From Streptomyces sp. SJL17-4 (GTDB lineage: Bacteria > Actinomycetota > Actinomycetes > Streptomycetales > Streptomycetaceae), in assembly GCF_036826855.1 (NCBI RefSeq), contig NZ_CP104578.1:2480001-2544000 (forward strand): DNA of 64,000 bases, in the 5' to 3' direction. Below the pieces are notes generated by a model. It ran no database searches. It was not told where the DNA came from and was given only the letters and a program-made list of their open reading frames with translations. Each line of letters starts with the position of its first letter. Position 1 is the first letter of the stretch. A program made the translations under genes and the position numbers. Below are positions 1 through 64,000 of this stretch, one piece after another.

Positions 1-757
1 GCGCGGAGAGGGAGACGCGGATGGTGTCGCCGATGCCCTGGGACAGCAGCGCGCCGAAGGCGACGGCCGACTTGATGGTGCCCTGGAAGGCGGGGCCCGC
101 CTCGGTGACGCCGAGGTGCAGCGGGTAGTCGGACTGGGCGGCGAGCTGACGGTAGGCCTCGACCATGATCACCGGGTCGTTGTGCTTGACCGAGATCTTG
201 ATGTCGCGGAAGCCGTGCTCCTCGAAGAGGGACGCCTCCCAGAGGGCGGACTCGACGAGCGCCTCGGGGGTGGCCTTGCCGTACTTCTTGAGCAGGCGCG
301 CGTCGAGCGAGCCGGCGTTGACGCCGATGCGGATCGGGGTCCCCGCGTCGGAGGCCGCCTTGGCGATCTCCTTGACCTTGTCGTCGAACTGCTTGATGTT
401 GCCGGGGTTGACGCGGACGGCGGCGCAGCCCGCGTCGATCGCGGCGAAGACGTACTTCGGCTGGAAGTGGATGTCGGCGATCACCGGGATCTGCGACTTC
501 CGCGCGATGACGGCGAGGGCGTCGGCGTCGTCCTGGGTGGGGCAGGCCACCCGCACGATCTGGCAGCCGGAGGCGGTCAGCTCGGCGATCTGCTGGAGCG
601 TGGCGCCGATGTCGGAGGTACGGGTGGTGGTCATCGACTGCACGGAGACGGGTGCGTCACCGCCGACGGCCACGCTGCCGACCTGGATCTGGCGGCTCTT
701 GCGCCGCTCGGCGAGCCGGGTCGGGACGGTCGGGATACCGAGAGAAATCGCGGTCAT
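1..757 (-). CDS. ispG: 4-hydroxy-3-methylbut-2-en-1-yl diphosphate synthase IspG (C-terminus outside window)
   Basis: The visible 252 residues read [15 protein letters not shown], then [20 protein letters not shown] and the segment [12 protein letters not shown], which are hallmarks of the IspG (GcpE) TIM-barrel domain. The enzyme uses a [4Fe-4S] cluster to convert MEcPP to HMBPP in the non-mevalonate isoprenoid pathway in the cytosol. The C-terminal Fe-S domain with its cysteines lies beyond base 1, so completeness cannot be judged. It is the last visible gene of the minus-strand block dxr-rip-ispG; dxr acts earlier in the same pathway. A hairpin separates it from rip, so it may have partly separate expression. 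Family assignment is secure. Confidence 0.95.
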
Positions 758-822
758 CTTCTGTGCAACCTCAAGGTTGTGCGTCGGCGGGCTCAGGTCT
801 CCGAGGTTACCGCCCCGGGGGC

Positions 823-854
823 GGGGGGCCGGACACCACCGGGTCCGGCCCCCC
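823..854 (-). terminator. Perfect GC hairpin between rip and ispG
   Basis: Twelve-base arms GGGGGGCCGGAC and GTCCGGCCCCCC pair perfectly around an 8-base loop, immediately after the rip stop codon and about 65 bases before the ispG start. There is no U-tract, as is usual in Streptomyces. It could terminate or attenuate read-through from the upstream genes, or stabilise an mRNA end. Confidence 0.6.
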
Positions 855-860
855 TGCGGG

Positions 861-2168
861 CTACGTGATCCTCACCGGGTTGACGAGGTCGGCGGCGAGG
901 ACGAGCAGCGTGAAACAGACGAAGACCCCGGCCACCACGTACGCGGCGGGCATCAGCTTCGCCACGTCGAAGGGGCCCGGGTCGGGGCGCCTGAAGATCC
1001 GGGCCGTGTGACGGCGTACGGACTCCCACAGGGCACCCGCGATGTGACCGCCGTCGAGCGGCAGCAGCGGGAGCATGTTGAACAGGAACAGCGACACGTT
1101 GAACCCGACGAGCAGGTTCATGAACATCACGAGGATCGTCGTCGGCGGGGCCTCGACGTTCATCAGTTCACCGGTGATGCGGGCGGCGCCGACGACGCCG
1201 ACCGGGGAGTCGTCGGCGCGCTCGCCGTCGCCGAAGGTGGCGTCCCACAGGCCGGGGATCTTGCCGGGGAGGGCGATGACCGAGTGGACGCCGTTCTCCA
1301 GGAGGTCGCCCATCCGGTCGGTGGTCTCGCCGAAGGTGAGGGCCGCGACCTCGGTCTTGGACGCGAAGCCGAGGTAGCCGGCGTCGACGTACTTGACGGG
1401 CTGGACGACCTTGCCGTCCTCGTCCTTCGCCAGCACCTTGTTGGCGACGAGGGTGGGGTGCAGTTCGACCTGCTGCCCGGCGCGCTCGACGGTGATCGTC
1501 GCCGGGCCGATGGTGTCGCGGATGCGGTCGGAGAGGGTGTCCCAGTCGCTCACCGGGGTGCCGTTGAAGGCGACGATCCTGTCGCCGTCCTTCAGACCGG
1601 CCTTGAAGGCCGGGGAGACGGGGTCGCCCGCCGCGCACTTCTCGCGCTTCTCGTCCTGCTCGATGACGCACTTCTGGACGCCCGCGACCTGCGTGGTCTG
1701 GCCCTCGATGCCCAGCGTCATCATCGAGCCGAAGAACAGCGCCACCGCCAGGACCAGGTTCATGAACGGTCCGGCGAACATCACGATCACGCGCTTCCAC
1801 GGCTTGCGCGTGTAGAAGAGCCGGGTCTCGTCGCCGGGCTTGAGCTCCTCGTACGAGGCCTCCCGGGCGTCCTCGATCATCGAGCGCCAGGGCGAGGTGG
1901 AGCGGGCCTCGATCTTGCCGTCCTCGCCCGGCGGGAACATGCCGATCATGCGGATGTAGCCGCCGGCGGGGATGGCCTTGATGCCGTACTCGGTCTCGCC
2001 GCGCTTCTTCGACCAGATCGTGGGGCCGAAGCCGACCATGTACTGCGGCACGCGGATGCCGAAGAGCTTGGCCGTGGAGAGGTGACCGAGCTCGTGCCAG
2101 GCGATGGAGACGAGCAGTCCGAACGCGAACAGCACGATGCCCAGGATGTACAGGAGCATTTCGGTCAT
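861..2168 (-). CDS. Site-2 (M50 family) membrane zinc metalloprotease, RseP/Rip type
   Basis: A 435-residue intramembrane protease. The first membrane helix carries the zinc motif HELGH at residues 25-29. A PDZ-like segment follows in the middle (around [18 protein letters not shown]), and the second active-site motif LPLDGG sits in a C-terminal helix. Proteins of this family cleave anti-sigma factors or other membrane proteins during regulated intramembrane proteolysis. The ATG overlaps the dxr stop codon as ATGA, so the two are translationally coupled. The same order dxr-rip-ispG is common in actinobacteria. The natural substrate cannot be read from the sequence. Confidence 0.93.
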
Positions 2169-3415
2169 GCGCGGGCCTCCGCTGTTGCCTTCGCTGCGAG
2201 CTCTCGGGCCCGGGCGCGCGCCCAGGTCTCCGCTTCGAGGACGTCCGGCACGGTGAGGGAGGTTCCCGTGGCGGGAACGCCGTGCTCCGTGACGACCGCT
2301 GTGACCGTATCCATGATTCCGTTGAACGGCAGCCGTCCGGCGAGAAACGCCTCGACGCACTCCTCGTTGGCCGCGTTGAAGACCGCGGGGGCGGTGCCGC
2401 CCAGCTCGCCGACGTGCCGGGCCAGCCCGACCGACGGGAACGCCTCGGTGTCGAGCGGGAAGAACTCCCAGGTGGAAGCCTTGGTCCAGTCGAAGGCGGG
2501 GGCCGCGTCCGGGACCCGCTCGGGCCAGCCGATGCCGATGGCGATCGGGCCGCGCATGTCCGGCGGGGTGGCCTGGGCGAGCGTGGAGCCGTCCGTGAAC
2601 TCGACCATCGAGTGGACGTACGACTGCGGGTGGACGACGACCTCGATGCGGTCGAAGGGAATGTCGTAGAGGAGGTGCGCCTCGATGACCTCCAGGCCCT
2701 TGTTGACCAGGGTGGCGCTGTTCACCGTGATCACCGGACCCATGGCCCAGGTCGGGTGGGCGAGCGCGTCCTCGCGGGTGACGTCGGCGAGCTGTGCGCG
2801 CGTACGGCCGCGGAAGGGGCCGCCGGAGGCGGTCACGACCAGCTTGCGGACGTCGGCGCGGGTGCCCGCGGCAAGCGCCTGGAAGAGGGCGGCGTGCTCG
2901 GAGTCGACCGGGATGATCTGGCCGGGCTTGGCGAGCGCCTTCACCAGGGGGCCGCCGACGATCAGCGACTCCTTGTTGGCGAGGGCGAGGGTACGGCCGG
3001 CTTCGAGAGCGGCCAGGGTCGGCGCGAGGCCGATGGAGCCGGTGATGCCGTTGAGGACGGTGTGGCACGGCGAGGCGGCGAGCTGGGTGGCCGCGTCGGG
3101 GCCCGCGAGGAGCTCGGGCAGCGGCTCGGAGCCGTACAGCGCCTTCAGGGCCGTACGGAGCTCCTCCACCACGTCCTCGCGCGCCACGGCGACCGCGGCG
3201 ACCTTCAGCCGGTGCGCCTGCTCGGCGAGCAGCGCGACCCGGCCGCCCGAGGCGGCCAGGGCGGTGACCCGGAAGCGGTCGGGGTTGCGCAGCACCAGGT
3301 CGATGGCCTGCGTGCCGATGGACCCGGTCGAGCCGAGGACGACGATGTCCCGGCGTCCTTCGGAGACGTCGAAGGCGATATGGGGATCGGCGAGAGGAGA
3401 GGGGCGGTCGCTCAT
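2165..3415 (-). CDS. dxr: 1-deoxy-D-xylulose 5-phosphate reductoisomerase
   Basis: IspC/Dxr catalyses the NADPH-dependent rearrangement of DXP to MEP, the committed step of the MEP pathway. The 416-residue product has the dinucleotide-binding motif [14 protein letters not shown] near the N-terminus, the metal and substrate segment [12 protein letters not shown], and the hinge region [13 protein letters not shown]. Length fits the family with a slight actinobacterial N-terminal extension. The start MSDRPSP is chosen; an in-frame ATG three codons upstream (position 3424) is possible and neither has a strong Shine-Dalgarno. It overlaps rip by 4 bases and lies about 50 bases after the EPSP-synthase-like gene, suggesting one transcript. 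Confidence 0.95.
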
Positions 3416-3463
3416 GCCCCCCATTCTTGCCGCAAAGACTGCGCGGACTTCACGGGGTGCGGA

Positions 3464-4759
3464 CTAACTGTGGACAAACGTGTCGAAGACCCGGTGGAAG
3501 TCGGGGAACGTCTTCTTCACACAGCCGGGGTCGTCGAAGGTGATGCCGGGGGTACGCAGGGCGGTGACCGCGAAGGACATGACGATCCGGTGGTCGCCGT
3601 GGGTGGCGATCTCGACGGGCCCGGTGGGCGTGCCGGGGTGGATCTCGATCCAGTCGGGGCCGGTGTGGACGGTGATGCCGAGGCGGCGCAGGTTCTCGGC
3701 GCAGGCGTCGAGGCGGTCGCACTCCTTGACCCGGGTGTTGGCGACGTCCTCGATGCGGACCGGGCCGTCGGCGAAGGGGGCGATCGCGGCGAGGGTCGGC
3801 ATGGTGTCGGAGATGTCGCGCATGTTGACCGTGAGGCCGCGCAGGGTGCCGGTGGAGCGGACGGTGGTGCCGGCGTCGGTGATCTCGACATCGGCGCCCA
3901 TGCGGCGCAGCACGTCGACGAAGCCGAGGTCGCCCTGGAGGGCGCCGGTGCCGAGGCCGGGGACGGTGACGGAGCGGCCGGGTTCGAGGGCGGCGGCGGC
4001 GAAGAAGTAGCTGGCAGTGGAGGCATCGGGCTCGATGCCGTAGGTCAGGGCGCGGTAGCCGGTGGGGGCGACGCGGTAGGTACGGCCCTCCTGGCGGATT
4101 TCGGCGCCGAAGCTCCGCATCATCGCCAAGGTGATCTCGACGTACGGCTCCGAGACCAGGTCGGTCACGGTGATGTCGAGGCCCTCGGCGGTGAGCGGGC
4201 CCAGCATGAGGAGGGCCGTCAGGTACTGGGAGGACTGCCCGGCGTCCAGGGTGATCGCGCCGCCCTTCACGCCGTGGGCGTGGACGTCGACGGGGTGGTG
4301 CCCCTCCTGCCCTCCGTGCCGGAGGTCGACGCCGAGGTCGCGCAGGGCTGTGGTCAGCGGCCCGAGGGGCCGCCGCCGCATCTGGGCGGAGGCGTCGAAG
4401 CGGTACGTGCCGTGGCCGGCGGCGGCCAGGGTCGGCAGGAAACGGGCGGTGGTGGCGCCGTCACGGCAGTAGACGTCGGCCGAGTCCGCGCCGGGGCCGG
4501 CGGGGCGGCCCTGGATGTGCCAGGCGTCGGCGGCGTCGCCGGTCTCGCTGGTCTCGCCGGTCTCGCCGTTCTCGCCGGTGTCGCTCTCGCGTCGGACGGC
4601 GTAACCGAGGGCGGCGAGCCCCTCGGCGAAGCCCTCGGTGTCGTCGGAGACGAGGGGCCGGAGGAGCGTGGTGGTGCCCTCGGCCGCGGCGGCGAGGAAG
4701 AGCGCGCGGGCGGTGACGGACTTGGAGCCGGGGATGTGGATGACGGTCACGCCGCTCAT
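3464..4759 (-). CDS. EPSP synthase family protein (divergent AroA-like)
   Basis: A 431-residue protein of the 3-phosphoshikimate 1-carboxyvinyltransferase family. PGSKS (10-14) supplies the active-site lysine; RVKECDRL, DHRIVMSF and the C-terminal CVKKTFPDF are the usual catalytic and PEP-contact segments. The normally conserved NAGTAxR glycine loop is replaced by CRDGATTARF (98-107). An acidic low-complexity insert of Glu-Thr-Gly repeats (61-75) matches a 9-base DNA repeat near 4538-4588. The start MSGVTVIHIPGSKS fits the family N-terminus. The gene sits just upstream of dxr. Whether this is the housekeeping shikimate enzyme or a paralogue with another role cannot be told without the rest of the genome. 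Confidence 0.85.
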   Translation of the reverse strand: MSGVTVIHIPGSKSVTARALFLAAAAEGTTTLLRPLVSDDTEGFAEGLAALGYAVRRESDTGENGETGETSETGDAADAWHIQGRPAGPGADSADVYCRDGATTARFLPTLAAAGHGTYRFDASAQMRRRPLGPLTTALRDLGVDLRHGGQEGHHPVDVHAHGVKGGAITLDAGQSSQYLTALLMLGPLTAEGLDITVTDLVSEPYVEITLAMMRSFGAEIRQEGRTYRVAPTGYRALTYGIEPDASTASYFFAAAALEPGRSVTVPGLGTGALQGDLGFVDVLRRMGADVEITDAGTTVRSTGTLRGLTVNMRDISDTMPTLAAIAPFADGPVRIEDVANTRVKECDRLDACAENLRRLGITVHTGPDWIEIHPGTPTGPVEIATHGDHRIVMSFAVTALRTPGITFDDPGCVKKTFPDFHRVFDTFVHS

Positions 4760-4878
4760 CCTGCCGTGCGGCAGGAGGCCTTCGCGCGGTGGTCCGCACC
4801 GTGGACGGGGCGGGGCGCCGCGGGGCGCGACGGTACCCCGTGCGGGACGGCGCCCTTGGCGGCGCCCCCGCCCCTTGT

Positions 4879-4927
4879 GCCTGGACCCGCACTCCTTGCG
4901 CGCCGCACACGGGGTGCGGGTCCAGGC
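4879..4927 (-). terminator. 14-bp inverted repeat, terminator-like
   Basis: Arms GCCTGGACCCGCAC (4879-4892) and GTGCGGGTCCAGGC (4914-4927) are perfectly complementary around a 21-base loop. It lies between two co-directional genes and probably ends or insulates the transcript from the acyl-CoA dehydrogenase gene. Confidence 0.55.
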
Positions 4928-4960
4928 GCGAAAGCCTAGGCCCGGCAAGGGGCACCGTTC

Positions 4961-5036
4961 CGTTGTGCCCACCCGTTCCGCCCCTGGGGGTCCCCCCTGG
5001 ACGAAGTCCTTGGGGGAGGAACAGATGCCCACAACG
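4961..5036 (-). terminator. Compound hairpin downstream of acyl-CoA dehydrogenase gene
   Basis: Outer arms CGTTGTG and CACAACG enclose an inner stem in which CCCCC-GGAC (about 4993-5002) pairs with GTCC-GGGGG (about 5006-5016) over a tight loop. It is the first strong hairpin after the stop codon at 5108, so it is the likely primary terminator of that gene. Confidence 0.6.
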
Positions 5037-5107
5037 AGGGGCGCGGGCGCAGCACCAGGCGGCGGCCCGCGGCGGCCGGGGCCACAACGGGGGGTGCCGG
5101 GGCACGG

Positions 5108-7030
5108 TCAGGGAATTCGGCGGTGGAGGTTTTCCTGGGTCGAGGGGCCCGGGTTCGCGTCCGCGATCCACGGGCCCTCGTCGCCGGGGTCCACGATCCC
5201 CGCCTCCAGCCACGCGTACCGCCCGGTGAGGACCCCGTCGGCGACCCGCCGGTCGACGTCGTCCGTGTTGGACCAGAGCCGTCCGAACAGCTCCTCGGTC
5301 CGCAGCCGCGCCTGCCGGCAGAAGGCGTCCGCGAGCTGGTGGGCCTCGCGGCCGTGCTCGCCGGTGGTCCGCAGGAGTTCGGCCCGTACACACGCCGCAC
5401 TCATCGCGAAGAGTTCCGCGCCGATGTCCACGATCCGGCCGAGGAACGCCTGCTTGAGCTCCATCCGGCCCTGCCAGCGCGACATCGCGTAGAAGGTGGA
5501 GCGGGCGAGCCTGCGGGAGGTTCGTTCGACGTACCGCAGATGCACCGCCAGCTCGCCGAACTCGCCGTACGAGCCCGGCAGTTGCCCCGGACCCGTCACG
5601 AGTCCCGGCAGCCAGCGGGCGTAGAAGCCGCCCGCCCGCGCGCCGGCCCTCGCCTTGTCGGCGAGCGACTTCCCGGGGTCGATGAGGTCCCCCGCGACGG
5701 AGAGGTGGGCGTCGACCGCCTCGCGGGCGATCAGCAGGTGCATGATCTCGGTCGAGCCCTCGAAGATCCGGTTGATCCGCAGATCGCGCAGGACCTGCTC
5801 GGCGGGGACGGCGCGTTCGCCGCGGGCGGCGAGCGAGTCGGCGGTCTCGTAGCCGCGGCCGCCCCGGATCTGGACGAGTTCGTCGGCGATGAGCCAGGCC
5901 ATCTCGGAGCCGTACAGCTTGGCGAGGGCGGCCTCGATGCGGATGTCGTTGCGGTCCTCGTCGGCCATCTGGGAGGCGAGGTCGACGACCGCCTCCAGGG
6001 CGAAGGTGGTGGCCGCGATGAAGGAGATCTTGGTGCCGACGGCCTCGTGCCGGCCGACCGGCCCGCCCCACTGCTCACGGACGCCCGCCCACTCGCGGGC
6101 GATCTTCAGGCACCACTTCCCGGCACCGGCGCAGGAGGCGGGCAGCGAGAGCCGGCCGGTGTTGAGGGTGGTGAGGGCGATCTTGAGGCCCGCGCCCTCG
6201 GGGCCGATGCGGTTCTCGGCGGGGACCCGGACGCCGTGGAAGCGGGTGACGCCGTTCTCCAGGCCGCGCAGGCCCATGAAGGCGTTGCGGTGCTCGACGG
6301 TGATGCCGGGCGAGCCGGCCTCGACGACGAAGGCGGTGATGCCGCCGGGATGTCCGTCCGAGACGGGTACGCGGGCCATGACGACGAGCAGGTCGGCGAT
6401 GACGCCGTTGGTGGTCCAGAGCTTCACGCCGTCGAGGACGTACGTGTCCCCGTCGGGTACGGCGGTGGTGGCCAGCCGCGCCGGGTCGGAGCCGACGTCC
6501 GGCTCGGTCAGCAGGAACGCGGAGATGTCCGTACGGGCCAGCCGGGGCAGGAACGCGTCCTTCTGCTCCTGCGTGCCGAAGAGTTTCAGCGGCTGCGGTA
6601 CGCCGATCGACTGATGCGCGGAGAGCAGGGCGCCGACGGCGGGGCTGGCCGAGCCGACGAGCGCGAGGGCCCGGTTGTAGTACAGCTGGGTGAGGCCGAG
6701 GCCGCCGTACTTCCGGTCGATCTTCATCCCGAGCGCGCCGAGCTCCTTGAGCCCGGCGAGCGTCTCGTCGGGGATGCGGGCCTCGCGCTCGATGCGGCCG
6801 CCGTCGATCCGGGTCTCGCAGAACGTGCGGAGGGTGGCCAGGAAGGCCTCTCCGCGGCGGGCGTCCTCGTCGGCGGGGAGCGGATGGGGATGGACGAGGT
6901 CGAGCCGGAACCGGCCGAGGAAGAGTTCCTTGGCGAAGCTGGGCTTGTGCCAGTCACGCTCACGTGCGGCCTCGGCGGTCTGCCGGGCCTCGTGCGCGGT
7001 GACCTTGGGCCGCTGGGTGGGAGCGGACAT
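5108..7030 (-). CDS. Acyl-CoA dehydrogenase family protein
   Basis: A 640-residue flavoprotein expected to oxidise an acyl-CoA to the 2-enoyl-CoA, passing electrons to ETF. The central part has the FAD and substrate motif FLLTEPDVGSDPARL and KLWTTNG. The catalytic-base region INRIFEGSTEIMHL keeps the glutamate of the F/Y-E-G motif. The protein is longer than the usual 380-400 residues: a helical C-terminal extension of about 170 residues resembles very-long-chain acyl-CoA dehydrogenases. The start MSAPTQRP is preceded by GAGGAGGTG at good spacing, so longer in-frame upstream reading is rejected. It has hairpins on both sides and looks monocistronic. Substrate chain length is unknown. Confidence 0.9.
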   Translation of the reverse strand: MSAPTQRPKVTAHEARQTAEAARERDWHKPSFAKELFLGRFRLDLVHPHPLPADEDARRGEAFLATLRTFCETRIDGGRIEREARIPDETLAGLKELGALGMKIDRKYGGLGLTQLYYNRALALVGSASPAVGALLSAHQSIGVPQPLKLFGTQEQKDAFLPRLARTDISAFLLTEPDVGSDPARLATTAVPDGDTYVLDGVKLWTTNGVIADLLVVMARVPVSDGHPGGITAFVVEAGSPGITVEHRNAFMGLRGLENGVTRFHGVRVPAENRIGPEGAGLKIALTTLNTGRLSLPASCAGAGKWCLKIAREWAGVREQWGGPVGRHEAVGTKISFIAATTFALEAVVDLASQMADEDRNDIRIEAALAKLYGSEMAWLIADELVQIRGGRGYETADSLAARGERAVPAEQVLRDLRINRIFEGSTEIMHLLIAREAVDAHLSVAGDLIDPGKSLADKARAGARAGGFYARWLPGLVTGPGQLPGSYGEFGELAVHLRYVERTSRRLARSTFYAMSRWQGRMELKQAFLGRIVDIGAELFAMSAACVRAELLRTTGEHGREAHQLADAFCRQARLRTEELFGRLWSNTDDVDRRVADGVLTGRYAWLEAGIVDPGDEGPWIADANPGPSTQENLHRRIP

Positions 7031-7104
7031 GGACACCTCCTCGGTCTCACTGTCCGTCGTACCCGATTTCGGGAGGTCTGGACAGGCGGGAGACCGGACG
7101 GGGG

Positions 7105-7158
7105 GCCTGGGCCGTACGGGGGGCCTGGGCCGTACGGCGAGCCTGGGCCGTACGGCGA
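7105..7158. repeat. Three tandem copies of an 18-bp repeat
   Basis: The unit core GCCTGGGCCGTACGG starts at 7105, 7123 and 7141, exactly 18 bases apart, with changes only in the 3-base remainder. It lies in the leader or promoter area of the acyl-CoA dehydrogenase gene, just upstream of its ribosome binding site region. Confidence 0.85.
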
Positions 7159-7160
7159 AA

Positions 7161-7197
7161 GGCGGCCCGAACCCCCGCACAGTGGGTTCGGACCGCC
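7161..7197 (-). terminator. Terminator of the aldehyde dehydrogenase gene
   Basis: Arms GGCGGCCCGAACCC and GGGTTCGGACCGCC form a 14-base stem with one G-U type pair and a 9-base loop, about 40 bases after the stop codon of the minus-strand gene ending at 7238. Confidence 0.75.
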
Positions 7198-7237
7198 TGG
7201 TCTCGTGGACGTACGCCGTACGCCCTGGACGTACGCC

Positions 7238-8683
7238 TTACAGGGCGAGGCCCGTCAGGACGAGGACGCGCTCGTAGGTGTAGTCGTCCATCGCGTACTT
7301 GACGCCCTCGCGGCCGACGCCGGAGCGCTTGGCACCGCCGTACGGCATCTGGTCGGCGCGGTACGAGGGGACGTCGCCGACGATCACGCCGCCGACCTCG
7401 AGGGCGCGGTGGGCGCGGAAGGCGGCCTGGAGGTCGTGGGTGAAGACACCGGCCTGGAGGCCGAAGTCGGAGTCGTTGACCGCGGCGAAGGCCTCGGCCT
7501 CGCCGTCGACCTTGGCGATGGTCAGGACCGGTCCGAAGACCTCGGCGCGCGCCAGGGTGACGTCCGCCGGAAGCTCGGTGAGCACGGTCGGGGCGTAGGT
7601 CGCGCCCTCGCGCTTGCCGCCCGCGAGGAGCTTGGCGCCGGCCGCGACGGCCTCGTCCACCCAGGACTCGACGCGCTTCGCGGCGGCCTCGTCGACGAGC
7701 GGGCCGACGTCGGTGGCGGCGTCGGACGGGTCACCGGTGACCTGCGCCTCGACGGCGGCGACGATCTTCGGCAGCAGGCGGTCGTGGACGGAGGAGTCGA
7801 CGATCACGCGCTGGACGGAGATGCAGGACTGGCCGCCCTGGTAGTTGGAGAAGGTGGCGATACGGCTCGCCGCCCAGTCCAGGTCCTCCTCGGAGGACCA
7901 GTCGGGGAGGACGACGGCCGCGGCGTTGCCGCCGAGCTCCAGGGTGCAGTGCTTGTGGGGCACCGACTGCTGGATGGCGTAGCCGACCGTGTCGGAGCCG
8001 GTGAAGGAGATGACCGGGAGGCGCTCGTCCTTGACGAGGGCGGGCATGCGGTCGTTCGGCACGGTCAGGATCGACCAGGAGCCGGCCGGCAGGTCGGTCT
8101 CGGCCAGGATCTCGCCCAGGATCAGGGAGGAGATCGGGGTCGACGGGGCCGGCTTGAGGATGATGGGGGCACCGACGGCGATGGCCGGGGCGACCTTGTG
8201 GGCGCTGAGGTTCAGCGGGAAGTTGAACGGCGCGATGCCGAGGACGACACCCTTGGGGATACGGCGGGTCAGGGCGAGGCGGCCCGCGCCGCCGGCCTCG
8301 GTGTCCAGGCGCTGGGCCTCGCCGGCGTTCCAGCGGCGGGCCTCCTCGGCGGCGAAACGGAAGACGGAGACGGCACGGCCGACCTCGCCGCGGGCCCACT
8401 TGATGGGCTTGCCGTTCTCGGCGGAGATCACCAGGGCGATCTCCTCGGTGCGCTCGGCGAGCCGCTTCGACACGTGGTCGAGGGCGGCGGCGCGGACGTG
8501 CGCCGGGGTCGCGGCGAACTCGTCGACGACGGCGTGCGCGGCGGCGACGGCCTCCTCGACCTGGGCCTCGGTGGGCACGCTGACCTTGCCGACCAGACGT
8601 CCGTCGAAGGAGTTCGTGACGTCGAAGGTGGCCTCGCCGGTGGCCTCGCGGCCGGCGAGCCAGAAGGCGTGGGTGGTCGTCAT
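7238..8683 (-). CDS. NAD(P)-dependent aldehyde dehydrogenase
   Basis: A 481-residue member of the aldehyde dehydrogenase superfamily. PFNFPLNLSAHK is the cofactor-site segment, ISFTGSDTVGY follows, the general-base region is ELGGNAAAVV, and the nucleophile is Cys287 in GGQSCISVQR. It oxidises an aldehyde to the acid. The motif set is closer to the lactaldehyde/GAPN-like group than to classical GabD. Because it lies near a PucR regulator and gabT it may act as a succinate-semialdehyde dehydrogenase, but that is inference from context only. It is transcribed away from the EamA gene, from its own 220-base upstream region. Confidence 0.88.
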   Translation of the reverse strand: MTTTHAFWLAGREATGEATFDVTNSFDGRLVGKVSVPTEAQVEEAVAAAHAVVDEFAATPAHVRAAALDHVSKRLAERTEEIALVISAENGKPIKWARGEVGRAVSVFRFAAEEARRWNAGEAQRLDTEAGGAGRLALTRRIPKGVVLGIAPFNFPLNLSAHKVAPAIAVGAPIILKPAPSTPISSLILGEILAETDLPAGSWSILTVPNDRMPALVKDERLPVISFTGSDTVGYAIQQSVPHKHCTLELGGNAAAVVLPDWSSEEDLDWAASRIATFSNYQGGQSCISVQRVIVDSSVHDRLLPKIVAAVEAQVTGDPSDAATDVGPLVDEAAAKRVESWVDEAVAAGAKLLAGGKREGATYAPTVLTELPADVTLARAEVFGPVLTIAKVDGEAEAFAAVNDSDFGLQAGVFTHDLQAAFRAHRALEVGGVIVGDVPSYRADQMPYGGAKRSGVGREGVKYAMDDYTYERVLVLTGLAL

Positions 8684-8845
8684 TGCGTCCCGGCCCTTTC
8701 CGTATCGGGGGGTGCGAGCGATTGCTCTCGTGACACGTTAGGGCCGGGGCGGCCGGCGTGGGCTTGTCCGGTGTGGAGTGATGGGTCAGGACCTCTGTCC
8801 GAATTGGCCGAAGAGACGAGATCACCCGCCGTCACGCGGGTCACC

Positions 8846-8917
8846 CGGCCGGGAATCGACCACGCCGCCCGGCCGGGGATCGACCACGCCGCCCTGTCGG
8901 GGATCAGCCGCGCCGCT
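8846..8917. repeat. Three tandem copies of a 24-bp repeat
   Basis: Units starting at 8846, 8870 and 8894 share the core GATCGACCACGCCGCC, the third copy being more diverged. The third unit contains the stop codon of the EamA gene, so the array has grown from the 3-prime end of that gene into the spacer. Confidence 0.8.
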
Positions 8918-9899
8918 CCGTCGACACGATGAGCCACACCCCTCCCACGACGATCGCGCCGCCGAGGACGATGGGCCACGACAGGGCCTCGTTCAGGACG
9001 AGGGCACCGAGGGCGACCGCGACGACCGGGTTCACGTACGCGTACGTGGCGACGAGCGAGAGCGGTGCGGCCTGGAGGAGCCACGCGTACGCGGTGAAGG
9101 CGATCAGCGAGCCGAAGACGATCAGATAGGCGAGCGCGACCCAGGACCGGGTCGAGATCTCGGCCAGGTCGAGGCCGTGGTGCTCGCCCCGGCCCAGACC
9201 GAGGACCAGACCGGCGAGACCGCCCGCGATCATCTCGTACGCACTGGCCGTGAAGGGGTTGGGCGGCATCGGCAGGCGCGAGGAGGAGAACGAGCCGAGG
9301 GACCACAGCAGGGTCGCGACGACGACCAGGACGACCCCGCCGACCTTCACGTCACCGCTGACCCCCGGCAGGGTGAGCACCGCGAGCCCGACGAGTCCGA
9401 GGAGCACGCCGGCGAGACCGCCGGCGGTCGGCCGTTGCCCGGTGGCGGCCTTCAGGATCACGACCCAGGCCGGGACGACGGAGATGAGGAGGGCGGCCAG
9501 GCCGGAGGGGATGGAGGTCTCGGCGAGGACCACGAGGGCGTTGCCGCCGAGGATCAGGAGCAGACCGACGAGCACCGCCGAACCGAGCTGCCGGCGGTTC
9601 ACCTTGAGGGCCGCGGGGCCCTGGCGCCAGGCGATGATCCCGGCGAGGAGCAGCCCCGCGGTGACGAAGCGGGCGCCGGCCGAGAGGAACGGCGGCATCG
9701 TCTCGACGACGATCCGGATGCCGAGGTACGTGGACCCCCACACGACGTACACGATGCCGAGCGCGGCCCATACGGCCCCGGTGATCCGGCGGGTCGGGGT
9801 GGTGACCGTGGTGGCGGTCGCACGCGCGGGGGTACGGGACTCGGGCTCGGGAGCGGCCTGGGGCGCCTCGGGGGCCGGATCGACGGCGGGGCTTGTCAT
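8904..9899 (-). CDS. EamA (DMT) family transporter
   Basis: A 331-residue inner-membrane protein with a polar, Pro/Ala/Thr-rich N-terminal tail of about 40 residues followed by ten hydrophobic segments in two homologous five-helix halves, the EamA duplication. The first helix has WAALGIVYVVWGSTYLG, a strongly conserved opening in YdcZ/RhaT-like exporters of metabolites and amino acids. Substrate unknown. It is next to a PucR-regulator and GABA genes but is not obviously in an operon with them. A 16-base palindrome lies about 45 bases upstream of the start. Confidence 0.9.
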   Translation of the reverse strand: MTSPAVDPAPEAPQAAPEPESRTPARATATTVTTPTRRITGAVWAALGIVYVVWGSTYLGIRIVVETMPPFLSAGARFVTAGLLLAGIIAWRQGPAALKVNRRQLGSAVLVGLLLILGGNALVVLAETSIPSGLAALLISVVPAWVVILKAATGQRPTAGGLAGVLLGLVGLAVLTLPGVSGDVKVGGVVLVVVATLLWSLGSFSSSRLPMPPNPFTASAYEMIAGGLAGLVLGLGRGEHHGLDLAEISTRSWVALAYLIVFGSLIAFTAYAWLLQAAPLSLVATYAYVNPVVAVALGALVLNEALSWPIVLGGAIVVGGVWLIVSTERRG

Positions 9900-9942
9900 G
9901 AGCAGGAGAGTAAGGAGTCACAGGCCCGATGACCAAGAGAAT

Positions 9943-9958
9943 TGCCCGTATTCGGGCA
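9943..9958. promoter_or_regulatory. Palindrome TGCCCGTATTCGGGCA, operator-like
   Basis: A perfect inverted repeat with 6-base arms and a 4-base centre in the spacer upstream of the EamA gene. A second short palindrome, ATTCCGAGGAAT, lies about 45 bases away. Either could bind a dimeric regulator. No regulator gene is adjacent. Confidence 0.45.
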
Positions 9959-10064
9959 GGCGGGAGCCAGTAGACAGGCGTGGGAAGACCGATTCCGAGG
10001 AATGACAGGATGTCCGGACCCACCGCGGACGCGGTGGAGGGAGACGACAGACAGGGGGACTCGC

Positions 10065-10262
10065 ATGATCGTGCTGGCGTTGACCGGCGTCCTGGTGCTC
10101 GCCGTCGGAGGGTGCGTCTGCGTGGTGTGGGCCGCGCGGGGCGGGCCCCGCTGGGTGCGAGGGGTCGCCGCCGTGACCCTGGCGCTGGGCAGCATGGTGC
10201 GGGACAGCAACCGGCGGAGGAGCGTCGGAAGCGGGGGCGACGGTGGGGGCGGGGACGCGTAG
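10065..10262 (+). CDS. Small single-pass membrane protein, hypothetical
   Basis: A 65-residue product beginning MIVLALTGVLVLAVGG, one hydrophobic helix followed by an Arg-rich stretch and a Gly/Asp-rich tail. The ATG is preceded by CAGGGGGAC at proper spacing. An upstream reading of the same frame lacks coding character. No family is recognised. Its stop codon lies inside the first copy of a 34-base tandem repeat, so the C-terminus (SGGDGGGGDA) may be a by-product of repeat expansion. It is the only plus-strand gene between 1 and 14.9 kb. Confidence 0.6.
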   Translation: MIVLALTGVLVLAVGGCVCVVWAARGGPRWVRGVAAVTLALGSMVRDSNRRRSVGSGGDGGGGDA

Positions 10263-10350
10263 GGCCTGGACGGCGGATCGGGGCGGGGACGCGTAGGGCC
10301 TGGACGGCGGATCGGGGCGGGGACGCGTAGGGCCTGGACGGCGGATCGGG
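10251..10350. repeat. Three tandem copies of a 34-bp repeat
   Basis: Units begin at 10251, 10285 and 10319. The first two are identical and the third matches over its first 32 bases. Each contains GGGGACGCGTAGGGCCTGG. The first unit encodes the last residues and stop of the small membrane protein. It is a direct head-to-tail array without spacers, so it is not a CRISPR. Confidence 0.9.
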
Positions 10351-10387
10351 CGGGAGAGCCGTGGCCCCCGGTGACCATGAACGGCTT

Positions 10388-10448
10388 GGACAGGCCGTAG
10401 GGCGGCTCCGCCCGACGGCCCGGACAGGCCGTAGGGCGGCTCCGCCCG
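10388..10448. repeat. Direct repeat of a 27-bp hairpin-forming unit
   Basis: A 27-base unit (GGACAGGCCGTAGGGCGGCT then CCGCCCG) occurs at 10388 and again at 10422, also 34 bases apart. Each copy contains the self-complementary GGGCGGCTCCGCCC. It lies just after the stop of the minus-strand PucR-type gene and before the small gene's repeat array, so the two hairpins may terminate transcription from both sides. Confidence 0.7.
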
Positions 10449-10464
10449 CTCCCCGCTCCCGCTG

Positions 10465-12021
10465 CTACTCGGCGCCGCCCTCCCCCGTCGCCTTCAGCGC
10501 CAGCCACAGCTCCATCCGTACGTCCGGGTCGTCGAGCGAGCGGCCGAGGATCTCCTCCACCCGCCGCATCCGGTAGCGCAGGGTGTGCCGGTGGACGCCC
10601 AGGTCGGCCGCGGCCGCGTCCCACTGGCCGTGCCGGGAGAGCCAGGCGCGCAGGGAGGCGACGAGGTCGCCGCGGCCCGTCGCGTCATGGTCCCGGAGGG
10701 CGCGGAGCATCCCGTCGGCGAAGGCGCGGACGGCGTCGTCGGCGAGGAGCGGCAGGACCGAGCCCGCCGCCAGGTCCTCGTGTTCGACGAGCGCCTTCCC
10801 GCGCCTTCGCGCCACCGACAGCGCCTGTTCCGCCTGCTTGTACGCGGCGGCGGCCGTGATCGGACCGGCGGGGGCCGAGAGGCCGATGGTGATGCCGGCG
10901 TCCTCGGCGTCCCGTTCGGCGTACCCCTCGCAGGCGGCGACGACCGCGCCCGCGTCGCCGGCGAGGACGACGAGCCGCTGCTCGCTCTCGGGGACGGTGA
11001 GCACCGCCTCGCCCGCGCGTGCGGCCGCCGACTCCAGGGCTTCGGCCAGGACCTGGAGCGCCGGTTCGCCGGTGGGGTCGCCTCCGGCGGGTTCGGCGAC
11101 GAGGAGCCGGAAGGGGGCGTCGAGGAGCCCGCCGTAGACATCGCCGGCCACCGCGCGCGCGTGGTCGGGCTGGCCCGCGAGCATCATCTTCAGGACCGCC
11201 GCGCCGAGCCGCTGTTCGGCCGCCTGGAGCGAACGGGAGCGTTCCGTGGTGAGGGTGAGCAGGGCGATCGCCGAGTGCACCGCGTACCGCTCGGCCGTCC
11301 CGAGGGGCGCGCCGGTGCCGACGGCGAGGGCGCCCCGCACGCGCCGTCCGGTGCCGAGCGACTGGAGCTCGACGCGGTCGTCCGTACCGCCGACGACGGC
11401 GCTGGCGGGCGCGGGCCGGTCGCGGAGCCGCTCGACGTCGGGGGTGAGGCGGGCGGCCCGGCGTGCCGCCCAGTCGGGCGAGACGGCGACGACGGTGCCG
11501 GAGGTGTCGTAGAGCGCGGCCCAGCCGTCGACGTGCGCGGCGAGCCGGGCGACGACGGCCTCGGGTCCTTCGGCGAGCGCGGCGCGGGTCAGCTCGCGCT
11601 GGGCCTCGAAGCCGGCGGTGACGGCGCGGTACTGGTCGGCGGAGATGGCCGCGGAGACGGCCTTGCTGATGGCGAGGAACGGGGTCCGGCGCGGTACTTC
11701 GAGAAGGGGCAGGTGCTCGTCGCGGGCGGCGTCCAGCAGGGCGGGCGGGATCTCGTCGTAGTTGACGCCGACGGCGAAGCCGAGCCCGACGACCCCCGCG
11801 CCGAGCAGCCGCCGCACGTAGCGGCGCATCGCGTCCAGGTCCTCCGCGTCGAGGGTGAGCGCGGTGGTGAGCAGGAGCTCGCCGCCCTCCATGTACGGGA
11901 CGGGGTCGGCGAGCTCGCTGACGTGCGCCCAGCGGACGGGGGTGTCCAGGCGGTCCTCCCCCGCCCGGACGACGAGCTTGAGGGCGGAGTGCTGGACGAG
12001 CGAGGCGAGGGTGGGCGGCAT
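10465..12021 (-). CDS. PucR/CdaR-type transcriptional regulator
   Basis: A 518-residue DNA-binding regulator. Residues 1-125 match the PucR N-terminal ligand domain (MEGGELLLTTALTL), the middle is a GGDEF-like domain, and residues about 450-510 form the HTH_30 domain with VHRHTLRYRMRRVEEILGR. Family members sense nitrogen-containing catabolites such as purines, GABA or proline. In several actinobacteria a PucR protein controls gabT and a semialdehyde dehydrogenase. Here gabT lies 3 kb away and an aldehyde dehydrogenase is on the other side, so a role in GABA use is plausible. The start is MPPTLASLVQHSALKL. Confidence 0.9.
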   Translation of the reverse strand: MPPTLASLVQHSALKLVVRAGEDRLDTPVRWAHVSELADPVPYMEGGELLLTTALTLDAEDLDAMRRYVRRLLGAGVVGLGFAVGVNYDEIPPALLDAARDEHLPLLEVPRRTPFLAISKAVSAAISADQYRAVTAGFEAQRELTRAALAEGPEAVVARLAAHVDGWAALYDTSGTVVAVSPDWAARRAARLTPDVERLRDRPAPASAVVGGTDDRVELQSLGTGRRVRGALAVGTGAPLGTAERYAVHSAIALLTLTTERSRSLQAAEQRLGAAVLKMMLAGQPDHARAVAGDVYGGLLDAPFRLLVAEPAGGDPTGEPALQVLAEALESAAARAGEAVLTVPESEQRLVVLAGDAGAVVAACEGYAERDAEDAGITIGLSAPAGPITAAAAYKQAEQALSVARRRGKALVEHEDLAAGSVLPLLADDAVRAFADGMLRALRDHDATGRGDLVASLRAWLSRHGQWDAAAADLGVHRHTLRYRMRRVEEILGRSLDDPDVRMELWLALKATGEGGAE

Positions 12022-12220
12022 TGGGGACCGTCGGACCTTTGAGCGAGGGGGCGCCGCTCAGCCGAGCGGCGCCACCGATTGTGCCAGGGCGGGCCGTCCC
12101 TCGCTCCGGCTCGGGGGCGGGTGGGCGGCCGCGTCGGGGGCCGTGCACGGTCCTCGACGACGCGCCTCGGTCTCGTCTCGGTCCCGCCTCAACCCCCGCC
12201 CCGACCCGCCACAGCCCGCC

Positions 12221-14665
12221 TCAGCCCCGCAGGTCCACCAGCAGGGGTGGCGTGTGCTCGCCCCGGACGTGGGTGAGGGACAGTACGGCGTGCCCGGCGG
12301 GGACGTCGTGGGCGAGATCGGAGGCGGACCACCGCTGCCGCTCGACTTCACGGACGGTGACGGCCTCGGCCGTCGTCGCCTTGCCTGTCACGAGGCGCCG
12401 CATGAAGTGCAGGGCCTTGGTGAGGGGCTCGTCGGAGATGATCTGCCGGTTGGTGACATCGCGGGTCTGCACCCACTCGGTCCCCCAGGTCTCGGCGAAC
12501 CGTCCGCCGTCCCAGGGCGCGATCCCGGCGAACGCCATCCGGCAACCGACAGCTCCGAGCAGTGGCCCGCGCAGCGCCTCGGGCACGTCCTCCAGGCTGC
12601 GCAGCGCGAGGACCACGCCGGCGTTGGCCGAGCGCAGCCGCTGAAGGGCCCGGACGGATTCGGCGGTGACCGTGTAGGTGGCATCGTCGAGGACAAGGCA
12701 GGCGAAGAGGGAACGGTCACGGCGGGCGAGGGCGGACTCGGAGAACTGCGCGAGCAGCAGCCGGGAGACGATCCGAGAGGCTTCTGCGTGGCCGCGCTGG
12801 GGGAGGTCGACGCGGACGCGCAGAGGGTGCTCGACGGCCCGCAGGGAGAACTGCGGCCGCGAGCCCTCCGAGCGGTCCGGTCGGAAAAAGTGTGCGAAGG
12901 CGGGCCGGTCGAGGAAGGCGATGCGCTCTGCGAGCAGAACTCCCACCTCGTCGCCGCGTTCAGCCTGGCGCTGCCGGGCATCGAGTTCACGCAGCTGGGC
13001 CGCGTCGCCCGCGACGGCTTCGCGCAGCGTGGCGAGTGCGTGGGGAGTCCCGACGAGCAGCTCGCGCAGCTCGGGCACGCCGGGGAAGCGGCCGTACGCC
13101 GCCTGGTACGGACCGATCAGCTGGGCGAGTGCGGTGGCGGCCCGTCGGCTGTCGGCGACCAGGTCCCCGACGAGCGCCTCGGCAAGGATCCGGGCGGACT
13201 CGTCGGGGTCGTCGACGCCGCCGTACAGGTCGAGGTCGTGCGTGGACTCCTGCTGTCCGACGGAGACGACCACGTCGAAGGCACCGTCAGGGCCGATCGA
13301 GGCGCCGTGGGAGGTGACAGCAACGACGACGGCGCGGTTGGCGAGGGCCTGCAGACAGAGCGACTCGACGACGGGGCGCACGAGGCGCACCGTCTTCCCG
13401 GCCCCGGCGGGCCCGACGGCGAGCAGAGAGGTCCCGAGAACGCCCGGTTCCAGGGCGACGCCCGTCGTGCGACGGGCGTAGGGATTGCGAGGGTGGTCCG
13501 CGGCGGTTCCGATGAGAACCTGCTCGGTGGCCAGGTCATGAGTGGCGGTACGAACGGGCAGGTCGCGAAGGCCCGAAGGATGGCCGCAGGCGGCTGCGCC
13601 CCGGCTGCGCACGGCCTCGGTGAAGGCCGCGAGCCGCTCCGGCCGGGTCCGCACGCCCTGCCAGGCGCGGCGGATCCGGGCGTAGTCGACGTCCCCGAGC
13701 ACTCCCTGGCGGGTTGCCGTGGCCAGCTGCTCGGCGGTCTCGACCATTCCGGCGTCGCGCAGCTCGGTCCACTCGGCTGGATCGGCGGCCGAATGAGGCG
13801 GAGGTGTCGGGGCGACCGCAGAGCCACCGGTCCCCCGGCGTCGCCGCACGGCGGGCCAGACGCCGACCCGGCCGACGGCTGCGACGAGGGCGGCGATGAG
13901 GAGCACGTAGTAGACGTTGGAGACCCAGGTGAACCAGCTGATCGTGCGAGGGAGCTCGCGCCAGACTCCCGGCAGGAGTACGAACACCGGCCACACGGGA
14001 ACGCCGTATCGCTGCCAGATCTCCCGCCAGTTGCCGACGCGGCCGAAACCGACGGAGAAGAGGACGAGGAGGACGGCGTACCAGAGGTACTGAGCAGCGA
14101 TGTACAGCTCGAAGTCAGAGCTGTCGGGGTTCCGCCAGTCGTTGGGCACGAGCCACAGCATCGGCAGCTGCCACCAGTTGTCGACGAAGATCCACCCTCC
14201 CTCGAGGTACCCGTTCCACAGCAGCGACCACAGCAGCCAGCCGACGAGGTACGCGATCAACCCACCGGTGATCAGCTGCCGGCCGGCCACGACGTCCGGC
14301 TCCTGCTCGGGCCGCTCACGGTGCCCGAGCCGCCAGATGCCGGGCGCGGCGGCGGGGCGGGGGATCCGGAGCCACTCGGCGACCCCGATGCGCGTCGGCG
14401 CTTGGGAGGGCCGAGGCGGCACGGGAGGCGGCGTGGCCGACCGCGACCCCTGCCCCGCCGGCCCCGCAGGACCAGTCGGTCCTGCCGATCCTGCCGATCC
14501 TGCCTGCGGAGCGTGTCCGACCGGAGGCGCCTGCCCGGTCCGCCCGGGGTACGGCACGGGGGGCGGCCCTTGCGGCGGAGGGCCGGACGGCACGGGGGGA
14601 CCCGCCGGCCGCGGGACCGCACCCCCCCGGGTGTCGCGCGACTCGTACGTGCCGTCGGTCTCCAT
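12221..14665 (-). CDS. Membrane-anchored P-loop ATPase with VirD4/TraD-like layout
   Basis: An 814-residue protein. Residues 1-110 are Pro/Gly/Ala-rich and disordered. Three to four hydrophobic segments follow (about 140-280, for example GLIAYLVGWLLWSLLW and SNVYYVLLIAALVAAVG). A Walker A loop GPAGAGKT is at about 418-425 and a Walker B-like strand CLVLDDATY lies later. Membrane helices followed by a large ATPase domain resemble type IV coupling proteins or secretion ATPases, but no other conjugation or secretion genes are next to it, and the gene appears part of the conserved chromosomal backbone. It is divergent from gabT. Function unknown. Confidence 0.75.
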   Translation of the reverse strand: METDGTYESRDTRGGAVPRPAGPPVPSGPPPQGPPPVPYPGRTGQAPPVGHAPQAGSAGSAGPTGPAGPAGQGSRSATPPPVPPRPSQAPTRIGVAEWLRIPRPAAAPGIWRLGHRERPEQEPDVVAGRQLITGGLIAYLVGWLLWSLLWNGYLEGGWIFVDNWWQLPMLWLVPNDWRNPDSSDFELYIAAQYLWYAVLLVLFSVGFGRVGNWREIWQRYGVPVWPVFVLLPGVWRELPRTISWFTWVSNVYYVLLIAALVAAVGRVGVWPAVRRRRGTGGSAVAPTPPPHSAADPAEWTELRDAGMVETAEQLATATRQGVLGDVDYARIRRAWQGVRTRPERLAAFTEAVRSRGAAACGHPSGLRDLPVRTATHDLATEQVLIGTAADHPRNPYARRTTGVALEPGVLGTSLLAVGPAGAGKTVRLVRPVVESLCLQALANRAVVVAVTSHGASIGPDGAFDVVVSVGQQESTHDLDLYGGVDDPDESARILAEALVGDLVADSRRAATALAQLIGPYQAAYGRFPGVPELRELLVGTPHALATLREAVAGDAAQLRELDARQRQAERGDEVGVLLAERIAFLDRPAFAHFFRPDRSEGSRPQFSLRAVEHPLRVRVDLPQRGHAEASRIVSRLLLAQFSESALARRDRSLFACLVLDDATYTVTAESVRALQRLRSANAGVVLALRSLEDVPEALRGPLLGAVGCRMAFAGIAPWDGGRFAETWGTEWVQTRDVTNRQIISDEPLTKALHFMRRLVTGKATTAEAVTVREVERQRWSASDLAHDVPAGHAVLSLTHVRGEHTPPLLVDLRG

Positions 14666-14932
14666 GAACCCCTGCCCCCTGACCAGCCAGGTCGCCGTCT
14701 CTGTGCCACCGTCAATCTAGTGGCCCGTGGACGCCCCGGAGGGGTTTCACCCACCCGTGTGCCCGCGCACCGGTGGGTGCCCGCTCTCGGGGCGCCCCCA
14801 GCTCCGTCATATCCATCCCGGACAACGACACACCCCCACCACTCCCGATCGGCGCATGCCTCCACCCCTCCCCCGCGCCTAGCCTGCGGAGGAAACCCGC
14901 AAGTGCGTCCAGAACACCCCCAGGAGCCCCGC
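14666..14932. promoter_or_regulatory. Divergent promoter region, ATPase gene / gabT
   Basis: A 267-base spacer between two genes read outwards. It must contain both promoters. The gabT side is relatively less GC-rich around 14810-14860. I saw no strong palindrome that could be assigned to the PucR-type regulator. Confidence 0.5.
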
Positions 14933-16267
14933 ATGAACGCTGTCCCGCAGGAGCGGCGCGTCGTCACCGCCATCCCCGGTCCGAAGTCGCAGGAGCTTCA
15001 GGCCCGCCGTCTCGACACGGTCGCCGGTGGCGTGGGCTCCACGCTCCCCGTCTTCACCAAGCGGGCCGGTGGCGGCATCATCGAGGACGTCGACGGCAAC
15101 CGCCTGATCGACTTCGGTTCCGGCATCGCCGTGACCTCGGTCGGCGCCTCCGCCGAGGCCGTCGTGCGCCGCGCCTCCGCGCAGCTCCAGGACTTCACCC
15201 ACACCTGTTTCATGGTGACGCCGTACGAGGGTTACGTGGAGGTCTGCGAGGCGCTCGCCGAGCTGACCCCGGGCGACCACGCCAAGAAGTCGGCGCTGTT
15301 CAACTCCGGCGCCGAGGCCGTCGAGAACGCCGTCAAGATCGCCCGTTCGTACACCAAGCGCCAGGCCGTCGTCGTCTTCGACCACGGCTACCACGGCCGT
15401 ACGAACCTCACGATGGCGCTGACGTCGAAGAACATGCCGTACAAGCAGGGCTTCGGTCCGTTCGCGCCCGAGGTCTACCGCGTGCCGGTGGCCTACGGCT
15501 ACCGCTGGCCCACCGGTCCGGAGAACTGCGGCCCCGAGGCCGCCGCCCAGGCGATCGACAACATCACCAAGCAGATCGGCGCCGAGAACGTCGCCGCGAT
15601 CATCATCGAGCCGGTCCTCGGCGAGGGCGGCTTCATCGAGCCGGCCAAGGGCTTCCTGCCGGCGATCGTGAAGTTCGCGAACGACAACGGCATCGTCTTC
15701 GTCGCCGACGAGATCCAGTCCGGCTTCTGCCGTACCGGCCAGTGGTTCGCGTGCGAGGACGAGGGCATCGTCCCGGACCTCATCACCACCGCCAAGGGCA
15801 TCGCGGGCGGTCTGCCGCTCGCCGCCGTCACCGGCCGCGCCGAGATCATGGACTCCGTCCACGGCGGCGGTCTGGGCGGCACCTACGGTGGCAACCCGGT
15901 GGCCTGCGCCGGTGCGCTGGGCTCCATCGAGACGATGAAGGAGCTCGACCTCAACGCCAAGGCCCGGCGCATCGAGGAGGTCATGAAGGCCCGTCTCACC
16001 GCCATGCAGGAGAAGTTCCCCGCCATCGGTGACATCCGTGGCCGCGGCGCCATGATCGCCATCGAGCTGGTCAAGGACCGGGACACCAAGGAGCCGTACG
16101 CGGAGGCCGCCGCCGCGCTGGCGAAGGCCTGCCACGCCGAGGGCGTGCTGGTCCTGACCTGTGGCACCTACGGCAACGTGCTGCGCTTCCTGCCGCCGCT
16201 GGTCATCGGCGAGGACCTGCTGAACGAGGGTCTCGACATCATCGAGAACGCGTTCGCCCAGATCTGA
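14933..16267 (+). CDS. gabT: 4-aminobutyrate--2-oxoglutarate transaminase
   Basis: A 444-residue class III PLP aminotransferase. It starts MNAVPQERRVVTAIPGPKSQ after AGGAG at 7-base spacing. Diagnostic segments are the PLP-phosphate loop NSGAEAVENAVKIAR, the DEIQSGFCRTGQWFA strand and the Schiff-base lysine Lys288 in TTAKGIAGGLPL. It converts GABA and 2-oxoglutarate to succinate semialdehyde and glutamate, the entry of GABA carbon into the TCA cycle. It matches GabT rather than ornithine or acetylornithine aminotransferases in the long N-terminal lead and the GTYGGNPVACAGAL segment. It is transcribed alone, divergent from the ATPase gene. Confidence 0.93.
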   Translation: MNAVPQERRVVTAIPGPKSQELQARRLDTVAGGVGSTLPVFTKRAGGGIIEDVDGNRLIDFGSGIAVTSVGASAEAVVRRASAQLQDFTHTCFMVTPYEGYVEVCEALAELTPGDHAKKSALFNSGAEAVENAVKIARSYTKRQAVVVFDHGYHGRTNLTMALTSKNMPYKQGFGPFAPEVYRVPVAYGYRWPTGPENCGPEAAAQAIDNITKQIGAENVAAIIIEPVLGEGGFIEPAKGFLPAIVKFANDNGIVFVADEIQSGFCRTGQWFACEDEGIVPDLITTAKGIAGGLPLAAVTGRAEIMDSVHGGGLGGTYGGNPVACAGALGSIETMKELDLNAKARRIEEVMKARLTAMQEKFPAIGDIRGRGAMIAIELVKDRDTKEPYAEAAAALAKACHAEGVLVLTCGTYGNVLRFLPPLVIGEDLLNEGLDIIENAFAQI

Positions 16268-16355
16268 CACTCCGTGTGAAGACTCTGTGGGGGGCCGATG
16301 GCGGGATGCGTTTCCCGCTGTCGGTCCCCTCTTCTCTGACGTACGGTTTCTGCAG

Positions 16356-17114
16356 ATGAGAGAAACACCCCGGGCGGAGCCTCCCCAGCCCCGCCCACAC
16401 CGTGCCGTCGCGCACACCCCTGGAGCCTCGTGCTCCGGAACTCCTCACCGATCGGACGGCCGCCCGCCCCACACCCCCCGGGGCGTGCGGCGATCCGATC
16501 CTCTCGGCCGCCCTGGAACCACCCCCCCTGTTCCAGGGCGGCCGGCTCTCTTCTCGGCGCTCGTCGCCCTCGTCGTCGTGACCTGGCAGGTGCTCGTCCA
16601 CGGCCCCCTGGCCAGGCTCGACGAGCGGGTGTCCCGGGCCGCGGTGGACACGGTCCCCCGGCCCCTCTCCGAACTCGCCGCCGACCTCGGCAACATGACC
16701 GTCGCCCTTCCCGTCCTCGCCTGCGCGACGGCGTACGCGGTGTGGCGCGGCCGCCGGCTCGCCGCCCTGTACGCGGTTCTCGCCATGGCCGCCGTGCCCC
16801 TGCTCGTGATTCCCCTCAAGGAGTGGACGGCCCGCCCCGGCCCGCTGGAACCCTGGGCCCACGGGTACTACCCCTCGGGTCACACGGCCACGGCGATGGT
16901 CGCCTACTTCGGCGCGGCCTTCCTGGTCTCGAACCGGCTGCTCCCGGTCGCCGCCGTGCTGACGGCGGTGACCGGAACGGGGCTGATCCTGCGGGGATTC
17001 CACTGGCCGCTGGACGTCCTGGCCTCGCTCGCCCTGTGCCTTCCGCTGCTGCGCTGGCCCGTCCTCGCGACGCGGTACGGTCGTCGGGACCGCGCGGGGG
17101 GCGCGCGGGGGTGA
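16356..17114 (+). CDS. PAP2-superfamily membrane phosphatase
   Basis: A 252-residue protein with a basic proline-rich N-terminal tail of about 60 residues and five to six hydrophobic helices. The phosphatase signature is split as KEWTARP, PSGHT and LRGFHWPLD, which carry the conserved Lys/Arg, Ser-Gly-His and Arg/His/Asp of type 2 phosphatidic acid phosphatases; the first and third motifs are more compact than the textbook spacing. It probably dephosphorylates a lipid phosphate or diphosphate. The start MRETPRAE is chosen because upstream sequence is poorly coding. It ends about 20 bases before the McrB-like gene. Confidence 0.82.
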   Translation: MRETPRAEPPQPRPHRAVAHTPGASCSGTPHRSDGRPPHTPRGVRRSDPLGRPGTTPPVPGRPALFSALVALVVVTWQVLVHGPLARLDERVSRAAVDTVPRPLSELAADLGNMTVALPVLACATAYAVWRGRRLAALYAVLAMAAVPLLVIPLKEWTARPGPLEPWAHGYYPSGHTATAMVAYFGAAFLVSNRLLPVAAVLTAVTGTGLILRGFHWPLDVLASLALCLPLLRWPVLATRYGRRDRAGGARG

Positions 17115-17133
17115 GACTCCCAGGGGGACACGG

Positions 17134-19605
17134 ATGGCGGACCACGGCACACGTTTCTCGGTCACGTTCGACGGGCGTGCGCACGAGCTGAACCCCTCGG
17201 GCGGGCAGATCATCCTCCCGGCCCACGGTGCCAAGATCCACCACGATCCCGGCTGCGGTCATCTCACCGACGCGCACCGGCTCGACCGCCACCCCGACGA
17301 GGACGGTCTGCTCTGGCGCCGGCTGCTCGACGCCGAGGACCCTGCCTCCTGGTCCGCGTCCGTCGGCCTGCTGAACGGCCGCGGCAAGCCCCTGACGGGC
17401 GTCTGTTCCTGCGCTCTGCGGCCCGTCACGGCGAACCACGCCGACGGTCTGCCGTACTGGCCCCTCGACGAGGCCCTCGACGCGTTCGACGTCGAGCGGC
17501 ACCGGGCGGCCCTCGAAGCCGCGGACCGCCGGGCCGAGGAGATCCGCCGGGACTTCCCGCTGGAGGCGTGGCCGGAACTCCCGCTGGAGCGCTACGCCCT
17601 CGGCGTCCACAAGCACCGCCCGGACCTCCCCCCGCCGTACTGTCACGCACTCGAGTACGGCAGCGGCGAGCTGGGCAGCATCACCGGCGGCTCGGCCAAG
17701 AAGCACCTCATCTACTGCCAGGACGGCGGTCGCTGGTGGCACGACTCCGGCTATCCCGACGCCGCCACGGCCTGGAGCGCTGTACGCCTGGGCATCGTCG
17801 AGGCGGTGACGGCGGCCCGCGAGGGCAGGGTCGGGGACATCGACGACATCACCGCCGTCCGGGCGGCGAACACACTGATCGCCAAGACCCTGCGGATCTA
17901 CGCCCCGGACGCGATCGTCCCGGTGTACGCGGACAGCTACACCCGGCACTACACGGCCCTGCTCTCGGACGACGTGCCGGCACGGATGCGCCCCTTCGCC
18001 CGCAAGGAGTACCTGCGCCGGCTGGTCGCGCAGCACCCCCGGCTCAAGGACTGGCCGCCCCACCTCGTCTACCGCTTCCTCGCCTGGTGGGCTCCGCCGC
18101 GGGTGGCGCCGCGCGTGTTCGCCGTGGGCATCCACCCCGACGGCGAACTGGACCTGGACTGCCTCACCGAGGGCTACGCGGCCGTCGGCCACGACGAACT
18201 CGGCGACCTGCACGACTTCGCCGACAAGGAGGAGTTCACACGGGCCGTGCGGGACCGGTTGCCGGCGCAGGACGCGCGGTACGCGGCCGACGTCTGGCGG
18301 CTCCTGGAGATGCGGCCGGGCGACCGGGTCGTGGGGTATCTCGCCGCCGACGCGATCTTCGCGGTCGGCCGCGTCACCGGTGACGGCTATGCCTGGCGGT
18401 CCGGGCGGTCCAACCGCCGGCACACCGTCGCGGTGGAGTGGGACTCCTCTTTCTCCGTGTCCCTCGACCGTCCGGTCCCGGGGTGGGGGCCGGACCGGAT
18501 CGCCGAGGTCAAGCCCGCGTTCTGGACGAGGATCAAGCAGCTGCGCGCCGATGAGCTGAACTTCCGGGCCCCACAGGAGGCCGACGCCGAACTCGACGAG
18601 GCCGTCGAGGATGTCGAGGACGTCCCCGTCCTCCAGCCGCTCGACCCCGAACTCCAGCGCGTCGACGACGCGCTGACCCGCCGCGGCCAGGCGATCCTCT
18701 ACGGCCCGCCGGGCACCGGGAAGACGTATCAGGCCCTGCGCTACGCCGTGCAGCGGCTCGGAGCCCTGTCCGACGACCTCCCGGGCGTCGCCCCGTGGGC
18801 CGAGCCCGAGAGCGCCGAGTACCGCACGACCCTGAAGGCGCTCCAGGACGCCGGCCGGCTCACCCTCGTCACCTTCCACCCGAGTTACGGGTACGAGGAC
18901 TTCGTCGAGGGACTGCGACCGGTGAAGGGGCAGGCGGGGCTGGCCCTGGAGCCTCGGCCGGGGGTCTTCAAGCGGGTCTGCGAGCAGGCGGCGGAGGACC
19001 CCGACCACACCTACCTCGTGATCGTCGACGAGTTCAACCGCGGCAACGTGCCGAAGGTCCTCGGTGAACTGATCACCGTCCTGGAGAAGGACAAGCGCGG
19101 GCTGTCCGTGACGCTCCCGCTGAGCGAGCGGCCGTTCGCCGTGCCGCGGAACGTGCTGCTGCTCGGCACCATGAACACCGCCGACCGGTCCATCCGGATG
19201 CTCGACTCCGCGATACGCCGTCGCTTCGCCTTCGTGGAGCTGCTTCCGGACCCGAAGCCGCTGCGCGGGTTCAACGTCGACCAGCTCGACCTCGGTGTGT
19301 TCCTGGAAGCGCTCAACGCCCGTGTCCGGCGGCTGCTCGACCGGGAGAGGCAGATCGGCCACGCCTTCCTGATGCCCGGCGGCGAGCCGGTGGCGACGGC
19401 GGCGGAGCTTGCGGCGATCGTCCGGGACGAGATCATGCCGCTGCTGCAGGAGTACGCGTACGACGACTACGGGCTGCTGGCCTCGTTCCTCGGCGAGGCC
19501 GTCGTCGACACCGTCAACCACTGCCTGCGCGATCTCGACGACGAGTCGCTCGTGTACGCGCTGCACTCCGAGCTCAGGGCCGACGCCGATGCCGAACCCG
19601 CCTGA
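17134..19605 (+). CDS. McrB-like AAA+ GTPase/ATPase of a type IV restriction system
   Basis: An 823-residue protein. The C-terminal third is an McrB-type AAA+ module: Walker A GPPGTGKT (524-531), Walker B VDEFNRGN (631-638) and the McrB-specific GTMNTADRS (678-686) followed by an arginine-rich IRRRFAF. The N-terminal 500 residues are not the E. coli-type 5-methylcytosine domain. They contain a His/Cys cluster (CGH near residue 48 and CSC near residue 92), a helical middle part, and a compact beta-rich segment (about 420-470) resembling EVE/PUA-like modified-base readers. The start has GGGGGAC upstream. It overlaps mcrC by 17 bases. It likely recognises modified phage DNA and moves the nuclease; the modification is unknown. 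Confidence 0.85.
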   Translation: MADHGTRFSVTFDGRAHELNPSGGQIILPAHGAKIHHDPGCGHLTDAHRLDRHPDEDGLLWRRLLDAEDPASWSASVGLLNGRGKPLTGVCSCALRPVTANHADGLPYWPLDEALDAFDVERHRAALEAADRRAEEIRRDFPLEAWPELPLERYALGVHKHRPDLPPPYCHALEYGSGELGSITGGSAKKHLIYCQDGGRWWHDSGYPDAATAWSAVRLGIVEAVTAAREGRVGDIDDITAVRAANTLIAKTLRIYAPDAIVPVYADSYTRHYTALLSDDVPARMRPFARKEYLRRLVAQHPRLKDWPPHLVYRFLAWWAPPRVAPRVFAVGIHPDGELDLDCLTEGYAAVGHDELGDLHDFADKEEFTRAVRDRLPAQDARYAADVWRLLEMRPGDRVVGYLAADAIFAVGRVTGDGYAWRSGRSNRRHTVAVEWDSSFSVSLDRPVPGWGPDRIAEVKPAFWTRIKQLRADELNFRAPQEADAELDEAVEDVEDVPVLQPLDPELQRVDDALTRRGQAILYGPPGTGKTYQALRYAVQRLGALSDDLPGVAPWAEPESAEYRTTLKALQDAGRLTLVTFHPSYGYEDFVEGLRPVKGQAGLALEPRPGVFKRVCEQAAEDPDHTYLVIVDEFNRGNVPKVLGELITVLEKDKRGLSVTLPLSERPFAVPRNVLLLGTMNTADRSIRMLDSAIRRRFAFVELLPDPKPLRGFNVDQLDLGVFLEALNARVRRLLDRERQIGHAFLMPGGEPVATAAELAAIVRDEIMPLLQEYAYDDYGLLASFLGEAVVDTVNHCLRDLDDESLVYALHSELRADADAEPA

Positions 19606-20881
19606 GCACGGACCGCACGTCCTGCGCGAGTACGGGCAGCTGGTCGTTCCCGGTGTCCGCCTGACGGACGCCGACCGGCGACTGGTCGAGGGCGGGGCGC
19701 TCGACGGACGGCTGCGTGTACGGGAACTGCGGGGCGACCGGCTGGAGGTGACCGCGGGGCCGTACGTCGGAGTCGTCCGGCTCGACGCCTGCGAGCTGCG
19801 CGTCCTGCCGAAGTACCTGGGCGGGGACCTCGACGTGCTGCGGATGCTCGACTACGCCTGGGGCGGGTCCGGAACCGCCCTTCCCCTCGGCCAGGACTTC
19901 AGCGGCGGCCCGCCCCATCTGCGGGACCTGGTCGCCCTCATGGTGACCGAGCACGCCGAGCGGCTGCTGCGCCACGGGGTCCGCAGCGACTACCTCACGC
20001 GGGAGGACGACCTGCCCGTCGTGCGCGGCCGGCTGCTGACGGACCGGCAGCTCGTCCGCCACCACGGCCGGCTGGACCGGCTGGCCTGCCGGTTCGACGA
20101 GCACGACGCCGACATCCTCGACAACCGGATCTGCGCCCACGCCGTGGAGCGGGCGGCCCGCACGGCGCGCTCCTCCGAGGTACGGAGCCGGGCCAGGCGC
20201 GCGGCGGCGCGCTTCGCGGCCTACGCCCCGGGTCCGCTGGGGGATCTCCGCGCCGCCGTGTCGCAGCCGGTCTATCACCGGCACAACGAGCACTACCGGC
20301 CTGCTCACCTCTGGTCGCGGCTGCTGCTCTCGGGCGGCGGGATCGAGGACCTGTTCACCGCCGGTCCGCTTGCCTCCCGGGCCTTCCTCCTCGACATGAA
20401 CCAGCTGTTCGAGGCGTTCGTGACGCGTCTGCTGCGGGAGGGTTCCGCTGCCGCCGGGATGCGCGCCGAGGCGCAGTCGCGGCAGCGGCGGGTGCTGTTC
20501 GACGAGGCCACGGGTGGGCCGTACTCCGAGGTGCGACCGGACCTGCTGGTCTCCGGCACCCGGGACGGTGCGCCCTTCCGGCTGCCCGTCGACGTGAAGT
20601 ACAAGCTCTACGACCAGCGGAAGCTGTCCACGCAGGATCTGTACCAGGCGTTCCTGTACGCCCATGCGCTGTCCGGCGGCGGTCCCGGGCGCTGCTCCCT
20701 GGTCCACCCGGGGGATGCCGGTTCCGCCGGGGCGACGGTGTCCGTCCGGGGTGCGGACGGCGCGGTGTCCGCGGTCGTCCGGGCCGTGCCGTTGGATCTG
20801 CGGGAGGTCCTCGGCGGGCTGGCCGGGCCGGAGCCCGTGACGGCTCCGGCCCGGGTGTTCCGTGACGTGGCAGGGGGCTGA
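19589..20881 (+). CDS. McrC-like nuclease subunit of a type IV restriction system
   Basis: A 430-residue protein with the McrC layout: an N-terminal beta-rich part (LRVLPKYLGG), helical centre, and a C-terminal PD-(D/E)xK nuclease core with Asp318 in RPDLLVSG and Asp335-Val-Lys337 in LPVDVKYKLYD, the catalytic acidic residues and lysine. McrC binds McrB rings and cuts DNA. The ATG lies inside the end of the McrB gene, so synthesis is coupled. The pair stands alone between the PAP2 gene and the chitinase gene and looks like a small defence insertion with normal Streptomyces composition. Confidence 0.88.
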   Translation: MPNPPEHGPHVLREYGQLVVPGVRLTDADRRLVEGGALDGRLRVRELRGDRLEVTAGPYVGVVRLDACELRVLPKYLGGDLDVLRMLDYAWGGSGTALPLGQDFSGGPPHLRDLVALMVTEHAERLLRHGVRSDYLTREDDLPVVRGRLLTDRQLVRHHGRLDRLACRFDEHDADILDNRICAHAVERAARTARSSEVRSRARRAAARFAAYAPGPLGDLRAAVSQPVYHRHNEHYRPAHLWSRLLLSGGGIEDLFTAGPLASRAFLLDMNQLFEAFVTRLLREGSAAAGMRAEAQSRQRRVLFDEATGGPYSEVRPDLLVSGTRDGAPFRLPVDVKYKLYDQRKLSTQDLYQAFLYAHALSGGGPGRCSLVHPGDAGSAGATVSVRGADGAVSAVVRAVPLDLREVLGGLAGPEPVTAPARVFRDVAGG

Positions 20882-20892
20882 CCGGGCCGGGG

Positions 20893-22695
20893 TCAGCTCC
20901 AGTTGTAGGCGTCGAAGTTGTTCGAGAACTGCCACTGGTTGTAGCGGTCCCAGTTGATCGACCAGGTCATCAGGCCGCGGAGGGCAGGCCAGGTGCCGTG
21001 GGTCTGGTAGCTGCCGCAGTTGGTCCTCTTCGTCAGGCAGTCCAGCGCCTTGTTCACCTCGGCCGGGGCGGTGTGACCGTTGCCCGCCTGGGTGGAGGCC
21101 GGGAGGCCGATGGCGACCTGTTCGGGGCGGAGGGCCGGGAAGACGCGGTCGGTGTTGCCCGCGACCGGGAAGCCGGTGAGCAGCATGTCGGTCATCGCGA
21201 TGTGGAAGTCGGCGCCGCCCATCGAGTGGTACTGGTTGTCCAGGCCCATGATGGAGCCCGAGTTGTAGTCCTGGACGTGCAGCAGGGTGAGGTCGTCGCG
21301 CAGGGCGTGGATGACCGGCAGGTAGGCGCCGGCGCGCGGGTCCTGGCCGCCCCAGGGGCCGGAGCCGTAGTACTGGTAGCCGAGCTGGACGAAGAAGGTC
21401 TCCGGGGCCATCGTCAGGACGAAGTTCTGGCCGTACTTGGCCTTGAGGGTCTTGACCGCCTGGATCAGGTTGACGATGACCGGGCTGGTCGGGTTCCGGA
21501 AGTCGGTGTCGCCGGTCTGGAGGGACAGCGAGTGGCCCTCGAAGTCGATGTCGAGGCCGTCGAGGCCGTACTCGTCGATGATCTTCGAGACGGAGGAGAC
21601 GAACATGTCACGGGCGGCGGTGGTGGAGAGCTGTACCTGGCCGTTCTGGCCGCCGATGGAGATGAGGACCTTCTTGCCGGCGGCCTGCTTGGCCTTGATG
21701 GCCGCCTTGAAGTCGGCGACCGACTCGACGTTCGGGCACTCGGTCGCCGGGCACAGGCTGAAGCGGATGTCGCCCGAGGTCACCGAGGTCGGCTCGCCGA
21801 AGGCGAGGTTGATGACGTCCCAGGAGGCGGGGACGTCGGCCATCCGGGTGTAGCCGGAGCCGTTGGCGAAGCTGGCGTGGAGGTAGCCGACGAGGGCGTG
21901 CGCGGGCAGGCCGGGGTTGCCCGGGTTGCCGCCGCTGGTCGTCGTCGCGCTCACGGTGGCCGACTTCGGGGACTCGCCCGCGCTGTTCACGGCGCTGACC
22001 TGGAAGGTGTACGCGGTGGAGGCGGTGAGCCCGGTGACGGTGGCCGAGGTGCCGCTGACCGTCTGGACCTTGGTGGTGCCGCGGTAGACGTGGTACGAGG
22101 TGGCGCCCGAGACCGCGGACCAGGTCAGGGGCACGGTGGTGGAGGTGGGGGAGCCCGCCGCGAGGCCGGTGGGGGCGGCCGGGAGCTGCACCGGGTCGCC
22201 GCCGGGGCCGAAGAGGGAGAGGTCGTCGGCCTGGTAGGCGGGGGTGCCGTACCAGCCGTGGGTGTAGATCGTGACCGAGGTCGTCGAGGCGCCCGTCGTG
22301 AACGTGGTCGCGAGCCGCTGCCAGTCGGGGGCGGAGCCCGTCCAGGTGGAGACGTCGGTGGTGCCCGTACCGGTGGCGCCGAGGTAGACGTAGCTGCCGC
22401 GCACCCAACCGCTGAGCGTGTACGAGGAGTTGGGCTTGACGGTGACGGTCTGGGAGCAGCGGGCGTTGTCGCTGCCGGCGGGGGTCGCCTGGAGTGCCTT
22501 CGTACCGCTGTGGGTGGGGCTGGAGACGACGGCGCCGCTGCCGGCGGTGCAGCTCCAGCCGTCGAGGCCGGCCTCGAAGCCGCCGTTGCGGGCGAGTTCG
22601 GCGTCGGCGGCCTGGGCGGCGGGGCCGAGCGCGGCGAGCCCTCCGGCGGCTAGGACGCCCGCGAGGAGCAGGGTGAGAGGTCTGGCGCGGTCCAC
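20893..22695 (-). CDS. Secreted GH18 chitinase with CBM and FN3 domains
   Basis: A 600-residue pre-protein. A signal peptide ends near AAQA (residue 29). Residues about 30-160 form a carbohydrate-binding module (ARNGGFEAGLDGWS), about 167-250 a fibronectin III domain, then a Gly/Asn linker and a GH18 catalytic domain with DGLDIDFEG, where Glu386 is the proton donor. It cuts chitin to chito-oligosaccharides outside the cell. The start is a GTG with GGAGG 5 bases upstream. Two chitinase-type 12-base repeats lie in the promoter, pointing to chitin/N-acetylglucosamine control by DasR or a two-component system. Order and position resemble ChiB of S. coelicolor, from memory. Confidence 0.92.
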   Translation of the reverse strand: MDRARPLTLLLAGVLAAGGLAALGPAAQAADAELARNGGFEAGLDGWSCTAGSGAVVSSPTHSGTKALQATPAGSDNARCSQTVTVKPNSSYTLSGWVRGSYVYLGATGTGTTDVSTWTGSAPDWQRLATTFTTGASTTSVTIYTHGWYGTPAYQADDLSLFGPGGDPVQLPAAPTGLAAGSPTSTTVPLTWSAVSGATSYHVYRGTTKVQTVSGTSATVTGLTASTAYTFQVSAVNSAGESPKSATVSATTTSGGNPGNPGLPAHALVGYLHASFANGSGYTRMADVPASWDVINLAFGEPTSVTSGDIRFSLCPATECPNVESVADFKAAIKAKQAAGKKVLISIGGQNGQVQLSTTAARDMFVSSVSKIIDEYGLDGLDIDFEGHSLSLQTGDTDFRNPTSPVIVNLIQAVKTLKAKYGQNFVLTMAPETFFVQLGYQYYGSGPWGGQDPRAGAYLPVIHALRDDLTLLHVQDYNSGSIMGLDNQYHSMGGADFHIAMTDMLLTGFPVAGNTDRVFPALRPEQVAIGLPASTQAGNGHTAPAEVNKALDCLTKRTNCGSYQTHGTWPALRGLMTWSINWDRYNQWQFSNNFDAYNWS

Positions 22696-22742
22696 AACTG
22701 CCTCCGGGGGTGGGGGAATCGAGGTGGGAGCGCGCCACAGCA

Positions 22743-22774
22743 TGGTCCAGACCAATCAAGTGGTCAAGACCTCT
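22743..22774 (-). promoter_or_regulatory. Chitinase-type operator repeats (dre-like)
   Basis: TGGTCCAGACCA (22743-22754) and TGGTCAAGACCT (22761-22772) are 18 bases apart. They match the 12-base direct repeats known from Streptomyces chitinase promoters and the DasR dre consensus TGGTCTAGACCA. On the minus strand the second repeat contains TTGACC as a possible -35, followed 17 bases later by CATGCT as a possible -10, so binding here would block the promoter. Confidence 0.8.
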
Positions 22775-22790
22775 GCGCCTCGACTCCGGT

Positions 22791-23261
22791 TCAGCCCCCG
22801 TCGACTCCCCGCGCCAGCTGCCCCGCCGCCTCGTGCATCGCCAGCTCCAGGAGCGAGGCGTCGGTGAGGGTGCCCGCACCGTCCGGTGCCACCAGCCAGC
22901 GCACCCCGCCGGTCGACCGGCCCGGGTACGGGACGACGATCCAGGTCCCGGCGCCCGCGCCGCGCACTCCGGTGCCGAGCCAGCGGGTCGCGGTGCCGGG
23001 CGGGACGAAGAAGCCCATCCGGGCGTCGCCGAAGTCGGCGAGGACCGGGCCCGGCCGGTCCACCAGGCGGGTCAGGACGTCGAGCGTGGGGTAGCCGAGC
23101 TCCGCCGGCAGGATCAGGACGTCCCAGCGCCTGCCGGCGGGCAGCAGCGCGACCCCGTGCGGGTTGCGCTCCCACTCCCATCGGCAGGCGTCGGGATCGG
23201 GCGCGACCGAAACCAGCCACTCCACCGCGCTCTTGGCGCCCGAGGCCCCCGTACCAGTCAT
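22791..23261 (-). CDS. Conserved Streptomyces hypothetical protein
   Basis: A 156-residue soluble protein with no signal peptide or membrane helix. Distinct segments are WEWERNPHGVALLPAGRRWD and VLADFGDARMGFFVPPGT. I recall similar proteins widely in Streptomyces, sometimes described as resembling the N-terminal part of bifunctional primase/polymerases, but no catalytic motif is clear here. The ATG with AAGGAG 9 bases upstream is preferred over an in-frame GTG nine codons earlier. It is between the chitinase and FAD-oxidoreductase genes, on the same strand as both. Function unknown. Confidence 0.75.
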   Translation of the reverse strand: MTGTGASGAKSAVEWLVSVAPDPDACRWEWERNPHGVALLPAGRRWDVLILPAELGYPTLDVLTRLVDRPGPVLADFGDARMGFFVPPGTATRWLGTGVRGAGAGTWIVVPYPGRSTGGVRWLVAPDGAGTLTDASLLELAMHEAAGQLARGVDGG

Positions 23262-23376
23262 CGCAACGGTCTCCTTCCGTGTGGACACGGTGTCCGTACG
23301 GAGAGAGCGCGGCGAGCGGCTACTCTTACGCGGTTTCAGCTACCCATCAGTTGTGACGTAGGTCACATGCGAGAGT

Positions 23377-24795
23377 TCAGCTGTCGAAGCCGAGGCCCAT
23401 CCGGTCCATCGCCTTCAGCCACAGGTTCCGGCGGCCGCCGTTCTCGTCGGCGCGGGCCATCGCCCACTTGGTGATGCCGATGCCGGCCCACGCGACCGGC
23501 TCGGGCGGGAACGGCAGCGGCTTGCGGCGGACCATCTCGAGCTCGGTGCGTTCGGTCCGCTCCCCCGCGAGCAGGTCGAGCATCACGTCACCGCCGAAAC
23601 GGGTGGCGCCCACGCCGAGGCCGGTGAACCCCGCCGCGTACGCCACCTTGCCCTGGTACGCCGTACCGAAGAAGGCCGAGAAGCGGGAGCAGGTGTCGAT
23701 CGCGCCGCCCCAGGCGTGGCTGAAGCGGAGCCCCTCCAGCTGCGGGAAGCAGCGGAAGAAGTGCTCGGCGAGCTTGAGGTACGTCTCCGGGCGGTGGTCC
23801 ATCTCGGCGCTGACCTTGCCGCCGAAGGGGTAGATCGCGTCGTAACCGCCCCAGAGGATGCGGTGGTCGGCGGTGATCCGGAAGTAGTGGAACTGGTTGG
23901 CGGAGTCGCCGAGTCCCTGCCGGTTCTTCCAGCCGACGGAGGCGAGCTGCTCGGGGCTGAGCGGCTCGGTCATCAGGGCGTAGTCGTAGACCGGGACGGT
24001 GTACGCGCGCACCCGCTTGACCAGCGACGGAAAGACGTTGGTGCCGAGGGCGACCCGGCGGGCGAGGACACGGCCGTACGGGGTGCGCACGCCCATGCCG
24101 GCGCCGAAGGAGACCAGGTCGAGGCCGGGGGTGTTCTCGTAGATCCGTACACCCAGGTCCAGGCAGGCCCGCTTCAGGCCCCAGGCCAGCTTGGCCGGGT
24201 TCAGCATGGCGACACCGCGGCGGTCCCAGAGGCCGCCGAGGAAGGTCGGGGAGTCGACCTCGGCGCGGACGGCGTCCCGGTCGAGGAGTTCGAGGCCGTC
24301 CGCGAGACCGAGCCGGTCGATCTCCTCGTACACCTCGTGGAGTTCGTCGACCTGGTACGGCTCGGTGGCCACGTCGATCTCGCCGGTGCGCTCGAAGTCG
24401 CAGTCCAGCGCGTAGCGGGCGACCGCCTCCTCGATGCCGTCGAGGTTGCGCTCGCCGAGCTCTTCCAGCTTCGGCAGCTCGCCCGGCCAGCGGGCGAGCC
24501 CGTTGCCGAAGCCGTGCGTGAGGGAGGCCGCGCAGAAGCCTCCGTTGCGGCCCGAGGCGGCCCAGCCCACCTCGCGGCCTTCGATCAGCACGACATCCCG
24601 GGCGGGGTCGCGCTCCTTGGCGAGGAGCGCGGTCCACAGTCCGCTGTAGCCGCCGCCGACGACGAGGAGATCGCACTTCTCGGTGCCGGTGAGGGCGGGC
24701 AGGGCGCCGGGCTTGCCGGGGTCTTCCAGCCAGAAGGGGACGGGCTGGGCGTCGGAGAGAGATTGTGCAGCGAGACGCATGGCGACTGGGGCCAT
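23377..24795 (-). CDS. FAD-dependent amine oxidase/oxidoreductase, PuuB-like (DAO family)
   Basis: A 472-residue flavoprotein of the DAO superfamily. The dinucleotide fold reads LLVVGGGYSGLWTALLAKE, followed by GREVGWAASGRNGGFC and near the C-terminus AAGFTGLGVGATRFGG. This motif set is typical of gamma-glutamylputrescine oxidase-like enzymes. It is the last gene of the pot operon, so its likely substrate is putrescine or a gamma-glutamyl polyamine, giving an aminoaldehyde for the aldehyde dehydrogenase that opens the operon. ATG 24795 with AAGGAG is preferred over an upstream TTG. Confidence 0.85.
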   Translation of the reverse strand: MAPVAMRLAAQSLSDAQPVPFWLEDPGKPGALPALTGTEKCDLLVVGGGYSGLWTALLAKERDPARDVVLIEGREVGWAASGRNGGFCAASLTHGFGNGLARWPGELPKLEELGERNLDGIEEAVARYALDCDFERTGEIDVATEPYQVDELHEVYEEIDRLGLADGLELLDRDAVRAEVDSPTFLGGLWDRRGVAMLNPAKLAWGLKRACLDLGVRIYENTPGLDLVSFGAGMGVRTPYGRVLARRVALGTNVFPSLVKRVRAYTVPVYDYALMTEPLSPEQLASVGWKNRQGLGDSANQFHYFRITADHRILWGGYDAIYPFGGKVSAEMDHRPETYLKLAEHFFRCFPQLEGLRFSHAWGGAIDTCSRFSAFFGTAYQGKVAYAAGFTGLGVGATRFGGDVMLDLLAGERTERTELEMVRRKPLPFPPEPVAWAGIGITKWAMARADENGGRRNLWLKAMDRMGLGFDS

Positions 24796-24845
24796 GGTTT
24801 CCAACTCCTTCGGTGCCTGAGCTGCCTGTGGCTAGGGCCGTGGGC

Positions 24846-25640
24846 TCAGGCTGTTGCTGATTTCTTGCGCCGGTTCGTGATGATTTGCCCGGCCACGACC
24901 ACCAGTACCGCGAGGACGAACATCGCGGTGCCGATGACGTTGATCTGAACGGGGGTTCCGCGCTGCGCCGAGCCCCAGACGAACATGGGGAAGGTGACGG
25001 TGGAGCCCGCGTTGAAGTTGGTGATGATGAAGTCGTCGAACGAGAGCGCGAAGGCGAGCAGGGCGCCGGCGGCGATGCCGGGGGCCGCGATCGGCAGGGT
25101 CACGCGCAGGAAGGTCTGTGTGGGCCCCGCGTAGAGATCGCGCGCGGCCTCCTCCAGACGCGGGTCCATGGACATGACCCGGGCCTTGACCGCCGTCACG
25201 ACGAACGACAGGCAGAACATGATGTGGGCGATCAGGACCGTCCAGAAGCCCAGCTCGATGCCCATGTTGAGGAAGAGGGTGAGCAGCGAGGCGGCCATGA
25301 CGACCTCGGGCATCGCCATCGGCAGGAAGATCAGCGAGTTGATCGCGCCGCGCGCCCGGAAGCGGTAGCGGACGAGCGCGAAGGCGATCATCGTGCCGAG
25401 GACGACGGCCCCGACGGTGGCCCAGGCGGCGAGCTGGAGCGAGAGGGAGAGCGACTCGCACATGTCGGCGACGCCGCAGGGGTCCTTCCAGGCGTCGAGC
25501 GAGAACTCCTGCCAGGAGTAGTTGAAGCGTCCCTTCGGCTTGTTGAAGGAGAACGCCATCACGACGAGGTTCGGCAGGATCATGTAGGCGAGCGTCAGCA
25601 GGCCCGCGATGACGACGAGGTTCCGGCGGATCCAACGCAT
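24846..25640 (-). CDS. potC: Polyamine ABC transporter permease PotC
   Basis: A 264-residue inner-membrane protein with six hydrophobic helices and the binding-protein-dependent transport EAA loop EEAARDLYAGPTQTFLRVTLP. It starts with MRWIRRNLVVIAGLLTLAY. The ATG shares its A with the stop of potB (TGATG), so the two are coupled. PotC and PotB together form the channel for spermidine or putrescine import. The assignment as polyamine rather than iron or thiamine transporter rests on the PotA and PotD neighbours. Confidence 0.9.
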   Translation of the reverse strand: MRWIRRNLVVIAGLLTLAYMILPNLVVMAFSFNKPKGRFNYSWQEFSLDAWKDPCGVADMCESLSLSLQLAAWATVGAVVLGTMIAFALVRYRFRARGAINSLIFLPMAMPEVVMAASLLTLFLNMGIELGFWTVLIAHIMFCLSFVVTAVKARVMSMDPRLEEAARDLYAGPTQTFLRVTLPIAAPGIAAGALLAFALSFDDFIITNFNAGSTVTFPMFVWGSAQRGTPVQINVIGTAMFVLAVLVVVAGQIITNRRKKSATA

Positions 25641-26575
25641 CAGACCAAGTCCTCCGTTCCCGCTCGGCGGATGTAGACGGTGACCATGGCCAGCACGATC
25701 GCCATGAGGATGAAGGAGAGCGCGGCGGCCGTCGGGTAGTCGAGGACCCGCAGGAACTGCGACTGGATGACGTTTCCGACCATCTTGGTGTCGGTGGAGC
25801 CGAGCAGTTCGGCGTTGACGTAGTCGCCGCTCGCCGGGATGAAGGTGAGCAGGGTGCCGGAGACGACGCCGGGCATCGACAGCGGGAAGGTCACCTTGCG
25901 GAAGGTGGTCGCCGGGGAGGCGTACAGGTCCTGCGCGGCCTCGTGCAGCCGGCCGTCGATCCGCTCCAGGGAGGTGTAGAGGGGCAGGATCATGAAGGGC
26001 AGGAAGTTGTACGTCAGACCGCAGACGACCGCCATCGGGGTGGCGAGGACGCGGTCGCCCTCGGTCCAGCCGAGCCAGCTGGTCACGTCCAGGAAGTGCA
26101 GGGCGTTGAGCGCCTCGACCACCACGCTGTCGTCGGCCAGGATCGTCTTCCAGGCCAGCGTCCGGATGAGGAAGCTGGTGAAGAAGGGCGCGATGACGAG
26201 GACGAGGAGCAGATTGCGCCAGCGGCCGGCCTTGAACGCGATCAGGTACGCGAGCGGGTAGCCGAGCAGCAGACAGAGCAGGGTCGCGGTCCCGGCGTAC
26301 AGCAGGGAGCGGACGAACTGCGGCCAGTACTCCTGGAAGGCGTCCCAGTAGGTCTGGAAGTGCCAGGTGACCTTGAAGCCGGCTTCGAGGGAGCCGGTCT
26401 GGACCGAGGTCGAGGCCTGGTAGACCATCGGCAGCGCGAAGAAGACGACGAGCCAGAGGAGGCCGGGCAGCAGCAGCCAGTAGGGGACGAGCCGCTTGCG
26501 GGTGGAGGGCTTGCGCAGAACCGGTTCCTCGACCGGCTGCGGCGCTTCCTCCTTCGTCAGGGTGGAAGTGCTCAT
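25640..26575 (-). CDS. potB: Polyamine ABC transporter permease PotB
   Basis: A 311-residue permease with a cytoplasmic N-terminal tail of about 28 residues, six membrane helices and the EAA loop HEAAQDLYASPATTFRKVTFP. The segment FFTSFLIRTLAWKTIL is characteristic of PotB-type proteins. It overlaps potA by ATGA and potC by one base. It pairs with PotC; PotA energises transport. Confidence 0.9.
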   Translation of the reverse strand: MSTSTLTKEEAPQPVEEPVLRKPSTRKRLVPYWLLLPGLLWLVVFFALPMVYQASTSVQTGSLEAGFKVTWHFQTYWDAFQEYWPQFVRSLLYAGTATLLCLLLGYPLAYLIAFKAGRWRNLLLVLVIAPFFTSFLIRTLAWKTILADDSVVVEALNALHFLDVTSWLGWTEGDRVLATPMAVVCGLTYNFLPFMILPLYTSLERIDGRLHEAAQDLYASPATTFRKVTFPLSMPGVVSGTLLTFIPASGDYVNAELLGSTDTKMVGNVIQSQFLRVLDYPTAAALSFILMAIVLAMVTVYIRRAGTEDLV

Positions 26576-27741
26576 CCGGCGTCCTCCACCGTCTCCACGC
26601 CCGCGTCGATGTCCTGGGCGGCGTCGAGCCCGAAGGTGTGCGCGGGGTTCCAGTGCAGGACCACCTCGGCACCCGGGACGAGCCGCGTGTCGCGCTCGAT
26701 GTTCTGCTCGTACACCTGGAGTTCGGCGCCCGCCGGGCTGTTCACCACGTACTGCGTGGAGACCCCGATGAAGGAGGAGTCGGCGATCCGGCCGGTGACC
26801 CGGTTGCGGCCGTCGGCTATCGAGCCCGCGTCGTCGGCGTGCGCGAGCGAGATCTTCTCGGGGCGGACGCCCACGAGCACCTTGCCGCCCTGGCGGACGG
26901 CGGAGGTACAGCGGTCACCGGGGACGCGGAGCTTGCCGCCGCCCGCCGTGACCAGCACGTCGGAACCGGTCTCCAGGACCTCGGCCTCGATGAGGTTCGA
27001 GGTGCCGAGGAAGTTGGCGACGAAGGTGGTCTGCGGGTTCTCGTACAGGTCGGCGGGGGCGCCGAGCTGCTCGACCCGGCCGCCGTTCATCACCGCGACC
27101 TGGTCGGCCATCGTCATGGCCTCCTCCTGGTCGTGGGTGACGTGCACGAAGGTGATGCCGACCTCGGTCTGGATGCGCTTGAGCTCCAGCTGCATCTGGC
27201 GGCGCAGCTTGAGGTCGAGGGCGCCGAGCGGCTCGTCGAGGAGCAGGACCTGCGGGTGGTTGATGAGGGCGCGGGCGACGGCGACGCGCTGCTGCTGGCC
27301 GCCGGAGAGCTGGTGCGGCTTGTGCCGGGCCTTGTCGCCGAGCTGGACGAGTTCCAGCATGTCGTCGACCTGCTTCTTCACCGACTTGATGCCGCGGCGG
27401 CGCAGGCCGAAGGCGATGTTCTCGGTGATGTCCATGTGCGGGAAGAGCGCGTAGGACTGGAAGACGGTGTTGACCGGGCGCTTGTACGGCGGGAGGTCGG
27501 TGACGTCCTTGTCGCCGAGGAAGACGGTGCCGGTGCTGGGGTCCTCCAGGCCGGCGATCATCCGCAGGGTGGTCGTCTTGCCGCAGCCGGAGGCACCGAG
27601 GAGGGCGAAGAAGGAGCCCTGCGGGACGGTCAGGTCGAGGGGGTGGACGGCGGTGAAGGAGCCGTACGTCTTGCTGATCCCGGTGAGACGGACGTCGCCG
27701 CCGCCCGTGTTCTTTCCAGTGTGAGCAGTCTTGTCAGTCAT
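26572..27741 (-). CDS. potA: Polyamine ABC transporter ATP-binding protein PotA
   Basis: A 389-residue ATPase. Walker A GASGCGKTT (49-57), signature LSGGQQQRVAVARAL, Walker B LLLDEPLGALD and the H-loop HVTHDQEEA are all intact. The C-terminal 120 residues form a TOBE domain (VGVRPEKISL), usual for the PotA/MalK group. It drives uptake of spermidine or putrescine through PotBC. It lies 43 bases after potD and overlaps potB by 4. Confidence 0.93.
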   Translation of the reverse strand: MTDKTAHTGKNTGGGDVRLTGISKTYGSFTAVHPLDLTVPQGSFFALLGASGCGKTTTLRMIAGLEDPSTGTVFLGDKDVTDLPPYKRPVNTVFQSYALFPHMDITENIAFGLRRRGIKSVKKQVDDMLELVQLGDKARHKPHQLSGGQQQRVAVARALINHPQVLLLDEPLGALDLKLRRQMQLELKRIQTEVGITFVHVTHDQEEAMTMADQVAVMNGGRVEQLGAPADLYENPQTTFVANFLGTSNLIEAEVLETGSDVLVTAGGGKLRVPGDRCTSAVRQGGKVLVGVRPEKISLAHADDAGSIADGRNRVTGRIADSSFIGVSTQYVVNSPAGAELQVYEQNIERDTRLVPGAEVVLHWNPAHTFGLDAAQDIDAGVETVEDAG

Positions 27742-27784
27742 GGGTCGTGGTCCCAGGGAGTGAGAGAGGTGGACGAAGGGGGCC

Positions 27785-29032
27785 TCAGGCGCCGATGAGC
27801 TTGGCGAACTTCTCCTCGTACGCCGTCTCCTCCGCGCCGGTGAGCGAGCGGAAGGCGTGCGACTTCTTGGCCATGGCCTTGTCCGGGAGGATCAGCGTGT
27901 TGTTCGCGAGTTCGGGGTCGATCTTGGCGAGCTCGTCCTTCACCCCGTCGACGGGGCACACGTAGTTGATGTACGCGGCGAGCTGGGCGGCGACGGGAAG
28001 CTCGTAGTAGTAGTCGATGAGCTTCTCGGCGTTCGTCTTGTGCCGGGCCTGCGTGGGGACGAGCAGGTTGTCGCTGGAGGTGATGTAGCCGGCGGACGGG
28101 ATGGAGAACTTGATGTCCGGGTTGTCCGCCTGGAGCTGGATGATGTCGCCGGCCCAGGCGAGACAGGCGGCGATGTCGCCCTTGTCCAGGTCGGAGGTGT
28201 AGTCGTTGCCGGTGAAGCGGCGGATCTGCTTCTTGTCGACGCCCTTCTGGAGGCGCCCGATCGCCGCGTCGTAGTCGGCGTCGGTGAAGTTCCCCGGGTC
28301 CTTGCCGAGGTCGAGCAGCGTCATGCCGACGGAGTCGCGCATCTCGGTGAGGAAGCCGACCCGGCCCTTGAGGGAGGGGTCGTCGAGGAGCTGGGTGACC
28401 GAGTCGACCTTCTTCCCGCCGGTCGCCTTGGCGTTGTACGCGATGACCGTGGAGATACCGGTCCACGGGTACGAGTAGGCGCGGCCCGGGTCCCAGTCGG
28501 GGCTGCGGAACTGGGCGGAGAGGTTCGCGTACGCGTGGGGGAGGTTCGAGGCGTCGAGCTTCTGGGCCCAGCCGAGGCGGATCATGCGGGCGGCGAGCCA
28601 GTCGGTGACGCAGATCAGGTCGCGGCCGGTGTCCTGGCCGGCCGCGAGCTGCGGCTTGATCTTGCCGAAGAACTCGACGTTGTCGTTGATGTCCTCGGTG
28701 TACTTGACCTTGATCCCGGTGCGCTTCGCGAACGCCTCCAGGGTCGGGCGGGACTTCTCGTCCTCGCTGACGTCCATGTACTCGGTCCAGTTGGAGAAGG
28801 CGAGGGTCTTCTCCTTGGCCGACACGTCGGTGGAGGCGGGTCCCTGGCCCTCCCGTTTGGCCGGCGGGATGCCGCATGCGCTCAGGGACGCGAAGCCGCC
28901 GACCGTGAGCGCTCCGACGCCTCCGGCGCGCAGCATCGAACGGCGGGTGAGAGCGCCCCGGCCGCTCGTCAGGCTGCGGCGTATCGCCGCCGTCTGCGCG
29001 GCGGACAGGCTGTCGGACTCGTACTGCTCCAT
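27785..29032 (-). CDS. potD: Polyamine ABC transporter substrate-binding lipoprotein PotD
   Basis: A 415-residue extracellular binding protein. Arg30-Arg31 in TRRSMLRAGG is a twin-arginine motif and the lipobox LSAC ends at Cys53, so it is probably exported by Tat and lipid-anchored. The mature part has TLAFSNWTEYMD, TGIKVKYTEDINDNVEFFGK and YYYELPVAAQLAAYINYVCP, diagnostic of the PotD/PotF family. An N-terminal tail of 29 residues precedes the Tat motif. It is the second gene of the operon, 49 bases after the aldehyde dehydrogenase. A paralogue lies at 38602-39768. Confidence 0.92.
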   Translation of the reverse strand: MEQYESDSLSAAQTAAIRRSLTSGRGALTRRSMLRAGGVGALTVGGFASLSACGIPPAKREGQGPASTDVSAKEKTLAFSNWTEYMDVSEDEKSRPTLEAFAKRTGIKVKYTEDINDNVEFFGKIKPQLAAGQDTGRDLICVTDWLAARMIRLGWAQKLDASNLPHAYANLSAQFRSPDWDPGRAYSYPWTGISTVIAYNAKATGGKKVDSVTQLLDDPSLKGRVGFLTEMRDSVGMTLLDLGKDPGNFTDADYDAAIGRLQKGVDKKQIRRFTGNDYTSDLDKGDIAACLAWAGDIIQLQADNPDIKFSIPSAGYITSSDNLLVPTQARHKTNAEKLIDYYYELPVAAQLAAYINYVCPVDGVKDELAKIDPELANNTLILPDKAMAKKSHAFRSLTGAEETAYEEKFAKLIGA

Positions 29033-29081
29033 GCGCTGTGCCCTTTCGGGATGGTTGCGTCGCGGGTCGGGCGACGGGCTG

Positions 29082-30596
29082 CTATCGGTCCCCGAAGATC
29101 GTGCGGTGCCAGTCCTTCGCCGCCACCGCGGTGTTGTCGAACATCACGTGCTTGACCTGCGTGTACTCCTCGAAGGAGTAGGCCGACATGTCCTTCCCGT
29201 AGCCCGATGCCTTGGTGCCGCCGTGGGGCATCTCGCTGATGATCGGGATGTGGTCGTTGACCCAGACACAGCCGGCCTTGATCTCCCGGGTGGCGCGGTT
29301 GGCCCGGTAGACGTCCCGGCTCCAGGCCGAGGCGGCCAGGCCGTAGGGGGTGTCGTTGGCGAGCCGGATGCCCTCGTCGTCGCTGTCGAAGGGCAGGGCC
29401 ACCAGGACCGGGCCGAAGATCTCCGACTGCACGACCTCACTGTCCTGCGCGGCGCCGGTGATCAGGGTCGGACGATAGTACGCACCCTCCTTCAGGTCTC
29501 CGCCCGGGGCTTCGCCGCCGGTGACGACGGTGGCGTAGCCGCGGGCCCGCTCGACGAAGGCCGCGACCCGGTCGCGCTGGGCGTGGCTGATGAGCGGGCC
29601 GAGGTCGGTGGTCGGCGCGAAGGGGTCGCCGAGCCGCACGGACTCCATCAACTCGGCCACGCGCGCCACGAACGCGTCGAAGAGCGGGCGCTGGACGTAC
29701 GCGCGCGTGGCGGCCGTGCAGTCCTGGCCGCTGTTGATGAGGGAGGCGGCGACGGCCCCGTGGGCGGCGGCCTCCAGGTCGGCGTCGTCGAAGACGACGA
29801 AGGGGGCCTTGCCGCCGAGTTCGAGGTGGAGGCGCTTCACGGTCGCGGTGGCGATCTCGGCGACCCGCTTGCCGACGGGGGTGGAGCCGGTGAAGGAGGT
29901 CATCACGACGTCGGGGTGGCCGACGAGGTGTTCGCCGACGGTCTTCCCGGCGCCGTTGACGATGTTGACCACACCGTCGGGGATGCCGGCCTCCTTCGCC
30001 GCCTGCGCGAACATCAGGGAGGTCAGCGGGGTGAGTTCGGCGGGCTTGAGGACGATCGTGTTGCCGGCGGCGATGGCCGGGAGGATCTTCCAGGCAGCCA
30101 TCTGGAGGGGGTAGTTCCAGGGTGCGATGGAGCCGACGACGCCGATGGGTTCGCGGCGGATGTACGAGGTGTGGTCGCCGCTGTACTCGGCGGCGGACTG
30201 GCCCTGGAGGTGACGGGCGGCCCCCGCGAAGAAGGCGGTGTTGTCGACGGTGCCGGGCACGTCGAACTCGGTGGTGAGCTTGAGCGGCTTGCCGCACTGG
30301 AGGGACTCGACGCGGGCGAAGTCCTCGGCCCACTCGGCGAGGACACCGGCGAAGCGGTGGAGCGCGTCGGAGCGCTCGCCCGGGGTGGCACCCGCCCAGC
30401 CCGGGAAGGCCGCCCTCGCGGCGGCGACGGCCTCGTCCACGTCGGCGGTGGAGGCGAGCGTGTAGGTGTACACGCTCTCCCCGGTCGCCGGATCGATCAC
30501 GCTGTGTTCCTGACCGGAGGTTCCGGCGCGGAGCCGCCCGCCGATGTACTGTGCGCCGTCCGCGAAGCGGTCCGTCACCTGGAAGCGGTTGCCCAT
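29082..30596 (-). CDS. Aldehyde dehydrogenase, gamma-aminobutyraldehyde/betaine-aldehyde type
   Basis: A 504-residue NAD-dependent dehydrogenase. Key segments are IAPWNYPLQMAAWKI, SFTGSTPVGKRV, LELGGKAPFVVF and the nucleophile Cys293 in NSGQDCTAATRAY. The QDCTAA environment is typical of 4-aminobutyraldehyde and related aminoaldehyde dehydrogenases. As first gene of the pot operon it most likely oxidises the aldehyde produced by the FAD oxidase encoded at the end. The start MGNRFQVTDRFADG is preceded by GGAGAG. It is close in sequence to the dehydrogenase at 39912-41348, so the window holds two such paralogues. Confidence 0.88.
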   Translation of the reverse strand: MGNRFQVTDRFADGAQYIGGRLRAGTSGQEHSVIDPATGESVYTYTLASTADVDEAVAAARAAFPGWAGATPGERSDALHRFAGVLAEWAEDFARVESLQCGKPLKLTTEFDVPGTVDNTAFFAGAARHLQGQSAAEYSGDHTSYIRREPIGVVGSIAPWNYPLQMAAWKILPAIAAGNTIVLKPAELTPLTSLMFAQAAKEAGIPDGVVNIVNGAGKTVGEHLVGHPDVVMTSFTGSTPVGKRVAEIATATVKRLHLELGGKAPFVVFDDADLEAAAHGAVAASLINSGQDCTAATRAYVQRPLFDAFVARVAELMESVRLGDPFAPTTDLGPLISHAQRDRVAAFVERARGYATVVTGGEAPGGDLKEGAYYRPTLITGAAQDSEVVQSEIFGPVLVALPFDSDDEGIRLANDTPYGLAASAWSRDVYRANRATREIKAGCVWVNDHIPIISEMPHGGTKASGYGKDMSAYSFEEYTQVKHVMFDNTAVAAKDWHRTIFGDR

Positions 30597-30655
30597 GACG
30601 CTCTCCGTTGTTCCAGCTCGAATTGAGTGCCGATCCTGACAGAGGGATGGTGGTC

Positions 30656-30699
30656 CAACAAGTGATTCCGTTGTTGCCTTTTGGTTACGCGACGGAATC
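30656..30699. promoter_or_regulatory. GlnR-like box and nested inverted repeats upstream of the pot operon
   Basis: GTTAC (30684-30688), six bases, then GAATC (30695-30699) is one base from the GlnR pattern GTTAC-n6-GAAAC. Nested in the same stretch are CAACAA/TTGTTG around 9 bases and GATTCCGT/ACGGAATC around 20 bases. It lies in the divergent spacer before the aldehyde dehydrogenase gene, consistent with nitrogen-status or polyamine control. Binding is inferred. Confidence 0.5.
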
Positions 30700-30771
30700 G
30701 GTCGACCATGTGTCGAGGAGGCCGGAAAATCTCCGTACGGAGTGTCCGTGGCGGATGCCAGACTCGCGTGC

Positions 30772-31326
30772 ATGAGCATGGTCGAGACACTGACACAGCA
30801 GGTCAGCAGGGGTGACAAGGTGAAGTGGCTGCACTTCTGGGGCCACCGCCCGCATCCCGGCGGGCGGCTCTCGGCGAGCTGTCTCAGCCAGTGGTGGCCG
30901 GCGCCCTTCGTGGTCTCCGGCGTGTCGTACGCGACGGCCGAGCACTGGATGATGGCGGCCAAGGCCCGGCTCTTCGGGGACGCCGAAGCGGAGCGGGCCG
31001 CGCTGTCCGCCCGTACCCCGGCCGAGGCCAAGAAGGCGGGACGGCTCGTCCGGGGCTTCGACGAGACGGTGTGGGCGCGGGAGCGCTTCGGGATCGTCGT
31101 CGAGGGCAGTGTCCACAAGTTCTCCTCGGACGAGGCCCTGCGCGCCTACCTCCTCGGCACCGGCACCCGGGTCCTGGTGGAGGCGAGCCCCGTGGACCGC
31201 GTCTGGGGCATCGGCCTGGCGGCCGACGACCCCCGCGCCCACGACCCGGCGAGCTGGCGCGGCGAGAACCTCCTGGGCTTCGCCCTGATGGAGGCACGGG
31301 AGCGGCTGCGGCAGGGCGCCGCGTGA
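30772..31326 (+). CDS. NADAR family protein (YbiA/RibX-like)
   Basis: A 184-residue soluble protein with the NADAR fold: KWLHFWGHRP, LSQWWPAPFVVSGVSYATAE, HWMMAAKARLFGD and WGIGLAADDP, GENLLGFALMEARE. Characterised members are N-glycosidases acting on riboflavin pathway intermediates, and others reverse nucleic-acid ADP-ribosylation. The substrate here is unknown and no riboflavin or DarT-like toxin gene is adjacent. The start is uncertain: ATG 30772 is used, while an in-frame GTG at 30742 and ATG 30778 are possible and none has a strong ribosome binding site. Confidence 0.85.
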   Translation: MSMVETLTQQVSRGDKVKWLHFWGHRPHPGGRLSASCLSQWWPAPFVVSGVSYATAEHWMMAAKARLFGDAEAERAALSARTPAEAKKAGRLVRGFDETVWARERFGIVVEGSVHKFSSDEALRAYLLGTGTRVLVEASPVDRVWGIGLAADDPRAHDPASWRGENLLGFALMEARERLRQGAA

Positions 31327-31345
31327 GACGCGCCGGTGGGACGGA

Positions 31346-31389
31346 CGCCGAAGGCCCCGCACTCCTCACGGAGTGCGGGGCCTTCGGCG
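31346..31389. terminator. Bidirectional terminator, 20-bp perfect stem
   Basis: Arms of 20 bases (31346-31365 and 31370-31389; inner part CCCCGCACTCC / GGAGTGCGGGG) with a 4-base loop TCAC lie between the convergent NADAR and DUF4190 genes. Confidence 0.9.
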
Positions 31390-31402
31390 CGTGCTCTTCG
31401 GT

Positions 31403-32098
31403 CTAGCGGTCGCTCCCGACCACCAGGCTCGACGCGAACGGGTCCTCGTCGTAGCCGGAGTCGTCGAAGCTGGACGAGTCCTGACTGGCCGCCCAGATGA
31501 TGAAGCCCAGGAAGACGGCGCTGATCAGGGTGCCGATCGCACCGAGCACGACGCCCGCGACCGCCATGCCCCGGTTGGTCGCCTCGCCCCGGCCTGCCTT
31601 CTTCATCCCGATGATGCCGAAGATCAGCGCCAGGATGCCGAGGATCGCCCCCAGGCCCCACAGGCAGAAGCCCGCCACCGAGATGATGCCGAGCACCATC
31701 GAGGCCGTCCCCATGCCGTTGGACGGGGACTGCTGCCAGCCGGTCTGGCCGGGGTAGCCGCCACCCGTCGAGGGGTAGCCGGGGTAGCCGTACGAGGAGC
31801 CCGTCGGCGTCGCCGCCGGGGTCGGGGCCACCGGGTAGCCGTACCCGCCGGACGTGTCCGCCGCCGGATAGCCGTACGCGCCGGGCGTGGCCGCGGGCCC
31901 GCCGGGTGCGACCGGCGGCGGCGGAACGTCGTGCGGGCCGGGCGACGCGAGCGGCACGGACGTGACGGTCTGCTGGTCGTGCACCGGCGGCGGCGACGGG
32001 GTCGCCGGCTTGCTCAGTTCGACCCCGTCGCGGTTCGGCGGAGCCCACGGGTCCGTCGGGTCGTACCCGCCCCGCGACTGGTCTTGGTTGTCAGACAT
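31403..32098 (-). CDS. DUF4190 membrane protein with proline/glycine-rich N-terminus
   Basis: A 231-residue protein. Residues 1-130 are low-complexity, rich in Pro, Gly and Tyr with repeated GYGYP/YGYPGYP. Two hydrophobic helices follow: TASMVLGIISVAGFCLWGLG running into ILGILALIFGIIGMKKAGRG, and MAVAGVVLGAIGTLISAVFL. This is the DUF4190 pattern, common in actinobacteria. The acidic C-terminus is outside or cytoplasmic. No function is established. Confidence 0.88.
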   Translation of the reverse strand: MSDNQDQSRGGYDPTDPWAPPNRDGVELSKPATPSPPPVHDQQTVTSVPLASPGPHDVPPPPVAPGGPAATPGAYGYPAADTSGGYGYPVAPTPAATPTGSSYGYPGYPSTGGGYPGQTGWQQSPSNGMGTASMVLGIISVAGFCLWGLGAILGILALIFGIIGMKKAGRGEATNRGMAVAGVVLGAIGTLISAVFLGFIIWAASQDSSSFDDSGYDEDPFASSLVVGSDR

Positions 32099-32173
32099 GG
32101 GCCTCCCCCATCATGGTCCCGCCATGCTACGGCCTCACCTCTGAGGGGGAACCGTCCGGCCTACGATGACGGG

Positions 32174-33205
32174 ATGACCGACCTCCATCCCTTCATCGCG
32201 GGCCTGCCCAAGGCAGAGCTGCACGTCCACCACGTCGGCTCCGCCTCGCCCCGGATCGTCGCCGAGCTCGCCGCCCGGCACCCCGACTCCAAGGTCCCCA
32301 CGGACCCGGAGGCGTTGACCGACTACTTCACGTTCACCGACTTCGCGCACTTCATCGACGTCTACCTCTCGGTCGTCGACCTGGTCCGCACCCCCGAGGA
32401 CGTCCGGCTGCTGACCTTCGAGGTCGCCCGTGACATGGCCCGGCAGAACATCCGGTACGCCGAGCTGACCATCACGCCCTACTCCTCCACCCGCCGGGGC
32501 ATCGACGAGCGGGCCTTCATGGCGGCCATCGAGGACGCCCGCAAGTCGGCCGAGGCCGAGTTCGGCACCCTCCTGCGCTGGTGCTTCGACATCCCGGGCG
32601 AGGCCGGCCTGGTCTCCGCCGAGGAGACCGCCCGCCTGGCCACCACCGACGGGCTGCGCCCCGAGGGCCTGGTCTCCTTCGGCCTCGGCGGCCCCGAGAT
32701 CGGCGTGCCGCGCCCGCAGTTCAAGCCGTTCTTCGACCGGGCGCGCGCGGCCGGACTGCGCTCGGTCCCGCACGCGGGCGAGACGACCGGCCCGCAGACG
32801 ATCTGGGACGCGATCAACGACCTGGGCGCCGAGCGCATCGGCCACGGCACCAGCTCGGTCCAGGACCCGGCGCTCCTCGCCCACCTGGCGGAGCACCGCA
32901 TCGCGCTGGAGGTCTGCCCGACCTCGAACATCGCCACCCGGGCCGTCGCCACCCTGGACGAGCACCCGATCCGGCAGATGGTGGACGCCGGCGTCCTCGT
33001 CACCATCAACAGCGACGACCCGCCGATGTTCGGCACCGACCTCAACAACGAGTACGCGGTCGCCGCCCGGCTCCTCGGCCTCGACGAGCGCGGTGTCGCC
33101 GCCCTCGCGAAGAACGCGGTGGAGGCCTCGTTCCTCGACCCGGCCGGGAAGGCCCGGATCGCCGCCGAGATCGACACGTACACCGACAACTGGCTGGCGC
33201 GCTGA
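32174..33205 (+). CDS. Adenosine deaminase family protein, probable 6-aminodeoxyfutalosine deaminase
   Basis: A 343-residue zinc amidohydrolase. His17 and His19 sit in KAELHVHHVG, with the later ligands in SVPHAGET and INSDDPPMFGTD. The HVHHVG motif with two histidines differs from the HLHLDG or HLEG motif of ordinary adenosine deaminases and matches, from memory, the group in Streptomyces shown to deaminate 6-aminodeoxyfutalosine to futalosine in the alternative menaquinone pathway. The ATG follows GATGACGGG without a strong Shine-Dalgarno. No other mqn gene is in the window, so the assignment depends on subgroup recognition. Confidence 0.85.
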   Translation: MTDLHPFIAGLPKAELHVHHVGSASPRIVAELAARHPDSKVPTDPEALTDYFTFTDFAHFIDVYLSVVDLVRTPEDVRLLTFEVARDMARQNIRYAELTITPYSSTRRGIDERAFMAAIEDARKSAEAEFGTLLRWCFDIPGEAGLVSAEETARLATTDGLRPEGLVSFGLGGPEIGVPRPQFKPFFDRARAAGLRSVPHAGETTGPQTIWDAINDLGAERIGHGTSSVQDPALLAHLAEHRIALEVCPTSNIATRAVATLDEHPIRQMVDAGVLVTINSDDPPMFGTDLNNEYAVAARLLGLDERGVAALAKNAVEASFLDPAGKARIAAEIDTYTDNWLAR

Positions 33206-33285
33206 CCGGCAGCCGGCCGGCGCGCTGACGACCGGCTCACGCGCCGACGGCTGGCTCCCGCGCCGACGACGGCGAGAATGGGCCC

Positions 33286-34029
33286 ATGGACTCCGACACC
33301 GCCATGGACCCGACCGCCGTCGTGAAAGCCGCCGAGGCCAGGGCCTCCGTCACCGTCGTGGGCCATCGCGGCGACCCGTACCGCGTCCGCGAGAACACCC
33401 TCGCCTCGATCGCCTCGGCGATCGAGCGGGGGGCGGACGCCGTCGAGGTCGACGTCCGGCTGACGAAGGACGGCGTGCCCGTCCTCCTCCACGACGACAC
33501 CCTGAAGCGCCTGTGGGGCCACGACCGCCCGCTCTCCGCCCTCTCGTACGAGCAGGTCCGGGAGCTGACGTACGGCAAGGTCCCGACCCTGCGCGAGGCA
33601 CTGCTCACCGCCGGGGAGAAGCGGCTGATGCTGGACCTGCCCGGCGGGAACGAGGACTCGGTCCGGGCCATCGTCCGTACGGTCCGCGAGTGCGGCGCCG
33701 GGGAGCGCGTCTACTACTGCGCCGGGGCCGTCGCCATGCTCCAGGTGCGCGCCGCCGATCCGGCCGCCGAGATCGCCCTCACCTGGACCTCGCTCGCCCC
33801 GCCCCGCCCGATCCTGCTCGACGTGGTCCGGCCCCGCTGGCTCAACTACCGCTTCGGCCTGGTGAGTCGGGCGCTGACCGACCGGGTGCACCGGGACGGT
33901 CTCCTCGTCTCGGCCTGGACGGCGGACACCCCGCGCACCATGCGTAAGCTGATCGGGAACGGGGTCGACGCGATCACCACGAACCGGGTCGACACGCTCT
34001 CCGCCGTCCTTCGAAAGGCCCAGGGATGA
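33286..34029 (+). CDS. Glycerophosphodiester phosphodiesterase family protein
   Basis: A 247-residue TIM-barrel hydrolase. The signature GHRGD (26-30) followed by ENTLASI, the metal pair in AVEVDVR, and LLHDDTLKRLWG match the GDPD family, which cleaves glycerophosphodiesters to glycerol 3-phosphate and an alcohol. There is no signal peptide, so it acts in the cytoplasm. Its stop overlaps the methyltransferase start as ATGA. The segment ADAVEVDVRLTKDGVPVLLH is typical of short bacterial UgpQ-type enzymes. Confidence 0.9.
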   Translation: MDSDTAMDPTAVVKAAEARASVTVVGHRGDPYRVRENTLASIASAIERGADAVEVDVRLTKDGVPVLLHDDTLKRLWGHDRPLSALSYEQVRELTYGKVPTLREALLTAGEKRLMLDLPGGNEDSVRAIVRTVRECGAGERVYYCAGAVAMLQVRAADPAAEIALTWTSLAPPRPILLDVVRPRWLNYRFGLVSRALTDRVHRDGLLVSAWTADTPRTMRKLIGNGVDAITTNRVDTLSAVLRKAQG

Positions 34030-34811
34030 ACGACCGGATCCGGACCGACATCGCCCACAACGCCCGGGTGTGGAACTACTGGCTGGGCGGCAAGGACAAC
34101 TACCCGGTCGACCGGGCGGTGGGCGACCAGGTCACCGGCTTCTACCCGAGCATCGGCGAAGTGGCCCGCGCGGACCGGGCGTTCCTCGGCCGCGCCGTCA
34201 CCTTCCTCGCCGCGGACGCCGGGGTACGCCAGTTCCTCGACATCGGTACGGGCCTGCCGACCGCCGACAACACCCACGAGGTCGCCCAGCGGGCCGCGCC
34301 CGACGCCCGGATCGTCTACGTCGACAACGACCCGATCGTCCTCACCCACGCCCGCGCGCTGCTGACCAGCGCCCCGGAGGGCGTCACCGAGTACGTGGAC
34401 GCCGACGCCCACGACCCGGAGAAGATCCTGGCGGCGGCCGGCGCGACCCTCGACCTCTCCCGTCCGGTCGCCGTGATGATGCTCGGCATCCTCAACTTCG
34501 TCCTGGACACCACCGAGGCCCGGACGATCGTCCGCACCCTGATGGACGCCGTCCCCTCCGGCAGCTACCTGGTCCTGACCCACCCCACCCTGGAGCCGGA
34601 GCTCGGCGGGGAGGGCAACAAGGCCGCCATGGCCTTCTGGAACGAGAACGCGACCCCGCCGATCACCGCCCGCAGCCGTACCGAGTTCGCCTCCTTCCTC
34701 GACGGCCTCGACGTCCTGGAGCCGGGCATCCTGTCCTGCTCGCGCTGGCGCGCGACGACCGGAGACGTCCCCGTGGTCGCGCAGTTCGGCGCGGTGGGCC
34801 GCAAGCCGTAA
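34026..34811 (+). CDS. SAM-dependent methyltransferase (Methyltransf_19/DUF574 family)
   Basis: A 261-residue protein that opens with IAHNARVWNYWLGGKDNYPV, the strongly conserved N-terminal signature of this actinobacteria-specific family. The SAM-binding loop is QFLDIGTGLPTADN and the acidic strand end IVYVDNDPIVL. These proteins are multiplied in Streptomyces genomes and are without known substrates. Translation is coupled both ways: ATGA with the GDPD gene and TAATG with the histidine kinase gene, so the four genes from GDPD to response regulator form one operon. Confidence 0.9.
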   Translation: MNDRIRTDIAHNARVWNYWLGGKDNYPVDRAVGDQVTGFYPSIGEVARADRAFLGRAVTFLAADAGVRQFLDIGTGLPTADNTHEVAQRAAPDARIVYVDNDPIVLTHARALLTSAPEGVTEYVDADAHDPEKILAAAGATLDLSRPVAVMMLGILNFVLDTTEARTIVRTLMDAVPSGSYLVLTHPTLEPELGGEGNKAAMAFWNENATPPITARSRTEFASFLDGLDVLEPGILSCSRWRATTGDVPVVAQFGAVGRKP

Positions 34812-35992
34812 TGGCCCCGAGAGGGAATGTCCGCGGCCGGGGGGACGTACGCGGCCGGTGGGAGCGGGCCCGCACCTGGGGCGCGGCGAATCCATGGGCG
34901 GTGGACGTGGGGATCGCGCTGCTCGTCCAGGCGGCGATGACGATGCCGTTCGTGGTGCCGCGCGGGCCGGAACTCGAACCGGCGACCTGGGCGGCGTACG
35001 GACTGACCACGCTCACGGTGGTCCCGCTCGTCTGGCGGCGGCGTGCGCCCCTCGCCGTACTCCTCGCCATCCTGGCGACGAGCGCGCTGTACAAGCTGGC
35101 GCTCGAAGGGCCGGGGCAGCCGCTGCCGTACACCGGACTCGTCATCGTCTACACGATCGCGCTGCTCTCGCCGACGTGGAAACGGCTCGCGACGGCGGGG
35201 CTCCTGGTCGTCGCGGTGCCGGTCTCGGTGGGGCTCAACACCCGGACGGCCCGCGAACTGACCTTCTCGCTCTTCGTGTTCGCCGCGGCCTATGTCTTCG
35301 GCCGGCTCCAGGACGCCCGGCAGCGGGCGCACCTGATCGAGGCCGAGCGGGCCGCCGCGCGGGAACGGGCCCGGATCGCACGGGAGATGCACGACATCCT
35401 GTCGCACGCGGTGAGCCTGATGATCGTGCAGGCGGAGGCCGGACCGGTGGCGGTGCGGACGGCGCCGGAGCGCGCGGAGGCCGCGTTCGGCGCGATCTCG
35501 GAGACCGGCCGGGAGGCGATGACCCAGCTGCGGCAGATGCTGGGGCTGCTGCGGGAGGGGCCCGAGGGCGCGCCGCCCCGCGAGCCGCAGCCGGACCTCT
35601 CCGGGATCCCCTCGCTGGTGGAGCGGGTGAGGTCCGGCGGTCTGCTGGTGGAGTACACGACGGAGGGCGGGGTACGGGCGCTGCCCGCGGCGACCGGTGC
35701 GAGCGCCTACCGGATCGTGCAGGAGGCCCTGACGAACGTGGTCAAGCACGCGGGCGCGCGCCGGGCCGATGTCCGGCTCGCCCACGCGGACGGCGTCCTC
35801 CGGGTCACCGTCACGGACGATGGACGCGGCCCCGACGGAAGCACCGGCTCCGGCGGCCACGGCCTCACCGGCATCCGGGAGCGGGCCACCGCACACGGCG
35901 GGACGGTGACGGCCGGCCCGGGTCCGGGCGGCCGGGGGTTCGAGGTGCGGGTCCTGCTCCCCGTACCCTCCACGGCGGAGGTGGGCGGATGA
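34811..35992 (+). CDS. Two-component sensor histidine kinase (NarL/HisKA_3 type)
   Basis: A 393-residue kinase. Four to five hydrophobic segments lie in residues 25-160. A short helical linker leads to the HisKA_3 box AREMHDILSHAVSLMIV with phospho-acceptor His194, then a HATPase domain with EALTNVVKHAG and TDDGRG, GHGLTGIRERA. The sensed signal is unknown. It is the cognate partner of the response regulator whose start overlaps its stop as ATGA. Confidence 0.92.
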   Translation: MAPRGNVRGRGDVRGRWERARTWGAANPWAVDVGIALLVQAAMTMPFVVPRGPELEPATWAAYGLTTLTVVPLVWRRRAPLAVLLAILATSALYKLALEGPGQPLPYTGLVIVYTIALLSPTWKRLATAGLLVVAVPVSVGLNTRTARELTFSLFVFAAAYVFGRLQDARQRAHLIEAERAAARERARIAREMHDILSHAVSLMIVQAEAGPVAVRTAPERAEAAFGAISETGREAMTQLRQMLGLLREGPEGAPPREPQPDLSGIPSLVERVRSGGLLVEYTTEGGVRALPAATGASAYRIVQEALTNVVKHAGARRADVRLAHADGVLRVTVTDDGRGPDGSTGSGGHGLTGIRERATAHGGTVTAGPGPGGRGFEVRVLLPVPSTAEVGG

Positions 35993-36702
35993 CGACGATC
36001 CGGGTGGTGGTCGCGGACGACCAGGAACTGGTCCGCAGCGGCTTCGCGATGATCCTCGACGCGCAGCCGGACATCGAGGTCGTGGCGGAGGCCGGGGACG
36101 GGGCGGAGGCGATCGAGGCGGTGCGCCGGCACGCCCCGGACGTGGCGCTCCTCGACATCCGGATGCCCGGCACCGACGGCATCGAGGCCTGCCGGGCGAT
36201 CAGCGCGGGGACCGGCTGCCGGACGGTGATCCTGACGACCTTCGACACCGACGCGTATGTGTACGAGGCGCTGCACGCGGGCGCGAGCGGTTTCCTCCTC
36301 AAGGACGTGCGCCGGGACGATCTGGTGCACGCGGTACGGGTGGTGGCCGCGGGCGACTCGCTGCTCGCGCCGTCCGTGGCCCGCCGCCTGGTGGAGCAGT
36401 ACACGGCGGCCGGCCCGCGCAGGACCGCCCCGGACCCCCGGCTCGACGTGCTGACGGGCCGGGAGCGGGAGACGCTGCTGCTCCTCGCGCGCGGTCTCTC
36501 CAACGCGGAGATCGCGGCGGAGCTGGTGGTCAGCGACCACACGGTGAAGACGCACGTGGGGAACGTGCTCTCCAAGCTCGGCCTGCGGGACCGGATCCAG
36601 GCGGTGATCTGCGCGTACGAGACGGGTCTGGTCGCGGCGGGCTCTCCCCCGCCCGGGGGAGGCGAGGGGTCCCGCCCCTCCCCCGCGTCGGCGAGGAACT
36701 GA
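35989..36702 (+). CDS. Two-component response regulator, NarL/LuxR type
   Basis: A 237-residue protein. The receiver domain starts VVVADDQELVRSGF, the phospho-acceptor is Asp56 in ALLDIRMPG, and Lys in GFLLKDVRRDD completes the active site. The C-terminal LuxR helix-turn-helix is LTGRERETLLLLARGLSNAE followed by SDHTVKTHVGNVLSKLGLRD. It is translationally coupled to the kinase gene. The serine hydrolase gene downstream, 97 bases away, is a possible target. Confidence 0.93.
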   Translation: MTTIRVVVADDQELVRSGFAMILDAQPDIEVVAEAGDGAEAIEAVRRHAPDVALLDIRMPGTDGIEACRAISAGTGCRTVILTTFDTDAYVYEALHAGASGFLLKDVRRDDLVHAVRVVAAGDSLLAPSVARRLVEQYTAAGPRRTAPDPRLDVLTGRERETLLLLARGLSNAEIAAELVVSDHTVKTHVGNVLSKLGLRDRIQAVICAYETGLVAAGSPPPGGGEGSRPSPASARN

Positions 36703-36798
36703 CCGGCGGAAGACCGCCGGTGCGGGCGATCCGCCGATCGCCGCAGGTCAGCAGGATGGAGCCATCGAGAACAACGGCTCACACCACCGGAGTTGACC

Positions 36799-37968
36799 AT
36801 GAGGAAGTCCACCCGCACGCTGCTCGCCGCGGCGCTCGTCCTGGGGGTGGCGGCGGGCCCGGCGCTCACGCCGGCCTTCGCGACGCCCCCGGCCGCAGCG
36901 TCGACCACACGGCCGGTGAGCCCGGACCTGAGCACGGCGATCGCCGGACTGCCCCGCGCCGACGCCACGGCCGCGCTCGTCCGGGTCGGCGGCACCGAGG
37001 GTTCCTGGCAGGGCAGTTCGGGCGTCCACGACCTGACGACCGGCGCCCCGGCGGACCCGGCCGCCCGCTTCCGCGCCGGCTCGGTGACGAAGGTCTTCAC
37101 GGCCGCGACCGTCCTCCAGCTGGCCTCCGAGCGCCGGATCGACCTGGACCGCACGGCCCGCTCGTACCTTCCGGAGCTGATCCCCGGCCGGTACGCCACG
37201 GTGACCGTCCGCCAGCTCCTGAACCACACCCACGGCATCCCGGCCCCCGACCTGGCCGTCGGAGACACGGTGGAGGAGTGGTACGCCCACCGCTTCGACG
37301 TCCACAGCCCGGAGGCCATGGTCCGCTCGGCGACGGCGAAGCCGCGCGAGTTCCGGCCCGGCACCCAGCAGCACTACCTCAACATCGGGTACACGATCGC
37401 GGGTCTGATCGTGGAGCGGGTGACGGGCGACTCGTACGAGCGGCAGGTGGAGCGGCGGATCCTGCGCCCGCTGGGCCTGCGGGACACGTACCTCCCCGGT
37501 GAGGCCGCCGGGATCGCCGGGCCGTACAACCACGGCTACCAGACCATGCGGCTCGACGACGGGACGACGGGGCTGCGCGACGTCTCCGTCTGGGGGGTGA
37601 CGGACGGCTGGGCGGCCGGGGACATCATCTCGACCACGGCCGACCTGGAGCGGTTCACCCGGGCGCTGTTCGCGGGCCGGGTGGTGCGCGGGCCGCTCCT
37701 GGAGGAGATGTTCACCCTGCCGAAGGTGACGGACCTGAAGTCCGGCGCCCCGGCCGCGTACTCCGCCGGCCTGTCGATGAAGAAGCTCGGCGGCCGCGAG
37801 GTCTGGGGCAAGACCGGCGGCCGCTGGGGGTACAACGCGGCCATCGCCTCCACCCGCGGCGGCGAGCGCACCCTCGTCTACAGCGTCAACTCCACCGACG
37901 CGAAGGGCCAGGACATGAACCCGACCGCCCTGAACGTCATGGTGGCGGCGTACGGCCTGCCGGACTAG
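36799..37968 (+). CDS. Secreted serine hydrolase, beta-lactamase/D-alanyl-D-alanine carboxypeptidase family
   Basis: A 389-residue pre-protein with a signal peptide (LLAAALVLGVAAGPALTPAF, cleavage near residue 30). The class C beta-lactamase-like catalytic set is present: nucleophile Ser95 in SVTK, the YxN-type HYLNIGYTI, and a KTGG box in WGKTGGRWGY. Such enzymes act as DD-peptidases, esterases or beta-lactamase relatives outside the membrane. The ATG with GGAG 7 bases upstream is used. Its stop TAG overlaps the stop of the converging membrane-protein gene. Confidence 0.9.
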   Translation: MRKSTRTLLAAALVLGVAAGPALTPAFATPPAAASTTRPVSPDLSTAIAGLPRADATAALVRVGGTEGSWQGSSGVHDLTTGAPADPAARFRAGSVTKVFTAATVLQLASERRIDLDRTARSYLPELIPGRYATVTVRQLLNHTHGIPAPDLAVGDTVEEWYAHRFDVHSPEAMVRSATAKPREFRPGTQQHYLNIGYTIAGLIVERVTGDSYERQVERRILRPLGLRDTYLPGEAAGIAGPYNHGYQTMRLDDGTTGLRDVSVWGVTDGWAAGDIISTTADLERFTRALFAGRVVRGPLLEEMFTLPKVTDLKSGAPAAYSAGLSMKKLGGREVWGKTGGRWGYNAAIASTRGGERTLVYSVNSTDAKGQDMNPTALNVMVAAYGLPD

Positions 37969-38507
37969 ACGGTCACGGGCTCCGGCGCGACCGTCCCGGT
38001 CCCGGCCGCCTCGAGCCGCTTGATCATCCGGCGCACGTGGAGCAGCGGCAGGATCCCGATGACGCCGAAGGACATGTCGATGACCGACCACCAGAAGGGG
38101 ATGTCGCGGATCGGTCCGCAGATCAGGGCGAGCGGGATGATGCCGACGCAGGCGATCATGCCGAACTCGACGACCCAGATGTTGCGGACGGGGTCGCGGT
38201 AGGGGCCGTGGAAGGCGACCGCGATGACGAGGTGGGCGAAGGCCAGCCAGTCGTTGCCGTAGAGCAGGTACGGGGCCTGCTCGTCGGCGGCTTCGAGACC
38301 GCCCCGCACCCGGTCGATCCACTCGGCGAGGCCGGGGAGGAGCTCGGCCACGGGCGCCGCCCACCCGTCGAGCGAGGAGTCGAGCAGCCGGAGTTCGGTG
38401 ACGAGCGGGAACGCGGTGATCCCGCTCAGGACCAGGCAGACGACGAAGACGATCAGCCAGACGCGGATGCGCGTGAGAAGGGCTCTCGGCCCGTTCGAGT
38501 CGCTCAT
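37965..38507 (-). CDS. Hypothetical integral membrane protein
   Basis: A 180-residue protein with about four hydrophobic segments (IRVWLIVFVVCLVLSGITAF, LAFAHLVIAVAF, FGMIACVGIIPLALICG, FGVIGILPLLHV). No family name is recognised. It starts MSDSNGPRALL. A perfect 12-base palindrome lies 22 bases upstream of the start, suggesting control by a TetR-like repressor, none of which is adjacent. The stop codon overlaps that of the serine hydrolase gene in a shared CTAG. Confidence 0.75.
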   Translation of the reverse strand: MSDSNGPRALLTRIRVWLIVFVVCLVLSGITAFPLVTELRLLDSSLDGWAAPVAELLPGLAEWIDRVRGGLEAADEQAPYLLYGNDWLAFAHLVIAVAFHGPYRDPVRNIWVVEFGMIACVGIIPLALICGPIRDIPFWWSVIDMSFGVIGILPLLHVRRMIKRLEAAGTGTVAPEPVTV

Positions 38508-38528
38508 GAGGGCAGCGTACGCCCATCT

Positions 38529-38540
38529 TGAACGTGTTCA
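38529..38540. promoter_or_regulatory. Palindrome TGAACGTGTTCA, TetR-type operator candidate
   Basis: A perfect 12-base inverted repeat, 22 bases upstream of the start codon of the minus-strand membrane protein gene, in the position of a core promoter. TGAAC-n2-GTTCA sites are typical for TetR-family repressors in Streptomyces. The cognate protein is not identified. Confidence 0.5.
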
Positions 38541-38601
38541 GAAATGGGGGTCGGTTCCGTCGCCTCGGCTCACGGCCCACGGTCCCGGCCCCTCGCCCGA
38601 C

Positions 38602-39768
38602 TCACAGCCCCACGATCGCGTTCCACCTCTTCGTGAAGTCCTGCCGCTCCCGCGCGGTGATGTCCCGGGCGATCGCGAGCCGCCCGCGCATGTCCGCGTC
38701 CGGGAAGATCAGCGGGTCCTCCGCGAGCGCCACGAGTTCCTCGTCGCCGGAGTCCGCGAGGACCTGCTGCGCGGCCGGCACGGGACAGACGTAGTTGACC
38801 CAGGCGGCGAGTTCGGCGGCCACCTCGGGCTCGTAGTAGTAGTCGACGAGCTTCTCGGCGTTGGCCTTGTGGTGCGCGAGGTTGGGGATCACGAGGGACT
38901 CGGCCCACAGTTCGGCGCCCTCCTCGGGCACGACGAACTCGATGTCCGGGTTGTCGGCCTGGAGCTGGATGACATCGCCCGAGTAGGCCTGGCAGGCCAG
39001 CACGTCGCCGGTCGACAGGTCCTTGATGTAGTCGTTGCCGGTGAAGCGGCGGATGTGCCGGGTCTTCACGAGGCCCTCGACCTGCTCGCACAGGGCGTGG
39101 AAGTCGTCGCCGGTCCATCGGGTGACGTCGACGCCCCGGCCCATCATGAGCAGCGCGAAGGCCTCGTCGAGCCCGGACAGCAGGGTGACCTTGCCGCGCA
39201 GGTCGTCGGCCCACAGCTCCTGGGTGGAGCGGAGTTCCCGGCCCAGCTTCCGGCGGTTGTACGCGATGCCGGTGATCCCGGACTGCCAGGGGACGCTGTG
39301 CAGCCGGCCCGGGTCGAAGGCGGGCGAGCGGAGCTGCGGGTCGAGGTGCTCGGTGACGTTCGGCTGGGTGGCGCGGTTCATCTCCTGGGCCCAGCCGAGG
39401 CGGACGAAGCGGGCGGCCATCCAGTCGCTGACGACGATCAGGTCACGGCCGGTCTCCTGGCGGTTCATCAGGGACGGGCTGATCTTGCCGAAGAACTCGT
39501 CGTTGTCGTTGATCTCCTCGGTGTACCGGACGGAGATCCCGGTGCGCTTCCCGAAGGCGTCGAGGGTCGGGCGCTTCCTGGCGTCCTCGTCGTCGGTGTC
39601 GATGTAGAGCGGCCAGTTGGCGAAGTCGAGCGTCCGGTCCCCGGCGGAGAGGTCGCGGCCGGCCCGGTCGCCCTCGTCCACGTAGGCGGCGGGGACCCCG
39701 CATCCGACGGCGAGCAGGCTCGCGGCCCCGGCACCGCCGATGCCGCGCAGCAGGGACCGGCGGGACAT
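38602..39768 (-). CDS. PotD-like polyamine-binding lipoprotein (second copy)
   Basis: A 388-residue paralogue of the PotD at 27785. It starts MSRRSLLRGIGGAGAAS, with a twin-arginine motif (Arg3-Arg4) only three residues from the start and a lipobox ending at Cys23 (AVGC), so it lacks the long cytoplasmic tail of the first copy. The mature part keeps LDFANWPLYIDTDD, TGISVRYTEEINDNDEFFGK, RRFTGNDYIKDL and YYYEPEVAAELAAWVNYVCP. No permease or ATPase gene is adjacent. It follows the aminobutyraldehyde dehydrogenase gene on the same strand with a terminator between. It may deliver another polyamine to PotABC. Confidence 0.88.
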   Translation of the reverse strand: MSRRSLLRGIGGAGAASLLAVGCGVPAAYVDEGDRAGRDLSAGDRTLDFANWPLYIDTDDEDARKRPTLDAFGKRTGISVRYTEEINDNDEFFGKISPSLMNRQETGRDLIVVSDWMAARFVRLGWAQEMNRATQPNVTEHLDPQLRSPAFDPGRLHSVPWQSGITGIAYNRRKLGRELRSTQELWADDLRGKVTLLSGLDEAFALLMMGRGVDVTRWTGDDFHALCEQVEGLVKTRHIRRFTGNDYIKDLSTGDVLACQAYSGDVIQLQADNPDIEFVVPEEGAELWAESLVIPNLAHHKANAEKLVDYYYEPEVAAELAAWVNYVCPVPAAQQVLADSGDEELVALAEDPLIFPDADMRGRLAIARDITARERQDFTKRWNAIVGL

Positions 39769-39852
39769 GTTGTTCCTGGCTGTCGCTCTCACCCAGGCAG
39801 CATCGCGGCAGGTCACCGGGCGGGGCAATGGACGCTCCGTCGAGCGACGCGG

Positions 39853-39893
39853 CGCGGCCCCGACACCCTGTCGACCGGGGTGCCGGGGCCGCG
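39853..39893 (-). terminator. Terminator-like hairpin between aldehyde dehydrogenase and potD-like gene
   Basis: Arms CGCGGCCCCGACACCC (39853-39868) and GGGTGCCGGGGCCGCG (39878-39893) pair with one G-U type position and a 9-base loop, 19 bases after the stop of the dehydrogenase gene. Confidence 0.75.
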
Positions 39894-39911
39894 TGGCGTT
39901 CAGGCCGGGGT

Positions 39912-41348
39912 TCAGCCCAGGGAGGTCATGACGTGCTTGATGCGCGTGTAGTCCTCGAAGCCGTAGGCGGAGAGGTCCTTGCCGTAGCCGGACTTCTTGA
40001 AGCCGCCGTGGGGCATCTCGGCGACCAGCGGGATGTGGGTGTTGATCCACACGCAGCCGAAGTCGAGCGACTTGGACATGCGCATCGCGCGCGCGTGGTC
40101 CTTGGTCCAGACGGAGGAGGCGAGAGCGTACTCGACGCCGTTCGCGAACTCCAGGGCCTGCGCCTCGTCCGCGAAGGACTGGACGGTGATGACCGGGCCG
40201 AACACCTCGTTCTGCACGATCTCGTCGTCCTGCTTGAGGCCGGAGACGACGGTCGGGGCGTAGAAGTAGCCCTTGTCGCCGACCCGGTGGCCGCCGGCCT
40301 GGACCTTGGCGTGCGCCGGGAGGCGGTCGATGAAGCCGGTGACCTGCTTCAGCTGGTTGGCGTTGTTGAGCGGGCCGTAGAGCACGTCCTCGTCGTCCGG
40401 CTGACCGGTCTTGGTCTCGGAGGCGGCCTTGGCGAGCGCGGCCACGAACTCGTCGTGGATGGACTCGTGCACGAGGACGCGGGTGGCGGCCGTGCAGTCC
40501 TGGCCGGCGTTGAAGAAGCCGGCGACGGAGATGTCCTCGACGGCCTTGTCGATGTCGGTGTCCTCGAAGACCACGACCGGGGCCTTGCCGCCCAGCTCCA
40601 GGTGGACGCGCTTGACGTCCTTGGCCGCCGACTCGGCGACCTGCATGCCGGCACGTACGGAGCCGGTGATGGAGGCCATGGCGGGGGTCGGGTGCTCGAC
40701 CATCGCCTTGCCCGTCTCGCGGTCGCCGCAGACGACGTTGAAGACGCCCTTGGGGACGATCTGGCCGATGATCTCCGCCATCAGGACGGTCGACGCGGGG
40801 GTCGTGTCCGAGGGCTTGAGGACGACGGTGTTGCCCGCGGCGAGCGCCGGGGCGAACTTCCACACGGCCATCATCATCGGGTAGTTCCACGGCGCGACCT
40901 GGGCACAGACGCCCACGGGCTCGCGGCGGATGATGGAGGTCATGCCCTCCATGTACTCGCCGGCCGAGCGGCCCTCGAGCATCCGGGCGGCACCGGCGAA
41001 GAAGCGGATCTGGTCCACCATCGGCGGGATCTCTTCGCTCGCCGTGAGGGCGACGGGCTTTCCGGTGTTCTGGACCTCGGCGGCGATCAGGTCCTCGGCG
41101 CGCTCCTCGAAGGCGTCGGCGATCTTGAGGAGCACCTTCTGGCGCTCGGCCGGGGTGGTGTCACGCCAGGCGGGGAAGGCGGCCGCGGCGGCCTCCATCG
41201 CGGCGTCGACGTCAGCCTGGCCAGAGAGCGGGGAGGTGGCGTACACCTCGCCGGTGGCCGGGTTGACCACCTCGATGGTGCGGCCGTCGGCCGCGTCGCG
41301 GAACTCCCCGTTGATGTAGTTACGCAGCCGGCGCAGCTCGGTGGTCAC
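39912..41348 (-). CDS. Gamma-aminobutyraldehyde dehydrogenase-type aldehyde dehydrogenase
   Basis: A 478-residue enzyme. Segments VAPWNYPMMMAVWKFAP, ASITGSVRAGMQVAES, LELGGKAPVVVF and Cys285 in NAGQDCTAATRV place it with 4-aminobutyraldehyde dehydrogenases (PatD/Prr, KauB type), which turn 4-aminobutanal into GABA. Directly divergent are an Lrp regulator and a class III aminotransferase that could supply the aldehyde from putrescine, so the three genes probably form a transaminase route. It starts MTTELRRLRNYINGEF. It is a paralogue of the first gene of the pot operon. Confidence 0.88.
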   Translation of the reverse strand: MTTELRRLRNYINGEFRDAADGRTIEVVNPATGEVYATSPLSGQADVDAAMEAAAAAFPAWRDTTPAERQKVLLKIADAFEERAEDLIAAEVQNTGKPVALTASEEIPPMVDQIRFFAGAARMLEGRSAGEYMEGMTSIIRREPVGVCAQVAPWNYPMMMAVWKFAPALAAGNTVVLKPSDTTPASTVLMAEIIGQIVPKGVFNVVCGDRETGKAMVEHPTPAMASITGSVRAGMQVAESAAKDVKRVHLELGGKAPVVVFEDTDIDKAVEDISVAGFFNAGQDCTAATRVLVHESIHDEFVAALAKAASETKTGQPDDEDVLYGPLNNANQLKQVTGFIDRLPAHAKVQAGGHRVGDKGYFYAPTVVSGLKQDDEIVQNEVFGPVITVQSFADEAQALEFANGVEYALASSVWTKDHARAMRMSKSLDFGCVWINTHIPLVAEMPHGGFKKSGYGKDLSAYGFEDYTRIKHVMTSLG

Positions 41349-41553
41349 TTGCCACCCCTCCTGTCACGTTCTGTCGTCGCACGTCCTTGTGCGGTGTCCC
41401 GATGGGCGAGACACCTCAGCCTAGTCGCTCGGCTGACGCTTTCAACAGGCCCACCCCCCTCCAACTTCGGATTCCGTGAGATTCAAGTCCCTCGACAACG
41501 GATTTCATCACTCTGGGGTTGCAAGACCGACATTCTCGGTGCACAGTGAAGTC
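41349..41553. promoter_or_regulatory. Divergent promoter region, aldehyde dehydrogenase / Lrp regulator
   Basis: A 205-base spacer, less GC-rich than its flanks. It has GGATTCCGTGAGATTC and, further on, GGATTTCATC, loosely repeated sequences of the kind bound by Lrp proteins, but no clear consensus. It must control both the dehydrogenase gene and the Lrp-aminotransferase pair. Confidence 0.5.
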
Positions 41554-42045
41554 GTGGTCAGTCGAAGCACAGAACCCAGAACCGGAACCGGTTCGTCCCC
41601 GACGATCGACGCCGTCTCCCTGGCGATCATCGAACAGCTCCAGGAGGACGGTCGCCGTCCCTACGCGGCGATCGGCAAGGCCGTGGGCCTCTCCGAGGCA
41701 GCCGTGCGGCAGCGCGTCCAGAAGCTGCTCGATCAGGGCGTCATGCAGATCGTCGCCGTCACCGACCCGCTCACCGTGGGTTTCCGGCGGCAGGCGATGG
41801 TCGGCATCAACGTCGAGGGTGACCTGGATCCGGTTGCGGAAGCCCTGACGGCCATGGCCGAATGCGAGTACGTGGTGATGACCGCGGGCTCCTTCGACCT
41901 GATGGTGGAGGTCGTCTGTGAGGACGACGACCACCTGCTGGATGTGATCAACAAGCGCATCCGCACCCTCCCCGGCGTGCGCTCCACGGAGAGCTTCGTC
42001 TACCTCAAGCTCAAGAAGCAGACCTATATGTGGGGAACTCGATAA
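41554..42045 (+). CDS. Lrp/AsnC family transcriptional regulator
   Basis: A 163-residue regulator. The N-terminal HTH reads AVSLAIIEQLQEDGRRPYAA then LSEAAVRQRVQKLLDQG; the C-terminal RAM ligand domain contains VVMTAGSFDLMVEVVCED and ends VYLKLKKQTYMWGTR. The start is uncertain: a GTG at 41554 (VVSRSTEPRTG) is used, with another GTG at 41539. It stands head-to-head with an aldehyde dehydrogenase gene and 3 bases before the aminotransferase gene, so it probably senses an amino acid or amine and controls both. Confidence 0.9.
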   Translation: MVSRSTEPRTGTGSSPTIDAVSLAIIEQLQEDGRRPYAAIGKAVGLSEAAVRQRVQKLLDQGVMQIVAVTDPLTVGFRRQAMVGINVEGDLDPVAEALTAMAECEYVVMTAGSFDLMVEVVCEDDDHLLDVINKRIRTLPGVRSTESFVYLKLKKQTYMWGTR

Positions 42046-42047
42046 TC

Positions 42048-43409
42048 GTGACCCAGGACCTTTCCAAGACCGCGTACGACCACCTGTGGATGCACTTCAC
42101 CCGCATGTCCTCGTACGAGAACTCGCCCGTTCCCACCATCGTGCGTGGTGAGGGCACCTACATCTTCGACGACAAGGGCAAGCGCTACCTCGACGGTCTC
42201 GCGGGTCTCTTCGTGGTCAACGCCGGACACGGCCGCAAGGAACTGGCCGAGGTCGCGTACAAGCAGGCCCAGGAGCTCGCGTTCTTCCCCGTGTGGTCGT
42301 ACGCGCACCCCAAGGCCGTCGAGCTCGCCGAGCGTCTCGCCGACTACGCGCCGGGCGACCTGAACAAGGTCTTCTTCACCACCGGTGGCGGCGAGGCCGT
42401 CGAGACCGCGTGGAAGCTCGCCAAGCAGTACTTCAAGCTGCAGGGCAAGCACACCAAGTACAAGGTCATCTCGCGTGCGGTCGCCTACCACGGCACCCCG
42501 CAGGGCGCCCTGTCCATCACCGGCCTGCCGGCCCTCAAGGCCCCCTTCGAGCCGCTGGTCCCCGGCGCGCACAAGGTGCCGAACACCAACATCTACCGCG
42601 CCCCGATCCACGGCGACGACCCCGAGGCCTTCGGCCGCTGGGCCGCCGACCAGATCGAGCAGCAGATCCTCTTCGAGGGCCCCGAGACCGTCGCGGCCGT
42701 CTTCCTGGAGCCGGTGCAGAACGCCGGCGGCTGCTTCCCGCCGCCGCCCGGCTACTTCCAGCGCGTCCGCGAGATCTGCGACCAGTACGACGTGCTGCTC
42801 GTCTCCGACGAGACGATCTGCGCCTTCGGCCGCCTCGGCACGATGTTCGCCTGTGACAAGTTCGGCTACGTGCCGGACATGATCACCTGCGCCAAGGGCA
42901 TGACCTCGGGCTACTCCCCGATCGGCGCCTGCATCGTCTCCGACCGCATCGCGGAGCCCTTCTACAAGGGCGACAACACCTTCCTCCACGGCTACACCTT
43001 CGGTGGCCACCCGGTGTCGTCGGCGGTCGCCATCGCCAACCTCGACATCTTCGACAAGGAAGGCCTGAACCAGCACGTCCTCGACCAGGAGGGCAACTTC
43101 TTCGACACCCTGAAGAAGCTGCACGACCTCCCGATCGTCGGCGACGTCCGCGGCAACGGCTTCTTCTACGGCATCGAGCTCGTCAAGGACAAGGTCACCA
43201 AGGAGTCCTTCACGGACGAGGAGACCGAGCGCGTCCTCTACGGCTTCCTCTCGAAGGCGCTCTTCGAGAACGGTCTGTACTGCCGTGCCGACGACCGTGG
43301 CGACCCGGTCATCCAGCTCGCCCCGCCGCTGATCGCCGACCAGGGCACCTTCGACGAGATCGAAGGCATCCTGCGCTCGGTGCTCACCGAGGCCTGGACC
43401 AAGCTCTAG
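42048..43409 (+). CDS. Class III aminotransferase, putrescine/diamine:pyruvate type
   Basis: A 453-residue PLP enzyme. GGGEAVETAWKLAKQY binds the cofactor phosphate, VSDETICAFGRLGTMFA holds the ring-contact Asp, and Lys283 in TCAKGMTSGYSP is the Schiff-base lysine. The motifs match omega-amino acid and diamine:pyruvate aminotransferases (SpuC-like). With the divergent aminobutyraldehyde dehydrogenase it would convert putrescine to GABA. A GTG at 42048 preceded by GGGGA is used; a GTG at 42030 inside the Lrp gene is also possible. Confidence 0.87.
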   Translation: MTQDLSKTAYDHLWMHFTRMSSYENSPVPTIVRGEGTYIFDDKGKRYLDGLAGLFVVNAGHGRKELAEVAYKQAQELAFFPVWSYAHPKAVELAERLADYAPGDLNKVFFTTGGGEAVETAWKLAKQYFKLQGKHTKYKVISRAVAYHGTPQGALSITGLPALKAPFEPLVPGAHKVPNTNIYRAPIHGDDPEAFGRWAADQIEQQILFEGPETVAAVFLEPVQNAGGCFPPPPGYFQRVREICDQYDVLLVSDETICAFGRLGTMFACDKFGYVPDMITCAKGMTSGYSPIGACIVSDRIAEPFYKGDNTFLHGYTFGGHPVSSAVAIANLDIFDKEGLNQHVLDQEGNFFDTLKKLHDLPIVGDVRGNGFFYGIELVKDKVTKESFTDEETERVLYGFLSKALFENGLYCRADDRGDPVIQLAPPLIADQGTFDEIEGILRSVLTEAWTKL

Positions 43410-43462
43410 AGGTCCCCGCCGCGCGAGGCACACGACATCACGCCGCCCTCACGGCGTGACCC

Positions 43463-43509
43463 CGGCCCGGGCATGCCGCCATCCGAGTGGATGGCGGCGG
43501 CCCGGGCCG
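43463..43509 (+). terminator. Terminator of the Lrp-aminotransferase operon
   Basis: Inner 10-base arms GCCGCCATCC and GGATGGCGGC around loop GAGT, extended after a small bulge by outer 10-base arms CGGCCCGGGC and GCCCGGGCCG. It lies about 55 bases after the aminotransferase stop codon. Confidence 0.85.
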
Positions 43510-43624
43510 CGTGCTGTCCGTACAAACGGATCCGAATACTTACGGTGCCCAGTGACCGACAGGCCCGTCCCTTCGTTCCCCCGGACGGGGGACACAGATC
43601 GGATCCGACATCGAGGTGTACGCG

Positions 43625-44353
43625 ATGGCCCCACCGGACAACGACGTGCTCTGGGCGCGTTCCCTGCACTGCGCCCTGGGCGGTTCGGACGCCCTCAGCG
43701 GCGTCTCACTCGGCGTCCGCGAGGGCGAGATCCTCGCCCTCGTCGGCCCGCGCGGCAGCGGCAAGACCACCCTCATGCGGTGCCTGTCCGGCCAGCTCCT
43801 CGCCCAGCAGGGCGAGGTCTGGTTCAACAGCAGCCCCGTGCACACCCTGGGACCCACCGACCGCGAACGGCTCCGGCGCGACCGCTTCGGCTGGATCGAC
43901 CCCGAGCCCGGTCTCGTGCCCGAGCTCACCGGCTGGGAGAACGTGGCCCTGCCCCTGCTCCTCCGCGGCGCCTCCCACCGGGTCGCGAAGACCGCCGCCG
44001 CGGAGTGGCTGGAGCGCCTCGACATCGGCGCCTGCGCCCGCAAGCGGCCGCACGCCCTCACCCACGCACAGCGCCAGCGCATCGCCATCGCCCGCGCGCT
44101 GGTCACCACCCCGTCGGTGCTGTTCGCCGACGAACCCACCGCGATCCTGCACCGGGCCGACGGCGCCCAGGTCCTGCGCACCCTGACCGCCGCCGCCCGC
44201 TCGCACGGCATCACCGTGCTCCTCGCCACCCATGACGCCGAGGTCGCGGCGCTCGCCGACCGCATGGTCGCGCTCCTCGACGGACGCCGGGTCGGCACCG
44301 TACCCCCGGCGTCAGGGGCGGAGGGCGTCGCGGCGTGCTCGCTCTCCGTCTAG
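43625..44353 (+). CDS. ABC transporter ATP-binding protein with degenerate signature motif
   Basis: A 242-residue ATPase of the MacB/LolD-like size class. Walker A GPRGSGKTT (41-49), Walker B VLFADEPTA and the H-loop LLATHDAE are normal, but the signature LSGGQxQR is replaced by LTHAQRQR (145-152), losing the Ser-Gly-Gly that contacts ATP gamma-phosphate. GAGGTG 6 bases upstream supports the ATG. Its end overlaps the permease gene by 19 bases. Either ATP hydrolysis is impaired or the dimer works asymmetrically. Substrate unknown. Confidence 0.85.
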   Translation: MAPPDNDVLWARSLHCALGGSDALSGVSLGVREGEILALVGPRGSGKTTLMRCLSGQLLAQQGEVWFNSSPVHTLGPTDRERLRRDRFGWIDPEPGLVPELTGWENVALPLLLRGASHRVAKTAAAEWLERLDIGACARKRPHALTHAQRQRIAIARALVTTPSVLFADEPTAILHRADGAQVLRTLTAAARSHGITVLLATHDAEVAALADRMVALLDGRRVGTVPPASGAEGVAACSLSV

Positions 44354-45486
44354 CCCGCGGGGCCCACCCCCTCGTCCAGACGCGCAGGCTCCTCGTCGCC
44401 GTCGCGGCGGCGGGGGTGGGCTTCCTCCTGCTCTGCACCCTCGGATACGCGGTCGGGCACCCGGAGCGGTCCTCGGCGTCCGTGCTGCGGCTGCTCTGGT
44501 GCGTCCTGCCGCTCGCCGCGACCGTCCAGTTCGCGGTCGCGGTGGCCCGCACCGACCCCAGCACCCGTCCCCGTCCCGGCCTCTCCGCGATCGGCCTCGG
44601 CCCCGCCCGCCTCACCGCGATCGCCGCCGCGTCGACGGCCGTCGCCTGCACGCTCGGCTCGATGGTCGCGCTGCTGTTCTATCTGCACCTGCGCGGTGAC
44701 ATCACGGGCCTGCCCTTCGACGGGGCCGCCGCCGACCTCCTCGCCGCCGACCGGCCGATCCCGCTCGCCGCCGCCCTCACCCTGCTCGCCGTCCTCCCGG
44801 TCGTCGCGGCCACGGCGGCGGGTCTCGCCCTGCGGCCGCGCACCGCGCCCACCGCCCCCGAGGGCGCGGAGCAGCCGGTGCCGTCCGGGCTGCCGTGGGG
44901 CATCGCCCTGGTCGCGATCGGGCTGGCCATCGAGACGTACGCGGGCCGCAGCGGCACCGGCGACGGGCTCCCCCTGCCGGGCCGCTTCGACGGCAACCCG
45001 GCGGGCGTCCTGGCCGGCTGGGTCCTCACCGCCGCCGGCCTCGCGATGGCGGGCCCCGGCCTGGTCCACGGCTGCGGCCGCCTCCTCCAGTCCGTCCGGC
45101 CGGGCGCCACCCGGCTGCTCGCGGGCCGCGTCCTGATGGACGAGTCCCGCCGTATCGGCCGCCCCCTGGGCGTGGTCAGCGCGGTGATCTCCGGAACGCT
45201 CGCGGCGGCGGCGCTGCACGACGAAGGCACCGGCCCCGGCGCCTTCGGCCCGCTCACCGGCCTGGGCGCCGCCCTCGTCCTGGCCTGCACGACGGCCACC
45301 CTCCTCACCGCGGCCCTGGAGTCCAAGCAGTGCCGCGCCCACACCACCGAGGCCCTCCTCCGCATCGGCGCCCCGCCCACGGTCCTCCGCTCGGCGGCCC
45401 TGCTGCGCGCCGGCGTCCTGCTCGCGGTCTTCCTCCCCCTCACCTGGGCGGTGGCTGAACTGGCGGCGCTGCCGCTGACCGGCTGA
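44335..45486 (+). CDS. Membrane component of an ABC system, FtsX-like permease
   Basis: A 383-residue membrane protein with eight to ten hydrophobic segments and a GTG start preceded by GGAGGG. The central TRLLAGRVLMDESRRIGRPLG followed by helices and the C-terminal SKQCRAHTTEALLRIGAPPT resemble the loop arrangement in FtsX/MacB-type permeases of antimicrobial peptide or lipoprotein exporters. Together with the overlapping ATPase gene it forms a two-gene exporter. A hairpin follows 60 bases after the stop. Confidence 0.75.
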   Translation: MLALRLARGAHPLVQTRRLLVAVAAAGVGFLLLCTLGYAVGHPERSSASVLRLLWCVLPLAATVQFAVAVARTDPSTRPRPGLSAIGLGPARLTAIAAASTAVACTLGSMVALLFYLHLRGDITGLPFDGAAADLLAADRPIPLAAALTLLAVLPVVAATAAGLALRPRTAPTAPEGAEQPVPSGLPWGIALVAIGLAIETYAGRSGTGDGLPLPGRFDGNPAGVLAGWVLTAAGLAMAGPGLVHGCGRLLQSVRPGATRLLAGRVLMDESRRIGRPLGVVSAVISGTLAAAALHDEGTGPGAFGPLTGLGAALVLACTTATLLTAALESKQCRAHTTEALLRIGAPPTVLRSAALLRAGVLLAVFLPLTWAVAELAALPLTG

Positions 45487-45547
45487 GACACCGAAGGGGT
45501 GACGGCCGGTCGGGCCGCGAGCCCGGTCCGACCGGCACGACACCTCC

Positions 45548-45573
45548 AGGGGCGGCACCCCGGTGCCGCCCCT
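45548..45573 (+). terminator. Terminator of the ABC operon
   Basis: Perfect 11-base arms AGGGGCGGCAC and GTGCCGCCCCT with loop CCCG. It ends only 11 bases before the start codon of the next gene, so that gene must either be leaderless or be expressed past the hairpin. Confidence 0.85.
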
Positions 45574-45584
45574 ATCGTGAGCCC

Positions 45585-46742
45585 ATGGCGACGCTCCCCC
45601 CGGCATACCGGCCGCCCGGACCGCGCGGGCACGGGCGGTCCGGGCGCGAGATCCACACGCTTCAAGCGTTCGACGAGGCCCTCGCCCGGCCCGGCTCACT
45701 CGCCGGGTACCGCGTGCAGTCGGTCGACCTCACCGACCGGACCTTCGCCCTGCTGACCGCCGTCGCCGTCGACGCCGTCTTCCTCGGCTGCCCGATGCAG
45801 CCGGAAGCGGCGGCCAAGGTCCGTGCCGACGGCGCGCTCGTCTTCCCTCCCGTGCCCGACCTGCCCTTCGACCCGTACCGGGCGTCGCTCTACTCCCCCG
45901 AGGAACTCTTCGAGGGGATCGTGGACACCGGGTACGAGGGGACGGCGGACGCCCTCGCGTACGCGTGGTTCGGCCGGACCCGGGCCGACGGCGACATCCT
46001 CGCCTCGATGCTCCGCTCGATCCACGACGACGCCGTCTCCGACGCCCTCGACGAACTCCTCGACGGGGCCCGGGTCGTCGGCGTGATGGGCGGCCACGCG
46101 ATGGGCCGGGGCACGGAGGCGTACGCGGGCGCCGCACGGCTCGGCAGAGCGCTGGCGCGCGCCGGTCTCACCGTGGCGACCGGCGGCGGCCCCGGCGCGA
46201 TGGAGGCCGCGAACCTCGGCGCGTACGTGGCACCGCTCGCCGACGAGGCCCTGGCCGAAGCGCTCGCCGAGCTCGCCGAGGTCCCGTCGTTCGCGCCCTC
46301 GGTGACGGACTGGGCCCGCGCGGCCTTCCGCGTACGGGCCCTCCTGCCGCACGGCGGCGACTCGGTCGGCATCCCCACCTGGTTCTACGGCCACGAGCCG
46401 CCGAACGCCTTCGCGGGCCACATCGCCAAGTACTTCGCCAACGCCACACGGGAGGACGGCCTTCTCTCCCGGTCCACGGCGGGCGTCGTCTTCCTGCCGG
46501 GCGCGGCGGGCACGGTCCAGGAGATCTTCGACAGCGCGACCCCGAACTACTACCCGTCCCAGGGCCCCCCGACCCCGATGGTCCTCGTCGACCGCGCCCA
46601 CTGGACGGAACGCCTCCCGGCCTGGCCCCTCCTGGAGACCCTGGCCGCGGGCCGCCCGATGGCCGCCCGCATCGCCCTCGTGGACTCGATCGAGGAGGCC
46701 CCGGACGCCCTGGAGCGGCTGGCGAGGCGAAGGGTGGGTTAG
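45585..46742 (+). CDS. LOG family (lysine-decarboxylase-like) Rossmann-fold protein
   Basis: A 385-residue protein, longer than the 190-residue simple LOG enzymes. VVGVMGGHAMGRG starts the nucleotide fold, GGGPGAMEAANLGAYVAP is the conserved substrate loop, and PGAAGTVQE (305-313) stands in place of the PGGxGTxxE motif, with Ala for the second Gly. Characterised LOG proteins cleave ribose 5-phosphate from nucleotide monophosphates. The N-terminal 150 residues are an extra domain seen in large actinobacterial members. No Shine-Dalgarno is seen before the ATG. Confidence 0.8.
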   Translation: MATLPPAYRPPGPRGHGRSGREIHTLQAFDEALARPGSLAGYRVQSVDLTDRTFALLTAVAVDAVFLGCPMQPEAAAKVRADGALVFPPVPDLPFDPYRASLYSPEELFEGIVDTGYEGTADALAYAWFGRTRADGDILASMLRSIHDDAVSDALDELLDGARVVGVMGGHAMGRGTEAYAGAARLGRALARAGLTVATGGGPGAMEAANLGAYVAPLADEALAEALAELAEVPSFAPSVTDWARAAFRVRALLPHGGDSVGIPTWFYGHEPPNAFAGHIAKYFANATREDGLLSRSTAGVVFLPGAAGTVQEIFDSATPNYYPSQGPPTPMVLVDRAHWTERLPAWPLLETLAAGRPMAARIALVDSIEEAPDALERLARRRVG

Positions 46743-46761
46743 GGCCTGTCCTTCGGATCAC

Positions 46762-46793
46762 GCCGGGCTCCCGTACCGCCGGGCTCCCGTACC
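46762..46793. repeat. Two tandem copies of a 16-bp repeat
   Basis: GCCGGGCTCCCGTACC occurs at 46762 and 46778 without gap, and the next bases GCCG begin a third. It is in the spacer after the LOG-family gene; the preceding GGGCCTGTCCTTCGGATCA resembles a common Streptomyces intergenic motif. Confidence 0.75.
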
Positions 46794-46884
46794 GCCGAGG
46801 TCGCGCCCCCGCTCCCCCGCGCGGCGGAGACGGACCGGCCCACAGGCCGACGGCCCCCGGGCCCTCCGCCGGGAGGCTCGGTCC

Positions 46885-47850
46885 ATGACGCGCAAGAGAC
46901 TTCTGGCCGACTGGCCTTCCTGGGCCGGTCGCGCCGCCCTTCTGTGGTCGCTGCTGTACGCCGCGGGCGCGGCCCTCGCCGCCCTCACCGGGCCCGCGTT
47001 CGGCTACGCGCTCCTCGGGAAGGGCACGGGCACGCCCTCCGAGACCGCCGTGGCGGTGGTGTACGGGGCTGCCGCCGCCCTCGCGTACGCCCTGCTCCGC
47101 CGCCCGGACGCGAAGCGTCTTTCCACGGCGGCCCGGCCCGTCGTCGCGCTCTGCCTGGCCTCCGGCTTCGGTGCCCTCCTCAGCCCCCTCCACCTGCTGT
47201 TCTTCCTCTCCCGCAACCAGCCGCCGATCGACTGGGCGGCCCTCGCCAACCAGAGCGCCGCCGTCCTCGGCGCGGTCCTGTGGGGGTACGCGGCCCTCGC
47301 GCACCGCCGCCGGGCGCTCGGCGCCTGCCCCCACTGCGGCGGACACGCCCCGCCCGTGGCCGGGCGGAACACCACCCGCGCCGGACTCTTCGCGATCGCC
47401 GCCCTCGTGCCGTACACCGCCCTGAAGACGGCCTGGGCGCTGGGCGTCACCCCCGGGTACACCGGCACCGGCCGCCCCGGAGCAGACCCGGAGTACACCA
47501 GCGACCTGGGCATCTGGCTGTACGACCACGGGGTCGACGTCACCGCGGTCCTCGCCGTCCTCGGCATGGTCCTCGCGCTCGCCCTGACCCGCCCGTGGGG
47601 ACGGCGGCTGCCCCGGCTGCCGGTGCTCGCGCTCGGCTGGGCCGGGGCGGGCGCGCTCGCCCCGTTCGGGGCGCTCCTGGCGACCGTCGGCGTGCTGGAC
47701 TGGACGGGCGTGACCGACGTCGGGATGGCCGACCACGCCCCGTGGGTCGTCGCCGTCGCCTACGGCGGCTTCTCCTGCTACGGCCTCGCCCTGGCCCGTG
47801 CCACGCTCCTGTACCAGCGGGCGGCCCGCGGGGCCTGCGATCGCTGCTGA
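46885..47850 (+). CDS. Hypothetical multi-pass membrane protein with CxxC motif
   Basis: A 321-residue protein with about eight hydrophobic helices (WAGRAALLWSLLYAAGAALA, AVAVVYGAAAALAYALL, VVALCLASGFGALLSPLHLL and others). A cytoplasmic or external loop near the middle carries CPHCGGHAPP, half of a zinc ribbon. The C-terminus ends ACDRC. No family name is recognised. The start MTRKRLLADWPSW is 142 bases after the LOG-family gene; the gene converges on the reductase gene downstream. Confidence 0.72.
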   Translation: MTRKRLLADWPSWAGRAALLWSLLYAAGAALAALTGPAFGYALLGKGTGTPSETAVAVVYGAAAALAYALLRRPDAKRLSTAARPVVALCLASGFGALLSPLHLLFFLSRNQPPIDWAALANQSAAVLGAVLWGYAALAHRRRALGACPHCGGHAPPVAGRNTTRAGLFAIAALVPYTALKTAWALGVTPGYTGTGRPGADPEYTSDLGIWLYDHGVDVTAVLAVLGMVLALALTRPWGRRLPRLPVLALGWAGAGALAPFGALLATVGVLDWTGVTDVGMADHAPWVVAVAYGGFSCYGLALARATLLYQRAARGACDRC

Positions 47851-47873
47851 GGACGCCCCCGGATCACTTCCGC

Positions 47874-48524
47874 TCACTTCCGCCAGTAGATGTGGTGCGT
47901 CACCGCACCTCCCGGGCTGGGCACGACGTCACAGTGGAACCGGTCGAGCAGCTCGTCGGGCGACTCCCAGAGCCGTACCCCGGAACCGAGCTTCACCGGC
48001 GCGACCGCGACGTGCAGGGTGTCGACGAGGCCGGCGTCGAGGAACTCACGGATGACGGTGGCCCCGCCGCCGAGCCGGACGTCCTTGCCGTCCGCCTCCT
48101 CCTTCGCCCGCGCCAGCACGGTCTCCGGATCGCCGTCGACGAAGTGGAACGTCGTGTCCGACAGCGTGAACGAGGGACGCGGGTGGTGGGTCATGACGAA
48201 CACCGGCGTGTGGAACGGCGGCTCGTCACCCCACCAGCCCTGCCACTCGTAGTCCCGCCAGGGCCCGCGCTGGGGCCCGAACTTGTTGCGGCCCATGATC
48301 TCGGCGCCGATGTTGTGGGAGAAGTCCCGGGTGAAGTAGTCGTCGAGGCCACGACTGCCCCCGGGGTCGGTCCGGTTGGGCCAGCTCGCCGTGGCACCCG
48401 CCCAGGAGAACATGGCCCCGGGATCCGCGTGCCCGAAGGGATGCTCCAGGCTCTGGCCCTCACCGGTACCGAACCCGTCTGCCGAGACCATGAAGTTCTG
48501 GACCCTGAGCAGCTGCTCGCCCAT
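47874..48524 (-). CDS. Dihydrofolate reductase family protein (RibD C-terminal-like)
   Basis: A 216-residue protein of the DHFR-like fold. Typical segments are LRVQNFMVSADGFGTG at the N-terminus, IMGRNKFGP, VFVMTHHPRPSF, DVRLGGGATVIREFLDAGLV and APVKLGSGVRLW. These stand-alone RibD_C proteins are NADPH-dependent reductases of unknown substrate, common in actinobacteria; they are not the true folate enzyme. It is convergent with the membrane protein gene, with only 23 bases between stops. Confidence 0.87.
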   Translation of the reverse strand: MGEQLLRVQNFMVSADGFGTGEGQSLEHPFGHADPGAMFSWAGATASWPNRTDPGGSRGLDDYFTRDFSHNIGAEIMGRNKFGPQRGPWRDYEWQGWWGDEPPFHTPVFVMTHHPRPSFTLSDTTFHFVDGDPETVLARAKEEADGKDVRLGGGATVIREFLDAGLVDTLHVAVAPVKLGSGVRLWESPDELLDRFHCDVVPSPGGAVTHHIYWRK

Positions 48525-48626
48525 GACGTTCCTCCTGTGCGTGCGACGACGAGAGACGACGGAACAACAACACCAAGGAGACTCCCCCGGCGGCGAAAAC
48601 TCATCGCACCCCCGCCCCCGGGTCTC

Positions 48627-49655
48627 CTACGGCGTGTCGTCGCCCAGCACCACCACGTCCTCCGCCCGGAACTCCACCCCCACCGCGGCGCCCTCCTCCG
48701 GCACCTCCCGCAGCGGAAGCTCCGCGTCCAGCGGCGGGCCGTCCACCGGGCGGAGCCGTACGGCCACATGGCTGCCCCGGAAGGTCCGGGACTCGACCGT
48801 CCAGGCCGCCCCGTCCTCGACGGGCACGAGCCGGACCCCGCCGGGCCTGACCAGGAGCCGTCGCTCGCCCTGCGGCGAGCCGTCCGGCACCGGGACCTTC
48901 CCCCAGGCGGTCTCCGCGACCGGGCCGGTCACCCGGGCCGCCACCACGTTGTCGAAGCCCAGGAATCGGGCCACGAACTCCGAGGCCGGCCGCGACCACA
49001 CCTCCACGGGCGCACCCGACTGGGCGATGCGCCCGTCCCGCATGACCACCACCCGGTCGGCCAGCGCGAACGCCTCGCCCTGGTCGTGGGTCACCGCGAG
49101 GACCGTCGTACCGAGCCGTCCGAAGAGCTGCCGCAGCTCCACGACGAGCCGCTCCCGCAGCCCCCGGTCGAGCTGGCCGAGGGGCTCGTCGAGCATCAGC
49201 AGCCGGGGGCGGGGCGCCAGGGCGCGGGCCAGCGCCACCCGCTGCTGCTCACCGCCGGAGAGCGAGGCGACGGACCGCCGCCCGGCGCCCGGCAGCCCGA
49301 CGAGGTCGAGCAGTTCCGCCACCCGCTCGGCCTGCTCGGCCTTCCCCGCACCCCGCATCCGCAGCCCGAAGGCCACGTTGCCGGCGACGTCCCGCTGCGG
49401 GAACAGCTGGTGGTCCTGGAACATCAGGCCGACGCCCCGCCGGTGCACCGGCACCCCGCGCTGGTCGGTGCCGCCGAGGAGCACCCGCCCGCCGTCGAGG
49501 GGCTGCAGCCCGGCGACGGCCCGCAGCAGCGTGGACTTGCCGCTGCCGCTCGGCCCGAGCACGGACACGATCTCGTGGTCGGCGACCTCCAGGTCCACGG
49601 CGTCGAGCGCGGCCCGCTCCCCGAACCGTACGGTCGCCCCGTCGAGTACCAGCAT
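48627..49655 (-). CDS. thiQ: Thiamine ABC transporter ATP-binding protein
   Basis: A 342-residue ATPase with Walker A GPSGSGKS (34-41), signature LSGGEQQRVALARAL, Walker B LLMLDEPLGQLD and the H-loop LAVTHDQGEA. A TOBE-like C-terminal domain follows. It energises the two-domain permease encoded just upstream (TGATG junction). The transported compound is taken to be thiamine or a phosphate of it, because the operon is headed by a TPP riboswitch. Confidence 0.88.
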   Translation of the reverse strand: MLVLDGATVRFGERAALDAVDLEVADHEIVSVLGPSGSGKSTLLRAVAGLQPLDGGRVLLGGTDQRGVPVHRRGVGLMFQDHQLFPQRDVAGNVAFGLRMRGAGKAEQAERVAELLDLVGLPGAGRRSVASLSGGEQQRVALARALAPRPRLLMLDEPLGQLDRGLRERLVVELRQLFGRLGTTVLAVTHDQGEAFALADRVVVMRDGRIAQSGAPVEVWSRPASEFVARFLGFDNVVAARVTGPVAETAWGKVPVPDGSPQGERRLLVRPGGVRLVPVEDGAAWTVESRTFRGSHVAVRLRPVDGPPLDAELPLREVPEEGAAVGVEFRAEDVVVLGDDTP

Positions 49656-51343
49656 CAGAACTCCCCCGAGGTGCGTTCGGTCCGGAGCCGTTCGAGCAGC
49701 AGCAGGGACACCGCGCACACCACCATGAGGATCGTCGAGAGGGCCATCGCCTGGCCGTAGTTGAGTTCGCCGGGCCGGCCGAGGAGCCGGGCCACCGCCA
49801 CCGGAAGCGTCGGGCTGTCGGGGCGGGCGATGAAGACGGTCGCGCCGAACTCGCCGAGCGAGACGGCGAACGCGAACCCGGCGGCGATCAGCAGCGCCCG
49901 CCGCACCAGCGGCAGGTCCACCTCCCGCCAGGCCCGCCACGGCGAGGCACCGAGCACGGCCGCCGCCTCCCGCAGCCGCTCGTCCACCGCCCGCAGCACC
50001 GGCAGCATCGTCCGTACGACGAAGGGCACCCCGACCAGCGCCTGAGCCAGCGGTACGAGGATCCAGCTGGCCCGCAGGTCGAACGGCGGCTCGTCGAGCG
50101 TGATGAGGAACCCGAAGCCGACGGTCACCGCGGACACCCCGAGCGGCAGCATCAGCAACGCGTCGAACCCCCGCACCAGGCGCCCCGCACGCCTCGTCAG
50201 CGCGGCCGCCGCGAGTCCACCGATGACAAGGGCGATCAGGGTGGCGACGACGGCGTACCGCAGCGAGTTCCCGATCGTGTCGAGGAGGGGCACGAGGAAG
50301 GTGCCGGACGGGTCCGGGGTCCGCAGGGCCCGGTAGTAGTCGAGCCCGTATCCGTGGGAGGTGGCGAAGGACCGCTCGACGAGCACACCGAGCGGCAGCA
50401 CGATCAGCAGGGCGACGGAGAGCAGGACGGCCACGAACAGCGCCCACTGCCCGACGCCACGGGGCCGGCGCGCCGTCTCCTCGGGCGCCACCATCCGCAG
50501 GGCGGTCTCCCGCCGGCGAACGATCCGGGCGTGCACGGCGAGGACGACGCCGACGGCGACGAACTGCACCATCGTGAGGACGGCCGCCGTCGTCAGATCG
50601 AAGCGGACGACGGTCTGCCGGTAGATCTCCGTCTCAAGGGTGGAGTACGTGGATCCGCCGAGGATCTGGACGACGGCGAAGGAGCTCGCGGTGAAGAGGA
50701 AGACCATCAGCGCGGCCGCGGCGACGGACGGGGCCAGCGCCGGCAGCGTCACCGTCCGCCACGCCTTCCAGCGGGAGGCGCCGAGGACCCGGGCGGCCTC
50801 CTCCTGGCGCGGGTCGAGCTGCGCCCACAGGCCCCCGACGGTCCGTACGACGACGGCGTAGTTGAAGAACACATGGGCGATCAGGATCGCCCAGACCGTG
50901 GTGTCGAGTCGTACGCCCCACAGCTCGTCGAGGAGCCCGCCTCGGCCGACGAGCGCCAGGAAGGCCGTACCGACCATGACCGTCGGCATCACGAAGGGCA
51001 CGGTGACGACCGCCCGCAGCAGCCCCTTGCCGGGGAAGTCGAAGCGCGCGAAGACGTACGCGCCGGGCAGGGCGATCAGCAGGGTGAGACCGGTGGAGGC
51101 GAGTGCCTGCCAGAGCGTGAACCACAGGACGTCGAGGATCTCCGGCCGGCTCAGCGTCTCGCCGAACCGGCCGAACTGCCACACCCCGTCGACCCGCAGC
51201 CCGCGCTCGACGATCGAGACGACGGGCCAGGCGAAGAACAGCGCGAAGAAGGCGACGGGCACGACCATCAGGCCGAGCCGCGCCGCGCTTCCCCGGCGGT
51301 CGGGGACTACTTCAGAACGAGCGACGACCACTGCTGGATCCAC
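49655..51343 (-). CDS. thiP: Thiamine ABC transporter permease, two fused permease domains
   Basis: A 562-residue membrane protein with about twelve helices in two homologous halves, each with an EAA loop: QEEAARVLGASRWKAWRTVT and REAAAVLGASPWRAWREVDL. This duplicated layout is that of ThiP and of ferric-type FbpB permeases. The start is a GTG that overlaps the 3-prime end of thiB by 37 bases; no good Shine-Dalgarno is seen, so coupling to thiB translation is likely. The stop overlaps the thiQ start. Confidence 0.87.
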   Translation of the reverse strand: MDPAVVVARSEVVPDRRGSAARLGLMVVPVAFFALFFAWPVVSIVERGLRVDGVWQFGRFGETLSRPEILDVLWFTLWQALASTGLTLLIALPGAYVFARFDFPGKGLLRAVVTVPFVMPTVMVGTAFLALVGRGGLLDELWGVRLDTTVWAILIAHVFFNYAVVVRTVGGLWAQLDPRQEEAARVLGASRWKAWRTVTLPALAPSVAAAALMVFLFTASSFAVVQILGGSTYSTLETEIYRQTVVRFDLTTAAVLTMVQFVAVGVVLAVHARIVRRRETALRMVAPEETARRPRGVGQWALFVAVLLSVALLIVLPLGVLVERSFATSHGYGLDYYRALRTPDPSGTFLVPLLDTIGNSLRYAVVATLIALVIGGLAAAALTRRAGRLVRGFDALLMLPLGVSAVTVGFGFLITLDEPPFDLRASWILVPLAQALVGVPFVVRTMLPVLRAVDERLREAAAVLGASPWRAWREVDLPLVRRALLIAAGFAFAVSLGEFGATVFIARPDSPTLPVAVARLLGRPGELNYGQAMALSTILMVVCAVSLLLLERLRTERTSGEF

Positions 51344-52419
51344 GGGTCACGCTTCTCGGCGATCTTCTCCGGCGCCATCGTCTCCGGCGTGTCGACGACC
51401 ACGCCGTGCTGGGTGAACAGCTCGGGCAGGGCCGCGTCCTTCGCCACCGGGTTGACGAACATCTGGAGCGGCATGTCCTCCTGGAACTTCTTCGAGATCA
51501 GGAAGTCGATCAGCGCCTTGCCGCCCTCGGGGTTCTTCGCGCCGTTCAGCAGGCCCGCGAACTCCGTCTGCCGGAAGCAGGTCCCGGTGGACACCCCGGT
51601 GGGGGCCACCTTCGGCTGCGGCTCGCCGTAGAGCACCTCGACCGGCGGACTGGAGGCGTACGACACGACGAGCGGCCGGTCGCCCTTGGCCTGCTTGCCG
51701 CCGGCCGAGCCGGAGAACTCCTGGTTGTAGGCGAGCTCCCAGCTGTCGACGGTCTTCACGCCGTTGGCCTTGAGCTTCTTCCAGTAGTCCTGCCAGCCCT
51801 CGTCCCCGTACTTCGCGGCCGTCCCGAGGAGGAAGCCGAGGCCCGGGGAGGACCGCTCGGGGTTCTCGACGACGAGCAGGTTCCGGTACGCCGGCTTCGC
51901 CAGGTCGTCGAAGGTCACCGGCGGCGCCAGCTTCTTGTCGGCGAAGTACTTCTTGTCGTAGTTGACGCAGATGTCACCGGAGTCGATCGGCGTGACGCGG
52001 TGCTGCTCCTTGTCGAGCTGGTACGCCTCCGGGATCCGGTCCAGCCCCTTCGCCGCGTACGGCACGAAGATGCCGTTGTCGAGGGCGCGGGACAGCAGCG
52101 TGTTGTCGACGCCGAAGAAGACGTCGCCCTGCGGGGAGCCCTTGGTCAGGATCTCCTTGTTGACGGCCTCGCCCGCGTCGCCGCTCTTCAGCACCTTGAC
52201 GGTGAAGCCGGTCTGCTTCGTGAACTCGGCCAGCACCTCCTTGGAGGCGTTGAACGAGTCGTGACTCACGAGGGTCACGGTCTTCGGCGCGGGAGCGCCG
52301 GACTTGCCGGCGGCCTCGCGGGCGTCGTCCGTGCCGCAGGCGGCGAGGGTGGTGACGCCCAGCGCCGCGACGAGCGCGGCGGCGGCGGCCTTCTTGATGC
52401 TCACCGGAGTGGTGCTCAC
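51307..52419 (-). CDS. thiB: Thiamine ABC transporter substrate-binding lipoprotein
   Basis: A 370-residue lipoprotein with the lipobox LAAC ending at Cys28. The mature protein has VTLVSHDSFNASKEVLAEF, GDVFFGVDNTLLSRAL and IDSGDICVNYDKKYF, diagnostic of the ThiB/TbpA periplasmic thiamine-binding family. It starts with GTG, preceded by AGGAGG at 7-base spacing. It is the first gene of thiB-thiP-thiQ and its leader holds a TPP riboswitch, so expression should fall when TPP is plentiful. Confidence 0.9.
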   Translation of the reverse strand: MSTTPVSIKKAAAAALVAALGVTTLAACGTDDAREAAGKSGAPAPKTVTLVSHDSFNASKEVLAEFTKQTGFTVKVLKSGDAGEAVNKEILTKGSPQGDVFFGVDNTLLSRALDNGIFVPYAAKGLDRIPEAYQLDKEQHRVTPIDSGDICVNYDKKYFADKKLAPPVTFDDLAKPAYRNLLVVENPERSSPGLGFLLGTAAKYGDEGWQDYWKKLKANGVKTVDSWELAYNQEFSGSAGGKQAKGDRPLVVSYASSPPVEVLYGEPQPKVAPTGVSTGTCFRQTEFAGLLNGAKNPEGGKALIDFLISKKFQEDMPLQMFVNPVAKDAALPELFTQHGVVVDTPETMAPEKIAEKRDPWIQQWSSLVLK

Positions 52420-52455
52420 TGAGATTCCTCCTGGGTATGACCAGGAAGAGACGCG

Positions 52456-52493
52456 GCCCTGCCCACGACCGGCGAACCGGGCGCGGGCAGGGC
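52456..52493 (-). promoter_or_regulatory. Expression-platform hairpin of the thi operon
   Basis: Nine-base arms GCCCTGCCC and GGGCAGGGC with an inner CCGG/CCGG pairing sit between the riboswitch aptamer and the thiB ribosome binding site. It may be an intrinsic terminator formed when TPP is bound. Confidence 0.6.
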
Positions 52494-52517
52494 GCAACAG
52501 CTTGAGTTAACGACCGA

Positions 52518-52605
52518 ACTTCCTACCCAGAATGACCGGGGCAAGGTTCAGAGGGTCTGCGGTCCTACGGTGACCGCACTCTCAGCGCTGTGGCGCTCCC
52601 CTGTC
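52518..52605 (-). ncRNA. TPP riboswitch (thi box) of the thiBPQ operon
   Basis: On the minus strand the leader reads GGGGAGCGCC, then GCTGAGAG, then ACCCTCTGAACCT, then CCGGTCATTCTGGGTAGGAAG. These are the conserved elements of the TPP aptamer in the right order: the GGGG-GC arm, the CUGAGA pyrimidine-sensing loop, ACCCUxUGAACCU and the closing UAxxGxAxGGAA-like end. A P3 extension of about 20 bases (GCGGTC...GACCGC-like) lies between the second and third elements. A possible -10 (CATATT) is just upstream. Confidence 0.9.
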
Positions 52606-52641
52606 GGAATATGGAGATGTGTTCGAGCTCAGACTACAAGG

Positions 52642-53748
52642 TCAGCGCTCGGCGGCGGCCAGCTGTCCACAGGCACCGTCGATCTCCTGGCCCCGGGTGT
52701 CCCGCACGGTCACCGGCACGCCGTGGCGGGCGATGGCCTCGACGAAGGCCTTCTCGTCCTCCGGACGCGACGCCGTCCACTTCGAACCCGGCGTCGGGTT
52801 CAGCGGGATCAGGTTGACGTGCACCCGACGCCCCTTCAGCAGCCGGCCCAGCAGGTCACCGCGCCACGCCTGGTCGTTGATGTCCCGGATGAGCGCGTAC
52901 TCGATGGAGATCCGGCGCCCGGACTTCTCCGCGTACTCCCAGGCCGCGTCGAGGACCTCACGCACCTTCCAGCGCGTGTTGACCGGCACCAGGGTGTCCC
53001 GGAGCTCGTCGTCGGGGGCGTGCAGCGAGACCGCGAGCCGGCACTTGAAGCCCTCGTCGGCGAAGCGCAGCATCGCGGGCACGAGCCCGACGGTGGAGAC
53101 GGTGATCCCGCGCTGCGAGAGCCCCAGACCGTCCGGCTCAGGGTCGGTGAGGCGCCGGATGGCACCGACGACCCGCTTGTAGTTCGCGAGCGGCTCACCC
53201 ATGCCCATGAACACGATGTTGGAGAGCCGCGCCGGTCCCCCGGGCACCTCCCCGTCCCGCAGCGACCGCATGCCGTCCACGATCTGGTGCACGATCTCGG
53301 CGGTCGACAGGTTCCGGTCGAGCCCGGCCTGCCCCGTCGCACAGAACGGGCAGTTCATCCCGCAGCCGGCCTGCGAGGAGATGCACATGGTCACCCGGTC
53401 CGGGTAGCGCATGAGCACCGACTCGACGAGCGTGCCGTCGTGCAGCCGCCACAGGGTCTTACGGGTGGTGTCGTCGTCGCACGAGATGTGCCGCACCACG
53501 GACATCAGATCGGGCAGCAGCTCCCCGGCCAGCTTCTCCCGCGAGGCGGCCGGAATGTCCGTCCACTCGGCGGGATCGTGCGCGTACCGCGCGAAGTAGT
53601 GGGTGGACAGCTGCTTGGCGCGGAACGGCTTCTCGCCGATCGCGGCGACGGCCTCCTTCCGCTCGGCGGGCGTGAGGTCGGCCAGGTGCCGCGGCGGCTT
53701 CTTGGCTCCGCGGGGGGCGACGAAAGTGAGTTCTCCGGGCTTGGGCAT
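52642..53748 (-). CDS. rlmN: 23S rRNA (adenine-2503-C2)/tRNA (adenine-37-C2) methyltransferase
   Basis: A 368-residue radical-SAM enzyme. The [4Fe-4S] cysteines are Cys129, Cys133 and Cys136 in [32 protein letters not shown] and [18 protein letters not shown] are RlmN signatures, and the C-terminal [17 protein letters not shown] holds the second catalytic cysteine. It methylates C2 of A2503 in 23S rRNA and A37 in some tRNAs. The start [14 protein letters not shown] is preceded by GGGGGA. A large hairpin lies in the leader. Confidence 0.95.
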
Positions 53749-54057
53749 GGTTCCCCCAGTGTCGCAGATCGATCCCGGTAACCAGGGGCTCCGCGTTCCG
53801 GTGGTGGTCGTCCCGGGCCGTCCGGGGCCGTCTCGGGCCGCCTTCAGACGGCCCAGAGACGGCCCCGGGCGGAGGCCGGCCAGCGGGAAATCCATGGTCA
53901 TGAACGTGGGCGACTACCTACTGCCAAGGTGCCCGATCGGGCCGCTCGCGCGCGAGCGGCCGCCCTCCTGATCATGCCGGGGACGCTCCCGACCTCCCCG
54001 TCCGCCAGCCGAGCGCGGTCTCAGTGCCCACGCCCGGCCCGGGGCATCCTGGAGGGT
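53749..54057. other. Intergenic region, rlmN leader and promoter of the following gene
   Basis: About 310 bases between divergent genes. It contains a large hairpin listed separately, a stretch with AT-richer bases around 53895-53930 that could hold the rlmN promoter, and the upstream region of the small plus-strand gene. No other gene is supported. Confidence 0.55.
53824..53866 (-). promoter_or_regulatory. Long hairpin in the rlmN leader
   Basis: Arms of 17-18 bases (GGGGCCGTCTCGGGCCG and CGGCCCAGAGACGGCCCC) pair with one bulged base around an 8-base loop, 75-120 bases upstream of the rlmN start. Since no gene ends here on either strand, it may be an attenuator or an mRNA stability element. 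Confidence 0.55.
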
Positions 54058-54270
54058 ATGGACAGTGCCCCGATAGTCGTCCATCAGCCCTCCCCCACCG
54101 GCGGGAGGCGCGTCACCGCACGCGGCAACATCCTCGGCCTCGCGCACAGCGACGAGGACGTGGTCGAGTTCCTCCGCCGCGCAGGCCTCCCGGACGCCGA
54201 GGACCTCCTCGACGACCCGGCTTGGGTGAAGTGGCGGGGCGGCCGAGCTCACGAGTATGAGGCGGCTTGA
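54058..54270 (+). CDS. Small conserved Streptomyces protein, function unknown
   Basis: A 70-residue acidic soluble protein, MDSAPIVVHQPSPTGGRRV with HSDEDVVEFLRRAGLPDAED and WVKWRGGRAHEYEAA. I recall close homologues as conserved hypothetical proteins across Streptomyces. GGAGGG stands very close to the ATG. It is the last gene of host-like composition before the element; the sequence changes character within about 30 bases of its stop codon. Confidence 0.72.
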   Translation: MDSAPIVVHQPSPTGGRRVTARGNILGLAHSDEDVVEFLRRAGLPDAEDLLDDPAWVKWRGGRAHEYEAA

Positions 54271-54302
54271 GACACGCCATCCACTCAGCTGCGCCACCCC
54301 AA

Positions 54303-55565
54303 CTAGGCGAGACCCAGAAACTTCTTGCTCGACGGGTCCCACCGCGATCCATAAATCTTGCAAAGCTTGCACAGATCAAGCCAAAACACCAGGAGGGCAA
54401 TCTGCTGGATCAGTGCCTCAACAAAAACATACTGAGGCACCTCTACCCCTTTGTACCTCACGATTCCATCATGCATCACGTAGTCAAACTCCGCATGTGC
54501 GATGCCATTTCTGACATCTCTAGTAAAAGCAGAATTCCAAAAGTACCGCAGTCGGGAGTTTCGATTTAGGTACGCCTCTTTGATCGACGCTCTCGCCTTC
54601 GTGTACTGATTCACGTTATTAACTAGCTCACGCGGGAGCAAGATCCGAGGCTCCCAACCACCAGGCAGGCCAGGGTCGCGGATCACGTCAAAATCGCGCC
54701 CCTCCACCATATTCTGCATGCGAACCACGAGTGGCAGCATTTGGCAACTCACTTCGAAGTTCTGCCTGTAGGCGTCGCGCAAGGTATCGATACGGACGAG
54801 CGGGACTCGCCAATCTTCCGGAATCGGCATCCGCCCGGCCCGGAGATGCACAATCGCCAGAGCCGGAATCCAATCGGCAGCATCCCGCAGAAGCCTCACG
54901 AGTTGATCCGAAAGGCGGCGATTGATTACTTTGAAGTTTGGATCCGAAGTGGCACGAAACGCCAGCTCGGAAAATTTCTCTTCCCTTCCGAAGGTTCGAG
55001 ACCACAACTCGCGCTTCGCTCTGGGGTAGGCACCATTGGGATCCAGCGCCGCCGCGAGCACCGAAAGGATTCGATGCAGATGGGTATGCCTATCAAGAAT
55101 TGACGGGGATTTCGGCCAGGCATCCTCGAAGCTGCGCCTCATTACCGAGTCGAGAAGATCCCATCTCTCCTGGAGATAGAAGCCGTAGGCGTGCTCAATA
55201 GCATCCACCCTCTCCTCGAATTCTCGAACAATTCCCACACATTGGAAATATTCCATAAATTGGTCACCGAAGACCTGCGTGGCGAAGATGAAAGAGGAGT
55301 GCTCCTCAGATGAAGTACTGGGAAGGTCGCCATAGGTGCTGACGACCCTCCAATCTGCTCCAGGGGTCCGATGATCAACCATCTTGACACCTGGAAGATT
55401 GAACCTAGGCAATTCACCATCGGAGGGCGGGGATGTTTCACCCCTAATCGCGGACTGACAATGCGGACACGCCACGGTTAGAGATTGGCTCTCCCGCACG
55501 ATTCCTACGCGCACAATGACTGGAGATTCACATGCCGGACATTCGATGTATGCGCGCAGAATCAT
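54303..55565 (-). CDS. Zinc-ribbon protein with HEPN-like C-terminal motif, cargo gene
   Basis: A 420-residue protein of no named family. A zinc ribbon is formed by Cys9, Cys12, Cys33 and Cys36 (CPAC and CPHC). The body is mostly helical. Near the C-terminus RNGIAH (352-357) gives the Rx4H motif of HEPN ribonuclease domains, followed by EFDYVMHDGIVRYKG, a pattern I associate with RNA-cutting or toxin-related helical domains. Codons such as AGA, AAT, ATT and CTA are frequent, unlike neighbouring genes, pointing to recent transfer. Its ATG abuts the stop codon of the HNH-like gene, so both are co-expressed. A defence or toxin role is inferred, not shown. Confidence 0.7.
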   Translation of the reverse strand: MILRAYIECPACESPVIVRVGIVRESQSLTVACPHCQSAIRGETSPPSDGELPRFNLPGVKMVDHRTPGADWRVVSTYGDLPSTSSEEHSSFIFATQVFGDQFMEYFQCVGIVREFEERVDAIEHAYGFYLQERWDLLDSVMRRSFEDAWPKSPSILDRHTHLHRILSVLAAALDPNGAYPRAKRELWSRTFGREEKFSELAFRATSDPNFKVINRRLSDQLVRLLRDAADWIPALAIVHLRAGRMPIPEDWRVPLVRIDTLRDAYRQNFEVSCQMLPLVVRMQNMVEGRDFDVIRDPGLPGGWEPRILLPRELVNNVNQYTKARASIKEAYLNRNSRLRYFWNSAFTRDVRNGIAHAEFDYVMHDGIVRYKGVEVPQYVFVEALIQQIALLVFWLDLCKLCKIYGSRWDPSSKKFLGLA

Positions 55566-56417
55566 TCACGCCTTCTTCTCGATCGAATTACAGTCCACAC
55601 AGACTCGTTCCACGTCACCTGCGGCCATGCCGCCGGGCCAGAACTGAGGAATTTCAACCTTATCCGAATGATAGAAATTACTTTGCCCGCGCCGCCACGT
55701 GAATGAGAACCCCCAGGACAGCGTGAACCAATCAAAACCGAAAAAACTCTGGGTTCCCCCAGGCGACCCATCCCGCCCCAGCAATAGCTCATGGTCGCCG
55801 AGCCAAAGACTCCCCTCGTTACTACCATGAACCCGACTCATGTGCCGACCCATCTCCAGCTTAGAAAGATTGGCGCTCATCTGCATATTGAGATGAGGCG
55901 CACGTCTCCCTTTTCCATTCATGAAGTCGATCAATGCATCCGGCACTGCGATACCAACCTCAGCGAGACGACAACCTACGTGCTTGACGAAGTACCTGAC
56001 CAGTTCCTCTCTGTGGATTCTCCAGTCGGATCCGTATACATCGGAGAACTTAAATCTGAACCCGTCGTCCACGACGCGGGCGTTCTCGCGCAAGTACTGA
56101 GAGAAGGCTTCATAGGCGAGATCGAAGGCCTGACTGCTCGAATTATTACAACTCGTGCAAAGAACCTTAGGGAATTTCAACTTGCCGGAGTTCGGCCCCT
56201 GGATGTAGTCAGGGCGGTTGCGTCCGCTGACTACGCGGACGACCCCGCCGTCAGTCCAGCGCCCTCCGCCGAACGTTCCGACAACATCGGACCTCTTATG
56301 GCGATGCTCCCGGGAGTCAGCAAACCCTCCGCACCACCAGCATCGGTCAGCACTTGCGCTTCGCATGCTGACAGGAATGAGTGATTGTGGATCTGAAGCA
56401 TCCTCGTCCGGGGCCAT
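55566..56417 (-). CDS. HNH-like zinc-binding endonuclease-type protein, cargo gene
   Basis: A 283-residue protein. Cys26 and Cys29 (CWWCGG), then SREHRHKRSD (35-44), then Cys87 and Cys90 in LCTSCNNSSSQAFD match the treble-clef layout of HNH-type nucleases with EH in place of the first catalytic His pair. A second pair CVDC is close to the C-terminus. The central 150 residues are an unassigned mixed domain. The base composition is much less GC-rich than the flanks. It is the first gene of a two-gene operon. The start MAPDEDASDP lacks a clear Shine-Dalgarno, and a later start is possible. Whether it cuts nucleic acid is unknown. Confidence 0.68.
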   Translation of the reverse strand: MAPDEDASDPQSLIPVSMRSASADRCWWCGGFADSREHRHKRSDVVGTFGGGRWTDGGVVRVVSGRNRPDYIQGPNSGKLKFPKVLCTSCNNSSSQAFDLAYEAFSQYLRENARVVDDGFRFKFSDVYGSDWRIHREELVRYFVKHVGCRLAEVGIAVPDALIDFMNGKGRRAPHLNMQMSANLSKLEMGRHMSRVHGSNEGSLWLGDHELLLGRDGSPGGTQSFFGFDWFTLSWGFSFTWRRGQSNFYHSDKVEIPQFWPGGMAAGDVERVCVDCNSIEKKA

Positions 56418-56449
56418 GTCTCATGTTCCCACTCCACCGGCGGACGTAC

Positions 56450-56465
56450 CCACCTTTCTAGGTGG
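56450..56465. promoter_or_regulatory. Inverted repeat in the divergent cargo/GntR spacer
   Basis: CCACC and GGTGG flank TTTCTA, forming a 16-base inverted repeat between the divergent HNH-like gene and the GntR-type gene. It may be an operator for the GntR protein, which would then control itself and the cargo operon. Confidence 0.4.
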
Positions 56466-56584
56466 CTGACCACGGCCCGTGGCCAGCTCGCACGGTTCGG
56501 CGAACCGGCTCCAACCCGCAGTGGTCTCCTCGCCGGTGGCACATGCGACCCTTGCAACAGTCGAAGCTGCCGGAAGGAGGTGCC

Positions 56585-57028
56585 GTGCCGGAGGCCAGCC
56601 CGCGCGGAACCTATCTGCTCATTGCTGACGCGCTGCGGAAGGACATCGAGAAAGGCTCTCCCGGGGACGCGCTGCCGTCCGAGGCCGATCTCATGCGGGA
56701 GCACGACGTCTCCCGCAACACGGTCCGGCGCGCGCTCAAGACGCTGCAGGCCGAGAACCTGATCAGTTCCGTGCCCGGTGCCGGGTGGCGACTGTCCGCC
56801 CAGCCTATCCGTCCCCTCGTCGACCGCATGATTGGCTTGATCAGGGAAGACGCATTGGCGGTGGGCGCCGCCTACCCGTCGGAGGCGAAGCTGTGCGCAC
56901 GGTTCGGAGTCTCCCGTACAGCGGTGCGCCGAGCCCTCGCGCAGATGGAGGGGACTGGGATGCTCTCCACCGTTCATGGCAAGGGCCGAACGGTTCAAGC
57001 CCTCCCGTCCAACCTGGAGGAGTCCTAG
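56585..57028 (+). CDS. GntR-family regulator made of two winged-helix domains
   Basis: A 147-residue protein that consists of two GntR-type winged helices in tandem: LPSEADLMREHDVSRNTVRR in the first and YPSEAKLCARFGVSRTAVRR in the second. No effector domain follows. The position at the control end of the transfer module corresponds to KorSA of pSAM2, the repressor of transfer and replication genes. GGAAGGAGG precedes a GTG start. Its end is within 6 bases of the HD-protein gene, so the two are coupled. Confidence 0.82.
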   Translation: MPEASPRGTYLLIADALRKDIEKGSPGDALPSEADLMREHDVSRNTVRRALKTLQAENLISSVPGAGWRLSAQPIRPLVDRMIGLIREDALAVGAAYPSEAKLCARFGVSRTAVRRALAQMEGTGMLSTVHGKGRTVQALPSNLEES

Positions 57029-57033
57029 CCTTG

Positions 57034-57609
57034 GTGCCCATGGACCTTACTGGGTGGGCGTACTCGCTCTCCGAATCGATGTTGTCCGAGCCGTTGCCCC
57101 GCCGCTGGTCGCACTCTCTCGGTGTCGCCAAGCGGGCCCGGTCCCTCGCCCCGATCCTCGGCGCGAACGCCGAGCTGCTGGAGGCTGCGGCCGTCCTGCA
57201 TGACATCGGCTACTCGCCCTCCATCGCCGCCACCGGCTTCCACCCGCTCGACGGAGCCCGGTTCCTCCGGGACCAGGAAGGCGCCGACGAACGGGTTGTC
57301 CGGCTCGTGGCCCACCACTCCTGCGCGCTTCTGGAGGCCGAGGAGCGTGGGCTCCGGCATGAGCTGGAGACAGAGTTCGAGCTGGAGCGGCCCGAGCTGG
57401 TCGACGCGCTCATCGTGTCCGACATGACGACGACGCCGACCGGCGAGCACACGACGCCGGCGGCTCGGCTGGACGAGATCGTTCAGCGGTACGGCCCGGA
57501 CACGATCGTCGGTCGGTTCATCCAGCGGGCGGCACCGGAGATCCATGCCGCCAACGAGCGGGTGGAAAGGCGGATGGCCGCAGCCGCGGCCGGCGCTCAG
57601 CCGATGTAG
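57034..57609 (+). CDS. HD-domain phosphohydrolase-like protein
   Basis: A 191-residue protein. His in RRWSHSLGVAKRA, the HD doublet in AAVLHDIGYSP and the later histidines in VAHHSCALLEAEERG fit the HD superfamily, whose members hydrolyse nucleotides or second messengers. The start is uncertain (GTG 57034 used; TTG 57031 and ATG 57040 possible) with GGAGGAG upstream. It follows the GntR gene and overlaps the convergent NUDIX gene by 13 bases. HD plus NUDIX in one element suggests nucleotide clean-up or signalling, by inference. Confidence 0.82.
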   Translation: MPMDLTGWAYSLSESMLSEPLPRRWSHSLGVAKRARSLAPILGANAELLEAAAVLHDIGYSPSIAATGFHPLDGARFLRDQEGADERVVRLVAHHSCALLEAEERGLRHELETEFELERPELVDALIVSDMTTTPTGEHTTPAARLDEIVQRYGPDTIVGRFIQRAAPEIHAANERVERRMAAAAAGAQPM

Positions 57610-58070
57610 GGGTCCCGTCCCGACTCATCCAGGCCGTGCCGGATGCGCAGCCTCATGGACGGGTGAATGTCCAGGTCATCGAGGTCCGCTGGGTCCACCC
57701 AGCGGACCTCTTTCGATTCGCTGCTCGTGCGGAGGGAGCCTCCGACCGGGTGGGCCCGGAAGCAAATCGAGAACTGCTGCCGCACCTCACCGTCGTCGTA
57801 CGCGAGGACGTGCTCAGGGTCGGTGTAGAGCCCGACGACGTTGTCCACTTCGACCTCAATCCCGGTCTCCTCCACGACCTCACGCACAGCCGTATCGCCG
57901 ATGCGCTCGCCAATGTCGTGGCCACCCCCCGGTAGCGCCCACAGGTCGTTGTCGGTCTTGTGGATGAGTAGGAGTCGACCGTCACCGTCACGCACGACGA
58001 CCGTGACCGAGGGCACCACCGAGTTGGCCCTTGGGGCCTTCGGGTCGCGGAAGTAGTCGATCCTGCTCAT
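57597..58070 (-). CDS. NUDIX hydrolase
   Basis: A 157-residue protein with a complete Nudix box at about residues 50-72 (GHDIGERIGDTAVREVVEET then GI), containing the REVVEE metal site. The strand VTVVVRDGDGRLLLIHKTDN precedes it. Members hydrolyse nucleoside diphosphate derivatives. NUDIX genes are frequent in actinomycete conjugative elements, where their role is unknown. It overlaps the upstream XRE regulator gene as ATGA, so both come from one transcript. Confidence 0.9.
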   Translation of the reverse strand: MSRIDYFRDPKAPRANSVVPSVTVVVRDGDGRLLLIHKTDNDLWALPGGGHDIGERIGDTAVREVVEETGIEVEVDNVVGLYTDPEHVLAYDDGEVRQQFSICFRAHPVGGSLRTSSESKEVRWVDPADLDDLDIHPSMRLRIRHGLDESGRDPYIG

Positions 58071-58837
58071 GTGTCTGAACCTCTCAGGTCCGTGGGCGAG
58101 GAGATACGCCGGGCGCCCTCCCAGACCCGCTCGACGCTCTCAGCGTAGGCGTCGAACAGCTCGCCCCCGGGGACGCGCTGGATGTGGAGAACCGGCGCCA
58201 TGTACGCACCCACCCCGTACAGGTGGCCGTTGGCGAGCATCTCGTCGTCGGCCCGGTAGATGGAGTTGTAGAGCGTGGTGGAGTGGAGCCGGAACTCGAC
58301 GCTGGGCAGCCCGAACAGCGGCGCGTAGTTGACCAGCGCGTTGCGAATCTTGCTCGCCATCGCGCCACCGATGCCCTCGTCGTCTCCACGGACGGCGACG
58401 GCGGCCGAGTCGGGGTCCCCGAGCATGAAGCGGACCGGGACGCCGGCAGCCGACTTCTCCTTTACCACCTGGTGGAAGGCGGCGTCCTCGGTGAGCCAGA
58501 ACCCTGAGTACACGAGGACGTCGAACTGCCGCGCCGCCCCCGCGTAAAGCTGCGGCCAGAGCCGATTCGGGACGACGGATCGGTGGGGGTAGAGCTTGAC
58601 CAGTTCTGCGCCACCTGCTTCGGTGACCTCGGCCGACGTCCGCTCCTCCGGCCACAGGTAGGACATCTCCCGCTGGAGGAGCGAGGCCGCGGCGTACTTG
58701 AATCGGCGGTAGGGCTGGCGCTTGGGCTCGTTGATCCAGCGTTCCACCGTCTTGGCCGAGACCCCGAGCCGCTCCGCAACCTGATCAAGCGTCAATCCGC
58801 TCTCGATGATGGCGCCGCGCAGCCGTTCATTGGCCAT
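58067..58837 (-). CDS. XRE-type transcriptional regulator with large C-terminal domain
   Basis: A 256-residue protein. The N-terminal HTH reads GLTLDQVAERLGVSAKTVER with WINEPKRQPYRRFKYAAASL after it. The C-terminal 170 residues (DVLVYSGFWLTEDAAFHQVV, PVRFMLGDPDS, MLANGHLYGVGAYMAPVLHI) resemble a DUF5919/phospholipase-D-like module that may bind a ligand. ATG 58837 with GGGGGAG upstream is the start. It reads away from the transfer operon and is followed directly by the NUDIX gene. Repeats just upstream suggest autoregulation. Confidence 0.82.
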   Translation of the reverse strand: MANERLRGAIIESGLTLDQVAERLGVSAKTVERWINEPKRQPYRRFKYAAASLLQREMSYLWPEERTSAEVTEAGGAELVKLYPHRSVVPNRLWPQLYAGAARQFDVLVYSGFWLTEDAAFHQVVKEKSAAGVPVRFMLGDPDSAAVAVRGDDEGIGGAMASKIRNALVNYAPLFGLPSVEFRLHSTTLYNSIYRADDEMLANGHLYGVGAYMAPVLHIQRVPGGELFDAYAESVERVWEGARRISSPTDLRGSDT

Positions 58838-58857
58838 GTCGTGCTCTCCCCCTGACG

Positions 58858-58895
58858 GGACGACTTGGGACGACTTCCACCGTAGCGAGTCGTCT
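58858..58895. promoter_or_regulatory. Operator-like repeats upstream of the XRE regulator
   Basis: GGACGACTT occurs at 58858 and again at 58868, one helical turn apart, and an inverted partial copy GAGTCGTCT is at 58887. Cooperative binding of the XRE regulator to its own promoter is the simplest reading. Confidence 0.55.
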
Positions 58896-59030
58896 CGGAG
58901 CCGTACATCCACGGAGTCCAGCGTCTGCCCTGTTCAGGCCACGCTTGAGACATCAAGCGGAGCGGACTCGCGAAGCCCCGAAGAACCAAGGGACTTGACG
59001 ATGCGAATCCCCCTCCCCATGATGAGGAAC

Positions 59031-59047
59031 AGGTAGTACATGTACCT
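59031..59047. promoter_or_regulatory. Palindrome AGGTAGTACATGTACCT at a likely transcription start
   Basis: An inverted repeat with arms AGGTA/TACCT and central GTACATGTAC, about 30 bases downstream of TTGACG (58995-59000). A repressor bound here, for example the GntR-type protein, would block the rightward promoter of the transfer genes. Confidence 0.5.
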
Positions 59048-59246
59048 CATCGGATTCCGGTCCGGCGAGGGGTGCTGCCCGCGAGCAGAGGGCGGGGACG
59101 CTGCAATCCCGCTAAAGGCCAGGTGGAACAGGGTTTCGGCCCGTACTGGCGAGGTGGCCCGGCGACCGCGAGCAACGGCCGGAGAGTGGGGACACGGGTC
59201 CCCCTTGCAGTGCTTGCTCTCGTCCCGCCGACCTGAGGGGGTCTCG

Positions 59247-59318
59247 ATGTACCGACGAAGTACCTGGGCGCCGTTCGTGCTGGACCGGCACGCCGGCCAC
59301 GCCCACCGCGTCTTCTGA
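59247..59318 (+). CDS. Possible 23-residue peptide
   Basis: MYRRSTWAPFVLDRHAGHAH then RVF, an ATG with GAGGGGG 6 bases upstream. It is too short for reliable judgement. It could be a leader peptide for the transfer operon, since a strong hairpin follows about 115 bases later, or chance. Confidence 0.3.
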   Translation: MYRRSTWAPFVLDRHAGHAHRVF

Positions 59319-59500
59319 CCCTCCGCAGCTCACGGGCTGCGGCCGGTTGCCTCCCCTGCCCGTCCGGGCCCTGTTCGCGGGGTGCCGTACGGGCGGGGTT
59401 GAGGGGAGCCGGAGATTCCTGGTTCTAACGGCGAGAGGCCCCGGTGGTAGGACACCGGGGCCTCGGTTCGGGCCGTTCCTGACTGGAAGGAACACACCCA
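59319..59500. other. Leader region of the transfer operon
   Basis: About 180 bases between the possible peptide and the DUF6284 gene. It contains the hairpin listed next and a good ribosome binding site, GGAAGGA, before the ATG at 59501. No further gene is seen. Confidence 0.5.
59435..59464 (+). terminator. Perfect 12-bp hairpin before the DUF6284 gene, attenuator-like
   Basis: GAGGCCCCGGTG and CACCGGGGCCTC around loop GTAGGA, 36 bases upstream of the first transfer-operon gene. It could be a terminator for a leader transcript or an attenuator. Confidence 0.65.
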
Positions 59501-59764
59501 ATGTTGTCCATCGCTGCACTTCAGGCCGTTGTTACGGCTACCCCGTTCGACGGTGAGCCGTCGAACGCCGAGCTGAACGCGATCGAGAACGAGATGCCGC
59601 TGATCCTGGCGGACGTCGAGCTGCTCGACGCGGTGATCAAGACGCTGGACCGTCCCGTCACCAAGCTGGACGAGCGGCGGATCCGCCGGGCCCGTCACCG
59701 GGTCGTGGCGGCCCGCCGGGACCTCACGAACCGCGCCGCCGTGCAGTCGGGCGGTGCCGCGTGA
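59501..59764 (+). CDS. DUF6284 family protein
   Basis: An 87-residue protein with the segment NAIENEMPLILADVELLDAV followed by LDRPVTKLDERRIRRARHRV, as I remember for DUF6284, a family found in Streptomyces plasmids and integrative elements. It is acidic in the first half and strongly basic in the second. GGAAGGA precedes the ATG. Its stop overlaps the next start (GTGA). Role unknown, presumably in maintenance or transfer. Confidence 0.75.
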   Translation: MLSIAALQAVVTATPFDGEPSNAELNAIENEMPLILADVELLDAVIKTLDRPVTKLDERRIRRARHRVVAARRDLTNRAAVQSGGAA

Positions 59765-60099
59765 GGGCCCAGACGCTGGCGGACCTGTCCGCCCCGCTGC
59801 TGGCGCTGCGGCTGCTGACGGCGGAGTTCGCGCACATGGCGGCGCCGACCGTGGAGGTCTCGCCGATCTACCCGGAGCGGCTGGAGCTGACGTTCCACGA
59901 CGACTTCGCCGCCTTCGAGGCGTGGCGCGAGGCCTTGAACATCGCCCCCGAGTCCGTTGTTCATCGCGTTCAGGTCGGCGGTCAGACCGGCGTCCTGCGT
60001 GTTCATGCGACGTTCGCCGGGGCTGAGCTGGAGCTGGTCGGCTACGCGAAGGTCCCGGCCGTCGAGCCGGTTCTGGCGGGTGCGGGGGTCGGGTCGTGA
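59761..60099 (+). CDS. Conserved element-borne hypothetical protein
   Basis: A 112-residue soluble protein, MRAQTLADLSAPLLALRLLT with LTFHDDFAAFEAWREALNIA. No named family is recognised, though similar small proteins sit at this place in other Streptomyces elements. GTG start, overlapping the previous and next genes by 4 bases each, which marks tight translational coupling. Confidence 0.65.
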   Translation: MRAQTLADLSAPLLALRLLTAEFAHMAAPTVEVSPIYPERLELTFHDDFAAFEAWREALNIAPESVVHRVQVGGQTGVLRVHATFAGAELELVGYAKVPAVEPVLAGAGVGS

Positions 60100-61097
60100 A
60101 CGGTGTTCAGATCCGTTCAGCGGAGCGGGCCCTGTCAGTGGGCACGTGGCTGATCGTGGGCGGGGCGATGCTCTACTCGGTGCTCACGGTCACCCCGTTG
60201 ATGGCCGCCCACACGCCGGCCGAGTGGCGGTGGACGTCCCCGATTCTGCCGCTCGTGGTGGACGCGGCGGTCGTGATCGTGGTCCGTCTCGACTCTGTCC
60301 TGGCCCGTCTGGGCGGGCATGGTGGCAGGTGGCCGGTCGTGCTGCGGTGGATGACCGGGGGCATGACGCTGGCCCTCAACGTCGCCGACTCTGCTCTGAA
60401 GAATGACCTGGTCGGGGTGGCGGTCCACGCGGTGGCGCCGCTGTTGCTGATCGTCACGGCCGAGACTGGTCTTGCCTACCGCCGGGCGATCACGAACGCG
60501 CTCGCCGCCCATCAGGAGCGTGAACGCGCTGAGCGGGACGCCCGGGAGAGGGCCGCTGTCGAGCGTGCGGACGCGGCGGAGAAGCGGGCTCGTGAGGCGC
60601 GGGAGTTCGAGGCCCGGCTGATGCGTGAACAGCGCGACCACGAAGCCTCCCTGGCCCGTGAACAGGATGAGCGGGAAGAGCGCGCGCGGCGTGAGGAGCG
60701 CGAGCGGGCCGAGGCCGCCGAGCGGGCGGAGCGGGCTGAGCGTGAACGTCGTGAGCGTGAGCGTGAACAGCAGCGGATGGACCGTGAACGCCTTGAACGC
60801 GAAGCCGCGGCGAGGGCTGAGAAGGCGCGTCTGGAGCGCGAGGAGCGCGACCGCCGTGAACAGCGCGAGCGAGAGGAGCGGGCCGAGCGTGAACGCGCCG
60901 CCCTGCTCGCCGCCGGACCCGCGCCAGTGAAGCAGTCCGAGGAGCAGGCCCGCCTGACCGTGGCCGCCGCCTTCCAGTCGGGGGTGCCGGTGCGGCAGGC
61001 CGCTGAGCTGTGCGGCTGGTCGGTGGGCTGGGTCTCCACCCGCTACCAGGAACTGCGCGACCAGGGTCCCGCCCAGCCGCTTGAGGAGGCCGCCTAG
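60096..61097 (+). CDS. DUF2637 membrane protein with long charged helix and C-terminal HTH
   Basis: A 333-residue protein. Residues about 12-135 contain four hydrophobic helices (DUF2637: WLIVGGAMLYSVLTVTPLMA, SPILPLVVDAAVVIVV). Residues about 138-278 are almost only Glu, Arg, Ala and a few others, predicted as a long single alpha-helix or coiled coil. The end (TVAAAFQSGVPVRQAAELCG, WSVGWVSTRYQELR) looks like a helix-turn-helix. Spd-like membrane proteins of Streptomyces plasmids have this kind of layout and assist spreading of the element along the mycelium. GTG start overlapping the previous stop. Confidence 0.82.
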   Translation: MNGVQIRSAERALSVGTWLIVGGAMLYSVLTVTPLMAAHTPAEWRWTSPILPLVVDAAVVIVVRLDSVLARLGGHGGRWPVVLRWMTGGMTLALNVADSALKNDLVGVAVHAVAPLLLIVTAETGLAYRRAITNALAAHQERERAERDARERAAVERADAAEKRAREAREFEARLMREQRDHEASLAREQDEREERARREERERAEAAERAERAERERREREREQQRMDRERLEREAAARAEKARLEREERDRREQREREERAERERAALLAAGPAPVKQSEEQARLTVAAAFQSGVPVRQAAELCGWSVGWVSTRYQELRDQGPAQPLEEAA

Positions 61098-61432
61098 TGA
61101 GCACGCTGCCCGTCTACCGCTGGCGGCTCGCGCCGGAGGGGCTGGCCACCTTTCGCCAGCTGCGGGCCATGAACCTGCGGCCCGGTGGTCAGCCGGTGGT
61201 GGCCCAGCTCGAACGGCCCCGCCGCCGGAAGGAACCGCTGGTCGCGTTCCTGTACCGGGTCGACCTGGCTCGGCCGGTCCGGCCGATGACTCCGGCGCGG
61301 TGGGCGGCTCTGGAGCGGGCGAACGCGGCCCGCCGGGTCTGCCCGGAATGCGGGCGGGACGCCGGATACCGCATCCCCACTTCGCTCGGTATGTGCGTCC
61401 CGTGTGCGGACGCTCCCCAACTCGCTGCTTGA
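61097..61432 (+). CDS. Small zinc-binding protein of conjugative elements
   Basis: A 111-residue protein with Arg-rich ERPRRRKEPL and a C-terminal zinc pair CPEC...CVPC. I recall the group as RRQRL-motif zinc-binding proteins of Streptomyces elements; here the motif is YRWRLAPEGL. The GTG shares a base with the previous stop (TAGTG). Probably accessory to transfer. Confidence 0.72.
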   Translation: MSTLPVYRWRLAPEGLATFRQLRAMNLRPGGQPVVAQLERPRRRKEPLVAFLYRVDLARPVRPMTPARWAALERANAARRVCPECGRDAGYRIPTSLGMCVPCADAPQLAA

Positions 61433-61446
61433 CCTGGAGGTTTCCC

Positions 61447-61662
61447 GTGCAGAGCAACACCCAGCAGGGCTCGCACATGTACGTGCTGACCATGCAGAAC
61501 CGCCAGGAGAGCGCGTGCACCCTCTCCGGCACCTACACCCCGCCGCCGGGGCTCACCCGGTTCGACATCCTCGCCCAGCTCCGTCTCGACGCGGTGCGCC
61601 AGTACCCGTCGATGGAGGGTGCGGTCGTCCTGTACTTCGCCTTCGAGCCCAACACCATCTGA
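61447..61662 (+). CDS. Small hypothetical protein of the transfer operon
   Basis: A 71-residue protein starting VQSNTQQGSHMYVLTMQNRQ and ending VLYFAFEPNTI. GGAGG lies 6 bases before the GTG start, which is clearly the translated start. No family recognised. It lies between the zinc protein and the membrane protein genes with 14- and 11-base spacers. Confidence 0.65.
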   Translation: MQSNTQQGSHMYVLTMQNRQESACTLSGTYTPPPGLTRFDILAQLRLDAVRQYPSMEGAVVLYFAFEPNTI

Positions 61663-61673
61663 GGAGGCCCGCT

Positions 61674-62189
61674 GTGTCCCGATCCCGATCCCGTTCACGT
61701 TCGCGTGCGGTGAAGGTGCCTGCCGGCGCCACGACCGTTCGTATCCCCAGGCAGCGCGGCTTCCGCCCCGCCGCCCCGGTCGTCGTCCTGATTCCCGAGC
61801 AGCGGCCCTCGCTCACCTCCCGGGCCGCGTGGGCGGTCGTTGGCTGGCTGTGGCGTCACCGCACGACGTGGGCCCCGTCCGGCATCGCCGTCGGCGTCTT
61901 CGCCGCCATCGCCGCCGTGCACGTCATCGCGCCGTGGATGGTCTGGGCCCTCGCCGCCCTGACGCCCGCGCCCGCCGGCGGGCTGTGGTGGGTCCGCCGC
62001 ACGCGCCCCGACGCCTTCGGCGAGCACACCGCCCGCCTGGTGGCCCTGACGGTCCTGGCCACGGCCGCACTCGGCTGGGCCGCCGCCACGGTCCACTTCG
62101 GGCCGCTCACCGGCCCGCTGGTGTGGTTGTGGCTGCTGCTCGCCACGACCGCGCAGGTGTTCTGGCTCGTCGTCCGCCGCTCCCACTGA
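61674..62189 (+). CDS. Spd-like membrane protein with Arg-Ser repeats
   Basis: A 171-residue protein. It begins VSRSRSRSRSRAVKVPAGAT, a run of Ser-Arg dipeptides, then has four hydrophobic helices (GIAVGVFAAIAAVHVIAPWM, LVALTVLATAALGWAAATV, LVWLWLLLATTAQVFWLVV among them). Position next to traA- and traB-like genes fits Spd proteins that help plasmid spread within the mycelium. GAGGAGG is 6 bases before the GTG. Confidence 0.72.
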   Translation: MSRSRSRSRSRAVKVPAGATTVRIPRQRGFRPAAPVVVLIPEQRPSLTSRAAWAVVGWLWRHRTTWAPSGIAVGVFAAIAAVHVIAPWMVWALAALTPAPAGGLWWVRRTRPDAFGEHTARLVALTVLATAALGWAAATVHFGPLTGPLVWLWLLLATTAQVFWLVVRRSH

Positions 62190-62206
62190 CCTGAGGAGTT
62201 CCCGTC

Positions 62207-62782
62207 ATGGCCCAGATTCCCAACAGTCGCCGCACCACCCGCCCCCGGCAGCCCCGGACCAGCACCAGCAACGCGGGTCCGAGTAACGGCAAGTCGGACA
62301 AGTTCGCCAGCGCCGGGGCAGCCGTCGGCGGTTTCGTCGGCGCGATGGGCGGCTCGTTCGCCCCGCCGATCAACGTCACCGTCAACCGCACCACCAACCG
62401 AGGTGGTGGCGGGCGTCGGCCGCACGCCGAAGCGCTGCTGCCCGCGCCGGACTTCAGCTCGCCGGCGCAGGTGCGGAACTACTGCAACAGCCTGCGGGCC
62501 GCCGCCGTCGCCCTCTCGATCGAGGTGGCGATGGGGACGGAGATCCTCAAGAGCGTCCTGGCGGCGGTCCCGGACCCGGAGGGCCGGATCGGCGGCTCCC
62601 GCATCCGCGCGGCGAAGGTGTCCCGCAAGCTCCGCAAGGCCGCCGACGACCTGCGGGACGCGGCGAAGAACGCCGCCGCCGCGTACGCGACGTTCCAGCA
62701 GGAGTACCAGGAGGAGATCAACCGAGTCCGCCACCGTGCCCGTCCCCGCGCGACGCCGCGCATGGACTGGGCCCAGCAGTAG
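62207..62782 (+). CDS. TraA/SpdD-like transfer-associated protein
   Basis: A 191-residue protein with a basic, Pro/Ser/Thr-rich N-terminus, a short glycine-rich hydrophobic stretch (SAGAAVGGFVGAMGGSFAPP) and a helical basic C-terminal half. It lies immediately upstream of traB, where plasmid transfer proteins called TraA are found in Streptomyces elements. The function is not established from the sequence. Confidence 0.65.
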   Translation: MAQIPNSRRTTRPRQPRTSTSNAGPSNGKSDKFASAGAAVGGFVGAMGGSFAPPINVTVNRTTNRGGGGRRPHAEALLPAPDFSSPAQVRNYCNSLRAAAVALSIEVAMGTEILKSVLAAVPDPEGRIGGSRIRAAKVSRKLRKAADDLRDAAKNAAAAYATFQQEYQEEINRVRHRARPRATPRMDWAQQ

Positions 62783-62796
62783 AAGGGAGAGGGGCC

Positions 62797-64000
62797 ATGG
62801 CACGCAAGAACACGGAATACGTCCTCGACGACCACCCGCGGGGCGGTTCGGAGAGCGGGAGCATCGGCGGCTACCTGCTGCACCGCGCGAAGCCGCACCT
62901 GCCGCCGTGGCTCGGCGTCGCGGGCACCGGCCTCGGCGGGGTGCTGGGCCACATGCGGTGGGCCGACAGCGCCGCCGCCGGCGTCGGCCTCACCGTCGCC
63001 TCGGTGGCCCTGACGAGCGCCACGTGGTGGATCGGCCGGAACACCAGCCAGCAGCGGCGCCTGCACTCCGCGATCACAGTCGCGGCGGGGTCGGCGTGGC
63101 TGACCGGCGCGTGCCTGGCCGGACCGGCCGCCGGACCGCTCGGGGACCTGTTCCTGATGGGCGGCCCGGTGATCGCCCTGTCGTGGAACGTGCGCATGGT
63201 CATGCGCCGCACCGACGCCGACGCCGCGGCCTCCAGTTCCGACAAGGGGCTGCTGGAGAAGGTCGGCCTGGCCCGCGCGGCGATCGGTGCGGCGAAGGTC
63301 GAGCCGAACCGGGTCACCGCCCCTATCGCGCTGGAGCCGGGCGAGCAGACCAACGACGACGTCACCAAAGTCCTCCCGCGGCTCGCCTCAGCCCTGGACC
63401 TGCCGACCACCGCCCTGCGCTACATGCCGAACGCCGACTCCGCCCGGCGCGGTGAGCTGGTCATCGTCCCCGAAGACATGCTCGCCGAGGTCGTCGAGTA
63501 CGACGGACCGTCCCAGCTGGGCGGCTCGATCGCCGACCCGCTGATCATCGGCCGGTACGACGACGGGTCGCCGCTCATGCTGTGGCTGCCGGGTGACCCG
63601 GAGGCGGGCCGCAACGCTACCCACGTACTGATCGCGGGCGGCACCGGCTCCGGCAAGGGCGACGGCGCCCTCAACGTCCTCACGGAGATTCTCTCCCGCC
63701 GGGACGTCAACGTCTGGCTGTCCGACCCCAAGTCCTTCCAGGACTTCCGCCCCCTCCTGCCCGCGTTCGACTGGGCCGAAGAGGGCGGAGCGGGTACGGA
63801 GGCGATGGTCGAAGCACTCCAGGCCGTCATCCCCGCCCGGACCCGTTGGCTCGGCGCCCACCGCTACCGGCAGTGGCTCCCCGAAGCCGCCGAGCGGCAG
63901 ACCGATCCGGCGCACTCCTGCCGGAGTGACGGCACCGCGTGCGGCTGCCCCGGCATGGCCTACCTGGTCGGCTGGTTCGAGGAGGCCGCCAACACCCTGA
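62797..64000 (+). CDS. traB: TraB/FtsK-SpoIIIE-type DNA translocase (C-terminus outside window)
   Basis: The visible 401 residues have three to four membrane helices in the N-terminal third (LGVAGTGLGGVLGHM, AAAGVGLTVASVALTSATWW) and the P-loop GGTGSGKG (281-288), with Gly after Lys as in other Streptomyces TraB proteins. DVNVWLSDPKSFQDFRPLLP follows. TraB moves double-stranded plasmid DNA between hyphae during conjugation, unlike relaxase-based systems. GGGAGAGG precedes the ATG. The Walker B, the wHTH DNA-binding tail and the rest are beyond the end. Confidence 0.9.
   Translation, partial: MARKNTEYVLDDHPRGGSESGSIGGYLLHRAKPHLPPWLGVAGTGLGGVLGHMRWADSAAAGVGLTVASVALTSATWWIGRNTSQQRRLHSAITVAAGSAWLTGACLAGPAAGPLGDLFLMGGPVIALSWNVRMVMRRTDADAAASSSDKGLLEKVGLARAAIGAAKVEPNRVTAPIALEPGEQTNDDVTKVLPRLASALDLPTTALRYMPNADSARRGELVIVPEDMLAEVVEYDGPSQLGGSIADPLIIGRYDDGSPLMLWLPGDPEAGRNATHVLIAGGTGSGKGDGALNVLTEILSRRDVNVWLSDPKSFQDFRPLLPAFDWAEEGGAGTEAMVEALQAVIPARTRWLGAHRYRQWLPEAAERQTDPAHSCRSDGTACGCPGMAYLVGWFEEAANTL

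Follow-up and report, generated by a model that had tools for sequence, protein, structure and literature searches.

A low-GC gene pair carried by an rlmN-integrated AICE in Streptomyces: a probable zinc-ribbon HEPN-like protein and an HNH_5-like zinc protein

The gene pair and its junction

The window, the whole 64-kb stretch of Streptomyces sp. SJL17-4 DNA that was analysed, contains two adjoining genes on the minus strand, here called A and B.

55566..56417, minus strand: gene A, 283 aa, an HNH_5-like zinc protein; first of the pair
54303..55565, minus strand: gene B, 420 aa, with an N-terminal zinc ribbon, a helical middle and a C-terminal HEPN-like domain; second of the pair
55563..55568, minus strand: TGAATG junction, where the TGA of A abuts the ATG of B with zero gap

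The coordinates and frames that a first-pass annotation of this DNA gave for the two genes are correct, and the first stop codon abutting the second ATG, which it also described, is seen in the TGAATG junction, with a GAAGG stretch just upstream. Its remarks on composition are confirmed as well. The GC content is 0.556 for A and 0.539 for B against 0.710 for the 64-kb window, and the pair forms the lowest-GC part of that window, the next-lowest 1-kb segment (start outside 53.0-56.5 kb) standing at 0.627. GC3 is 0.63 in A and 0.60 in B, compared with 0.72-0.96 in eight comparison frames, and the codons AGA, AAT and CTA together occur 12 times in A and 17 times in B as opposed to 0-4 times per comparison frame. 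A scan of 53700-57100 found no promoter. A and B are foreign genes that are probably co-translated.

Setting at the rlmN end of an AICE

The pair lies beside the gene rlmN, within a mobile element whose parts in and around the window are as follows.

53726..53751, no strand: 26-bp direct repeat marking an end of the AICE, at the 5′ end of rlmN
52642..53748, minus strand: rlmN, target of the integration and with its coding part whole (TIGR00048, 317.8 bits, cut-off 290)
54058-54270, plus strand: 70-aa frame inside the AICE, between B and rlmN, with no NCBIfam match
56462..57028, plus strand: GntR-family regulator of the AICE (Pfam PF00392, 101.5 bits)
62207..62782, plus strand: traA of the AICE (NF041213, 247.6 bits, cut-off 80)
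62797..64000, on to 64848 past the window, plus strand: traB of the AICE (NF041214, 978.4 bits, cut-off 800)

A second copy of the 26-bp repeat is found at genome positions 2550695-2550720, 6.7 kb past the window end. The genes between the repeats are A, B, the GntR regulator, an HD protein, a NUDIX-like frame (NCBIfam matches under cut-off), TraA, TraB, a prim-pol, DUF3631, an excisionase-like HTH protein (assigned by HTH_17; under the TIGR01764 cut-off) and a tyrosine integrase, most of the replication and integration genes lying past the window end. With a tyrosine integrase, an excisionase-like gene, a prim-pol, TraB and a flanking direct repeat, the element is an rlmN-integrated AICE, about 17.0 kb long, that carries A and B as cargo at its rlmN end; both its flanking repeat and its genes thus bear out the proposal that the pair is cargo at the end of a conjugative element. 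Passages of PMC9513070 describe AICE insertion in rlmN and report phage-resistance genes among AICE cargo. AICE03 of Streptomyces strain RLB3-6, covered in the same passages, shares the rlmN integration and has repeats of 11 nt, whereas those of the present element measure 26 bp.

As the repeat covers the rlmN start codon, integration replaces the upstream region of rlmN. The A and B genes point towards rlmN, a scan of the A/B strand between B and rlmN found no terminator-like site, and transcription running on from the cargo might drive rlmN. Among the genes past the window, the excisionase-like HTH gene (69063-69287; L071:13063-13287) has its top score, under the cut-off, with MAD1, a model for the MADS defence system, and ARAGORN places a tRNA-Arg at 67276-67363 in window numbering (complement), overlapping the prim-pol frame, a call that is probably spurious.

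Gene B: a zinc ribbon and a HEPN-like domain

Three features of B were located.

55458..55541, minus strand: B residues 9-36, four-cysteine zinc ribbon (C9xxC12...C33xxC36), from the alignment and subthreshold Pfam zinc-ribbon matches
54303..54803, minus strand: B residues 255-420, HEPN-like domain, from the predicted model and profile comparison
54495..54512, minus strand: B residues 352-357, RNGIAH (Rx4H motif), with R, N, I and H invariant in 18/18 rows

With a threshold of E <= 1e-3 and the 7992 best-sharing candidates scored, relatives of B comprise 20 protein clusters, of which the 12 with an organism name are all Streptomyces, and a search widened with an 18-row alignment returned 21 proteins, one of them new. 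Distant relatives are found at loci L003, L006, L026, L027 and L028, and there are distant kin in other Actinomycetota. In the alignment, in which identity falls to 19%, R352, N353, I355 and H357 are invariant in all 18 rows, and wherever a row extends over the zinc-ribbon cysteines (14 or 15 of 18 rows) they are kept. The invariant columns number nine (F270, E271, L277, N285, R352, N353, I355, H357 and F381), and the location of four of these in RNxIxH has a p of about 9e-6 under random placement over the 264 fully filled columns, a value that ignores the relatedness of the rows. As R[NDH]xxxH alone arises in 11% of shuffled B sequences, it is the conservation of the motif that counts. The motifs named in the first pass, an HNH-type cysteine/EH layout in A and four cysteines with RNGIAH in B, are present and conserved among the relatives.

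According to sections of the HEPN survey PMC3710099, the Rx4-6H of HEPN domains, in which R is followed by N, D or H, closes helix 3, and many families, though not all, conserve an acidic residue as Ex3[KR]; in Csx1 a hairpin follows the motif and a loose insert lies between helices 2 and 3. B has a conserved Rx4-6H (18/18), which the predicted structure places at a helix end before the last long helix. In the AlphaFold2 model (mean pLDDT 82.9; below 50 at 297-311 and 313-324), the motif ends helix 349-357 and is followed by a hairpin at 368-377 and the last helix at 378-407. E271 is invariant in 18/18 rows; four positions further along, 15/18 rows have Q and 3/18 have K or R.

Profile comparison points to the same family. 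An hhalign comparison of the B 255-420 profile with five RiboL-PSP HEPN proteins scores 30.4, with an E of 0.0006 and a probability of only 29%; none of 60 column shuffles exceeds 21.1, and the alignment places the RNxIAH of B on RNKIAH. Other scores are 21.6 for the RNxxxH protein of locus L022 (over 13 columns; also above shuffles), 15.7 for Apea, 12.7 for YaaC and 12.1 for the middle part of B. The assignment of B to HEPN in the first-pass annotation stands as far as the invariant motif, the helix order in the model and the profile comparison go, but no curated Pfam or NCBIfam HEPN profile passes its cut-off with B (PF18735 gives E 0.046, in 2 of the 21 family members) and no solved structure comes above threshold: Foldseek returns no match to the B model at E <= 0.001, and PDB sequence searches with A and B give no meaningful match. 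B is described as a zinc ribbon joined to a divergent HEPN-like domain, with HEPN membership probable. Receptor-like rows in the fold search were read as helical-bundle noise, and an Apea-type HEPN was set aside for lack of signal (one Apea sequence used; RiboL-PSP against Apea likewise gives none). A weak PHROG match (phrog_13366, E 3.6e-6) has its best stretch on the zinc ribbon.

Gene A: an HNH_5-like layout

The HNH-like layout of A falls in two halves.

56304..56342, minus strand: A residues 26-38, the CWWC...EH half, invariant in 28/28 rows
56145..56159, minus strand: A residues 87-91, the CxxCN half, with C87, C90 and N91 in 30/30 rows

Relatives of A include 29 protein clusters together with plasmid loci of Rhizobium, Bradyrhizobium, Photobacterium and Flammeovirga. 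Across them, every one of the 28 rows that reach the first half keeps C26, W27, W28, C29, E37, H38 and K41, and all 30 rows keep C87, C90, N91, S95, D99, K145 and C149, giving A the zinc CxxC...CxxC and the catalytic-type H and N expected of an HNH protein. The closest comparison is with HNH_5 (PF14279), which has in common with A the CxxC-x7-EH start and CxxCN and is alignable over 21 columns, over which the start of A scores 26.7 against 29 HNH_5 proteins of the genus, a narrow margin above the best of 60 shuffles (23.6). A differs from HNH_5 in having 48 residues from EH to the second CxxC and, with K145 and C149, its own conserved C-terminal part. The earlier description of A as HNH-like thus keeps its residue layout and this narrow profile margin and falls short at the Pfam cut-off: HNH_5 gives 15.5 bits on A, under the cut-off of 27.5, and matches 3 of the 30 family members (best E 0.012), no curated Pfam or NCBIfam profile passes, and, although HNH nucleases have a beta-beta-alpha metal fold, a Foldseek search with the A model (pLDDT 87) finds no match at E <= 0.001. 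A probably binds or cuts DNA.

The classical HNH pattern includes a last histidine. This residue is absent from the sequence of A, which, together with the lack of a significant profile or fold match for either protein, would suit a reading in which neither is an active nuclease and the two zinc-binding proteins serve structure, regulation or the housekeeping of the AICE. The invariance nevertheless falls on catalytic-type residues, and the relatives occur also on plasmids and in other phyla, and this reading is considered unlikely.

Co-occurrence of A and B

Frames at the loci of relatives were read directly, as gene callers missed some low-GC genes. Of 392 Streptomyces genomes, 3 contain B and 7 contain A (one A copy truncated), and the two occur together only in their own genome. 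The same holds for 396 genomes of the phylum, where 3 have B and a single one has A, and among the nearest 140 genomes B is found only in its own. Six other B loci are without A in the DNA examined (L002/L025, which are one locus, L003, L006, L026, L027 and L028), and eleven other A loci are without B (L007-L009, L020-L024, L029, L068 and L069). The exception comes from S. venezuelae, where the longest contig measures 586122 bases both for P0003, 1 of the 20 B clusters (92% identical), and for P0023, 1 of the 29 A clusters (89% identical); judging from these equal longest contigs, one S. venezuelae contig seems to carry both genes. Beyond that contig, a conserved two-gene system is not supported, and lack of conserved pairing is a result that the first-pass annotation itself had listed as refuting. 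Conserved pairing was accordingly rejected as proof of a system, and because relatives are usually apart, a true two-part system is unproven.

The genes adjoining A relatives vary, with a divergent protein in genomes G378 and G115, a probable membrane protein in Photobacterium and no obvious partner in others. In genome G031, a different, 255-aa RNxxxH protein lies 81 bp upstream of the A relative on the same strand, and this occurrence, in 1 of the eleven loci, is suggestive and no more. The protein bears RNAVEH (L022:8465-9232, minus strand, followed by the A relative) and has distant kin on Vibrio campbellii plasmids with no A homolog nearby. A similar, divergently oriented protein of 240-280 aa adjoins two close A relatives at L020:6247-6969 (minus strand) and L021:8483-9334 (plus strand). 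In Rhizobium (L009), the gene that follows A was tried as a HEPN candidate and dropped, as it gives no profile signal. In viral contigs and phage records, no relatives of A or B were confirmed.

These distributions bear on two readings that make the genes interdependent. As an obligate two-component immune module, A would sense or cut foreign DNA and unleash the RNase-type B; in its fuller form, a signal from A or the failure of A would release B, RNA would be destroyed and the cell would stop, a response that the AICE would use against phages and rival elements. The zero-gap junction, the shared S. venezuelae contig, the RNxxxH protein beside A in G031 and the HEPN proteins with HNH partners that portions of PMC3710099 record in other settings are consistent with such a module, but the scarcity of genus genomes with both genes and the six B and eleven A loci that lack the other argue against it, and both the module and its fuller form appear improbable. 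Less probable again, and considered quite unlikely, is an addiction module of the AICE with B as toxin and A as antitoxin or regulator. A two-gene operon on a mobile element would fit, as would the use of HEPN domains as toxins of the HEPN-MNT type (sections of PMC3710099), yet the six B loci without A indicate that B is kept without A, and where HEPN-MNT toxin-antitoxin pairs require an adjacent MNT nucleotidyltransferase, A shows no such match in Pfam or NCBIfam.

Defence-like neighbours of the relatives

Several relatives of B lie near genes of defence type. These include an N6-methylase about 0.6 kb away at L003, a protein with trypsin and STAND matches just under the Pfam cut-offs at 0.3 kb (L026), a QatC-like protein at 2.2 kb (L027, E 9.5e-60), a DUF5131 gene at 27 bp (L028), where the PADLOC candidates PDC-M41B and PDC-M30B reach E values down to 1.8e-107, and a trypco2-annotated gene 2.3 kb away at L006. 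The S. zinciresistens copy of B has a YaaC protein at 0.8 kb and an FtsK/SpoIIIE gene at about 6 kb. Neighbours of A relatives include an Mrr-type endonuclease (L021), Shedu (L007) and, at L009, an abortive-infection protein and a RelE/ParE toxin. Of ten neighbours picked by eye, five have a PADLOC match (5/8 for B relatives, 0/2 for A relatives). As a control, 33 chromosomal proteins of the window touch 16 PADLOC families (at most 18 member hits), so that raw counts do not separate the sets and only strong, specific matches carry weight. This control weakens PADLOC matches as proof of a defence island, and the defence setting that had been proposed holds in part: some neighbours of the relatives are restriction or candidate defence genes, but the chromosomal control proteins touch PADLOC families as well. 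A and B themselves match 0 families of PADLOC-DB 2.0 at E <= 1. Chromosomal frames before 52.5 kb touch the PADLOC models mad3, mad8, CARF5-ADA and REase_II.

Proposed function and relation to described systems

The preferred reading, to which about even odds are given, is that the AICE carries A and B as two cargo genes of defence type, co-made by coupled translation and each probably able to work alone, B being HEPN-like and A HNH_5-like. The two proteins would be made together through coupled translation at TGAATG. The ribbon and helical middle of B may respond to a sign of an invading phage or plasmid, upon which its HEPN-like part would cut RNA and stop growth, and A, as an HNH_5-like zinc protein, may bind or cut DNA. 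B is most likely an RNase-type defence effector and probably belongs to a family without a name of zinc-ribbon HEPN-like effectors, acting against phages or plasmids. A is best read as an HNH gene that is coupled to B here and occurs elsewhere without it.

The combination of A and B was not found among the systems described in PADLOC-DB 2.0 and the open literature, including portions of PMC3710099, PMC13092281 and PMC12839542. Zinc ribbon-HEPN fusions, which are listed in PMC3710099, and HEPN proteins beside HNH nucleases are already known in general, and HEPN and HNH accessory effectors of BREX appear in PMC12839542 (excerpts of both papers); there is a modest chance that A and B form a new two-gene module. 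The RiboL-PSP-type HEPN (PF18735) is nearest to B, with a common RNxIAH and the motif before the last helix; B differs in lying under every curated HEPN cut-off, in having E-x3-Q in 15/18 rows rather than E-x3-K/R and in its long helical middle. A further comparison is with single-gene HEPN defence proteins such as DS-11, a CBS-HEPN protein described in parts of PMC13092281: its HEPN domain stands alone behind a non-catalytic front part, as it would in B, but this front is CBS in DS-11 and a zinc ribbon in B. Should B prove to be an active HEPN RNase, it would add a family without a name (21 protein clusters found) to the effectors of bacterial immunity, and the AICEs of antibiotic producers would carry RNase-type effectors. 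A clear RiboL-PSP-type HEPN gene (100.2 bits) also lies elsewhere in the same genome, at 4976122-4976682.
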